Assembly: GCA_012034595.1 (NCBI GenBank)
Contig: JAAUPE010000057.1
Location: 1-40,033 of the forward strand
DNA: 40,033 nucleotides
Reading direction: 5' to 3'
Origin: Calothrix sp. CSU_2_0
GTDB lineage: Bacteria > Cyanobacteriota > Cyanobacteriia > Cyanobacteriales > Nostocaceae
In this document: positions 1 through 40,033 of the stretch, in pieces
How positions within the stretch are numbered: position 1 is the stretch's first letter
How the letters are laid out: every line of letters starts with the position of its first letter
Program-made: the position numbers and the translations under genes
The notes under the pieces: generated by a model
Databases searched by the model: none
What the model saw: the letters and a program-made list of their open reading frames with translations, nothing else
Told to the model about the DNA's origin: nothing

Positions 1-78
1 GTGTTGGGATTTTCAGGAGGACGGTACAAGGAGGGTAGAGAGATTTTGGAGAAAATGAAGGGGGAATTAGAAAAATAA
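1..78 (+). CDS. C-terminal end of an unidentified protein (partial)
   Basis: The frame starting at base 1 is open for 25 codons and ends with TAA at 76-78. The visible tail (VLGFSGGRYKEGREILEKMK and a few more residues) is charged and helix-like, as expected for the end of a real protein. The gene begins outside the window and too little is present to name a family. The HIP1-containing spacer that follows would then separate it from the zinc-ribbon gene. It could also be a chance open frame. Confidence 0.3.
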   Translation: MLGFSGGRYKEGREILEKMKGELEK

Positions 79-83
79 AAATT

Positions 84-120
84 GCGATCGCATTTCAGTT
101 AACAGGAAAAGTGCGATCGC
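84..120. repeat. Pair of HIP1 octamers able to form a hairpin
   Basis: Two copies of the palindrome GCGATCGC lie at 84-91 and 113-120, separated by 21 bases, within a near-direct repeat of the form TGCGATCGCATTT. HIP1 is the highly over-represented octamer of many cyanobacterial genomes. Two nearby copies can pair as a stem of 8 or more bases and might weakly terminate the upstream gene, but no T-run follows. Confidence 0.6.
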
Positions 121-173
121 ATTTTAGGCTATCAGGTGCATCTACAAACTTAAATCAAATTTGGTTATAGCTT

Positions 174-389
174 ATGAGTGACATTATTCACAACGAACCG
201 GGAATTCTTGAGGAGCAATGCCCAAATTGCGGATCGATAAATTCTCACTTTGACGATGAAGGAAAATTTCACTTGTGCCACGTTTGCGATCATGCTTGGT
301 CATTCGATAGCGATGACCCCGACTATGACGATGTTGATGTTGATGAAGAATATCTATATTCGCTATATGGGGTTGGAAACAACGCCTGA
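174..389 (+). CDS. Small zinc-ribbon protein with acidic tail
   Basis: This 71-residue protein has two CxxC knuckles, C16-x2-C19 (QCPNCGS) and C35-x2-C38 (LCHVCDHAW), the classic zinc-ribbon arrangement. They are followed by a very acidic stretch (residues about 46-60, mostly D and E) and a short tail. Zinc ribbons of this type usually mediate nucleic-acid or protein binding; the acidic tail suggests a protein partner or DNA mimicry, which is inference. No strong Shine-Dalgarno is visible before the ATG. The start codon lies inside an 11-base sequence (167-177) that recurs inverted at 585-595, over the start of the transposase gene. The gene may be a resident gene beside the IS110 element or part of it; the sequence alone does not decide. 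Confidence 0.6.
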   Translation: MSDIIHNEPGILEEQCPNCGSINSHFDDEGKFHLCHVCDHAWSFDSDDPDYDDVDVDEEYLYSLYGVGNNA

Positions 390-593
390 AGAGCTAGCTA
401 CCCACTAGCGAAACGTTAATCTTTAGGGTTAACGTCGCGGTTCGGGTCCAAACCAAATCGCATTGCATCCGGCTTTGAAGATAGAGCAAGCTTTGAGCTT
501 TTAACCAATTCGCAAGCTGGGTGCAATTGAGGTTTACCCCTCAATTGCTTTGAAAGTGAAATAGGCTTAGAGCCTTTGGGTGATTCATAAGCT
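390..593 (+). ncRNA. Hairpin-rich leader of the IS110 element, candidate bridge RNA
   Basis: The 204 bases between the zinc-ribbon stop and the transposase ATG hold no ORF but several stems. These are GCTAG 393-397 with CTAGC 405-409; ACGTTAA 413-419 with TTAACGT 429-435 (extendable by GCG/CGC at 408-410 and 436-438); AAGCT 488-492 with AGCTT 496-500; a perfect 10-bp stem 523-532/539-548 with loop TTTACC; and GGCT 564-567 with AGCC 571-574. Established knowledge: in the IS110 group the left end, upstream of the transposase, encodes a structured bridge RNA whose internal loops pair with target and donor DNA. Position, size and folding fit that role. Which loops would be guides, and the exact RNA ends, cannot be read from one copy. 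Confidence 0.5.
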
Positions 594-1793
594 ATGAAAA
601 TTATAAATGTTATCGGGCTAGACGTAAGTAAAGCCTCAGTTTCGCTGTGTTTACTAACAAAACGTCCTGAAAATGTTCGCGACTTCTATTACAAATGTAA
701 GTTTGAAAAACTTCCAGCTAGCAAAATTGGAATCACTCGTTTACAGGAAATTAGACCGGATGTAGCCCTATTTGAACCAACTGGGGTTAACTACTCCAGA
801 TTGTGGTTAGAACATTTGACTAAACTAGGTTGTGAAATACGGTTGGTAGGGCACAAAGAATTAAAAAATTATCGATCGCATCATTTAGCGTTACCCGATA
901 AAGATGATGATGCCGATTCCCTAGCTCTGGCTTGCTACTACTTCGATTATTGCCAATCTCCACAAAGATTTGTGCGAATTCGTACCCCTGTTGCTTCTCG
1001 GTTAAGGCAATTGGTATTGAGATTGCAGCACCTCAGCCGTACTCAAAACCCCATTATCAACCGGATTAGGCAAGATTTAGCATGGCAATTCCCCGAAGTT
1101 GCCTTGGTAGATTCACATCGAGGCGTTAGTAATGCCGTGCCGTTACTTTGGGGATGGATTGCAGGAGAAAGAAAAAGCCCAAAGTACGATCGCATCTACA
1201 AAGAGACTATCGGGGTAGGGATAAATAATGCAGTTATTTACCATGCCCAAAGGATTTGTAGCTTAGAACGTGAGGAGGTTGAGATTGAGGATGAAATATC
1301 AAGCCTGTTATCACTCCCCGAATTTAAGCCTTATTTAGAGGTTTTTGATTTATTTAAGTTTGGGAGTCGCACCCAGTCAGTATTACTTTCACAAATATTC
1401 CCCTTTGATAATTACCTGGAAAACAAACAACCAATCATAATTATTCGTCCAGGCCGGTTTTCAAAAGGGGAAACTAAACGGCATTTATCAGAAAGACGAT
1501 TTCTGAAAACATTGGGACTTGCACCATCCGAATATTCATCAGGTGACATTAAGCGTCAAAAAGTGTCCGGAGGCTCAAGTCTTTGTCGCAAACAGCTTTG
1601 GTTGTGGTTGTTTACTTCTGTAGAAATTCGCTCTAGGAGGTCAACCAAAATTTTGCGAACATTAGGGGAACAGGTAGATACTGAAAAAGCATCAGGGAAA
1701 CCGATTCAATTAGTGCGATCGCGTGCTTGTGCAAAGGCTGCAAAGCTGCTGTTTCGGGAATTAGTACAAGCATTTTGTGGGGAAAAATGTTAA
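594..1793 (+). CDS. IS110-family transposase (DEDD recombinase)
   Basis: The 399-residue protein has the two-part IS110 architecture. The N-terminal RuvC-like DEDD domain carries D10 (IGLDVSK), E61 (LFEPTG) and the aspartate cluster D104-D108 (KDDDADSLALA). A helical middle follows. The C-terminal transposase_20-type domain ends in a block GLAPSEYSSG...K..GGS..CRKQLW, with S315/S316 in the position of the family's catalytic serine. It would recombine the element with its target using a bridge RNA encoded by the adjacent leader. Length is normal and no frameshift is seen. The start codon overlaps an 11-base inverted repeat (585-595). It lies 111 bases upstream of typA, so it could influence that gene's promoter region. 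Confidence 0.88.
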   Translation: MKIINVIGLDVSKASVSLCLLTKRPENVRDFYYKCKFEKLPASKIGITRLQEIRPDVALFEPTGVNYSRLWLEHLTKLGCEIRLVGHKELKNYRSHHLALPDKDDDADSLALACYYFDYCQSPQRFVRIRTPVASRLRQLVLRLQHLSRTQNPIINRIRQDLAWQFPEVALVDSHRGVSNAVPLLWGWIAGERKSPKYDRIYKETIGVGINNAVIYHAQRICSLEREEVEIEDEISSLLSLPEFKPYLEVFDLFKFGSRTQSVLLSQIFPFDNYLENKQPIIIIRPGRFSKGETKRHLSERRFLKTLGLAPSEYSSGDIKRQKVSGGSSLCRKQLWLWLFTSVEIRSRRSTKILRTLGEQVDTEKASGKPIQLVRSRACAKAAKLLFRELVQAFCGEKC

Positions 1794-1904
1794 AGTGAAT
1801 TGTTAAAGCTTGTTTACAGAATTGCCAAAATAATCCGACTTCTGTTATCGCAGGCTTGTAAAAACTAATATCTAAAAACCATCTACAGTACTAAAACGCG
1901 CACT

Positions 1905-3698
1905 ATGACGCTCCCAATCCGTAACGTCGCTATTATCGCCCACGTAGACCACGGCAAAACCACCTTGGTTGATGCCCTTCTGAGACAATCCGGCATTTTC
2001 CGCGAAGGCGAAGACGTTCCGGATTGCGTCATGGACTCGAACGACTTGGAGCGCGAACGCGGCATTACTATTCTCTCCAAGAACACTGCTGTTAAATACG
2101 GCGAAACTCTAATTAATATTGTTGATACCCCCGGACACGCTGACTTCGGTGGCGAAGTTGAACGGGTTTTGGGTATGGTTGACGGTTGTATTTTAATCGT
2201 TGACGCTAACGAAGGTCCAATGCCGCAAACTCGCTTTGTGTTGAAAAAAGCACTAGAAAAGGGATTGCGTCCCATCGTTGTTGTCAACAAAATTGACCGT
2301 CCCCAAGCCGAGCCACATAAGGCAACTGACAAAGTTCTCGACCTGTTCCTAGAACTAGGTGCGGACGATGACCAATGTGATTTTCCTTACTTGTTTGCAT
2401 CAGGTCTAACTGGATTCGCGAAAGACAAATTAGAAGACGAATCCAAAGACATGAAGCCCTTGTTTGAGGCGATTTTGCGCCACGTTCCACCCCCAGTTGG
2501 TGACATTAACAAGCCGTTACAATTGCAAGTTACCACCCTTGATTATTCCGAATATTTGGGACGGATCGTTATTGGTCGTATCCACAATGGCACAATCAAA
2601 ATGGGTCAACAGGCAGCGCTTGTCACCGATACTGGTGCGATCGTTAAAGGTAAAATCAGCAAGCTAATGGGCTTTGAAGGCTTGAAGCGTGTGGAAATGC
2701 AAGAAGCTAGCGCTGGCTATATTGTTGCTGTTGCGGGTTTTGCGGATGCAAATATTGGCGAAACCATTACCGATCCTAATGACCCCCAAGCCTTGCCACT
2801 TATTAAAGTGGACGAACCGACTTTACAAATGACCTTTTGGGTGAATGACTCTCCATTTGCTGGACAGGAAGGTAAGTTGGTGACATCGAGACAAGTTCGC
2901 GATCGCTTATTCCGCGAATTGGAAACTAATGTGGCTTTGCGGGTTGAAGAAACCGATTCCCCTGACAAGTTTCTAGTTTCTGGACGGGGTGAATTACACT
3001 TGGGTATTTTAATCGAAACCATGCGTCGTGAAGGTTTTGAGTTCCAAGTGTCCCAACCACAGGTAATTTACCGCGAAATTAGTGGACAACCCTGCGAACC
3101 TTTTGAGTTGCTGGTTTTAGATATTCCTGAAGAAGCTGTGGGTAGCTGTATCGAACGTTTGGGACAGCGCAAAGGTGAAATGCAGGACATGCAAGTTGGT
3201 GGCAATGGACGTACTAACCTGGAGTTTGTGATTCCTGCCCGTGGTTTGATTGGTTTCCGTGGTGAGTTCATGCGGATGACTCGTGGTGAGGGGATTATGA
3301 ACCACAGTTTCTTGGAATATCGCGGTTTAAGTGGCGAAATTGAAGCTCGTAATAAGGGTGTTTTAATCTCTTTTGAGGAAGGTGTTTCGACATTCTACGC
3401 AATGAAGAATGCTGAAGATAGGGGTGCTTTCTTTATTGTTCCAGGTACGAAAGTCTATAAGGGTATGATTGTGGGTGAACACAATCGTCCCCAGGATTTG
3501 GAACTCAATGTTTGTAAAACTAAGCAGCTAACTAACCACCGTGCATCTGGTGGTGAAGAATTAGTGCAGTTGCAAGCTCCTATAGATATGAGTTTGGAAC
3601 GGGCATTGGAATATATTGGTTCCGATGAGTTGGTGGAAGTTACACCGCAGTCGATTCGCTTGCGGAAGATGGCAAAAAAGCTCGCAGGTAGAAGATAA
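1905..3698 (+). CDS. typA: Translational GTPase TypA/BipA
   Basis: This 597-residue protein is a complete TypA/BipA, a ribosome-binding translation-factor GTPase related to EF-G that is needed for ribosome assembly and stress or cold adaptation. The G domain shows G1 AHVDHGKTT (12-20), G3 DTPGH (74-78) and G4 NKID (128-131). A beta-barrel domain II, EF-G-like domains III and V ([20 protein letters not shown]) and the BipA-specific C-terminal domain ([20 protein letters not shown]) follow. It is predicted to be cytosolic. Start choice: [20 protein letters not shown] places the P-loop at the usual distance. It stands alone and is followed by a strong intrinsic terminator. There are no odd residues. 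Confidence 0.97.
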
Positions 3699-3825
3699 AT
3701 CGATTTTGCATTTTGTGAAAAGTTGAGCCAGTTTAAGTTGGTTAGGTTCTCCAAGTAGTCGTAACTGAAAACCTAACCTAAGCTAAACATCTCCGAAAAT
3801 TAGTGATGCATTATCATAACTCTTG

Positions 3826-3861
3826 TAGAGACGTAGCAATGCTACGTCTCTATGTTTTTTT
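3826..3861 (+). terminator. Intrinsic terminator after typA
   Basis: A 13-bp perfect inverted repeat (3826-3838 with 3840-3852, reading GAGACGTAGC / GCTACGTCTC) is followed by seven T residues at 3855-3861. It sits 127 bases after the typA stop. The GAGACGTAGC core is also a sequence often seen in dispersed cyanobacterial repeats, so it may have arrived as a repeat unit that serves as a terminator. Confidence 0.75.
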
Positions 3862-3881
3862 CCGGATGTCTACTGAACTAG

Positions 3882-3978
3882 CGATCGCACTTTCTATAGG
3901 TTGAAAATTTGATATGATACCTGCGGTTTGCTGAAGCGATAAACCTACGGTTCGCTGAAGCGATCGCACCATATCACC
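3882..3978. repeat. 97-bp direct repeat, copy 1 (beside the toxin gene)
   Basis: This stretch matches 4643-4739 at 95 of 97 positions. It starts with CGATCGCACTTTCTATAGG and ends with CCATATCACC. Inside it are two imperfect tandem subunits (CCTGCGGTTTGCTGAAGCGA and CCTACGGTTCGCTGAAGCGA). The toxin stop codon (3974-3976 on the minus strand) lies inside this copy. The two copies bracket the vapBC pair, with a period of 761 bases. Confidence 0.9.
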
Positions 3979-4381
3979 AAATAGTTTGAATAGTTGTTAA
4001 TGCTTGAATCTGCGAATCGCGGGTAACAAGCGAAAGACGTAAAGAAAAAGCAGTAGCTGCTATAATCCGATCCGGCATATCAGGAACAGTTACTCGGTCG
4101 ATTTGTCGAATCGCTCCCGAAATATTGCGATCCAAAGGTGCCAAGACAATACCTAAATTCGGATCGTCCAAAGCATTAATAATTCTTGCTAATACATCTT
4201 CCGTAAGTCGTCCTTTCTCAACAAGATAAGCGATTTCGACTACTGAGATAGCTGATACATAAATAGGACTACCACTATTAACTGCTTGCTCCAAAGCTAT
4301 TAAGGCAGTCTCCGATAATCTCTCTAGGTCAAAAATATACCAAATTAAAGTGTGTGTATCTGCAACTACTGATGTCATCAA
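3974..4381 (-). CDS. vapC: PIN-domain toxin, VapC type
   Basis: The 135-residue protein is a PIN-domain ribonuclease, the toxin half of a type II toxin-antitoxin pair. Acidic metal-binding residues are in place: D8 (VVADTHTLIWY), E49 (SVVEIAYL), D104 (DMPDRIIAATA) and D122 (VTRDSQI). VapC enzymes cleave tRNA or rRNA when freed from antitoxin. Its ATG overlaps the stop of the upstream antitoxin by 4 bases, so the two are translationally coupled. The stop codon TGA falls within the 97-bp repeat, so the last residues (TIQTIW) abut the repeat. Members of this family are also written simply as PIN-domain proteins; the substrate cannot be read here. Confidence 0.88.
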   Translation of the reverse strand: MMTSVVADTHTLIWYIFDLERLSETALIALEQAVNSGSPIYVSAISVVEIAYLVEKGRLTEDVLARIINALDDPNLGIVLAPLDRNISGAIRQIDRVTVPDMPDRIIAATAFSLRLSLVTRDSQIQALTTIQTIW

Positions 4382-4602
4382 ACGACATCCCTGGGAAAAT
4401 TACTCCACATTTCTTGACGCACTTGAGCAATATCTTCTTCTGTAATATCTACTTTTAAATCAGCACATAAGCCTCTAACGCTACGTAGTGGAGCTTTACT
4501 AGTATTTTTTTGATACAAAAATTCGGCAAAATTCAATAGCTCTTGCTGTTTATCTACAGGTAACTGGCGCAATTTTTTCAAGACTGCTTGTTCAATATTC
4601 AT
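4378..4602 (-). CDS. Antitoxin of the PIN toxin pair (DUF2281-like)
   Basis: A 74-residue protein lies directly upstream of, and overlaps by 4 bases, the PIN toxin. The N-terminal helix pattern IEQAVLKKLRQLPVDKQQELLNFAEFLYQK is typical of the DUF2281 antitoxins that accompany cyanobacterial PIN toxins. The C-terminal half, rich in E and D, is the expected toxin-binding tail. Such antitoxins neutralise the toxin and repress their own promoter. No clear Shine-Dalgarno is visible. The gene starts only 40 bases from the inner edge of repeat copy 2, so its promoter must lie in or near that repeat. Confidence 0.82.
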   Translation of the reverse strand: MNIEQAVLKKLRQLPVDKQQELLNFAEFLYQKNTSKAPLRSVRGLCADLKVDITEEDIAQVRQEMWSNFPRDVV

Positions 4603-4610
4603 ATTGTCAT

Positions 4611-4790
4611 TTAATCTTTATTCCTTATATAGTCTAACTCCACGATCGCACTTTCTATAGGTTGAAAATTTGATATGATACCTGCGGTTTGCTGACGCGA
4701 TAAACCTACGGTTCGCTGAAGCGAACGCACCATATCACCGAATACATAACCAAATATTTGAGAAAGCTGCTTTTTTTCGACTTTACTCAT
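4611..4790 (-). CDS. Small ORF overlapping the end of raf1, tail made of the 97-bp repeat
   Basis: From an ATG at 4788-4790, which overlaps the raf1 stop by 8 bases (ATGAGTAA), a 59-residue frame runs to 4611. Its first about 17 residues (MSKVEKKQLSQIFGYVF) are unique. The next about 32 (from GDMVRSLQRTVGLSRQQTAG) are encoded by repeat copy 2. The same frame is also open through repeat copy 1 beyond the toxin gene. The overlap with raf1 suggests translational coupling. No homologue is recognised. It may be a real small protein, a gene cut by the toxin-antitoxin insertion, or a chance frame. Confidence 0.33.
   Translation of the reverse strand: MSKVEKKQLSQIFGYVFGDMVRSLQRTVGLSRQQTAGIISNFQPIESAIVELDYIRNKD
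4643..4739. repeat. 97-bp direct repeat, copy 2 (beside raf1)
   Basis: Second copy of the repeat at 3882-3978, same orientation. The two differences are GACGCGATAA for GAAGCGATAA and GCGAACGCACC for GCGATCGCACC, the latter breaking a HIP1 site. It lies between the antitoxin start and raf1. Confidence 0.9.
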
Positions 4791-5871
4791 CAATTTGCCA
4801 AGATTCTTTATTAAAATCTTCATCCAAAACCTTTTTGGGACGAACAATTACAACTATTTGCCCTAACAAGGGAAGTTCTGGTGTCGTTTCAAACCACTGG
4901 AAATCAATTTCTCCAGAATTATCAACAACAAAATAACTACTATCGTTCCATTCTCTCTGAGCGCGATCGCATACTATAGCAACATCTTCAAGTGGAGAAT
5001 TGACGGTTTGATTGGGCAGTTTAGAGCTATGACAGAAAATTACTACGGGATCTTCAGCAGCTAAAATGACTTGCCAACCAGGTAAGGGAATCCATGCTTG
5101 TTGTCCAGTCACTCGCACCATCCGAAATGCACCAATTTCTTCAACTATTGGTACTGCTTTTAAATCTTCAGGTTTTAAGGGCATTTCCCCAGCAACGGGT
5201 AAGATTCGTGCTAGCTCAGAGGCTGATTCGAGTCGATATAACGGTAATATGGGTGCGGGACGTTTGGGAATTACCGTGAAGTCGGTAAGTAACTGTTCGA
5301 TTTGCTTTCGAGCTTCCGGGGAATGGACAAAACGTAAACCTCTAGCAATGAGACGGGAACGTTCCTGTAAATCTGAGTATTGACGCGCATATTTCCAAGC
5401 TTGGTAAGCGATCGCATCACCAGGATGTTTGGTAAATCCTTCGGGGGGATTGCGAAACCGGGAAAAATCTTTGATTGCTCTGGCAATTTCCTTTGCTTCA
5501 TCGCAGTCTATTTTTTGGGCAAATGCCAATTCTGTTGCGGATGCTCGTTCTTCGTGGGTTAACAAGCGAAACTCATATAAAACATCGCTACCACGTTTGA
5601 GAAAGTGCGATTGTGCTTCTGGGGATGCACCAATTTTTTCGACAGAAGCAAAAACCTGAGAACCGACAACTACTTGATTTTGTTGAATTGGTTCAAATCC
5701 AGTTTCTTCAAATATTTTTTGCGGATTGTAACCCGACTTTTGTAACTGCGCGATCGCAATTCCCCACTCTACCCAATTGCCTTGCTTCTGTCTGAGTCTC
5801 CGTAACAACTCGGTTGCTGCGCTATCGTTGATATTTTCTGGGTTTTGAGTATCAGGTTGTTGGTCGCTCAT
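4783..5871 (-). CDS. raf1: RuBisCO accumulation factor 1 (Raf1)
   Basis: The 362-residue protein matches Raf1, the dimeric chaperone that binds folded RbcL dimers and helps assemble the L8 core of form I RuBisCO in cyanobacteria and chloroplasts. The N-terminal helix-turn-helix-like and helical segment runs roughly from residue 18 to 210 (TELLRRLRQKQGNWVEWG, then FAQKIDCDEAKEIARAIKDF and the arginine-rich helices). The C-terminal beta domain follows after about residue 220 (PILPLYRLESASELARILPV ... GQIVVIVRPKK). Length is normal for the family. It has no carboxysome or rbc genes beside it here, as is usual. Its stop overlaps a small downstream ORF. It is predicted to be cytosolic. Confidence 0.9.
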   Translation of the reverse strand: MSDQQPDTQNPENINDSAATELLRRLRQKQGNWVEWGIAIAQLQKSGYNPQKIFEETGFEPIQQNQVVVGSQVFASVEKIGASPEAQSHFLKRGSDVLYEFRLLTHEERASATELAFAQKIDCDEAKEIARAIKDFSRFRNPPEGFTKHPGDAIAYQAWKYARQYSDLQERSRLIARGLRFVHSPEARKQIEQLLTDFTVIPKRPAPILPLYRLESASELARILPVAGEMPLKPEDLKAVPIVEEIGAFRMVRVTGQQAWIPLPGWQVILAAEDPVVIFCHSSKLPNQTVNSPLEDVAIVCDRAQREWNDSSYFVVDNSGEIDFQWFETTPELPLLGQIVVIVRPKKVLDEDFNKESWQIDE

Positions 5872-6240
5872 AACTAAATTGCACTTATCGCTCGGTATTT
5901 TAAATACACCAAGTTCTATTCTATGGTCTAAACAAGATTATTTCTTAACTTGCTCTGACTTCTGACTCCAAAGTTTAATTTTTAGTTAGACTGGGAAAAA
6001 TCTCCTGGTCATCTGGGTTACTACACCAGGAGTAATTAATACCTTTAATTCACTCTGTATTTTACGTATATACACAAAAAAATGTTACTCTTTTTTGATA
6101 CTTATCCTAAATTAAATATTTAGTTAGTATATTCATCCATAACGATAAATCAGGGTATTCCCCAAGTTAATGTCTGTGATTATCGTTTAAGCTGAAGTAT
6201 GGAATATGACTATATCATTAACAATTAAAGAAATTATCTT
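5872..6240. other. Divergent intergenic region, raf1 / response regulator
   Basis: This 369-base AT-rich spacer must hold the promoters of both raf1 (minus) and the response regulator (plus). The only structure seen is an inverted repeat CTCCTGGT (6002-6009) with ACCAGGAG (6025-6032), loop of 15 bases, without a T-run. No RNA gene or ORF is recognised. Confidence 0.4.
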
Positions 6241-7185
6241 ATGGATAATTCGATTCCTAAAATTGATAAAATTCGCCAACAATTGATGACTGTAGAAAAA
6301 CATAAAAAACTTAAATTATTAGTCGTAGACGATGAGCCAGATAATCTCGATTTGCTCTATCGTACTTTTCGACGTGACTTTAACGTACTCAAAGCCGATA
6401 GCGGTGTCAATGCTCTCCAAGTTCTCGCAGACGAAGGAGAAGTTGCTGTAATTATCTCCGATCAGCGAATGCCAGAAATGAAAGGAACTGAGTTTCTGAG
6501 TAAAACAGTTCCCCAATTTCCCGACACAGTTCGGATTATCCTTACGGGTTTTACCGACATTGAGGACTTGGTAGAAGCGATAAATGCCGGACAAGTTTAT
6601 AAGTACATTACCAAACCTTGGGATCCGACGGAACTTAAAGCTGTAGTGCAACGAGCTGCGGAAACTTATGATTTGCTCAAACAACGTACCGAAGAACTAC
6701 GTCGTGTAAATGCTCAAATGGCATTATTGAAATCATTGGTAACTGTAACGCAAATGTCGTCGAGTTTTGAGGATACACTCAACCCGATCGCAGCTGCTTT
6801 TGGCGAAAGTTTTGTTGCTGATGGTTGTGTTCTGCAAATGTTGGATAATTCTGTATTTACATCATCCCAAGGTACTTATAGCAGTAATGGGATGCTAGGA
6901 AACTGGCTTGCGAATGACCCATTAGTAAGTGAAGCGATCGCAACTAACCAAATCCAGGTTTCGGCAAATATTCCCAGCGATGAAAAACTAGCTGTGGTGT
7001 CTCATTATTCCGAAAGTGGTATCAAAGCCCATTTGACTGTACCAATTATTTACCGCAGTCAAATCCTGGCAATTCTGTCGCTCCAGTGGAAACAACCCTT
7101 TACTCTGCGAGAGGATGAACTTAAACTAATTCACTCTTCCGCGCAATTAACTGCGATCGCGCTGACTGCAACTCAGTGTAGTTAA
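6241..7185 (+). CDS. Response regulator with C-terminal GAF-like domain
   Basis: In this 314-residue protein a receiver domain spans residues about 24-140: acidic pocket D30/D31, phospho-acceptor D74 (IISDQRMPEMKG), T102 and K125 (YITKPWDP). The KPWDP variant and the following coiled stretch (QRTEELRRVNAQMALLKSL) are typical of receivers of the RpfG/adenylate-cyclase type. Residues about 150-310 look like a GAF domain (LTVPIIYRSQILAILSLQWKQPFTLREDELKLIHSSA), a small-molecule or bilin-type sensor fold; no chromophore cysteine in a standard context is seen. There is no output enzyme or DNA-binding domain, so it probably acts by protein contact. The partner kinase is not adjacent. It is predicted to be cytosolic. 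Confidence 0.8.
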   Translation: MDNSIPKIDKIRQQLMTVEKHKKLKLLVVDDEPDNLDLLYRTFRRDFNVLKADSGVNALQVLADEGEVAVIISDQRMPEMKGTEFLSKTVPQFPDTVRIILTGFTDIEDLVEAINAGQVYKYITKPWDPTELKAVVQRAAETYDLLKQRTEELRRVNAQMALLKSLVTVTQMSSSFEDTLNPIAAAFGESFVADGCVLQMLDNSVFTSSQGTYSSNGMLGNWLANDPLVSEAIATNQIQVSANIPSDEKLAVVSHYSESGIKAHLTVPIIYRSQILAILSLQWKQPFTLREDELKLIHSSAQLTAIALTATQCS

Positions 7186-7282
7186 GCTTTTTCACCAATT
7201 TAATCGGTATGTAGTAGTGTTTTAGCTCAATCTTAGTATCAAGCACTTTCTACATACCAATTTTTTTGATAGCGGTACAGGC

Positions 7283-7399
7283 ATAGGCAAATCAATAAAT
7301 GAGGGCAAACAACGCAAAATTTACCTTTCACGATAGAATTAATCCGTGAAGAGAAATTAATAGGCAAATCAATAAATGAGGGCAAACAACCGTTTGCCC
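7283..7399. repeat. 31-bp direct repeats plus hairpin after the hydrolase gene
   Basis: A 31-base sequence beginning ATAGGCAAATCAATAAATGA occurs perfectly at 7283-7313 and 7360-7390. The 46 bases between contain an inverted repeat (TTCACG / CGTGAA). The second copy runs into a hairpin GGGCAAAC (7380-7387) / GTTTGCCC (7392-7399), which ends one base before the stop codon of the minus-strand hydrolase gene. It could act as that gene's terminator, although there is no clean T-run. Confidence 0.65.
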
Positions 7400-8455
7400 C
7401 TACGGTAGACTGGTGCCTTCTGCCCTCTGCTCGGTTCTCTCCATCCATTGTAAAACTCGATTCCAAGCCCACCACAGATCGGGGTCATTTGCTTGTTTCT
7501 GCCCTTGTTTACTATTTAAATACATGACATGACCTCCATATTTTGTCAGCAATAAATCTATATGGGGATTATTTGCACAAGCTGCTTGTAAATCTGGTGC
7601 GATCGCAGGGTCAAAAAATGGGTCGTTTTCGGCGTAAATAATCAAAGTCGGAACTTCCAGATCGGGCAAAAACGGTAATGGACTTGTGGCATCGTAATAC
7701 GCTTCCACCGTCGGGAAACCCAAACCTGAAATTACCAACTCGCGATCGAACGCCAAAATACTATCAATGCGATCGATGGCTATGGGGTCAATTTTACCGG
7801 GATGAGCATCATAAATTTGCCAAGCCATTTTTTTTAACCTCGCAGTAATGCCCTTCTCGATATACCTACCTTGCCGATTTCCCAAAAGATAAGGGAGCGA
7901 TCGCGTTCCATCCAAATTCGGACAAATCGCCACCACACCAACCATATCCCCCATCCCTGACATCGATAATGCCGTTTTCCCAGCCCACAATGCCAGTTGA
8001 CCCCCCAAGGAAAACCCTAATACCCAAAATTTACCTGGACAACCTAAATCAGTAGCTTGCGAGGCAATTCTGAGAAAATCCTCTCCCTCATACAACCCAT
8101 CCGATGTCAAAGTCGGTGATAATTCTATCGATTTCCCGTGGGCACGCCAATCAAATAACACCACCGCATAACCACTTGCATAAGCTTTACGTCCCCAAAG
8201 TCTCAACAACCATTGATTTTCTAAAGTTCCAGTAATCCCATAAGTCGCCACAACTGTACCGCGAGCATTTTCAGGAATCGCAAATAAACCAAAAAGTGGT
8301 ACATTACCAGCCCCCATAAATATTTGTTGCTGATATGGTGGTTCGGGAGCAAAAAGTGTATTCGTCCAATGGCGACTAAGCGAAAAACTCCCATATAGAG
8401 TCATTGCGAAACCATTTTGTAAAAATAGAGGCGGAATATAGGTGGGAAAACACAT
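7400..8455 (-). CDS. Alpha/beta hydrolase, YheT/EMB8-like
   Basis: This 351-residue protein has a standard alpha/beta-hydrolase layout: the oxyanion-side motif YGITGTLEN (about 72-80), FDWRAHGKS (101-109), nucleophile elbow GFSLGG with S149, acid D278 (YAENDPFF) and H309 (KYGGHVMYL). The triad is therefore complete. The family includes esterases and thioesterases of unknown substrate related to YheT and plant EMB8. An alternative start, M18 (MTLYGSFSLSRHW), is plausible because the first 17 residues look unlike the family. The last dozen residues (RTEQRAEGTSLP) derive from a low-complexity GAGCAGAGGG-type sequence, a late extension. No signal peptide is evident. Confidence 0.8.
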   Translation of the reverse strand: MCFPTYIPPLFLQNGFAMTLYGSFSLSRHWTNTLFAPEPPYQQQIFMGAGNVPLFGLFAIPENARGTVVATYGITGTLENQWLLRLWGRKAYASGYAVVLFDWRAHGKSIELSPTLTSDGLYEGEDFLRIASQATDLGCPGKFWVLGFSLGGQLALWAGKTALSMSGMGDMVGVVAICPNLDGTRSLPYLLGNRQGRYIEKGITARLKKMAWQIYDAHPGKIDPIAIDRIDSILAFDRELVISGLGFPTVEAYYDATSPLPFLPDLEVPTLIIYAENDPFFDPAIAPDLQAACANNPHIDLLLTKYGGHVMYLNSKQGQKQANDPDLWWAWNRVLQWMERTEQRAEGTSLP

Positions 8456-8612
8456 AATTTATATAAATTTGTATATTTGTATCCGAGATTTACAAATATT
8501 TCATCTTAATCTTTATGTTAGATTTAAAAACTTTTTTATAATCAATAAAGCAATCTTTGCACCACTCAAAGATTCTTATTTCTCTTTAACAAAGTAGTAA
8601 TAACAATATATA

Positions 8613-9353
8613 ATGCCAAGGATTCTTGTCATAGACGACGACCCCGCTATTTCAGAACTCGTTGCTGTCAATCTCGAAATGGCTGGCTACGATGTCAGTC
8701 AAGCTGAAGACGGCATTAAGGGTCAGGCATTAGCGCTACAGCTACAACCAGACCTAATTATGCTCGACTTGATGCTACCTCGAGTTGATGGATTTACCGT
8801 TTGTCAACGCTTGCGTCGAGACGATCGCACATCTGAAATTCCTGTATTGATGCTCACCGCATTAAGTCAAACCCAAGATAAAGTCGAAGGTTTTAACGCT
8901 GGTGCAGATGATTACCTGACCAAACCGTTTGAAGTCGAGGAAATGCTAGCACGGGTTAGAGCATTACTTAGACGTACCGATCGCATTCCCCAAGCTGCCA
9001 AGCATAGTGAAATTCTTAACTATGGACCTTTAACCTTGGTTCCCGAACGTTTCGAGGCAATCTGGTTTAGCGAGACGGTCAAGTTGACTCATTTGGAATT
9101 TGAATTGTTGCATTGTCTGCTCCAACGTCACGGGCAAACTGTTTCCCCTAGTGAAATTCTGCGCGAAGTTTGGGGTTACGATCCCGATGATGATATTGAA
9201 ACGATTCGTGTCCACATTCGACATTTGCGAACCAAACTCGAACCCGATCCCCGTCATCCCCGTTACATCAAAACTGTATATGGTGCTGGATACTGCCTAG
9301 AAATGCCCAGCACGACCGCATCAGGAGAAGGAGCAATGTCGGTAGTTGAGTAG
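8613..9353 (+). CDS. rpaA: OmpR-type response regulator RpaA
   Basis: In this 246-residue protein the receiver domain contains D8-D10, phospho-acceptor D52 ([13 protein letters not shown]), T82 and K104 ([12 protein letters not shown]). A winged-helix OmpR domain follows at residues about 135-232 ([20 protein letters not shown] ... [19 protein letters not shown]). The sequence is extremely close to what I recall of cyanobacterial RpaA, the master regulator of circadian output, phosphorylated by SasA, which also affects phycobilisome-photosystem coupling. D52 corresponds to D53 of Synechococcus RpaA, which has one extra N-terminal residue. It is monocistronic, with an AT-rich upstream region and a hairpin after the gene. 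RpaB is the main alternative but has a different N-terminus. Confidence 0.9.
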
Positions 9354-9464
9354 GAATATGGTATTTCTCCTAGCAAACAATATGGCACTCCCATCTGCAA
9401 TTGTTTGGTGAGTGCCTTGAATTTTGCGAAAAGTGGCAAAGTTCGTAGCGAAGCTAACAGACAG

Positions 9465-9488
9465 AATCCTCTGTCTCGGCAGAGGATT
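9465..9488. terminator. Hairpin between rpaA and the PEP-CTERM gene
   Basis: AATCCTCTG (9465-9473) and CAGAGGATT (9480-9488) form a 9-bp perfect stem with loop TCTCGG. It lies 112 bases past the rpaA stop and before the convergent PEP-CTERM gene, so it may end transcripts from either side. No long T-run follows. Confidence 0.5.
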
Positions 9489-9558
9489 TGTACCATCAAA
9501 TAACAACAACCCAAACTTCACTTGCACCCAAGTCGTTTGTCTTCTGCAAGTTTCACAT

Positions 9559-10332
9559 CTAAATCTTTTTTTGATATTTCTTGCGAACCACAACGTAGAA
9601 TCCTAGTAAGGACAATCCAGCAACAATCCCCGGTTCGGGCACTTTTACGGCAGGTGGAACAACAGTTATCCTGCCGTAAATTGCTGCTGTGGTTTTTGCA
9701 CCTTCTTTAACACGAAATTCTTTGGCGCTTGTCGAGCTACCGTCTTCTATAAATCCAGTCAATTCTAAGGTATACTGCTTACCACTATAGCTAAAACTGC
9801 GGTTGGCAAATGCTGGTGTCGGGAATACGTAGTCGGCATTTGCTATGTCGGAGATGGGAATTTTCGGGTCGTTTGGTGTATTTATCAGGTTAAAATTGAA
9901 ATCAAAATCTTCTGCAATTTTCGCAGGGTTTTGGAACGATAAGCGCAAATTTAGCGGTACTTTCTCAACGTTAGTATATAAAGGCACTGTACCGTTGTAG
10001 TAGCTTAAGTCTCCGATTTTAAATAGAGAGTTAAAGTCAGATGCAAATGATGTTCCCTGAAAAATCAGGCTATTAGAGGGAGTCCCAAATCTGGGGATAT
10101 TAGGAACTGACAATCCCCATTCAAAAGTATTTGTTCCCACCCCTTTATATATGGGATTGGTATTAAAACTACCAGGATCGGGTTTTCCCCATGTTCCGCT
10201 AGAGTCACCTGAAAAGATTAATGCTTTGGCTTGATTTGAGAAACCAAGTGCTGCAACAGCAGTAATCGCAAATGCAGATAAGGTAATACCGAAAACAGGA
10301 CTTAGTTTCATCGCGATCGCATTTAACCCCAT
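9559..10332 (-). CDS. PEP-CTERM surface protein
   Basis: This 257-residue exported protein has an N-terminal signal peptide (MKLSPVFGITLSAFAITAVA, cleavage near AKA-LIF), a beta-rich body beginning FSGDSSGTWGKPDPGS, and the C-terminal sorting signal VPEPGIVAGLSLLGFYVVV followed by RKKYQKKI. PEP-CTERM proteins are processed by an exosortase and end up in the envelope or extracellular matrix. The body resembles choice-of-anchor domains (type K is my best guess, not certain). Two starts are possible: 10332 (MGLNAIAMKLS) or 10311 (MKLSPVFG); the latter gives a more normal signal peptide, but neither has a good Shine-Dalgarno. Confidence 0.8.
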   Translation of the reverse strand: MGLNAIAMKLSPVFGITLSAFAITAVAALGFSNQAKALIFSGDSSGTWGKPDPGSFNTNPIYKGVGTNTFEWGLSVPNIPRFGTPSNSLIFQGTSFASDFNSLFKIGDLSYYNGTVPLYTNVEKVPLNLRLSFQNPAKIAEDFDFNFNLINTPNDPKIPISDIANADYVFPTPAFANRSFSYSGKQYTLELTGFIEDGSSTSAKEFRVKEGAKTTAAIYGRITVVPPAVKVPEPGIVAGLSLLGFYVVVRKKYQKKI

Positions 10333-10994
10333 ATTAGGAGTTTTTCTTTTTAAGAGATAACTTATCCACGTTAGTAAAAATACGGAGGAGTTGCCAACCT
10401 TTAACTGTGTTGTTCATAAAATCTTTATATTAGCTTTGTAAATCCTTATCACAATCACTTGTCATCGAAGACAATTGTTACCGAAAAATTGGGTATAAAG
10501 CCCCTAATTCCTGGTTAGGCTTTTCAAATAAGCACGCTTGTATAAATAATAATCAGTGGTTTTGGGATTGATTGAGTTATGACTTTGATATTGAGGAGCT
10601 TTTAAAAGATTAATCCGACAATTTCAAAGTTCAAAATAACAGGTTATTCAAATTAAAGTAAATGTATACACTTAGAATTTACTAGCTTTTTTAATAACTT
10701 AATTAGGTTGGTATTCTTTTCTTCGAGTTATACGCATAACGTAGGTATAAATAAATACTTTTACTAATTTTCAACCTTCACTTAAAAATTAGCGGATTTA
10801 GCTGAACCAGGTTTTATCCCCACGTCTCACTTTTAGGAGCGTGGGATGTGGTGCGATCTAAACCAATTAAATGCAGAAATGCAGCCTATAAAAACGACAA
10901 ACTTTTAGAATGTCTTCATAGAAGAGTCACTGAGAAGCCCACACTGATGCAAGCATACAGTGTGGGAGCATGTCACAATCACCAAATTGTAGAA
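10333..10994. other. Long intergenic region between the PEP-CTERM gene and chlP
   Basis: These 662 bases have no convincing ORF. The part to about 10800 is AT-rich and unstructured and presumably includes the PEP-CTERM promoter. The last about 180 bases contain the two strong hairpins described separately (10816-10847 and 10938-10966). Confidence 0.5.
10812..10975 (+). mobile_element. Possible miniature IS200/IS605-type element or omega-RNA remnant
   Basis: Two hairpins bound about 150 non-coding bases. The left one, CCCACG (10819-10824) / CGTGGG (10840-10845), has an inner CTC/GAG pairing around a bulged T. The right one, CCCACACTG (10938-10946) / CAGTGTGGG (10958-10966), encloses ATGC/GCAT, within GAGAAGCCC ... 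GGGAGCATGTCAC. IS200/IS605 ends carry subterminal hairpins of exactly this look, and the right end of tnpB elements (GAAxCCC...GGGAGxxTGTCA) also forms the 3' part of the TnpB omega RNA. No tnpA or tnpB remains, so this would be a deletion derivative. It also lies 3' of the minus-strand chlP gene and could terminate it. Confidence 0.45.
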
Positions 10995-12215
10995 TTAGGG
11001 AGCCAGAGCGTTACCGCGAAGTAAACTGCCAATTGTCTTAGCAGTAATCTTGAGTTGGGTAATGGGGTTTGCGGGTACAACTGTTTTGTACAGATAGCTA
11101 TCAAAAGTCAGCTTTTGAACATCAAGGTCAGAACACATTTCCACAAACGCTTCACGGGTAGCATCGGAGCGGTAGAAAACGCTTTGGAGGATATCGAGAA
11201 CTTTATAAGTTAAGCCGTACTTCTTATCCCAGCGCTTCAGATAGATTTTGAGGTCGCCTTCGGTAGGGATTGTTGTACCAGCATTCGACATTTCGACGAT
11301 GGTTTCTGCACACATACGTCCCGACTTCGCAGCAAAGTAAATACCTTCACCCGAAGACTTAGTGACATAACCAGCAGCATCACCAACCAAAGCTACACGT
11401 CCAACTACCCGACGAGGACGTGGGTGTTCGGGGATAGGGTGAGCTTCCACCTTGATGATTTGCCCACCTTCGAGTTTGTGTGCTGCACGGGCGCGAATAC
11501 CAGCTTGTAGCTGTTTAATGCTAGCTTTGTTAATAGACATCGTGCCAGTTCCGACAGCAACGTGGTCGTATTTCGGGAATACCCAAGCGTAGAAATCGGT
11601 AGAAACGTCATCACCGACGTACATTTCCGCCAAATCGTTATAGTACGCCATTTTTTCTTCGGGAATGCGAATCCGCTCTTGGAATGCGATCGCATAGTTA
11701 TAATCTCCCGCATCGATTTCTTTAGCAATACGAGAATTAGCACCATCAGCCCCAATAATCGCATCAACCTTTAAGGTTTTAGCAATACCCTGTGCCCCAC
11801 CTTCGTTGTGGTCAACATAATGAATGGTATAAGGGTCTGTATTATTGCCGGGAATATCTAGTTTATGAACAGTGGCATTTATTAAAATTGCGCCTAATTT
11901 AGCCGCACGATTTCGCAAGAAACTATCTAGCACTTCGCGACGGCACATTCCAATATATTCATCTTCATTTATCAGATTGATATCAACCTCGCGGTTCGAG
12001 GGAGAAATCATTTTCATTTTCCGCACCCTGCGATCGATAATATCCGCAGGCAGGTCAAATTCGCTGACCATACATAACGGAATTGCGCCACCACAAGGTT
12101 TGGCATTATCTAATTTGCGCTCAAACAAATAGGTTTCAATACCAGCTTTTGCCAAAACTTCAGCAGCAGACGAACCAGCTGGACCTGAGCCAACAACAGC
12201 AACCCGGAGTGTCAA
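10995..12215 (-). CDS. chlP: Geranylgeranyl reductase ChlP
   Basis: The 406-residue flavoprotein reduces the geranylgeranyl chain to phytyl for chlorophyll a and tocopherol, on the membrane side of the cytoplasm or thylakoid, using NADPH. Visible features are the N-terminal dinucleotide fold GSGPAGSSAAEVL (from residue 9), FERK at the end of the second strand, the substrate-side motif PCGGAIPLCM, and the second FAD motif VALVDAAGYVT-like GRVALVGDAAGYVTKSSGEG. The C-terminal helices (LDILQSVFYRSDATREAFVE) match ChlP rather than archaeal digeranylgeranyl reductases. Length is that of cyanobacterial ChlP. It is transcribed alone on the minus strand. Start MTLRVAVVGSGPAG is fixed by the FAD fold. 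Confidence 0.95.
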   Translation of the reverse strand: MTLRVAVVGSGPAGSSAAEVLAKAGIETYLFERKLDNAKPCGGAIPLCMVSEFDLPADIIDRRVRKMKMISPSNREVDINLINEDEYIGMCRREVLDSFLRNRAAKLGAILINATVHKLDIPGNNTDPYTIHYVDHNEGGAQGIAKTLKVDAIIGADGANSRIAKEIDAGDYNYAIAFQERIRIPEEKMAYYNDLAEMYVGDDVSTDFYAWVFPKYDHVAVGTGTMSINKASIKQLQAGIRARAAHKLEGGQIIKVEAHPIPEHPRPRRVVGRVALVGDAAGYVTKSSGEGIYFAAKSGRMCAETIVEMSNAGTTIPTEGDLKIYLKRWDKKYGLTYKVLDILQSVFYRSDATREAFVEMCSDLDVQKLTFDSYLYKTVVPANPITQLKITAKTIGSLLRGNALAP

Positions 12216-12806
12216 AGGTCTTCCCCCATTTTTGATTTATCAACGAGAGCATCGTACCACGGACTTTTGCCTGATTTCCCAGCAAACCCCCAGTATTTCA
12301 GTTAATCTCAATATTCCTTAACTTTTCGATACATTTTGGTGAGTTTTGGTAGGTCTAAGAGGGTGTTTATAAAATAATTCTTAAGCTCCAGAATAGGCAA
12401 TAAATAAATCTTGTAGCGTCAATAAGACGAAGTTCAGTAGCAATAACTGGATATTTTGCCTCCTGAATTCTGACTATTTTTTTATCTATTCAGGCATTTT
12501 TTAGCTGAGTGTTGAATATAAATGTATAAATTCCGATATCTGTTTTTGAGTTGCAGTCAATTCTAATAGGTGCTTGCTGTTGTAGTAGTGAGAGGTTTAA
12601 TAACTTAATTTTTGGTGCTAATGAAGTATGATTTTTAGTTGATTTTTTAGCTGTTTTGAGTATCAACCAGATGTAACTTAGAATTTGAGAATTTTTTTTG
12701 CGATCGCGAGAAAATTCTATTTCTTTCGTTGAGATTTCAGGGTCACTATAGGGAATAATTAATTTAGCTCTATTAAAAATACTTCCCGCAGGTAAAAGGC
12801 AATAAA
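12216..12806. other. Intergenic region upstream of chlP and of the histidine kinase
   Basis: This 591-base divergent spacer must hold both promoters. A 119-codon minus-strand frame spans most of it, but it is low in complexity and overlaps the kinase start, so it is not accepted as a gene. No RNA gene or strong hairpin is recognised. Confidence 0.4.
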
Positions 12807-14693
12807 ATGGATTTATTCCCTGATAATTACCCCTCAGCAAGCAGAACAAGAAGGTTAGTTGCTAATCTGCAAAATTGCTTGTCAAGACTTAGCATACCAG
12901 CCAAGATTCGACTTGGTTATGCTTTGACTTTGGGTATTGCTTTATCGGGGACGATTATAGGAATTTCTATTGGGGAAATATATCAAAAGCATTCGCAAGA
13001 TTTAATCAAGGATGCACTCGAAGAGAATGAGCTGCTTTATGAGTTCACAACAGATTTTTTAGAGGCTAAAAACTTAGAACAAGAACTTGTCTTTTTCTTA
13101 GATAAGCCAGAACAATTTAGACAAAAGTACACATTATTTCTCACGGAAGTCAAAGATTTAGAAGATTCTTGGGAAAAGATTAAAAGTTCTTATGCAAATC
13201 CAGAAATAGAAGAAAGTTCTGAAGAAATAAAAGCTTTTGAAGAAATTACCAAGGAGTATAATAGCTTAATTACAGTCTATTTTCAAGAATCTCGAAAAAT
13301 ATACAAACAACTTGAAAATCAAAATCTTACACCATCAGAAATTATCCAAATTCGCCAACAACTTTTTGATTTTAACAGCAGCAAGTTAGCTACCAAAATT
13401 GTAGATATTATCAAAACTATAAAAGAATTAACAGATATTATTAGTGAGGAAGTTAATGAAGCAGAAGCTGCTCTGATTACTTTTTCTTGGATTAGATTAG
13501 CGATAATTGCTGTAAGTATTTCTATTTCGGTAATACTTGCTTTAAGCATTACACACTACATGATTATAAATATCTCTCGTCCTCTAAAAGAAGTGACAAA
13601 AGTTGCCAAACAGATTAGCCAAGAATCGAATTTTGAGTTGCAAGTACCAGTCACAACTAGTGATGAAGTGGGAGTTTTAGCTGAAAGTTTTAATGAAATG
13701 ATTGCTAAGATTAAAGAGTTATTAATAGAACAACTGCAATCTCAGAAAAAATTAGAATTTTACAATCATACATTAGAAAAACAAGTTCAAGAAAGAACAG
13801 AAGAATTGCGAGATAAAAATATTTATTTACAGCAAACTTTGTCAGAACTTAAAAATACCCAATATCAAATGATTCAAAGCGAGAAAATGTCCAGTTTGGG
13901 TCACTTAGTTGCTGGAGTTGCCCATGAGATTAATAATCCTGTCAGTTTTATTTCTGGTAATTTAGTTCCTGCTTCTGAGTATACCCATGATTTGTTAGAG
14001 TTGATTAAACTGTACCAACAAGTTTATACTCAACCAGAAGATATAATTCAAAAGCGTATTCAAAAAATAGATTTAGAATACCTAATAAAAGATTTACCGC
14101 AAGTCATAGAATCAATGAAAGTAGGTGCAGAACGGATTCAAGAAATTGTGAAATCACTGCGAAATTTTTCCCGTCTTGATGAAGCAGAATATAAAGAAGC
14201 TCATATCCATGAAGGTATTGATGGCACTTTAATGATTTTAAATCATCGTTTAAAGGCAAATGGAGAACGTCCGGCAATTCAGGTAATTAAGGAGTATGGT
14301 TCACTCCCCATAGTTACTTGTTATCCTGGACAATTAAACCAAGTATTTATGAATATCCTCAGTAATGCTATTGATGCACTTGAAGAATATAATCAAAAAC
14401 GTACAAAAGAAGAAATTAAATCCAATCCCAGTCAAATTAAAATTTATACCCAGAAAATTAAGCATAATTGGATTAAAATTGGGATTCAGGATAATGCTGG
14501 TGGAATTCCCGAAAAATTAATATCTAAGTTATTTGACCCATTTTTCACAACAAAACCTGTGGGAAAGGGAACAGGTTTAGGTTTATCGATTAGTTACCAA
14601 ATCATTGTCGAAAAACATGGTGGTAGATTATTTTGTAATTCTCAACTGGGTGAAGGAACTGAGTTTATAATTGAAATTCCGGTGAAACATTAA
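12807..14693 (+). CDS. Membrane-bound sensor histidine kinase with HAMP domain
   Basis: In this 628-residue kinase the order is short cytosolic N-terminus, TM1 (about 37-58), a helical periplasmic sensor of about 165 residues rich in E and K, TM2 (about 226-249), HAMP (250-302), a coiled coil (305-360), HisKA with H373 (GHLVAGVAHEINNPVSF), and an HATPase domain. The ATPase shows N516/N520 (NQVFMNILSNAIDAL), D562 (QDNAGGIPEKL) and the G2 box GKGTGLGLSI (587-596). The AHEINNP form of the H box is typical of cyanobacterial kinases. There is no receiver domain and no adjacent response regulator, so the partner is unknown. The sensor fold suggests a four-helix bundle; no ligand can be inferred. 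Confidence 0.9.
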   Translation: MDLFPDNYPSASRTRRLVANLQNCLSRLSIPAKIRLGYALTLGIALSGTIIGISIGEIYQKHSQDLIKDALEENELLYEFTTDFLEAKNLEQELVFFLDKPEQFRQKYTLFLTEVKDLEDSWEKIKSSYANPEIEESSEEIKAFEEITKEYNSLITVYFQESRKIYKQLENQNLTPSEIIQIRQQLFDFNSSKLATKIVDIIKTIKELTDIISEEVNEAEAALITFSWIRLAIIAVSISISVILALSITHYMIINISRPLKEVTKVAKQISQESNFELQVPVTTSDEVGVLAESFNEMIAKIKELLIEQLQSQKKLEFYNHTLEKQVQERTEELRDKNIYLQQTLSELKNTQYQMIQSEKMSSLGHLVAGVAHEINNPVSFISGNLVPASEYTHDLLELIKLYQQVYTQPEDIIQKRIQKIDLEYLIKDLPQVIESMKVGAERIQEIVKSLRNFSRLDEAEYKEAHIHEGIDGTLMILNHRLKANGERPAIQVIKEYGSLPIVTCYPGQLNQVFMNILSNAIDALEEYNQKRTKEEIKSNPSQIKIYTQKIKHNWIKIGIQDNAGGIPEKLISKLFDPFFTTKPVGKGTGLGLSISYQIIVEKHGGRLFCNSQLGEGTEFIIEIPVKH

Positions 14694-14851
14694 TATTTTT
14701 ATATAGAATCCGGTTTGCTTTTTTTAATTCAGTATTTATAGCCTAATAAAACCTAAATTTGGTGGAGATTGCCCACTCTACATAGACAATATTCTAAGTG
14801 AATGTAGAGCAAGCTTTAGGAGACAAAATTTATAAATTTTGCTTTGTATAT

Positions 14852-15835
14852 CTAGAAAATAGAATTAGATAATCGTGATTTATTTCCTGGAATTTGAATT
14901 TTCAAAACAGTACCTTGAGTACATTGACTAATATGGGATAAAAGTCCGTAAATAAACACTGCCACTCCTAGCATTTCCAAAGATTCTTCTAAAGTAACCA
15001 CAAGTAGATATGGATAAGAACTAAAATCTCTATGATTACTAATTATATAACCACCTACTAATTCACAACCAATGGCACCACTTATATAAATGAAACCAGC
15101 TAATAAAAAATGACGACGAGTTTTTTGAGGGAGATTAATAATAAATCTCAAAAATATGAGTAAGAAAAACAAGACACCAATACCACCAGGAATAACCCAA
15201 GCAAAGTAAAGAAAACCTTTTGCGTTTAGTGCTGTCTGGAGTGGAGCAATCATTCTTTCATGCAGACTAGTTAGTTCATCGAAAGCTAGAAAAGCAAAGA
15301 TAATTGATAATCCTCTCCAGTAAGCAGTATATAAGTCATCTTTTTCCTTTTTGATAGAAGCAATGGCAAAGAGAATAATTGAACAAAATAATAATGTTAA
15401 AGCTGAATATATGCTGGGAAAGTTCAATTCAAAATCCAAGTTGAATAATCCAACTAAACTATCCCGTAGAGGGAACTTAGGAGTAAATCGCTTAATTAGC
15501 TGTGTTATCAGATGAGCAGAAGTAAGAAAACCTATAATTCTCAAAATTATTTGGAAAACACTTTTAGCGGAGAGAACTATATTAAAATTATTAGAATTGA
15601 CACTTTCTTGTGGTTCTAAGTTGTTATTCTTGACGGCTGAAAAAATCAAATGTTTTTTGAAATAAATAATTGTTTCTGCTTTAACTAAACCTTGTGCTAT
15701 TATTATTTCCTCAAGATTTTTCCCAGTTACCTGCTGTTGCTGTTTTGCATATTGCAACTGCTCTTTTTCAATCAGTCCTGCATTTATTAAGCATTCTATA
15801 AGCTGTTTATTTATGTTGTTCTCTGTCCCGCTCAT
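14852..15835 (-). CDS. Six-TM membrane protein with GspE/MshEN-like N-terminal domain
   Basis: In this 327-residue protein, residues 1-70 (LIECLINAGLIEKEQLQYAK ... LEEIIIAQGLVKAETIIYF) resemble the small helical domain at the N-terminus of type II secretion and type IV pilus ATPases (MshEN/T2SSE_N), which in some proteins binds cyclic di-GMP. After a linker there are about six hydrophobic helices (near 95, 150, 180, 225, 255, 295). Two helices carry acidic and histidine clusters, FDELTSLHERM (about 185) and LEESLEMLG (about 285), which could bind a metal or conduct ions; this is inference. No name is known to me. It lies convergent to the histidine kinase gene; any link is speculative. Confidence 0.65.
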   Translation of the reverse strand: MSGTENNINKQLIECLINAGLIEKEQLQYAKQQQQVTGKNLEEIIIAQGLVKAETIIYFKKHLIFSAVKNNNLEPQESVNSNNFNIVLSAKSVFQIILRIIGFLTSAHLITQLIKRFTPKFPLRDSLVGLFNLDFELNFPSIYSALTLLFCSIILFAIASIKKEKDDLYTAYWRGLSIIFAFLAFDELTSLHERMIAPLQTALNAKGFLYFAWVIPGGIGVLFFLLIFLRFIINLPQKTRRHFLLAGFIYISGAIGCELVGGYIISNHRDFSSYPYLLVVTLEESLEMLGVAVFIYGLLSHISQCTQGTVLKIQIPGNKSRLSNSIF

Positions 15836-16154
15836 TAAGCTTTTACCTGTCAGTTAATTCAGTTAATATGGATAAAGTAGATGTGATTCAAAAAAGATGA
15901 ATTAAGTTAACTCCGTTTTTAAATAATCAATAAATAACCTGATATTAACTTAAGTTTAACCTGGTTGGTATAAAAAGATGAGAAATTTCTCATCTAAATT
16001 TTATTAAGTGAGTTCGACAAATGTGAAGCGCTAGAATCTTTGTTAATCAAAGGTTTTGAAACTAAGGCTCAAGTCGAATCCAATAATCAGTTGACATACC
16101 TCCTCGTCCTGAAGGAGCGAGGATTCCTTAACGTCGCACCAAATTCCCTAAAAT
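15836..16154. other. Intergenic region with an IS200/IS605-like hairpin
   Basis: The 319-base spacer is AT-rich and contains the promoter of the minus-strand membrane protein gene. Near its radical-SAM side it holds GTTGACATACCTCCTCG, a hairpin CCTCG (16102-16106) / CGAGG (16118-16122) with inner CCT/AGG pairing, then GATTCCTT. This hairpin has the same design as that at 10816-10847 (shared AGGAGCG-GG-AT) and resembles IS200/IS605 ends. No transposase sequence remains. Confidence 0.5.
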
Positions 16155-17741
16155 TTAGGATTTAGCCAGAATTGCTTCTTGTTTGGGTAATACCAATACT
16201 TCTGACGGATCGTAGCCTAGCTGTTGAGTAATCCGTTCCCTGGCTAAAACACGATACTCCCAAAAATGTTCTCCAGCAGCGCACAAACCTAAATACATGT
16301 TGAGAACTTGAGGTTTATGTCGCAAAATTATCCATAGCTGTTGCCAAAACTGCCAGCGAATCTCCTGTCTGCGTAAACCCTGATGCCAAATAACCTGAGC
16401 AACAAGTCTCAATCCTTTACCCAAGGGAAATTGCATCGTTTGTTTTTGTCCTTTTTTGATTGAACCAATTTTCAGACATTGCTCAAAACTGCGTCTGAGA
16501 TAGTTTGCAGGTTCATACATCATCCACAACCCCTCAACGTACTCTTTAGCAATTTCAGCAATGGGACGGGTAGGTGCAAAATTCATTAGGGTATTCTGAT
16601 CTCCTGTGGGATGGTTGATGCTGTCGAATAAACGTTGTTCTACCTTGAGACGGTTCCATAAAGCTGTGTTGGGTAGAGCTTGGAGAATACCTAGCATGGG
16701 TTGAGGAATATTGGTTTGTTCTACAAAAGCTTGAATCCGTTCTCCAGCACCAGAGCGCTCTCCATCAAAGCCAAGAATGAACCCTGCATAGATAGACATA
16801 CCAGCTTTATTGATTTTGTCACAAGCTTCGACGAGGGGATGACGAGTATTTTGGTGTTTGCGTGTGACTTCTAGGCTATCTCGATCGGGGGTTTCAATAC
16901 CGAGAAACACAGCATAAAAACCTGCTTCATGCATTAGTTCGAGCAGTTCATCGTCTTCTGCCAAATTTACCGAAGCTTCTGTGATGAAGGTAAATGGATA
17001 GTTGTGCTGCTGCATCCAAGGAATCAATTCTCTAAGAAAGCGTTTGACATTACGTTGATTGCCAATAAAGTTGTCGTCTACGATGAAGAGTGAACCTCGC
17101 CAACCTAAATCATAGAGAGTTTGCAATTCTGCTAAACTTTGACTTGGTTCTTTGGTGCGTGGTTTGCGACCATAAAGCGAGATGATATCGCAAAATTCGC
17201 AGTTGAAAGGACAACCACGAGAAAATTGCATTGCCATCATCAAATAGGCATCGCGTTTAAGTAAATCAAACCGTGGTATGGGACTAAGGGTGACATCAGG
17301 TTTTTCAATGGAGCGAAAAATGCCTTGGGTTTGACCTTGATTGAGTGCTGCTAAAAACTGCGGAATTGTTAACTCTCCCTCATCCAAAATCAGATAATTG
17401 GCTCCAGAATCGAGTGCATCTTGTGGTACAGAGGTGGGGTAGGGACCACCAACCGCGACTTTTTTGCCTAAACGCACTGCTTTTTGAATTAAGGCATGAA
17501 AATCGGGCTTCTGCACCAGCATGGCGGAAAGAATTACTAAGTCGCACCACTCCCAATCAGCCTCAGTTTCTACGTTAACATTGCGATCGCAAAATCTAAT
17601 TTCCCAATCTTGCGGCAGGAGTGCTGCAACTGTAATGATTCCCAATGGAGGTATGACAGCTTTGAGTCCAGCGATTTTCATGAAGCGATCGTATGACCAA
17701 AAAGACTGAGGGAATTTTGGGTAGAGCAATAAAGCTTTCAT
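16155..17741 (-). CDS. B12-binding radical SAM enzyme, HpnP-like family
   Basis: This 528-residue class B radical SAM protein has an N-terminal cobalamin-binding Rossmann domain (residues about 1-135, with IPPLGIITVAALLP and VAVGGPYPTSVP). The radical SAM domain carries the cluster cysteines C177-x3-C181-x2-C184 (SRGCPFNCEFCD). A DUF4070-type C-terminal region begins around residue 350 (GILQALPNTALWNRL). This architecture is shared by methyltransferases such as hopanoid C-2 methylase HpnP and bacteriochlorophyll methylases. The N-terminus MKALLLYPKFPQSFWSYDR closely resembles HpnP-like cyanobacterial proteins, but many paralogues of unknown substrate exist, so HpnP itself is not asserted. No hopanoid genes are adjacent. 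Start chosen from the family N-terminus. Confidence 0.82.
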   Translation of the reverse strand: MKALLLYPKFPQSFWSYDRFMKIAGLKAVIPPLGIITVAALLPQDWEIRFCDRNVNVETEADWEWCDLVILSAMLVQKPDFHALIQKAVRLGKKVAVGGPYPTSVPQDALDSGANYLILDEGELTIPQFLAALNQGQTQGIFRSIEKPDVTLSPIPRFDLLKRDAYLMMAMQFSRGCPFNCEFCDIISLYGRKPRTKEPSQSLAELQTLYDLGWRGSLFIVDDNFIGNQRNVKRFLRELIPWMQQHNYPFTFITEASVNLAEDDELLELMHEAGFYAVFLGIETPDRDSLEVTRKHQNTRHPLVEACDKINKAGMSIYAGFILGFDGERSGAGERIQAFVEQTNIPQPMLGILQALPNTALWNRLKVEQRLFDSINHPTGDQNTLMNFAPTRPIAEIAKEYVEGLWMMYEPANYLRRSFEQCLKIGSIKKGQKQTMQFPLGKGLRLVAQVIWHQGLRRQEIRWQFWQQLWIILRHKPQVLNMYLGLCAAGEHFWEYRVLARERITQQLGYDPSEVLVLPKQEAILAKS

Positions 17742-17823
17742 GTTAAGTTCCTTAGTGTCGTTTTAGGTACACTCTGGTATAAGCGAATGTATTTAATTGA
17801 GTTTTAATTAATACGCATTAGCC

Positions 17824-17855
17824 TATCTCAGCCTTAAGAACTATATCTCAGCCTT
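17824..17855. promoter_or_regulatory. Two 12-bp direct repeats 20 bases apart upstream of the radical SAM gene
   Basis: TATCTCAGCCTT occurs at 17824-17835 and again at 17844-17855, a spacing of 20 bases, about two helical turns. They lie 83-114 bases upstream of the minus-strand radical SAM start, in the 225-base spacer to the next gene. Such spacing suits a dimeric or tandem regulator site. Inference only. Confidence 0.4.
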
Positions 17856-17966
17856 TAGAGTGATATTTCAACTATGCTAAGGAATTTTCGGCATTTTCCT
17901 GATAAATTGTGAGGATGGGCGAGAATAGCCAGCTATCCTGATAATTTACTTCTTGGTGTACCCTAA

Positions 17967-18809
17967 TTACGATCGCCGCACAAATGGCAATAAGTCTTGT
18001 AATATGGTTTCGTGGTAATGTTCCTGTGGGTAATGTCCGACGTTGTTTAGTCGTACTAACTCCCTGTTTGGTGTGGTTTTAGCGAATTTTTCTGCCATTT
18101 CGACAGGCAACCAAGGGTCAATTACTCCCCATTGAATTAATACGGGTTCTTGCCATGTTTGGAAACCAGTTTCGATTTCATTCATGGCTTGTTCGAGTTG
18201 TAAATTACGAATTGTCGCTAGTAAAGCTCGTCCCGAAGATGATGATTTTAAAAAGGGTTTGCGATAAATATCTAAATCCTTATCTTCAATTCGATAACGG
18301 GCACCACCTTCTAGGGTTCTATCCACAAGTAAAGGGTCTTGAACCATCATTTCACCTGCTAAAGGTAGACCCATTTGTTTAATTTTCCAGGGTACTTTTG
18401 CAGTGGTGGAAATTGGTGTATTTAAGATTGAGATATTCGCGATTTGTTCGGGATGACGTAAAGCATATTGTAACCCGACTGAACCGAGATAGCCCTGAAC
18501 CACTAAGGAAAATTTTTGAATTTCTAAAGCTTGAATAAATTTTTCTAGTGCATTAATAAAGGCATCAGAATTGTAAGCAAAATCGCGTTTTTCGGGTTTA
18601 GAAGAAAAACCATAACCAATCCAATCGGGTGCGATCGCATGATTTCCTTGTTTCGATAAAGCTGGCAAAATATTTCGCCAACTGTAACTTTGAGATACTA
18701 TGCCGTGAAGTAAAATTACTGGTAATAAATCGCTGCGACCGATGGGTTCAGATTCACGATAAAACCATTCTAATGAGTCGATTTTGATATTTTTTTCGAG
18801 AACTGCCAT
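17967..18809 (-). CDS. Alpha/beta-hydrolase-fold protein with a missing nucleophile
   Basis: The 280-residue protein resembles haloalkane dehalogenase and epoxide hydrolase relatives: LLHGIVSQSYSWRNILPAL (oxyanion loop, 33-51), APDWIGYGFSSKP (60-72), acid D231 (WGVIDPWLP) and H259 (NNVGHYPQEH). At the nucleophile elbow, where LVVHDWG or GHSMGG is expected, it reads LVVQGYLGSVG (102-112), putting G106 in place of Asp or Ser. Related plant and cyanobacterial proteins, as I recall them, share a VVQGY/F elbow, so this is probably a family trait rather than a mutation. It may be a non-enzymatic fold or use another residue. Substrate is unknown. No signal peptide. Confidence 0.75.
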   Translation of the reverse strand: MAVLEKNIKIDSLEWFYRESEPIGRSDLLPVILLHGIVSQSYSWRNILPALSKQGNHAIAPDWIGYGFSSKPEKRDFAYNSDAFINALEKFIQALEIQKFSLVVQGYLGSVGLQYALRHPEQIANISILNTPISTTAKVPWKIKQMGLPLAGEMMVQDPLLVDRTLEGGARYRIEDKDLDIYRKPFLKSSSSGRALLATIRNLQLEQAMNEIETGFQTWQEPVLIQWGVIDPWLPVEMAEKFAKTTPNRELVRLNNVGHYPQEHYHETILQDLLPFVRRS

Positions 18810-18918
18810 TTTTATTGGTTGTTTGTTAATTTGCTATTTAAAAAATACTTGTTTATTTAACCGCCAAGTACGCCAAATACGCCAAGTAATAAAATAGGGG
18901 GATTGGATGTAGCAAGAA

Positions 18919-20031
18919 TTATGAGTTATTCAAAATCATCTCACGAATTGCGATCGCAGTTGCAGGTGCAAGTAAAACACCGTTGCGATAATGCCCTGTG
19001 GCAAGGAGAATATGACTAAATCCTGGTAATTTTTCAATTATTGGTGCGGGACGATTTTCGGGACGGGGACGTAAACCCGACCAAGTACGGGTAATTGTGG
19101 CATTTGCAAGTTCGGGACAGTAGGATATTGCTTGTTGTTTGACTGTTTCCAATAATTCTGCATTCGGGGGTAATGAGTTTCCTTCTGGGTTAGGAAATTC
19201 TACCGTCGCACCTACCCAATAGTCGGTAGTGGGGACAATTCCGATACCGCAAGGAACTATATGCACGTCGTTACCTGTTAACGCTGGTTGAAATTCCTGA
19301 TTTCCTAAAGCATGTCCGACATGGAAATGTATCGCTTGTCCCAATACCGGACGAATATCAACTTTTTGCTGCAATTCACGAGTTAAATCTGTTGAACCAA
19401 GTCCGGCTGCAATAATAAACTTGTCTGCGGTAATTTTCCCATCACTAGTTGCAATTCCTGTTTTTTCCCCCTGGGTATTTGGAGATGCAATTAATCCCGA
19501 TACTTGCACACCAAATTTAAAATTTACACCATTTAGGATTGCTGCATCAACCAAAGCCAATGTTAGGGTTGTCGGGTCGATTTGTCGGTCTTGAGGCGAG
19601 TATACAGCACCGACGAACTTTTCAATATTTACTTGGGGACAAACTTGTTGGAGTTGATTCCGATCCCAAACTTCCAACTGCCAACCCTGGGAATGACGAA
19701 TTTTAGCTAGATTTTCCCAACCAGTTAAATCATCTCCATCCAAACATAAACTCAGGATGCCTTGACGATTGCAAGGAATTTTCCGTCCCGATGCAGATTC
19801 TAGCTTGGGAATCCATTCCTCATAAGTCTCAATACTCGTCTGTCGCATCCTCCAAGCCTTGCCTTTGACCTTGTGGCTGATAATTGCCATTAATACCCCT
19901 AAAGCTGCCCCTGTAGAAGCTTGTGCAGGTGGTTTTTGGTCAATGACTGTAACCTTTAATCCTTCAACTTGGCTTAGTTCGTATGCGATCGCAGCTCCGA
20001 CGATACCGCATCCAATCACGACTATATGCAT
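18919..20031 (-). CDS. FAD-dependent oxidoreductase, DAO family (glycine/D-amino acid oxidase-like)
   Basis: In this 370-residue protein the FAD-binding GxGxxG is at G7-G12 (VVIGCGIVGAAIAYEL), the acidic end of the second strand at VTVIDQKPP, and DAO-family motifs follow: STGAALGVLMAIIS, RQIDPTTLTLALVDAAILNG, IIAAGLGSTDL, and the C-terminal TWSGLRPRPENRPAPIIEKL plus LLATGHYRNGVLLAPATA. The last motif is characteristic of glycine oxidase (ThiO) and relatives, so an amine or amino-acid oxidase is likely. ThiO, which feeds thiamine synthesis, is possible, but no thi genes are adjacent and cyanobacterial ThiO is often fused to ThiG. It is predicted to be cytosolic. Confidence 0.8.
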   Translation of the reverse strand: MHIVVIGCGIVGAAIAYELSQVEGLKVTVIDQKPPAQASTGAALGVLMAIISHKVKGKAWRMRQTSIETYEEWIPKLESASGRKIPCNRQGILSLCLDGDDLTGWENLAKIRHSQGWQLEVWDRNQLQQVCPQVNIEKFVGAVYSPQDRQIDPTTLTLALVDAAILNGVNFKFGVQVSGLIASPNTQGEKTGIATSDGKITADKFIIAAGLGSTDLTRELQQKVDIRPVLGQAIHFHVGHALGNQEFQPALTGNDVHIVPCGIGIVPTTDYWVGATVEFPNPEGNSLPPNAELLETVKQQAISYCPELANATITRTWSGLRPRPENRPAPIIEKLPGFSHILLATGHYRNGVLLAPATAIAIREMILNNS

Positions 20032-20040
20032 TTATTTTTG

Positions 20041-20092
20041 GGAATGGGGGATGGGGGATTGGGTATGGGGGATTGGGTATGGGGGATTGGGC
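20041..20092. repeat. STRR-type tandem repeat (GGGGGATTGGGTAT unit)
   Basis: About three and a half copies of a 14-base unit GGGGGATTGGGTAT lie just upstream of the oxidoreductase start. Short tandemly repeated sequences of this kind are typical of heterocystous cyanobacteria and have no established function. Confidence 0.75.
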
Positions 20093-20234
20093 ATAAAGAC
20101 ATGAGTAATAAAGATTTGAAAGAGAAAATAAAAACAAAATCTCCATAAATTTCATTTTAGGAACTTTAAAGCCTTTTATTGTTCTTTCTTGTGCCCTTCG
20201 GCTAGCTCAGGGTATCACCTTCCGACTTTACCTG

Positions 20235-20288
20235 TACCCATTACCCATTACCCCAATGCCCAATGCCCATTGCCCATTGCCCATTCCC
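20235..20288. repeat. STRR-type tandem repeat (CCCATTG/CCCAATG units)
   Basis: Tandem heptamers (CCCATTA, CCCAATG, CCCATTG) end a few bases before the psbQ stop on the minus strand. They are roughly the complement of the repeat at 20041-20092, so transcripts of this spacer could fold on themselves. Confidence 0.75.
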
Positions 20289-20295
20289 AATTTAA

Positions 20296-20763
20296 TTACC
20301 CTTCCTCAGCAGAACTGATGGATTCAGGCAATAATTCCAGGAATTTATCAAAGTCAGCATAAGCAGCAGCAAAATTACTTGCGGCAATTGGTTGATTGCC
20401 AGAAGTTGCTGCTTGGTCGATTTTAACCAAATGCTCAAACAAATCACGTGCGACTTTGCGAGCGGCTGGTTGCTCCTTGGGTAGCAGATTGGGGATAATG
20501 TAGGTCATGTCCAAACGCGCTTCCGCCATTGGTCCATGTATAAAATTACCAACCTTAATCCAATCTTTTGCACCGATTAACTGTCTGAGTTCGGTAGCGC
20601 GATCGCGTACCGCAACGATATCAGTCTTGTATTCATCTATCTTTTGCACTTGTGCTTGTGTGTAGGTTGGAGGTGGTGTCGAAACAGCAGGACCTCCACA
20701 ACTCATCAAGAATGTTGCCAAAAATACCAGAATTAAGGAAATAAGAGTCCGTTGACGCGCCAT
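20296..20763 (-). CDS. psbQ: Photosystem II lipoprotein PsbQ (CyanoQ)
   Basis: The 155-residue lipoprotein of the photosystem II lumenal side stabilises the oxygen-evolving complex and dimer. The N-terminal signal (LISLILVFLATFLMSCGG) has the lipobox LMSC with the lipidated C22. After a proline-rich linker (TPPPTY) comes the PsbQ four-helix bundle, with recognisable YKTDIVAVRDRATELRQLI, KDWIKVGNFIHGPMAEARLD and ARDLFEHLVKIDQAA. Length and order match cyanobacterial PsbQ. It forms a single unit between an STRR tract and a 301-base spacer that must carry its promoter. Confidence 0.93.
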   Translation of the reverse strand: MARQRTLISLILVFLATFLMSCGGPAVSTPPPTYTQAQVQKIDEYKTDIVAVRDRATELRQLIGAKDWIKVGNFIHGPMAEARLDMTYIIPNLLPKEQPAARKVARDLFEHLVKIDQAATSGNQPIAASNFAAAYADFDKFLELLPESISSAEEG

Positions 20764-21064
20764 AAACAGAGCTTATTTGTTAGCCAATTAACAGTGTCAT
20801 TTTAGATCGGAGCGTGTTACTTCTCACGATTATTCCTTTCTTATTTTTCCGATGCTCTTGCATTTTCCATTGTTTTTCCCTTTTTCTCTCCCCTTTTCGC
20901 CCCACCAACTTCTCTGTGCGTGAGATAAAATCTTAGGAAAAGTTGATTTAACGTTGCCAAAATTAACAACTATTGATAAGCTGAGGCACTAATAAAATAA
21001 GCCTTCTAGTGATTTTTCTGTCGTCAAATCAGAAAAAACGCCGACACAAAGCAGGAGTGTTTTC
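20764..21064. other. Divergent spacer psbQ / unknown gene
   Basis: This 301-base region contains the psbQ promoter (minus) and that of the following gene (plus). A stem TTTTTCTG (21013-21020) / CAGAAAAA (21030-21037) lies shortly before the 21065 start and could be a leader hairpin. A clear ribosome binding site AGGAG is at 21055-21059. Nothing else is recognised. Confidence 0.45.
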
Positions 21065-21496
21065 GTGAATGCAGATGAGATGGCAATTAGCCTTGAATTC
21101 GCCAGCAAAATAGCCACGGTGGTCAATTTGTTCAAGTCCGAATTTCCAGATGCCAAATCGGACTTAAAGCCTTGGCAAAATGACCCTGACACGCGAGAAT
21201 TAATCGATCCAGATTCGATAGATATTGGTTTTCATTTTCCTGGTATCAGTCGTTCGTGGCGAAGTCGAAGTTTGCTATTTCAAATTCGCTTATACAAAGA
21301 CCCCATAACTAATTTACGTCGAGTCATTGGAGTCGAAGTTGCTGGATTTGACCATCTGGGTGAAGCTTGGAGGCTTTCGACGGTGGAAAACTGGAATGTT
21401 GTCGGTAGAACCCATCCATCAGAGGAAATAAGCGATCGCATCAAAAATTTTTGTCGTCACATTTTAGAGATATTCAATCAATCTAATAATGCTTAA
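21065..21496 (+). CDS. Unknown 143-residue protein
   Basis: No family is recognised. The GTG start is supported by AGGAG five bases upstream; an ATG at 21080 (MAISLEFASK) is the alternative. The protein is soluble and mixed alpha/beta, with an N-terminal helix (AISLEFASKIATVVNLFKSE), an acidic stretch (DPDTRELIDPDSID) and a beta-rich centre (SLLFQIRLYKDPITNLRRVI, GVEVAGFDHLGEAWRLSTV). A C-terminal helix (SDRIKNFCRHILEIFNQS) closes it. No catalytic motif is seen. It is convergent with the AAA+ gene: the two stops share bases at 21493-21496. Confidence 0.6.
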   Translation: MNADEMAISLEFASKIATVVNLFKSEFPDAKSDLKPWQNDPDTRELIDPDSIDIGFHFPGISRSWRSRSLLFQIRLYKDPITNLRRVIGVEVAGFDHLGEAWRLSTVENWNVVGRTHPSEEISDRIKNFCRHILEIFNQSNNA

Positions 21497-22695
21497 ACAA
21501 ATTTTTGTGCAAATTCACACATCAAATCTACGCGACCTTTACGTAACATTGCGGGGTCTAAGCGTTCGGTAGTATTACAAGTCATCAGGATAACTAGCCG
21601 TTGTTGAATGTGGATTCCCCCTTCATCAATGACACTTTGGTAAAGGGTTCCATCAAGCAAACTCAATATATGCTCGGTCTTGTTATTATACTGGGCAACC
21701 TCAGAAGCTCGATTTTGGGCGAGGTTATCAGCTTCATTAATGATGATACAAATACGCTCTAAGTATGTCGGTGGGACAAAATTTGCGATCGCATCATGGT
21801 CGAGAATAAAAATTACGTATCCCAAGGGTACTAAAATCTCTTTTGCGACGGCTTGTGTCCACACGGTTTTCCCAGTTCCCGGTTCACCATGTACCAATAC
21901 AGCAAGTTGGGGCTGATCGAGGATAGTTTGTTGTACCGAATCGGTAAAGCTTTGGATACTATCGGGAAAACTGCGAATGGGAAATTGACTGTGAACCTTA
22001 CCAACGCGGCTTTGATACCCACTTAACATGACCGCTAAATCGTAGGTAGACTTATTAATTAATGGCGCTAAATTTTTCGCCATCAAACTATAACTGCGTC
22101 TGCCGCGATCGTAAGGGTCAATTTGCAACCAAACGTCATATTTTGACCAATAAGCATACACCGTATTGATGACATCAAGACGTTCCCAACTAATAAACTT
22201 TTCTACAGGAAAATAAAAGTCACGCTCCGAATAATATTGCGTAATCATGTCAGGACGACCGAGTATTTCCAAGCTTCGCACCACGGTTATTTCTTGGAGA
22301 CGGTTGAGTACGTAGTCAATGGGAATACTGTTACGACTTACAAACTGAACAATCGGGGTTTCAGTACTCAAAACCTCTTTGTAGCGATGGTCTGGGGTGA
22401 GGGGTTCTGGAGTTACGTAATTCCAATACTTTTCAAATTCGCCACGGGTATAGTCTGATGCAACATTTAGTATATTTGCCCACCAAGCATATTGTTTTCG
22501 TCCCAAAGCATCAGCATAATAGCTCGCGAGGTTAACACTTTTTTGTGTCAACTCGTGGGTATCATTCTGAAATAACTCCCAGAAATACTTGATATCGAAA
22601 TCACGTCGTAAAGGTCGCCAACCACTCGAAAGTAAGTTATGACGATTTCTATTTTCGGCGGAACCATCGTTGTTTCTAAAATAATCAAAACTCAT
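21493..22695 (-). CDS. AAA+ ATPase with atypical Walker B
   Basis: In this 400-residue protein, residues 1-255 are a helical N-terminal region of no recognised family (rich in aromatic residues, e.g. LGRKQYAWWANILNVASDY). A single AAA+ module follows: Walker A G270-EPGTGK-T277, the B strand at 315-322 ICIIINEAD with N320 where Asp is usual and E321 kept, sensor-1 N374 (LMTCNTTERLDPAML), and R385/R388 as arginine-finger candidates (LRKGRVDL). The RLDPAMLRKGRVD block is typical of FtsH/BCS1/proteasomal-type AAA proteins. There is no protease domain or membrane segment. Substrate is unknown; a remodelling role is likely. Confidence 0.75.
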   Translation of the reverse strand: MSFDYFRNNDGSAENRNRHNLLSSGWRPLRRDFDIKYFWELFQNDTHELTQKSVNLASYYADALGRKQYAWWANILNVASDYTRGEFEKYWNYVTPEPLTPDHRYKEVLSTETPIVQFVSRNSIPIDYVLNRLQEITVVRSLEILGRPDMITQYYSERDFYFPVEKFISWERLDVINTVYAYWSKYDVWLQIDPYDRGRRSYSLMAKNLAPLINKSTYDLAVMLSGYQSRVGKVHSQFPIRSFPDSIQSFTDSVQQTILDQPQLAVLVHGEPGTGKTVWTQAVAKEILVPLGYVIFILDHDAIANFVPPTYLERICIIINEADNLAQNRASEVAQYNNKTEHILSLLDGTLYQSVIDEGGIHIQQRLVILMTCNTTERLDPAMLRKGRVDLMCEFAQKFV

Positions 22696-23151
22696 ATTTC
22701 AGACTTGTATCAGACTTTTTATACTAAAAATCGTGTTGCGATGCGGAAATTCTGGAGATAAAAAAGTGTTCCCGTACTATAAACTAATTGCATCAAACTT
22801 GCCAGAGCATCCTACTTATCTAATTAAATTAACGGGCAGGATGCCCATTCCACAAGATATGTATCTTATTTAACTGCTAATTCTAAATGTTGTATTTTCA
22901 TTCCCACTTGCGATCGCTCTTTTAAGTTAACATACCGATTCTACTTTTTGTAGTTTTATTGTAGCACAATAGTAGCATGATTTTTCTCCCTAACAAGGGG
23001 AATAATTCCGAAATATTCAGAGGAAAACAGACTTGTGAACCTTGTTGAAACTGATCGATAAGGTTAATCCAAAATTGTATGACCTCGCAGCATCAAATCA
23101 TCCAGCAAAATCTATGCTATGGTAATAGTACGTGTGCTAAATAATTTTAAG
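22696..23151. other. Divergent spacer between the AAA+ gene and marR
   Basis: About 450 AT-rich bases hold both promoters. It includes a dispersed-repeat-like hairpin GGGCA (22834-22838) / TGCCC (22842-22846), nested in GCATCCT / AGGATGC (22807-22813 and 22838-22844). A HIP1-like site is also present. No ORF or RNA gene is recognised. Confidence 0.4.
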
Positions 23152-23619
23152 ATGATATCTGCATCTGACAATTCTCAATTAATTGCATCATGGCAGCAAA
23201 TTTTGGCACCCCATAACATGGGTTACAGAATCAAATTGCTCTCGCAATTGCTGACACGCAGGTTTACCGAAAAGCTGGAACCATTTGGACTTACACCTTT
23301 CCATTGGTTGGTGTTATGCTGCTTGTGGCAAGATGACGGTTTGCCGACTTCGAGCATTGGTGATAAATTGCAGCAAGTTGGTGGGACTTTGACTGGTGTG
23401 ATCGATCGCATGGAAGAACGTGGGTTGGTGCGACGAGAACGGGATATTAAGGATCGTAGAATTTGGCGTATTTGGCTAACGGATGCTGGGCTAGAACTTC
23501 AGCATATTTTACCTCCCTTGGCTGTCGAATTACGCGAACAAGCTATGCAAGGGGTTTCGGATGGCGATCGCGAATTATTTTCTCAAATTTTGAATCAGGC
23601 AATTTCTAATCTCTCTTAA
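23152..23619 (+). CDS. MarR-family transcriptional regulator
   Basis: This protein of about 155 residues has a winged-helix core: [16 protein letters not shown]-type helix ([20 protein letters not shown]), the recognition segment [20 protein letters not shown], and the beta-wing [20 protein letters not shown], followed by a dimerisation helix. MarR proteins repress drug-export or stress genes and release DNA on binding phenolics or oxidants. The start at 23152 ([16 protein letters not shown]) gives the usual N-terminus; the frame also allows 23119. Its stop overlaps the ATG of a broken MFS transporter gene (TAATG), indicating a former two-gene operon whose exporter it probably controlled. Confidence 0.87.
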
Positions 23620-23949
23620 TGGGGAAGTTGGCAACCAAAATATCTCTACTTTTTAATGATGCACCTGCTCGTCAGGCTTTTGTGACAGAATTAATTGAAA
23701 AACGGGACGATTTGGCAAATGCGATCGCAGTTAATTCGACTATGTTTAATGGTGCAAGGTTAATTGGACCTGCGATTGGTGGTTTGTTGCTGGCACGGGT
23801 TAGTGCTGCTTATTGTTTTTTGATTGATGGAGTTTGGAATTATTTGTATTCTAGGTTCAATCTATTTTGCTAGGGAGTTACCAGCGTTAAGAAAGTTAGT
23901 GATTCCAATTTACGAACAACGAGGAATATTTAAGCAAAGTAGAAATTAA
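23619..23949 (+). pseudogene. Remnant of an MFS exporter (EntS-like)
   Basis: Two pieces of one MFS transporter family remain. The first frame gives [20 protein letters not shown] and [20 protein letters not shown], the central loop and helix of EntS-like exporters. It then goes out of frame near the end of CFLIDGV and stops at 23873. The +1 frame continues with [20 protein letters not shown] and YEQRGIFKQSRN up to TAA at 23947-23949, which resembles the C-terminal tail of the same family. The N-terminal third and the second half of the membrane helices are missing, so there is at least one large internal deletion. It is translationally coupled to marR. Confidence 0.75.
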
Positions 23950-24004
23950 TAGTTAGGAGTTATAGCAATCCCAAATGATTTGTAAAAAAAAGAAAAATGT
24001 AGAT

Positions 24005-24022
24005 GACGCGATACATCGCGTC
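24005..24022. repeat. Palindrome GACGCGAT / ATCGCGTC
   Basis: A perfect 8-bp inverted repeat (24005-24012 and 24015-24022) occurs in the sequence GTAGATGACGCGATACATCG. It is related in style to the GAGACGC hairpins at 3826 and 25849 and is probably a dispersed cyanobacterial repeat unit. Confidence 0.5.
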
Positions 24023-24051
24023 TCGCAGATTCCAAAATTTTCACGACTGAT

Positions 24052-24130
24052 TTAGGAGTTAGGAATTAGGAATTAGGAATTAGGAATTAGGAATTAATTA
24101 GGAGTTAGGAGTTAGGAATTAGGAATTAGA
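24052..24130. repeat. STRR heptamer tract (TTAGGAA / TTAGGAG)
   Basis: About eleven heptamers of TTAGGAA and TTAGGAG run head to tail with one interruption (TTAATTAGG). This is a short tandemly repeated sequence of the kind found in Nostocales. It separates the wrecked MFS gene from the DHA2 exporter and may mark the site of the rearrangement. Confidence 0.85.
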
Positions 24131-24235
24131 ATTGCAAAAATATCATTGTTTAATCAGAGAAATAGAGATTTAAAAAATAAATCAAAAATCAAAAATTTAA
24201 AACTAAAAGTTTTCTTTCCTCTTCTTATTTTCTCT

Positions 24236-25843
24236 ATGGCAAATATAAATATAGCAAGTCAACCAAGCTCCCCTTCACAAGTTCCGTTTAGGACTTGGAT
24301 TGGTGTCTTAGCATGTATGTTAGGTGCATTTATGGCGATATTGGATATCCAAATTACTAATGCTTCATTGCAGGATATTCAAGCTAGTTTAGGGGCAAGT
24401 TTAGATGAGGGTTCTTGGATTTCTACGTCTTATTTAGTTGCTGAAATTGTGGTAATTCCTCTCACGGGATGGCTGTCACGTGTTTTCTCATTGCGTAGAT
24501 ATCTATTAGTTAATACTGCTTTATTTATTTTATTTTCTATTTGTTGTGCTGGAGCTTGGAATTTAAATTCAATGATAGTTTTCCGTGCTTTACAAGGTTT
24601 TGCGGGAGGTGTTTTAATTCCCAGCGCAATGACTGTTGTCCTTACATCCTTACCACCACAAAAACAACCCACAGGATTAGCTGTATTTGGGATTGCCGCA
24701 GTTTTTGCCCCTTCGATTAGTTTCACATTAGGAGGTTGGTTAACTGAAAATTTTAGTTGGCATTATAGCTTTTATATTAATGTTTTTCCCGGAATATTAA
24801 TGTTAGCTGGTGTTTGGTATGGTATCTACCAACAAAAACCACAATTTGAATTACTAAAAAAAGGGGATTGGTGGGGAATAGCTTCAATGGCTATTGGCTT
24901 ATCTTGTTTACAAATAGTCTTGGAAGAAGGTAGTCGTAAAGATTGGTTTAGTTCTGCATTAATTGTACGTTTGACAGTTATTGCTGTCATCTTTTTAACG
25001 ATATTTTTATTTATTGAGCTAACAAGAAAACAACCAGTTATTAATTTGAAATTGCTGCGCGATCGCAATTTTGGTTTAGCTAGTATTGTAAATATTTTTT
25101 TGGGTGTGGGTTTATATGGTTCAATCTATGTTTTACCTTTATATCTTGCTCAAATTCAAAAATATAATGCGTTACAAATTAGTCAAGTATTGGTTTGGGC
25201 AGGTGTCCCGCAATTATTTATTATTCCATTGATTCCTAAGTTAATCCAGCGCATTGATGTACGTTTAATTGTTGCTTTTGGTGTCACTCTGTTTTCAATT
25301 AGTGCGTTTATGAATGCTAAATTAACCTATCAAACTGGTTATGACCAATTAATTTGGTCGCAGCTTATTCGAGCAATGGGACAACCATTAATTATTGTTC
25401 CTTTAAGTTTAATTGCTACTGTAAGTTTACCACCGACGGAAGCGGGTTCGGCAAGTAGTTTGTTTAATATGATGCGGAATTTAGGAGGTTCAATTGGAAT
25501 TGCTTCTCTGGCAACTCTGTTAACTAATCGCGAACAATTTCACTCGAATCGATTGGGTGGTTCTGTATCTTTATTTAATCCTGCAACTCAGGAAAGAATT
25601 AATCAATTGACTCAATATTTTATGAGTCGTGGTTTTGATTTAAGTACGGCACAAGAACAAGCAATCAAATCTATTGATAGTGTGGTACATCGCGAAGCTT
25701 ATGTGATGGCTTTTAATGATTGTTTTTATTTTATTGGTGTTGCTTTATTACTGAGTGGAATTGCTATTTTATTTTTTAAGAAAGTTAAACCTAAAGGTGG
25801 TGTTAATACGGTTCTGATAAGAAAATTCGCAAACCCAAAATAA
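24236..25843 (+). CDS. DHA2-family (EmrB-like) drug exporter
   Basis: This major facilitator has about 14 transmembrane helices (about 535 residues from the ATG at 24236, MANINIASQPSSPSQVPFRT). The 90 extra upstream bases in frame begin with TTG and look non-coding. The first helix carries LGAFMAILDIQITNASLQDI, the D1 motif of DHA2 transporters. SAMTVVLTSLPP, LFNMMRNLGGSIGIASLATL and the GSWISTSYLVAEIVVIPLTG helix also match EmrB. It should export hydrophobic drugs or metabolites in exchange for protons in the plasma membrane. No EmrA/HlyD adaptor is adjacent. Given the preceding marR and dead MFS gene, it may have inherited that regulation, but the STRR tract separates them. Confidence 0.87.
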   Translation: MANINIASQPSSPSQVPFRTWIGVLACMLGAFMAILDIQITNASLQDIQASLGASLDEGSWISTSYLVAEIVVIPLTGWLSRVFSLRRYLLVNTALFILFSICCAGAWNLNSMIVFRALQGFAGGVLIPSAMTVVLTSLPPQKQPTGLAVFGIAAVFAPSISFTLGGWLTENFSWHYSFYINVFPGILMLAGVWYGIYQQKPQFELLKKGDWWGIASMAIGLSCLQIVLEEGSRKDWFSSALIVRLTVIAVIFLTIFLFIELTRKQPVINLKLLRDRNFGLASIVNIFLGVGLYGSIYVLPLYLAQIQKYNALQISQVLVWAGVPQLFIIPLIPKLIQRIDVRLIVAFGVTLFSISAFMNAKLTYQTGYDQLIWSQLIRAMGQPLIIVPLSLIATVSLPPTEAGSASSLFNMMRNLGGSIGIASLATLLTNREQFHSNRLGGSVSLFNPATQERINQLTQYFMSRGFDLSTAQEQAIKSIDSVVHREAYVMAFNDCFYFIGVALLLSGIAILFFKKVKPKGGVNTVLIRKFANPK

Positions 25844-26363
25844 TTGTAGAGACGCGATAGTGAGCGTCTCCACATTCTCGAAATCACCATGAAAAATCAT
25901 TAACCGAACCCTATTAAGTATTGAGGTGCGATCGCAATTAATAAATAAATTAATAAATAAATAAAAGCGATCGCACTTGATTACATCAAACGTCCAACTT
26001 CGCTACGGGTAGACGCGCAAGTGGATAAAAGTAAGTAGCAAGCTACGCAATGACGAGGGTTTGAGATTTTCGGAATGTATAAATCTTTTTGCACTACCAC
26101 TTAATGTATTTTCCATTAGGATTTCTGCTAAAATTTCCAAGCCAGATATTAGACATCGACCGAATTTAATTATGCGTTGCCCAGAACCCTTGTAGAGCCG
26201 GATTACCCCTACAATTTTGGCGGATTTATTTCTTGGTGTTCCCTAAGAGTAACTTAACCTGTTCTTAAAATTAACCAATTAGAACAATTAATATGACCCC
26301 ACAAACTCAATAAATGCGGGTTGGCTAACTAACTTCACCTTTTCAGGTAATCTATCAAAACAG
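25844..26363. other. Intergenic region with hairpins upstream of the phoX gene
   Basis: These 520 bases have no ORF. They contain a terminator-like stem GAGACGC (25849-25855) / GCGTCTC (25864-25870) directly after the exporter; a 10-bp HIP1-containing inverted repeat GTGCGATCGC (25926-25935) / GCGATCGCAC (25967-25976) around an AT-only loop; and AGCAAGCTACGCAATGAC (26037-26054), which recurs inverted at 28740-28757. The phoX promoter must lie in the last about 250 bases; no Pho box was identified. Confidence 0.5.
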
Positions 26364-28633
26364 ATGAGTATTAAACGTCGGGAATTTTTACTTTTAATTG
26401 GGGGAAGCGCCAGTGCTGCTGCACTCGGTTCGCTAGTTGGCTGTGAGAGGAAAGTGGCTGTGACACCCCAGGGTGTGACACCTGGAACTCAGTCTGCATT
26501 TACTTTTCAACCCATCAAAGGACCAATTCCTCTCTTAACGGATGGATTTAAGTCGGAGCAACAGCAACAAAATTACAATACCTATGAAGTAGTTGATGAT
26601 TTGGTATTGCCGTCCGGTTTTCAATATCAAGTTATTGCTAGCTGGGGGGATAAAGTCGGCGATTCCCGCTTCGGTTACAACAACGATTATTTGTCTTTTA
26701 TCCCTATTAGTGATACAGAAGGATATTTATCTGTAAATTTTGAATATATTAGTGCAATTCCCTGGATGCAAACCTATGAGCAGGTAATCGGTAAATCCCT
26801 ACCATTTAAAGAAATAATACAGGCATTGAAAAAGCAAGCATCGGGAAAAAATGAGATTAATGCTTTTGCTTTAGACGATGAAGACCCAATTAAAGCACAA
26901 ATTCGGCTTCTTTGTACGGAAGGACTTTTAGACCAGGGATTAGGTATTATTTCGGTTCGCAAAACTGCCGATGGGAAGTGGGAAAGAACAAATTCACCAG
27001 CCGATAGGCGGATTAGTGGTATTTCCGGATTGTCAGATGGCAAGTATCTCAAAGCTACAGGTCCGGCTGTGACAGTATTTCGCAAAAAACAGGCACAGGG
27101 TTACATCGATAAATTAGGCGATCGCATTATTGGTACTTTTGGTAATTGTGCCGGAGGAACAACACCTTGGGGCACTGTATTGAGTGCCGAGGAAAACTTC
27201 CAAGCTCAATTACCTGAACCAGTCTATGCTGATGGTACTTCTTTTGACCCCGGTAAGCGACCCTTTGCTTTGGATGATGAGGAATTTTACGGACAGGGTA
27301 ATGTATTAGGTTTAGCAGGAAATAAATACGGCTGGATTGTCGAAGTAGACCCCGCCAATCCCCAAGACTACGGCACAAAACACACATGGTTGGGACGTTA
27401 CCGCCATGAAGCTGTCGGCATACGGGTAGAAACAGGGAAACCATTAGCATTTTATTCCGGGTGCGATCGCCGAGGCGGACATATCTACAAATTTGTCAGC
27501 AGCAAAACCATAAGCAATCCCAAAGATAAAGCCAATTCCCAGCTTTTGCAGCAAGGAATGCTTTATGCCGCCAAATTTAACCCCGATGGTACAGGACGCT
27601 GGATACCCCTAAAATCAGATACACCAATTGACCCAGATATCCCCAGTAATATTGCTGGTAATTTAATTCGCCTCCCCAAAGGTCCTGTAACCCCAAGCCC
27701 AAAAATACCAAAATCACCGATAAAAAGCCCCTGAGAACACTTCCCGACCCCATCCCTGGCGGTAATTTAGAAGTTCGCAAAGATGAGGAAATCACTCAGT
27801 ATAAACAGAAATTTAAACAACTCAATGACCTGTACACAGGGAATGCTGAAGAAAAACAAGGCGCAATTCTCATAGATGCCCACTATGCTGCCAATGCCGC
27901 CGGAGCCACCTGTACAGCTCGTCCTGAAGACACCGAAGTTGCCCCCAATGGCGATTTGTATATCAGCTTTACCTCCGGTTCCCCCGACAAAGAAGGAGGA
28001 CCCGACCTGGGGGTATTTAAAGGTCCCAAAGGCGAAACCCCCTATGAATATGGTTGGGTAATGCGCCTCACCGAAGACAATAACGACCCTGCCGCTAAAA
28101 CCTTTCGCTGGCAAATGCTAGCCACAGGAGGCGAACCCGCAGCAGGTGGTTTTGGTTTTGCTAACCCAGATAATTTACTGCTGGATCGGAATGGAAATCT
28201 CTGGATGGTGACAGATATGTCTACATCGAAAATGAATAGCCCTGTAAAGAGTCGCACAGGTGATGATGGCAAGCCTGCAAGTATTTCTGGTGTATTTGGC
28301 AACAATTCTCTTTGGTATATCCCCACAAGCGGCGACAATGTTGGCAAAGCTTTTCTTTTTGGCATGGGACCGATGGAATGTGAAACCACGGGTCCTTGCT
28401 TCACACCAGACGAACAAACTATGTTTTTGGCGATACAGCATCCAGGAGAAGTAAACGGTATTCGTAAAAATCAAGCAACAGAAACTAGGGAATTTCTCGT
28501 CACCACCATCACGGGGGAAGAATTTACCCAAATCCGTCAAGTGCCTATCGGTTCCAACTGGCCCAGTAAAGACCCAAATGCACCACCCAAACCTTCAGTG
28601 GTTGTTGTGACTAAATCTCCAAAATCACGTTAA
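26364..28633 (+). pseudogene. phoX: PhoX-family (DUF839) phosphatase, split by a -1 frame change
   Basis: PhoX enzymes are exported calcium/iron alkaline phosphatases that release phosphate from organic esters. The first frame (26364-27734) has a Tat-type N-terminus with R5-R6 (IKRREFLLL) and a lipobox-like LVGC at C27, then the PhoX core with C262 (GNCAGGTTPWG) and E276/E277 (LSAEENFQ). Coding continues in the -1 frame up to 28633 (GNAEEKQGAILIDAHYAANA, GATCTARPEDTEVAPNGDLY, TGPCFTPDEQTMFLAIQHPG), clearly the rest of the same protein. The switch occurs between about 27660 and 27730. Total length, about 756 residues, is normal. A pseudogene, a sequencing error or programmed frameshifting are all possible; a C CCA AAA heptamer sits in frame at 27698-27704. 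Confidence 0.85.
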
Positions 28634-29145
28634 CCTTCTGGGAGACTTCTCCCCGCTAGCGAGGCTACGGTGTACACACAAGTCTTAAAATTCCACCTAG
28701 CACTTGGTTTCGGGTTTTGAGCTTAAATCTCAAAAGCCTGTCATTGCGTAGCTTGCTTCCCGGAGGGTGGAGAAACGACGTACCACTACCCTGCGGGAAC
28801 CTCTGCGAGGAACGTGGAAGCAAGCTACGCGCAGCGTGTCGCTTTGCGACTCAGCGCCTACCGCGTTCCGTTAGCGTAGCTGCCCTGTTCACCGAAGGTG
28901 TTCCCGAAGGGTAAGGGCTAGGTAGCAATCGCATAATCCTGTAGTTTTTGCGATTACTACCCTGCGGGTAGACACGGAGTGGCTTCTGTAAGTACGCGAA
29001 GCGCGTAGTTTACTTCTCCGCTTCGGAGTACGTTTCGCTATCGCTGCACTCGTAATGACAGTACAAGTCCTATTTACAAGCGTTTTAAGGTTTATAGAAC
29101 CTTAAAACCGTCATTACGTAGCTTGCTTCCACGTAGTGGTAAAGA
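28634..29145. repeat. Cluster of REP-like palindromes and repeats
   Basis: This 512-base non-coding block is packed with short inverted repeats. GCGTAGCTTGCTTCC (28746-28760) pairs with GGAAGCAAGCTACGC (28816-28830); TACGCG (28993-28998) pairs with CGCGTA (29002-29007); CTCCG/CGGAG and TACCC/GGGTA hairpins follow. TCATT-CGTAGCTTGCTTCC recurs at 28741-28760 and 29111-29130 with one difference, bounding the block. Such palindromes are dispersed in Nostocales genomes. The 65-codon frame at 28717-28914 arises from repeat sequence and is not a gene. Confidence 0.8.
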
Positions 29146-31485
29146 TTATGAATTACATGATGGTGTTGTAAAATTAGGACTGTGATTTGTTTGTTTTGGT
29201 GCTTTTCCTACTAAAAAAATCTCCCCATTTTTATTTATTACCCACCCCTGTGCTTCGATAATTGGAACTGTTGAAATAGTTGTTTTTTTAGCTTGATGAT
29301 TGTGAGTTTGTTCTGGGTAATTATCTAAGGATATCCAATCAGCATTGGCTGTATTATTCCTCAGAGAATCCCGTGGGTTAGCTGGTAATCCCCCACGTCC
29401 AGTAATGTTAAATTGGCTTTGATTACGCGCTATTTGTTCTTTGCATACTTGGGCTAATTTTGGCTCTGCGGGTTCTTGCGGGAGTTGAATTAATCCGCGA
29501 CTGGGGTCTACATTTAATGCATTAATATTTATAGTCCCATTTAGAGTGGGATTTGTTTGAGAAATTGCTGTGATATCACTGGTTGTAAATTTAGTTGGGT
29601 CTAATTGACTGGGGTCATTATTTCCTAAACTACGTGCTAAATCTTCTCTGCTAAGTTTTTCAATACCAACAATCCCAGCAGCTTTAATTGTTATTTTACC
29701 ACCGGAACCATTGTATGCGTTTGCCGTAATATCGTTATTCTCGAATTTATTGGCAACTATAAAACTATTAGGACTTTGGATGGTAATATTGCCCCCATCA
29801 CCATTAGATTGAACTTTACCTCCACTGGTGGAAATTTGACTATTGCGACGCATTAAAAGTAGGTTTTGTAGCTGTAAGCTGATATTTCCACCGTTCCCTA
29901 AGTCGGTTTGCGAGATGATTTTTCCTTGGTTTTCTAAGATTAGAGAACGAGCATTTATGATTAAATCCCCTGCTTTACCTAAATTTAGCCGATTTCCCAG
30001 ATATTTCACTTCTGGACGAATATTCACTTGACTGCTGACAGAAATTTCCGCACCATCACGAACACTTAAATTTTCCGTGTTTATGGTTAATTTTCCCGCA
30101 TCTCCCGAACCGAGAGTTTCCGCAACTATACTACTGGGTGAATTTGTATCTGATTTTCCAATTAATTCGATGGATGTGGCATTAATTGTCAAATTTCCGG
30201 CATTTCCTGTTGCTGGTAGTAATTCCTCTGGACTCACAAGGTTTCCGCTTGATTGTACTGTTATTGTTGCTCCATCTCGAATACTTAATTTACCCGTATT
30301 AATAGTGATATCACCAGCATTTCCAGATGCAAAAGTTCCATTTGCGATCGCGCTTAAAATTCCGGCAGTTTTTGATGTATCGCTAATACTGATTATCTCA
30401 ACAGATGTGGCAGCATTTATTGTTAACTTTCCCCCCATACCTGCACCAATTGTACTATTAACTATTTGTCCACCATCTCGGATGGTTAATTTATTCGCAT
30501 CAATTGCAATCTCACCACCATTGCTATTACCAGGATTTACGTTTATTAAACCGCTAGCTACTATTTCGATAACATTTCCCCGAACCCGAATATTTCCGCT
30601 ATTATCTTCACCTATTGTTGTCAAAATCGAGTTGAATCCAAATGTTTCGGAAATCGGAGCAATTTGTTGAATGTTCTGAAAATTACGGACTCTTTCATAT
30701 CCTAATGTCCAACCGTCGCTAACTGGAATCAAGCTAACTAAGCTTTCACTACCAACACTTCCTAACTCAATTCTTCCCTGGGGTGCTGTTAAATTTCCAC
30801 CATTTATTTTAATATCACCACCTATAAGCGCTAATGTTTTACCTGGATTAACCTGTAATCCCACTGGTGCATCAATCAAAAAGCTTTTTGCTCCATTAGG
30901 ACTTGCTTGCGATCTGTTTTCGATGCTGGCTACTGTAGTTCCAAATTGTAAGCCAATTGGAGTACTAATTGTTAGTAATGATTGGTTTGGAGTTTCTATA
31001 GTACTAAATTTGCTTTCATCGGCAAAGTTAAGGCTGTTTGCGGTACTAGCTATCAATGAACCACCAATATTTAAAGATGCGTTGTTACCAAAAATAATGC
31101 CGTTGGGATTGATGAGAAACAGGTTGGCAATCCCATTTGCACGAATTGTACCGTCAATATTGGAAATGGATTTCCCAGTGACGCGGGTAATTATATTTTG
31201 AATGCTGGAGGAGTTATTGAAATAGGCTGTATTTCCTGTTGGTATGGAGAATACGTCAAAACTATGAAATAGATTACTTCCTGCCGTGGTTCCTGCTTCA
31301 ATTAGTTGAATATTTTTCTGTGTGGTGACACGAGAATTGTTCGGTAAGGTATTATCTGGTGTTACTTGGGCTAAACTTCTGTTTGCAGAAAATATAAGTG
31401 TTGTCAATAAATCGATGAAAATAAGAATATTGATTAGAAAAATACTATTTTTGGATATTTTTAATTTATATTTAAAATTTATCAT
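29146..31485 (-). CDS. Two-partner secretion exoprotein (TpsA, filamentous haemagglutinin-like)
   Basis: This 779-residue secreted protein starts with a long signal region (hydrophobic 15-33, cleavage near SLAQ, residue 40) and a TPS secretion domain to about residue 290, with NPNGI at 126-130 (LFLINPNGIIFG), the family hallmark. The remainder is a right-handed beta-helix made of repeats of the type GNAGDITINTGKLSIRDGA and GDAGKLTINTENLSVRDGA. A C-terminal segment (IIEAQGWVINKNGEIFLVG) is common at the ends of cyanobacterial TpsA proteins. It would be exported by the divergent TpsB, and could act as adhesin or surface component. It is short compared with toxin-bearing TpsA; no toxin domain is seen. 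Confidence 0.88.
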   Translation of the reverse strand: MINFKYKLKISKNSIFLINILIFIDLLTTLIFSANRSLAQVTPDNTLPNNSRVTTQKNIQLIEAGTTAGSNLFHSFDVFSIPTGNTAYFNNSSSIQNIITRVTGKSISNIDGTIRANGIANLFLINPNGIIFGNNASLNIGGSLIASTANSLNFADESKFSTIETPNQSLLTISTPIGLQFGTTVASIENRSQASPNGAKSFLIDAPVGLQVNPGKTLALIGGDIKINGGNLTAPQGRIELGSVGSESLVSLIPVSDGWTLGYERVRNFQNIQQIAPISETFGFNSILTTIGEDNSGNIRVRGNVIEIVASGLINVNPGNSNGGEIAIDANKLTIRDGGQIVNSTIGAGMGGKLTINAATSVEIISISDTSKTAGILSAIANGTFASGNAGDITINTGKLSIRDGATITVQSSGNLVSPEELLPATGNAGNLTINATSIELIGKSDTNSPSSIVAETLGSGDAGKLTINTENLSVRDGAEISVSSQVNIRPEVKYLGNRLNLGKAGDLIINARSLILENQGKIISQTDLGNGGNISLQLQNLLLMRRNSQISTSGGKVQSNGDGGNITIQSPNSFIVANKFENNDITANAYNGSGGKITIKAAGIVGIEKLSREDLARSLGNNDPSQLDPTKFTTSDITAISQTNPTLNGTININALNVDPSRGLIQLPQEPAEPKLAQVCKEQIARNQSQFNITGRGGLPANPRDSLRNNTANADWISLDNYPEQTHNHQAKKTTISTVPIIEAQGWVINKNGEIFLVGKAPKQTNHSPNFTTPSCNS

Positions 31486-31565
31486 TTGAAATTCGTACCC
31501 TTCCAGCTAATTGCGATCGCAGCACTACACCAATGCACAATTAACAAGACTACATTAATTTGGAC

Positions 31566-31600
31566 ACAGAAAAAACCGAGTTCCGCAAAGAAACCCGGTT
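31566..31600 (-). terminator. Intrinsic terminator after the cysteine-rich peptide gene
   Basis: On the minus strand AACCGGGTT (31600-31592) pairs with AACTCGGTT (31582-31574), eight of nine positions matched, followed by a run of six T. It lies about 95 bases after the stop of the peptide gene and before tpsA, so it ends the peptide transcript and separates it from tpsA. Confidence 0.75.
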
Positions 31601-31695
31601 GTGGCAAATTTACCAACTCTTGAAAACTAGTAGTTCAATGACAAGTGTACAATTGTACTAATTTAATGAATTTAAAATAATTGCGAATTGTATTA

Positions 31696-32028
31696 CTAGC
31701 ATTGAACACAACAACGGCATATCCATGACCAGCAGCAAGATGCTAGCTTAATTTGCGTAGCCGGAATTGCTTTTAATGCACTCTGGACTTCAGTATCAGC
31801 AATGGCAGTATTATGCTGCGATCGCATTTGATGCAAATCAAAAAGAACTTCAAAGCTGATAGCTTCTTCTGTTAATCCATGCTTTTCAAAAATATCCTTC
31901 ATTTGGGAATTATTTATACATTTCATTAATTCCTCCTGGACTTCATATTGCATTTTCTGCAATGGGGTTGCATTCTCTGATAATTTTCCGTCGTTACCAT
32001 CGCATTGTGGTGTTTGTTCTACATTCAT
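31696..32028 (-). CDS. Cysteine-rich precursor-like peptide, candidate RiPP precursor
   Basis: No family is recognised. The 110-residue product is a soluble, acidic-to-neutral helical leader (QYEVQEELMKCINNSQMKDI, EKHGLTEEAISFEVLFDLHQ) ending abruptly in a tail from about residue 97, SCCWSWICRCCVQC, with C98, C99, C104, C106, C107 and C110 plus W100 and W102. A long conserved-looking leader with a short Cys/Trp-rich C-terminus is the hallmark of ribosomal peptide precursors. A good Shine-Dalgarno (AAGGA, 6 bases from ATG) and a terminator make it a genuine single-gene unit. No lanthipeptide synthetase, YcaO, radical SAM or ABC exporter lies within reach. Alternatives are a metal-binding or disulfide-linked secreted peptide, or a membrane-active tail. 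It sits between tpsA and tpsB. Confidence 0.6.
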   Translation of the reverse strand: MNVEQTPQCDGNDGKLSENATPLQKMQYEVQEELMKCINNSQMKDIFEKHGLTEEAISFEVLFDLHQMRSQHNTAIADTEVQSALKAIPATQIKLASCCWSWICRCCVQC

Positions 32029-32385
32029 GATTCCTTGACCTCATTAGTTATGTACTATTAACTAGTTTGTTTGGTAAAGCTTTAGGCTTTATTTCTAGTT
32101 ATGGATTTAGATACAAACCCCCAACAAATCATTCCTGAATTTCTGACCACATTGCTCAAAGCCTTGCAAACCCAGATTACTGCGTTATCTAAAAATCTTT
32201 ATATTGATGTTTATTTAACTGAAATTCTGCTACATTAGCTTTTATTTCGGCTTTTATTTGGCTATAAGGCAATATTCCCCTAGAATTATTAAAGTAGCGC
32301 TAAGAACATAGACCCGTATTTATGCTAAAAAATACTACAAGGTTCATGTTTTTACCTCTGCTTTAATTAAGGAAAGTTTTATGCC
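32029..32385. other. Divergent spacer between the peptide gene and tpsB
   Basis: The 357 bases hold the promoters of the peptide gene (minus) and tpsB (plus) and a 45-codon frame described separately. A good ribosome binding site, AAGGAAAG at 32369-32376, precedes the tpsB start. Confidence 0.45.
32101..32238 (+). CDS. Possible 45-residue ORF upstream of tpsB
   Basis: ATG at 32101 opens 45 codons to TAG at 32236-32238. The product MDLDTNPQQIIPEFLTTLLK... is helical and of normal composition, with no signal peptide or recognised motif. There is no convincing ribosome binding site. It is divergent from the cysteine-rich peptide gene. It may be a small leader ORF of the tpsB transcript or chance. 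Confidence 0.25.
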   Translation: MDLDTNPQQIIPEFLTTLLKALQTQITALSKNLYIDVYLTEILLH

Positions 32386-34188
32386 ATGTCTCAAAAATAT
32401 CGTCTTAGCAGTTGGTTGTATAAATTTAACCTGTGTTGTAACTCACTCATTCTCATATCATTAACCCAAGCCATATCAGTTAGCGCTGAGGAGATAAATG
32501 TTATAGAATCTGGGAAATTATTCAACCAAGCACAAACCCCTGCAAATCCGACTCCGAGACGGGAGACAAAACCACCTTCCACCCAACCTTTACCAGAACA
32601 AGCTCCTCCTGCTCCGTTACCACCACCTGAACAACTTTTGACTCCTCCAGTTCCAAATACTTTACCGAGCAATCTGGAGGAAGAACAATCGGATGATATT
32701 CCCCAAGCGATCGCAATTAAGAAAATTAAAATAACTGGCAGTACAATCTTTAGTGAGAAAGACTTTGCCAAGATTACAGAACGCTATACAAAGAAACCAG
32801 TAAGTTTAGCGGAATTGTTTCAGTTACGTTCCGAAATTACCAAGTTTTATGTTGACAAAGGATACATTACAACTGGGGCATTTATTCCCCCACAGAAGTT
32901 AATTGATGGGGTTGTGGAAGTTAGGATAATTGAGGGGGAACTTGAAGAAATTAAGGTGAGTGGTACAGGTAGGTTGAATCCTAATTATGTACGCAGTCGC
33001 TTGGCATTAGCGACAAGGAAACCGTTAAATCGGGAGAAATTGCTCGAAGCTTTGCAAGTACTGCAATTGAATCCATTAATTAAAAATTTGTCTGCAGAAT
33101 TAGCTGCAGGAATTCGTCCGGGTTCGAGTACCCTGGAAGTGACCATACAGGAAGCAAAAACATTTAACGCACAAATAACTTTAGATAATAGTCGTTCCCC
33201 TAGTGTGGGCAGTTTTCGCAGACAAGTTCAACTGAGTGAGTCAAATTTGTTGGGGTTGGGGGATAGTATCAGTGCTGCTTATACGAATACTGATGGTAGT
33301 AATTCCTATGATTTTAACTATACAGTCCCGATTAATCCCCGTAATGGCACCTTTGCATTCAGTTATGGAACATCTGACAATAATGTGATCGAGCAACCGT
33401 TTAACAGACTCGATATCGAATCCAACTCGAATTATTATGAATTTACACTGCGACAACCCGTAATTCAAAAGCCTAATCGAGAACTCGCATTTGGAGTTGC
33501 ATTAACTAATCGTGAAAGCCAAGCTAGCTTGTTAAATGGGGAAGTTCCCTTTCCTGGTGAAGGTGTAGACAAAAATGGTAGAACTAGTGTCACCGCACTA
33601 CGGCTTTTTCAAGAATGGACACAACGCAGCAGCAAACAAGTTTTTGCAGTGCGATCGCAATTTAGTATTGGGCTTGATGCATTTAATTCTACAATCAATA
33701 ATAAGTCTCCTGATAGTAGCTTCTATGCATGGCGAGGACAAGCGCAATGGGTACGTTTACTTGCTCCGGATACTTTACTCTTGATACGGGGTGATTTACA
33801 ATTTGCTGATAGACCGCTTGTTGCTCTCGAACAATTTGGATTAGGTGGGCAAAGTAGTGTGCGTGGATATCGTCAAGATGCATTACTCACTGATAATGGT
33901 TTTTTTGTGAGTAGCGAAGTTCGATTACCACTTTTACGCGATAAGCGATCGCAGACTTTATTACAGATTGTCCCTTTTATCGATGTGGGTACGGTATGGA
34001 ATCGTAGTAATAGAGCTAATTTGGAAACTAATACTCTATTGTCTACTGGTTTGGGTTTACGTCTGCAATTAAGCGATAAGTTAAATGCACAATTTGATTG
34101 GGGAATCCCTTTAATCTCTTTTGATTCGAGGAAAAGTACGTGGCAAGAAAATGGTCTGTATTTTTCTGTTGTTTATACTCCTTTTTAG
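32386..34188 (+). CDS. Two-partner secretion outer-membrane transporter (TpsB, ShlB/FhaC family)
   Basis: In this 600-residue protein a signal peptide (residues about 14-35, CNSLILISLTQAISVSAEE) precedes a proline-rich linker (50-90). Two POTRA domains follow (from about 105, AIAIKKIKITGSTIFSEKDF, then LEEIKVSGTGRLNPNYVRSR), and a 16-strand barrel starts near residue 260. The loop-6 motif VRGY is at 492-495 (GQSSVRGYRQD), followed by IVPFIDVGTVWN, and the last strand ends in F as required for BamA-dependent insertion. It exports the TpsA protein across the outer membrane. The start is supported by AAGGAAAG nine bases upstream. It is divergent from tpsA, which is unusual since most tps pairs are co-directional. 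Confidence 0.93.
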   Translation: MSQKYRLSSWLYKFNLCCNSLILISLTQAISVSAEEINVIESGKLFNQAQTPANPTPRRETKPPSTQPLPEQAPPAPLPPPEQLLTPPVPNTLPSNLEEEQSDDIPQAIAIKKIKITGSTIFSEKDFAKITERYTKKPVSLAELFQLRSEITKFYVDKGYITTGAFIPPQKLIDGVVEVRIIEGELEEIKVSGTGRLNPNYVRSRLALATRKPLNREKLLEALQVLQLNPLIKNLSAELAAGIRPGSSTLEVTIQEAKTFNAQITLDNSRSPSVGSFRRQVQLSESNLLGLGDSISAAYTNTDGSNSYDFNYTVPINPRNGTFAFSYGTSDNNVIEQPFNRLDIESNSNYYEFTLRQPVIQKPNRELAFGVALTNRESQASLLNGEVPFPGEGVDKNGRTSVTALRLFQEWTQRSSKQVFAVRSQFSIGLDAFNSTINNKSPDSSFYAWRGQAQWVRLLAPDTLLLIRGDLQFADRPLVALEQFGLGGQSSVRGYRQDALLTDNGFFVSSEVRLPLLRDKRSQTLLQIVPFIDVGTVWNRSNRANLETNTLLSTGLGLRLQLSDKLNAQFDWGIPLISFDSRKSTWQENGLYFSVVYTPF

Positions 34189-34251
34189 GTTTTTGTGTGG
34201 ATAGAATGTAGTAGTTCACGGGTAAATTATGCCTAAATACGGTTCAGTTAA

Positions 34252-34479
34252 CGAAAACCAAGACTTGGATTCGCTTGTTTAACAGAGTATCGCGATCGCG
34301 GTATTGGCTCTCAATTACTTTTGCATTTATTCGAGCATCTCAAAAACCGTTATCCTGCAATTTCTCTGAGCGTTTCATTAGAAAATCCTGCGTTGCGATT
34401 CTATCAACGCTGGGGATTTGAGATTATTGCTCAATTAGATAATTCGCTGACTATGAAAAAAGAGTTTTACACTATTTAA
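34252..34479 (+). pseudogene. C-terminal fragment of a GNAT acetyltransferase
   Basis: An open frame without an ATG encodes RKPRLGFACLTEYRDRGIGS, then QLLLHLFEHLKNRYPAISLS and NPALRFYQRWGFEIIAQLDN, ending at 34479. RDRGIGSQLL is the acetyl-CoA-binding motif A of GNAT enzymes, and NPALRFYQRWGFE is motif B. A TAA at 34249-34251 closes the frame upstream, so the N-terminal half is lost or out of frame. Its stop overlaps the end of the convergent 176-residue gene. Confidence 0.75.
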
Positions 34480-35006
34480 CTCTGATTTCGCAAGTATTCC
34501 TCATACTCAATCTGAAATTCTCGTGCTTTTTGAAAATCCACAGAGCGCAACGAAAGCTCTGCAATAACATCATCATTCTTGGTTTGAGCTAAAGCAATAA
34601 TTCCTGGTTTTCGAGGAATACGAAACTCGTTATGGTCGTGAAAAGTAATCGTGACAATCGTACCTAACGAATTTCCTTTTGTTAACTTGATGTTACTCCA
34701 CATCCAACGCTGCTGATTTGTTTCTTCTTTATTTCCCCACTCTCTGGATATACTAAAATTTCCAGGAAATCTGGGTTCTGGATACAAATTAACCTGTTTT
34801 AGCTGCATGTGAACTGGTCGAAAGAGGAAGTTTAAATAAGCTCCATAAGCCATATCTCCCGCTCGATCAAATGCACGCAGTAATTTATCGTGATGTTTTT
34901 CTAGTAATATTTGCCAGTCTTCCTCTATGTGGCTTTCAATATATTTACCAATGGCAAAAATATCATCATTCTTGTTTTCTGCAAAAAATTCTAATAATGA
35001 TTGCAT
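34476..35006 (-). CDS. Unknown 176-residue protein
   Basis: No family is recognised. Start ATG at 35006 has AAGG about nine bases upstream. The protein is soluble: a helical N-terminus (DIFAIGKYIESHIEEDWQIL), then a beta-rich part (RWMWSNIKLTKGNSLGTIVT, TFHDHNEFRIPRKPGIIALA) and a C-terminal helix (FQKAREFQIEYEEYLRNQS). It begins 29 bases after the stop of the AraC-type gene on the same strand, so the two likely form an operon, and the regulator may act on it. Confidence 0.6.
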   Translation of the reverse strand: MQSLLEFFAENKNDDIFAIGKYIESHIEEDWQILLEKHHDKLLRAFDRAGDMAYGAYLNFLFRPVHMQLKQVNLYPEPRFPGNFSISREWGNKEETNQQRWMWSNIKLTKGNSLGTIVTITFHDHNEFRIPRKPGIIALAQTKNDDVIAELSLRSVDFQKAREFQIEYEEYLRNQS

Positions 35007-35035
35007 CGTTGAAAACCTTCTAATTAACTCGGTTC

Positions 35036-35908
35036 TTAATTGTGACGCATCATAAATGGAAAATATTGTAAAAAAATGACCTCATCTGGACAGCAAATAT
35101 GACAAGGGTGTGAACCTCGCTGTTTGAGATAGGTTGTGGAACCGCAACCAGCAAAACTGCGGAAGTCGTGAATAAAATGTGCTTGGTCGAAATAACCGCA
35201 GTTTAAAGCAATTTCACTCCAATTAACGCATGTTTTTCCTGCCAAAAGAAGAAGAACCAATCGCAAGCGTTGAATACGACAAAATGACTTGGGTGTTAAT
35301 CCGACGAAATCAGAAAATAATTGCCCAAAATAACGGTTACTAATCCCAATTTTGTTTGTCACCTCGTTAACTGTTGGGATGGTTGACTTTTGAAATTCAC
35401 GCAATCCAAAATCAACAATTGGATGCGGTTTCGGTGGTTGCATCATCCTGAAAAGAAAACGTTCTAAAACTAGAAAGCGAGTTTTTATTGTGGGAGCTTT
35501 TAACAGGTTTTCTCGTAATTGTTCAGCATGAGAATTCCATAATTTCTCCAAAGATATGACTTGGTTGTGTAATTCTTTGGCGGGAATTTGAAAAAATGGA
35601 ACACTACCACCTGGTTGAAAACGCACACCCATCACCGATATTTGACTGTGGTTGTCGATGATAAGACTTTGTGACTGAATCCCACATAATCTCATGCTGC
35701 TAGTGCTACCGCACCGTTCCCGACTCGTTCTGTCGAACAATGGGATAGTATCAGAATCGAGATTTATGACTAATTCCATTGACCCAATTGGTAGCAATTT
35801 TACTTGTGATGTAGGTAGGCGATCGCCTTCGCTCGACCAGAAAAATTTGACGAATTGAGATAATGGCGATCGTGGAACATAACTATGATAAATCGTAGTT
35901 TTTACCAT
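35036..35908 (-). CDS. AraC-family transcriptional regulator (DUF6597-type N-terminus)
   Basis: In this 290-residue protein the N-terminal domain (YVPRSPLSQFVKFFWSSEGD ... PIGSMELVINLD ... VMGVRFQPGGSVPFF) matches the DUF6597 sensor of AraC proteins. The C-terminal HTH_18 domain spans about residues 170-265, with two helix-turn-helix units (VTNKIGISNRYFGQLFSDFV, IALNCGYFDQAHFIHDFRSF). The tail HPCHICC after the domain is cysteine-rich and could bind a metal or sense redox; this is inference. It is probably co-transcribed with the downstream unknown gene. The effector is unknown. Confidence 0.87.
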   Translation of the reverse strand: MVKTTIYHSYVPRSPLSQFVKFFWSSEGDRLPTSQVKLLPIGSMELVINLDSDTIPLFDRTSRERCGSTSSMRLCGIQSQSLIIDNHSQISVMGVRFQPGGSVPFFQIPAKELHNQVISLEKLWNSHAEQLRENLLKAPTIKTRFLVLERFLFRMMQPPKPHPIVDFGLREFQKSTIPTVNEVTNKIGISNRYFGQLFSDFVGLTPKSFCRIQRLRLVLLLLAGKTCVNWSEIALNCGYFDQAHFIHDFRSFAGCGSTTYLKQRGSHPCHICCPDEVIFLQYFPFMMRHN

Positions 35909-36186
35909 CTTATTTGAAATATTTTATACTAAAGTTGGCTTTGGGCTATTTCCTGTCGCTAGATATTTTAAAAAGCTTTAGATACCGACAAATGCAAAGG
36001 GAAAAGATGTGAGATAATTAACTTGCTAGGGTCAATACCTTCGCCATCGTGAAACGGTTACAGGACACACTTTTAAGCGTAAATTTGTTGAGCAAAGAGC
36101 GGCGAAAACTCTTTAAACAGCACAAAGACTATTTTTAAATAAAATACTCCTTTGTTAAAACATCTATCATAGGGAATATCTTGAGG

Positions 36187-36762
36187 ATGACGGATAATAG
36201 AACTTCGGAATCGCGATCGCCCAAATATTTGAAAATTTTAAATATCGCTCGTAAATCGGTTGCGATCGCTGCAACTGTGGTTTTGGTTCCGTTGGCTGCG
36301 TTAACATTTTTTGTTGTTCCGGCTCCCAATTCCGAAACTGCAACGGAAGTATCGGGGAAACTGAGAAGGATGAGCCAACCTTTATTAAATTCAGACGATT
36401 TACAAATCAAGCTAGACGACGGTAAAGTCTATTATGTAAATCGTGCAAATGAAGCCGAATATTTTAATTGGCGACAACTTCGGCAAGATGTACAACAGGG
36501 TGATACCCTTCATTTAACGGTTGTCAGACCACTGGCATGGAGAATCGCAAATCCAGAAATACCTCAAAAGTCTCTAGCTGGACTGCCTGTTGCAGGGATT
36601 AGAACCGACAGTAAAATATACATGAACCCAGAAATACCAGCGAAGACATGGAAAACCCAGGATATTGCTCAAAATTATTCCATTTTGCTCTTTGTCGCCA
36701 TCGGTTTGTGTTTTTCTCCAGAAATATCTCGGAGGGTTCAATCTTCTCGCTTTTGCCGATAA
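36187..36762 (+). CDS. Unknown two-helix membrane-anchored protein
   Basis: This protein is about 191 residues from the ATG at 36187 (MTDNRTSESR); a TTG at 36181 is in frame but less likely. One hydrophobic segment spans about 26-47 (VAIAATVVLVPLAALTFFVV) and a second near 165-180 (YSILLFVAIGLCFSPEIS). The roughly 115-residue domain between them is beta-rich and hydrophilic (VSGKLRRMSQPLLNSDDLQI, KLDDGKVYYVNRANEAEYFN). The overall pattern resembles small DUF3592-like membrane proteins, but I cannot assign it. Its last 25 bases overlap the convergent RND gene. Confidence 0.6.
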   Translation: MTDNRTSESRSPKYLKILNIARKSVAIAATVVLVPLAALTFFVVPAPNSETATEVSGKLRRMSQPLLNSDDLQIKLDDGKVYYVNRANEAEYFNWRQLRQDVQQGDTLHLTVVRPLAWRIANPEIPQKSLAGLPVAGIRTDSKIYMNPEIPAKTWKTQDIAQNYSILLFVAIGLCFSPEISRRVQSSRFCR

Positions 36763-39700
36763 ATATGGAAATCTTGCAAAAGAGCCATCAATGCCGGAAC
36801 TACCGTGGGTGTGAGCATGGTGGAAAAGGCTAAACCTCCAGTTAAAGCAATTCCCAAACCTTGGTAAAGTTCCGAACCCTGTCCGGGAAAGATTGCCAGT
36901 GGAACCATACCCAAGATGCTGGTACCTGCGGACATGAAAATGGGACGGAGGCGATCGCGGGTGGCATTATAAAGTGATTCGTCGTATTTTTGTCCTTCTT
37001 CCTGGAGTTGTAGCACTCGTTCGACAATCAGGATGGCATTATTGACTACGACTCCTGTCAAAATCAGGAATCCCAATCCGGTAATCATATCTAAGGGGAC
37101 AATGACACCGGGAATCCAGTTGACTACCACCAAACTCAGTAATGCTCCGGTTAACCCCATCGGCACTGTTGCCATAATTACCAGTGGATAGAGAAACGAG
37201 CGATACAAAGCGACCAAGAGTAGGTAAGTAATTATTACGGAAAACACAAAGGCAGAAGCAAGCTGTCTGACGGTTTCCGAGAGGCGATCGGCGGAACCCG
37301 CTAATTCGACGCGGAATTCGGTTGGTAGTTTGGCTCGTAATGGGGCGAGGATTTGGTTTTCGGTTTGTTCGACCAGTTTACCTAATGGGGCATCGGGGAT
37401 AAGACTGACGGTGAGGGTGGTGGAGCGCTCTAAATCAACGTGATTGATTACGCCGGGTGCGATCGTTTCCCGGACGGTTGCCACATCGGCGAGTTGGATT
37501 TGTCCTCCGGTGGCTGACTGCTGGCTATTTTCGCTTGTTTGGGTTTGGGGGATGCGGGAACTGTACAGGGATAATTGCCGCAATTGTTCGGGTGTTTTTA
37601 CGAACACATTTTGTAGCTGTACCGTGATGTCGAGTTCTTCTTTCCCATCGACAAATTCCGAAGCAAACCGTCCTCCCAAAGCAGCTTCTACTATCGCTCC
37701 CACCTCCGCTTCTGATAGTCCCACTTCGGCGATACGGGCGCGGTTGGGTATAACTTCGAGTTGGGGGGCGCTACCGATGGAGTTGGAGCGAGCGTTGGCA
37801 ACTCCAGGTAAGGCGGAGATTTCTTTGGTTAATTGTTGCTCTAGGCGATCGAGTTGTTTGAGGTCGGGACCGATAATTTGGACTTCAAAAGATTTACCCG
37901 GATCGTCGAAAATGGGGAAGCGAATTGGAAACATAAATTTATAGCCGGGATAGCCAAAGCTGTTGCCTGTGAGGCGTTCTTGCATTTGAGCTAATCCGCT
38001 ACCCGTTGCATATTCTGGTTTTAAACTAATGCCAATTCCCCGAAATTGGGGAAAGTGAAGAAAAAAGGTGTCGGCAATTTCCGGCTGCTGTTTGAGGAAA
38101 TTTCTGGCGGGTGTCGATAGTTGCAATGCTTCGGGGACACTGGTGCCGGGAAATGTTTCGGTTAACCAAAACACAAAATTGAGGTTGCCTTCGGGTAAAT
38201 AATCGGGGGCGGGCAGCAACAAAATACTGGAAACAAGTAATACAACTGGAACCGATAAAAGTACTAATCTGCGTTTGAGGTGATGGGGTCCCAATGCCCA
38301 ACCCACCGTTGCCAGCAAAAAGCTTTCAAATTTACTTTGTAGTCTTCTAAACAATGCGGAAGTGTGGGCGATCGCTCGCTCCAACCAACTGCGTTCGCGT
38401 AGCGGCTCCAAAGGAGCATCGCCTGGGGTGTCTAATTCGCTATCGTTCTCGTCACCCAATTGGAAGGTTTGTCGGGCTTCGGCGGGGTTGAGAAACAAAC
38501 TCGCCAGCATCGGTAACAGCGTCAAGGAGGCAAACATCGATAAAACTGCCGCAGCAGTAATCGTAATTGCCATATCGATAAATAACTGGGAAACTTCCCC
38601 CGTCACCAATACCAAGGGTGCGAATACGGCGACGTTGGCTAGGGTTGCCGCTAGAATTGCCCCACCGACTTCCTGTGTACCGTCGATCGCGGCTTGCAAG
38701 CGAGTTTTTCCCTGTTGGATGTGGGTAAAAATGTTTTCGATGACGACGATCGCATTATCCACCACCATCCCCGCCGCAAATCCCAACGCTGCCAAACTGA
38801 TAATATTCAGCGATCGCCCCAGCACCGCACTGACGACAAACACCACAATCATGGCAATGGGGATGGTAATGGCAACGACAACGACGGTACGCAACGAACC
38901 CAAAAACAATAATAAAACGGCGATCGCTAACACCCCACCTGTAATTAAGTCGCCCCGCACATTGGCTACCGACTGGTCGATGTAAGTGCTTTCGTCGTAG
39001 GTAATATCAAATTCCACCCCTTCCCCCTGACGGTTAAACTGGGCTTCTAACTTTGCCAAGGCGGCTCGCACCCCCTCCGACACCTGGGGGACATTCGCCC
39101 CCACCCGACGGATAATTCCCACCCCCGCCGCAGGTGCATCGTTGAACAGAAACGCACTGTCCTGGAACTTGCGCCCCATTGCCACCTTCGCCACATCCCG
39201 CAAATACACCGTTCCGGAATCATCCCGTCGCAACACGAAATTTTCCAACTGCCGGAGTTCCTGCGCTCGGTTGACCGTCCGCACCTGATATTCCCGCTTT
39301 CCCAACACCAAGGGACCGCCACGAATATCGCGATTATTGCTTCTGATGGTGTCGGTGAGATTGGTCAAAGTCAAATTTCGATCCGCTAAAGCTTTGGGAT
39401 CGACCAATACCTCTACTTCCCGCTCCTGACCGCCAAAAATAAAGAACCGACTCGTACCCTCCACCCGCCGCAGCGCTGGTTCTACCACCTCTTCCATCAA
39501 ATCGCGGTAGTGGTTGGGGTTAGTTTGATAGCCGGGTTTTGGCTTCATTACAATCCACATCATCGGATTGTTGTTGCCACTGGCGACCTGTACATCCGAT
39601 TCCCCGGCTTCGGCGGGCAATTCTTCCACCTGCTGTAATTTGTTGAGTACGTTCACCAACCTGCCATCCACATCGGTGCCCCATTCAAACTCCATCGTAA

Positions 39701-39971
39701 TGGTGCTAATCCCCGGTAGACTTTGGCTGGTAATTTCCCGAACCCCTTCGATTTCCTCCAACAAATCCTCAATCGGGCGGGTAATTAAATCTTCCACCTC
39801 TGGGGGTGCGGCACCGATGTAGGGGGTAGTAATCGTAATTTCCGGGCGATCGCCTCCCGGTTGCAGTTCCAGGGGTAAGCGAAACAGGGCGATGAACCCA
39901 AACATCGTCAACAGACAAAATAAAACAAAAGTACCGTGCCGCCAACGGACAGCAGTTGCAATCCAGTTCAT
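36738..39971 (-). CDS. RND-family efflux permease (HAE1-like)
   Basis: The 1077-residue inner-membrane transporter has twelve helices with two large periplasmic loops. It starts MNWIATAVRWRHGTFVLFCL and continues with the family block PEITITTPYIGAAPPEVEDL. The fourth helix has GFAAGMVVDNAIVVIENIF, with D405 and N406; many HAE1 pumps have Asp-Asp there, heavy-metal pumps differ. The twelfth helix ends in GLAFSTMLTPTVVPALMAL. It takes hydrophobic or amphiphilic compounds and works with the adaptor encoded just upstream and a TolC-like channel, which is not in this window. It overlaps the convergent gene at its 3' end. Confidence 0.92.
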   Translation of the reverse strand: MNWIATAVRWRHGTFVLFCLLTMFGFIALFRLPLELQPGGDRPEITITTPYIGAAPPEVEDLITRPIEDLLEEIEGVREITSQSLPGISTITMEFEWGTDVDGRLVNVLNKLQQVEELPAEAGESDVQVASGNNNPMMWIVMKPKPGYQTNPNHYRDLMEEVVEPALRRVEGTSRFFIFGGQEREVEVLVDPKALADRNLTLTNLTDTIRSNNRDIRGGPLVLGKREYQVRTVNRAQELRQLENFVLRRDDSGTVYLRDVAKVAMGRKFQDSAFLFNDAPAAGVGIIRRVGANVPQVSEGVRAALAKLEAQFNRQGEGVEFDITYDESTYIDQSVANVRGDLITGGVLAIAVLLLFLGSLRTVVVVAITIPIAMIVVFVVSAVLGRSLNIISLAALGFAAGMVVDNAIVVIENIFTHIQQGKTRLQAAIDGTQEVGGAILAATLANVAVFAPLVLVTGEVSQLFIDMAITITAAAVLSMFASLTLLPMLASLFLNPAEARQTFQLGDENDSELDTPGDAPLEPLRERSWLERAIAHTSALFRRLQSKFESFLLATVGWALGPHHLKRRLVLLSVPVVLLVSSILLLPAPDYLPEGNLNFVFWLTETFPGTSVPEALQLSTPARNFLKQQPEIADTFFLHFPQFRGIGISLKPEYATGSGLAQMQERLTGNSFGYPGYKFMFPIRFPIFDDPGKSFEVQIIGPDLKQLDRLEQQLTKEISALPGVANARSNSIGSAPQLEVIPNRARIAEVGLSEAEVGAIVEAALGGRFASEFVDGKEELDITVQLQNVFVKTPEQLRQLSLYSSRIPQTQTSENSQQSATGGQIQLADVATVRETIAPGVINHVDLERSTTLTVSLIPDAPLGKLVEQTENQILAPLRAKLPTEFRVELAGSADRLSETVRQLASAFVFSVIITYLLLVALYRSFLYPLVIMATVPMGLTGALLSLVVVNWIPGVIVPLDMITGLGFLILTGVVVNNAILIVERVLQLQEEGQKYDESLYNATRDRLRPIFMSAGTSILGMVPLAIFPGQGSELYQGLGIALTGGLAFSTMLTPTVVPALMALLQDFHIYRQKRED

Positions 39972-40033
39972 GATTTTGTTTGCTGTTTTGTTCCAAAACC
40001 TGCACGGGCATTCCCGGCATTAATCCTTCGCTA
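39769..40033 (-). CDS. C-terminal end of the RND membrane-fusion adaptor (partial, end uncertain)
   Basis: At the right edge the minus strand reads SEGLMPGMPVQVLEQNSKQN, the typical closing motif (EGLxPGMxVxV) of HlyD/AcrA-type adaptors. It is directly upstream of and co-directional with the RND permease gene. In this frame the first stop lies at 39769, which would give an overlap of about 200 bases with the permease gene; the part past 39971 looks like shadow translation. The true end may be nearer, so a frame error or an unusual overlap is possible. Most of the gene is beyond the window. Confidence 0.5.
   Translation of the reverse strand, partial: SEGLMPGMPVQVLEQNSKQNHELDCNCCPLAARYFCFILSVDDVWVHRPVSLTPGTATGRRSPGNYDYYPLHRCRTPRGGRFNYPPD

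What the first reader, a model, noticed from the sequence alone, without database searches (positions are those of the whole stretch)
31696..32028. Cysteine- and tryptophan-rich precursor-like peptide inside a two-partner secretion locus
Seen: a 110-codon gene with its own ribosome binding site and terminator, a helical leader and a C-terminus SCCWSWICRCCVQC (six Cys, two Trp in 14 residues), placed between tpsA and tpsB. Known: RiPP precursors combine a leader with a short modifiable core. Inferred: this is a precursor or secreted peptide without an adjacent modification enzyme, so either acted on in trans, or a metal- or disulfide-bearing peptide. I recognise no leader family (not Nif11, not nitrile-hydratase type by eye). 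A 7-base inverted repeat (CTAGCAT 31696-31702 / ATGCTAG 31740-31746) brackets the core codons.
Basis: partly seen in the sequence, partly recalled or inferred. Interest (0 to 1): 0.8.

Follow-up and report, generated by a model that had tools for sequence, protein, structure and literature searches.

The report
Variable cysteine-tailed peptides paired with adhesins
A small gene that ends in a burst of cysteines belongs to an unnamed family of heterocyst-forming cyanobacteria that nearly always sits just upstream of one kind of two-partner-secreted surface protein; its tail varies, keeps its cysteines, and has repeatedly been fused to export signals, so it probably works outside the cell membrane.

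Summary
The ORF is real: 31696-32028 (-), 110 aa, six Cys and two Trp in the last 14 residues. It belongs to a family without a Pfam or NCBIfam name, found in 108 of 217 genomes of its bacterial family. The two-partner-secretion setting is not incidental: 106 of 114 evaluable copies are followed, same strand, by a TpsA, and those TpsA group together in trees. Ordinary copies lack a signal peptide, but 26 hand-picked copies in eight genera have one (20 with a TpsA-like N-terminus, four twin-arginine), seven of them in tandem in L116. Where the leader has decayed, a Cys-tailed ORF still precedes this kind of TpsA: 18 of 19, against 6 of 58 other TpsA. So the tail looks like the selected part. 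The leader is neither NHLP nor Nif11, no RiPP enzyme is common to the loci, and the 7-base inverted repeat is chance. Best reading, inferred: a third component of a TPS system whose disulfide-type tail acts outside the cytoplasm together with TpsA. A RiPP modified in trans is not excluded. Function, disulfides and export of ordinary copies are unproven.

The parts
31696..32028 (-). Cys-tailed small protein (family member, no signal peptide), 110 aa
   Evidence: family HMM E 4e-31
31699..31740 (-). variable Cys-rich tail SCCWSWICRCCVQC
   Evidence: family-level variation
31741..32028 (-). leader/front part (LQKMQYEVQEELMKC..FEKHGL..)
32032..32042 (-). ribosome-binding-like GAGG and AAGGA before the ATG
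   Evidence: read
31574..31600 (-). terminator-like hairpin between the small gene and tpsA
29146..31485 (-). tpsA partner, 779 aa, TPS domain, Cys near the C-terminus
32386..34188 (+). tpsB-type transporter, divergent; in the maps its cluster occurs only in the three loci of this genus (L033, L034, window)

Best explanation
It is a third component of a two-partner secretion system in heterocyst-forming cyanobacteria: a short precursor-like protein whose front part is a targeting or carrier segment and whose C-terminal Cys loop(s) are the working part. Shown: the family exists, is under selection as protein, is tied to one group of TpsA, keeps its Cys while the rest of the tail varies, and has repeatedly acquired Sec- or Tat-like signals. 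Inferred: the tail forms disulfide-closed loops outside the cytoplasm and acts together with the co-encoded TpsA on the cell surface, with its variability reflecting recognition of, or antagonism towards, a changing partner (rival cells, phage, host). How copies without a signal peptide, including the one in the window, would leave the cytoplasm is not known; they may instead be cytoplasmic counterparts or be exported by an unidentified route.
For: Linkage: 106 of 114 evaluable copies (117 less 3 at contig ends) have tpsA as next ORF of 150+ aa on the same strand, other copies skipped. Specificity: 8 of 71 sampled TPS loci in 10 genomes carry it (searches list about 196 places in those genomes); in the window's genome 1 of 13 TPS places. 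Tree: 57 linked TpsA fall in one clade (99/98) with one of 63 unlinked rows inside, L188; that genome keeps its family copy elsewhere, L140. Tail before leader: 18 of 19 upstream Cys-tailed ORFs against 6 of 58. Export: 26 ORFs with signal peptides, 20 scoring 102-175 against TpsA N-termini where 40 ordinary copies reach at most 46. Selection: tail dN/dS 0.34, 0.57 outside shared Cys columns. Composition: Cys 18.7% in the last 22 residues, 1.0% elsewhere, modal count 4, over 143 unique copies.
Against: Most copies have no signal peptide: 116 of 119 ordinary copies stay under the hydrophobicity mark that 133 of 135 TpsA N-termini pass. Nostoc first-copy tails (PCPSTGSPLGCNC type) are conserved, not variable. 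The signal-peptide copies were found by their in-frame tail, so out-of-frame remnants would be missed and some fusions may be by-products of tandem-unit recombination; two of the 26 (L147, L315) show no AxA site, and L062 and L148 come from a genome listed with 38% contamination. Disulfides were not shown; three of 143 tails have one Cys in the last 22 residues. TpsA C-terminal Cys are general in this TpsA group (88 of 88 linked, 19 of 20 others, one of which, L232, is the L188 gene), so they do not single out this partner. In the second tree three more unlinked rows join the group.
Confidence: 0.5

Rival explanations
1. RiPP precursor modified by enzymes encoded elsewhere: leader binds a maturase, the Cys/Trp-rich core is crosslinked and exported.
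For: Constant front, variable Cys-rich core; Gly and Pro also enriched in the tail. B12 radical-SAM genes lie near some loci (cluster 13: 10 loci of three genera; cluster 12: 3 loci of three genera), one also 14 kb away in the window at 16155-17741; an ABC transporter with membrane and ATPase parts recurs in 5 loci of four genera (cluster 10).
Against: None of these is common to the loci; the cluster-13 enzyme sits beside a squalene/phytoene-synthase gene. Not NHLP or Nif11; no match to either in the window genome. No GG site in the consensus. Several signal-peptide copies lack much of the leader.
Confidence: 0.2
2. Cytoplasmic metal or thiol sensor/chaperone for tpsA expression or TpsA export; the Cys tail binds a metal.
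For: No signal peptide in ordinary copies; nearly always upstream of tpsA; CxxC..CC spacings.
Against: Cys number in the last 22 residues ranges from 1 to 8 and tail lengths differ, which is odd for a sensor; versions with export signals exist.
Confidence: 0.14
3. Transcription-attenuation leader: translation of the Cys/Trp codons controls read-through into tpsA.
For: Terminator-like hairpins in 24 of 85 gaps of 60+ nt against 2 in shuffled gaps, window included.
Against: No hairpin found in 61 of 85 gaps; selection acts on the protein; fusions to signal peptides; tails with two spaced Cys and no Cys run.
Confidence: 0.05
4. Decaying by-products of tandem duplication of small gene-tpsA units, without own function.
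For: Tandem units in Nostoc; TpsA fragments fused to tails; some leaders are unrecognisable.
Against: dN/dS well under 1; presence in 108 of 217 genomes; tail kept where the leader is lost.
Confidence: 0.08

Closest known systems
BcpO of Burkholderia bcpAIOB (CDI-type TPS), PMC3415462 (passages read)
   Same: Small protein encoded in a TPS locus; some versions have an export (lipoprotein) signal, others none and are variable; not similar to characterised proteins.
   Different: BcpO lies before tpsB, its versions are given as 73-74 aa or 57-172 aa, and it serves a CDI system with a polymorphic toxin end; here the gene lies before tpsA, the variable part is a Cys-rich tail, and the TpsA are mostly 750-850 aa (88 of 90). 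Homology was not tested.
HMW1C glycosyltransferase, third partner of HMW1/HMW2 (PMC13192263, one passage read; PMC3983070, search listing with start of text only)
   Same: A third gene tied to a TPS pair.
   Different: An enzyme, not a short Cys-tailed protein.
HMW1/HxuA C-terminal Cys tether (PMC5422565 and PMC13192263, passages)
   Same: A disulfide at the C-terminus in the TPS setting; the cyanobacterial TpsA here also have a C-terminal Cys.
   Different: There the Cys belong to TpsA itself.
NHLP (TIGR03793) and Nif11 (TIGR03798) leader precursors of cyanobacteria
   Same: Short genes with constant leader and variable, often Cys-bearing core (recalled).
   Different: No profile similarity (probability 0.2% against 90.6% between NHLP and Nif11), no GG site, tie to tpsA.
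Conotoxin/defensin-like precursors of eukaryotes (recalled)
   Same: Constant signal/pro part, fast tail with kept Cys.
   Different: Analogy only; no homology tested.

Membership tests
RiPP precursor | Leader plus variable core | tested here: met
   Leader 53% vs tail 27% identity in the 50-60% bin (66 pairs, PCP..GCNC tails excluded); PCP..GCNC tails themselves are conserved
RiPP precursor | Modification enzyme in the neighbourhood of most members | tested here: not met
   One representative of each of the 40 most widespread neighbour clusters in 81 loci was run on Pfam (with cluster match); only B12 radical-SAM types, three genera each, are candidates; rarer neighbours were not annotated
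RiPP precursor | Known leader family (NHLP, Nif11) | tested here: not met
   hhalign probability 0.2% to each; at E up to 1 no NCBIfam family matches more than 6 of 43 members and no Pfam family more than 2
RiPP precursor | Modified mature product | not testable with these tools
   needs mass spectrometry
Two-partner secretion locus | TpsA with TPS domain | tested here: met
   PF05860 E 8e-62
Two-partner secretion locus | TpsB with POTRA and FhaC/ShlB barrel | tested here: met
   PF08479 and PF03865 in 32386-34188
TPS third component (BcpO-like role) | Small ORF consistently paired with tpsA | tested here: met
   106 of 114; control 18 of 19 vs 6 of 58
TPS third component (BcpO-like role) | Needed for TpsA function | not testable with these tools
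   needs deletion mutant
Exported disulfide-rich peptide | Signal peptide | tested here: inconclusive
   present in 26 hand-picked copies of eight genera, absent in 116 of 119 ordinary copies by a hydrophobicity rule; the window copy has none by eye
Exported disulfide-rich peptide | Disulfide bonds formed | not testable with these tools
   structure prediction off

The most novel reading that the evidence does not exclude
A family not described in any source searched here (Pfam, NCBIfam, open-licence PMC) of fast-diversifying, disulfide-looped peptides that travels with one TPS adhesin lineage of heterocyst-forming cyanobacteria and serves as its variable recognition or weapon module: a bacterial counterpart of constant-precursor, variable-Cys-tail gene families, with tails moved between a leader-bearing and a Sec/Tat-exported form by recombination with tpsA.
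Probability: 0.3. Interest if true: 0.86.

Novelty: new variant of a known kind. Interest (0 to 1): 0.7.

Why it matters
TPS systems are usually described as two proteins, with occasional third partners such as HMW1C or BcpO. A Cys-tailed partner tied to one TpsA group, detected in 108 of 217 genomes of a large cyanobacterial family, with tandem copies and captured signal peptides, would add a new component and give a testable route to what the many cyanobacterial TpsA proteins do. It also warns that the mark 'leader plus Cys-rich core' is not by itself evidence of a RiPP.

Tried and rejected
Rejected: the 7-base inverted repeat as a signal; NHLP and Nif11 membership; an Rfam RNA element (none at gathering score); a known relative in Pfam, NCBIfam, PHROGs, PADLOC or PDB (scattered weak matches only, the strongest being DndG, 3 of 43 members, best E 2e-4, and Pfam UBM, 1 of 43, E 4e-4); plasmid carriage (no match for the window protein alone); TpsA C-terminal Cys as a special feature of the partner. 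The A6 search cannot prove or disprove strict co-occurrence, because at most four candidates per genome were scored. Three genomes without a family match but with a strong TpsA match (G063, G155, G160) were not followed up, as their places were not listed, and at least four further listed TpsA places without a known partner (G059:C16, G060:C7:273399, G110:C450, G133:C34) were not fetched. The tail grouping used loose patterns and is not relied on. In one search the NHLP set was 20 rows from 21 of 30 loci, and one Nif11 row (L279) was empty. Literature: searches, judged from titles and abstract starts, listed nothing on such a peptide beside cyanobacterial tpsA; only open-licence PMC papers are held. 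PMC4793230 was opened for passages and not used. A 'filamentous hemagglutinin N-terminal domain' protein among Nostoc phage-resistance mutants (PMC10811720, passages of a table) is a lead only.

Full report
What is in the window. The ORF at 31696-32028 (-) encodes MNVEQTPQ...LASCCWSWICRCCVQC, 110 aa. It has a Shine-Dalgarno-like stretch before the ATG and an 11-pair terminator-like hairpin after it at 31600-31574. It lies 210 nt upstream of, and in the same direction as, a 779-aa TpsA with a TPS domain; a divergent TpsB lies on the other side. The 7-base inverted repeat is expected by chance. ARAGORN finds no tRNA and Rfam nothing at gathering score.

A family without a name. Pfam and NCBIfam give no member-wide match. 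With the single protein, 141 of 217 genomes of the same bacterial family match at the loose limit E 1; with a 43-row profile, 108 of 217 match at E 0.001, in 23 of 56 genera. In a class-wide draw of 388 genomes 7 match, all 7 in that family; at most 12 candidates per genome were scored there. One search gave 30 named loci, mostly Nostoc and Desmonostoc; that the family is heterocyst-forming is general knowledge about these names. The window's own genome has one copy; two further hits at E 0.14 and 3.4 lie in longer, unrelated-looking frames and were not followed up.

Tied to one kind of TpsA. In the window and 80 fetched loci there are 117 copies from 23 genera. Skipping other copies and ORFs under 150 aa, the next gene is tpsA on the same strand in 106, something else in 8, and the contig ends in 3. 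The exceptions include an IS605-type transposase insertion (L041), a short ORF or displaced or shortened tpsA (L119, L121, L126), and L140, where a histidine kinase follows. The partner TpsA measure 750-850 aa in 88 of 90. Across 90 tpsA genes with a copy upstream the gap has median 282 nt. Most other TpsA lack it: 8 of 71 sampled TPS loci in ten genomes carry it within the 1.5 kb held on each side (searches list about 196 places in those genomes). In the window's genome it is 1 of 13 TPS places. In a tree of TPS domains, 57 linked rows (at most six per genus, from 89) form one clade with support 99/98 that holds one of 63 unlinked rows, L188 of G209; the bootstrap had not fully settled. G209 still has the small gene, at L140, so there the pair appears to have been separated.

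The tail outlasts the leader. From the rows listed, 20 high-scoring TpsA without a known partner were hand-picked and fetched. The family HMM finds a copy upstream in 9 of 20. Reading the upstream ORFs adds eight more with a Cys tail such as CFVNGKWVAC, CWIDEDGNRVCLP or CVETPQGRICD but little or no leader similarity; three of 20 (L309, L322, L323) show none by eye. A homology-free criterion (ORF of 60+ aa ending within 1,100 nt upstream, at least two Cys in the last 22 residues, the last Cys within eight of the end) is met by 18 of 19 of these (one lacked upstream sequence), by 84 of 89 originally linked TpsA and by 6 of 58 unlinked TpsA; Fisher p 1.4e-11 for 18/19 against 6/58, which ignores relatedness. 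The counts 17 by eye and 18 by rule differ because about one in ten passes by chance. With at least four Cys the figures are 3 of 19, 64 of 89 and 1 of 58: the partners first missed have mostly two-Cys tails. All 20 fall with the linked TpsA in a second tree (group support 95/96), which also takes in four of 36 unlinked rows, L188 and three others.

Variation and selection. Over 143 unique copies Cys make up 18.7% of the last 22 residues and 1.0% of the rest; 69 copies have four Cys there. At 50-60% leader identity, tails other than PCP..GCNC agree in 27% of positions outside shared Cys (66 pairs); with PCP..GCNC tails included the bin shows 60% (287 pairs), since Nostoc first copies keep that tail. 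Pairs are not independent. In 34 close pairs dN/dS is 0.31 (leader), 0.34 (tail) and 0.57 (tail without shared Cys columns): a real protein, Cys held, the rest of the tail looser; none of these three pooled values is above 1.

Signal-peptide copies. 26 hand-picked ORFs from eight genera carry a signal peptide in front of the tail. Twenty have an N-terminus like that of TpsA (scores 102-175; 40 ordinary copies tested reach at most 46), four have an RRxF twin-arginine motif, two another hydrophobic start; 24 of 26 show an AxA site. Examples are L073:12997-13503 (same ORF as L052:11120-11626), L098:13327-13659, L118:7532-8077 and L148:6286-6729. L116 holds seven in a row before an ordinary copy and tpsA; the first 110 residues agree in 72% on average, the last 30 in 40% (21 pairs). 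Several share the Cys framework with the ordinary copy beside them, e.g. L118 and L101, where the tail CVPCPSNHNPLGCNC occurs in both. Of 119 ordinary copies 116 stay below the hydrophobicity mark. The fusions were found through their in-frame tail, so the number of broken ones is unknown.

Not a known leader family, no common enzyme. Profile comparison with NHLP and Nif11 leaders from sister genomes gives 0.2% probability, while the two control families find each other at 90.6%. The window genome has no match to either leader at E 0.001. Representatives of the 40 most widespread neighbour clusters were run on Pfam (clusters tied). They are housekeeping or general genes (SDR, accA, aldehyde decarbonylase, GTP cyclohydrolase, S4, MoaA, histidine kinases, glycosyltransferases, WD40/TPR, CHAT-TPR, DUF928, DUF1822); a few have no Pfam match. 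The candidates for a RiPP reading are two B12 radical-SAM clusters (10 loci and 3 loci, three genera each), the larger beside a squalene/phytoene-synthase gene, and an ABC transporter in 5 loci of four genera; none is common to the loci. The window itself has a B12 radical-SAM gene 14 kb away. Rarer neighbours were not annotated.

Mechanism. Shown: pairing with TpsA, coding selection, kept Cys, captured export-type signals. Inferred: disulfide-closed loops, action outside the cytoplasm, joint function with TpsA, and a recognition or antagonism role to explain the variation. The closest functional precedent is BcpO, a small TPS-locus protein reported as needed for BcpA function and present in versions with and without an export signal (PMC3415462, passages); homology was not tested. 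Attenuation is possible in some loci (24 of 85 gaps with a terminator-like hairpin, 2 in shuffled gaps), but does not explain the protein-level evidence.

Limits. No structure could be predicted.

Noticed in passing
window 26364-27734 and 27956-28633 (+): Two adjacent ORFs match the front and back of PhoX alkaline phosphatase: a gene split in two.
   Followed up: partly
L116:6218-13019: Seven tandem signal-peptide copies with similar fronts and different Cys tails, then an ordinary copy and tpsA.
   Followed up: partly
G012:C1:6976374-7006801; G186:C1:2856480-2869999: Tandem arrays of tpsA genes roughly 2.5-3 kb apart; none of those sampled as loci showed the small gene.
   Followed up: no
G085:C1:2154667-2156646: Four nearly equal-scoring NHLP-leader genes spaced exactly 577 bp apart, which looks like a recent tandem amplification of RiPP precursors.
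   Followed up: no
L070:13652-14683 and relatives in 26 loci of seven genera: A 343-aa protein without any Pfam match at E 0.001 recurs near the loci.
   Followed up: no
L041:8108-9286: An IS605-type OrfB transposase gene lies between the small gene and tpsA.
   Followed up: no
L062, L131, L148: In one genus (g33) the small protein carries a twin-arginine (Tat-like) signal instead of a TpsA-like Sec signal.
   Followed up: partly
window 16155-17741 (-): B12-binding radical-SAM protein with DUF4070.
   Followed up: no
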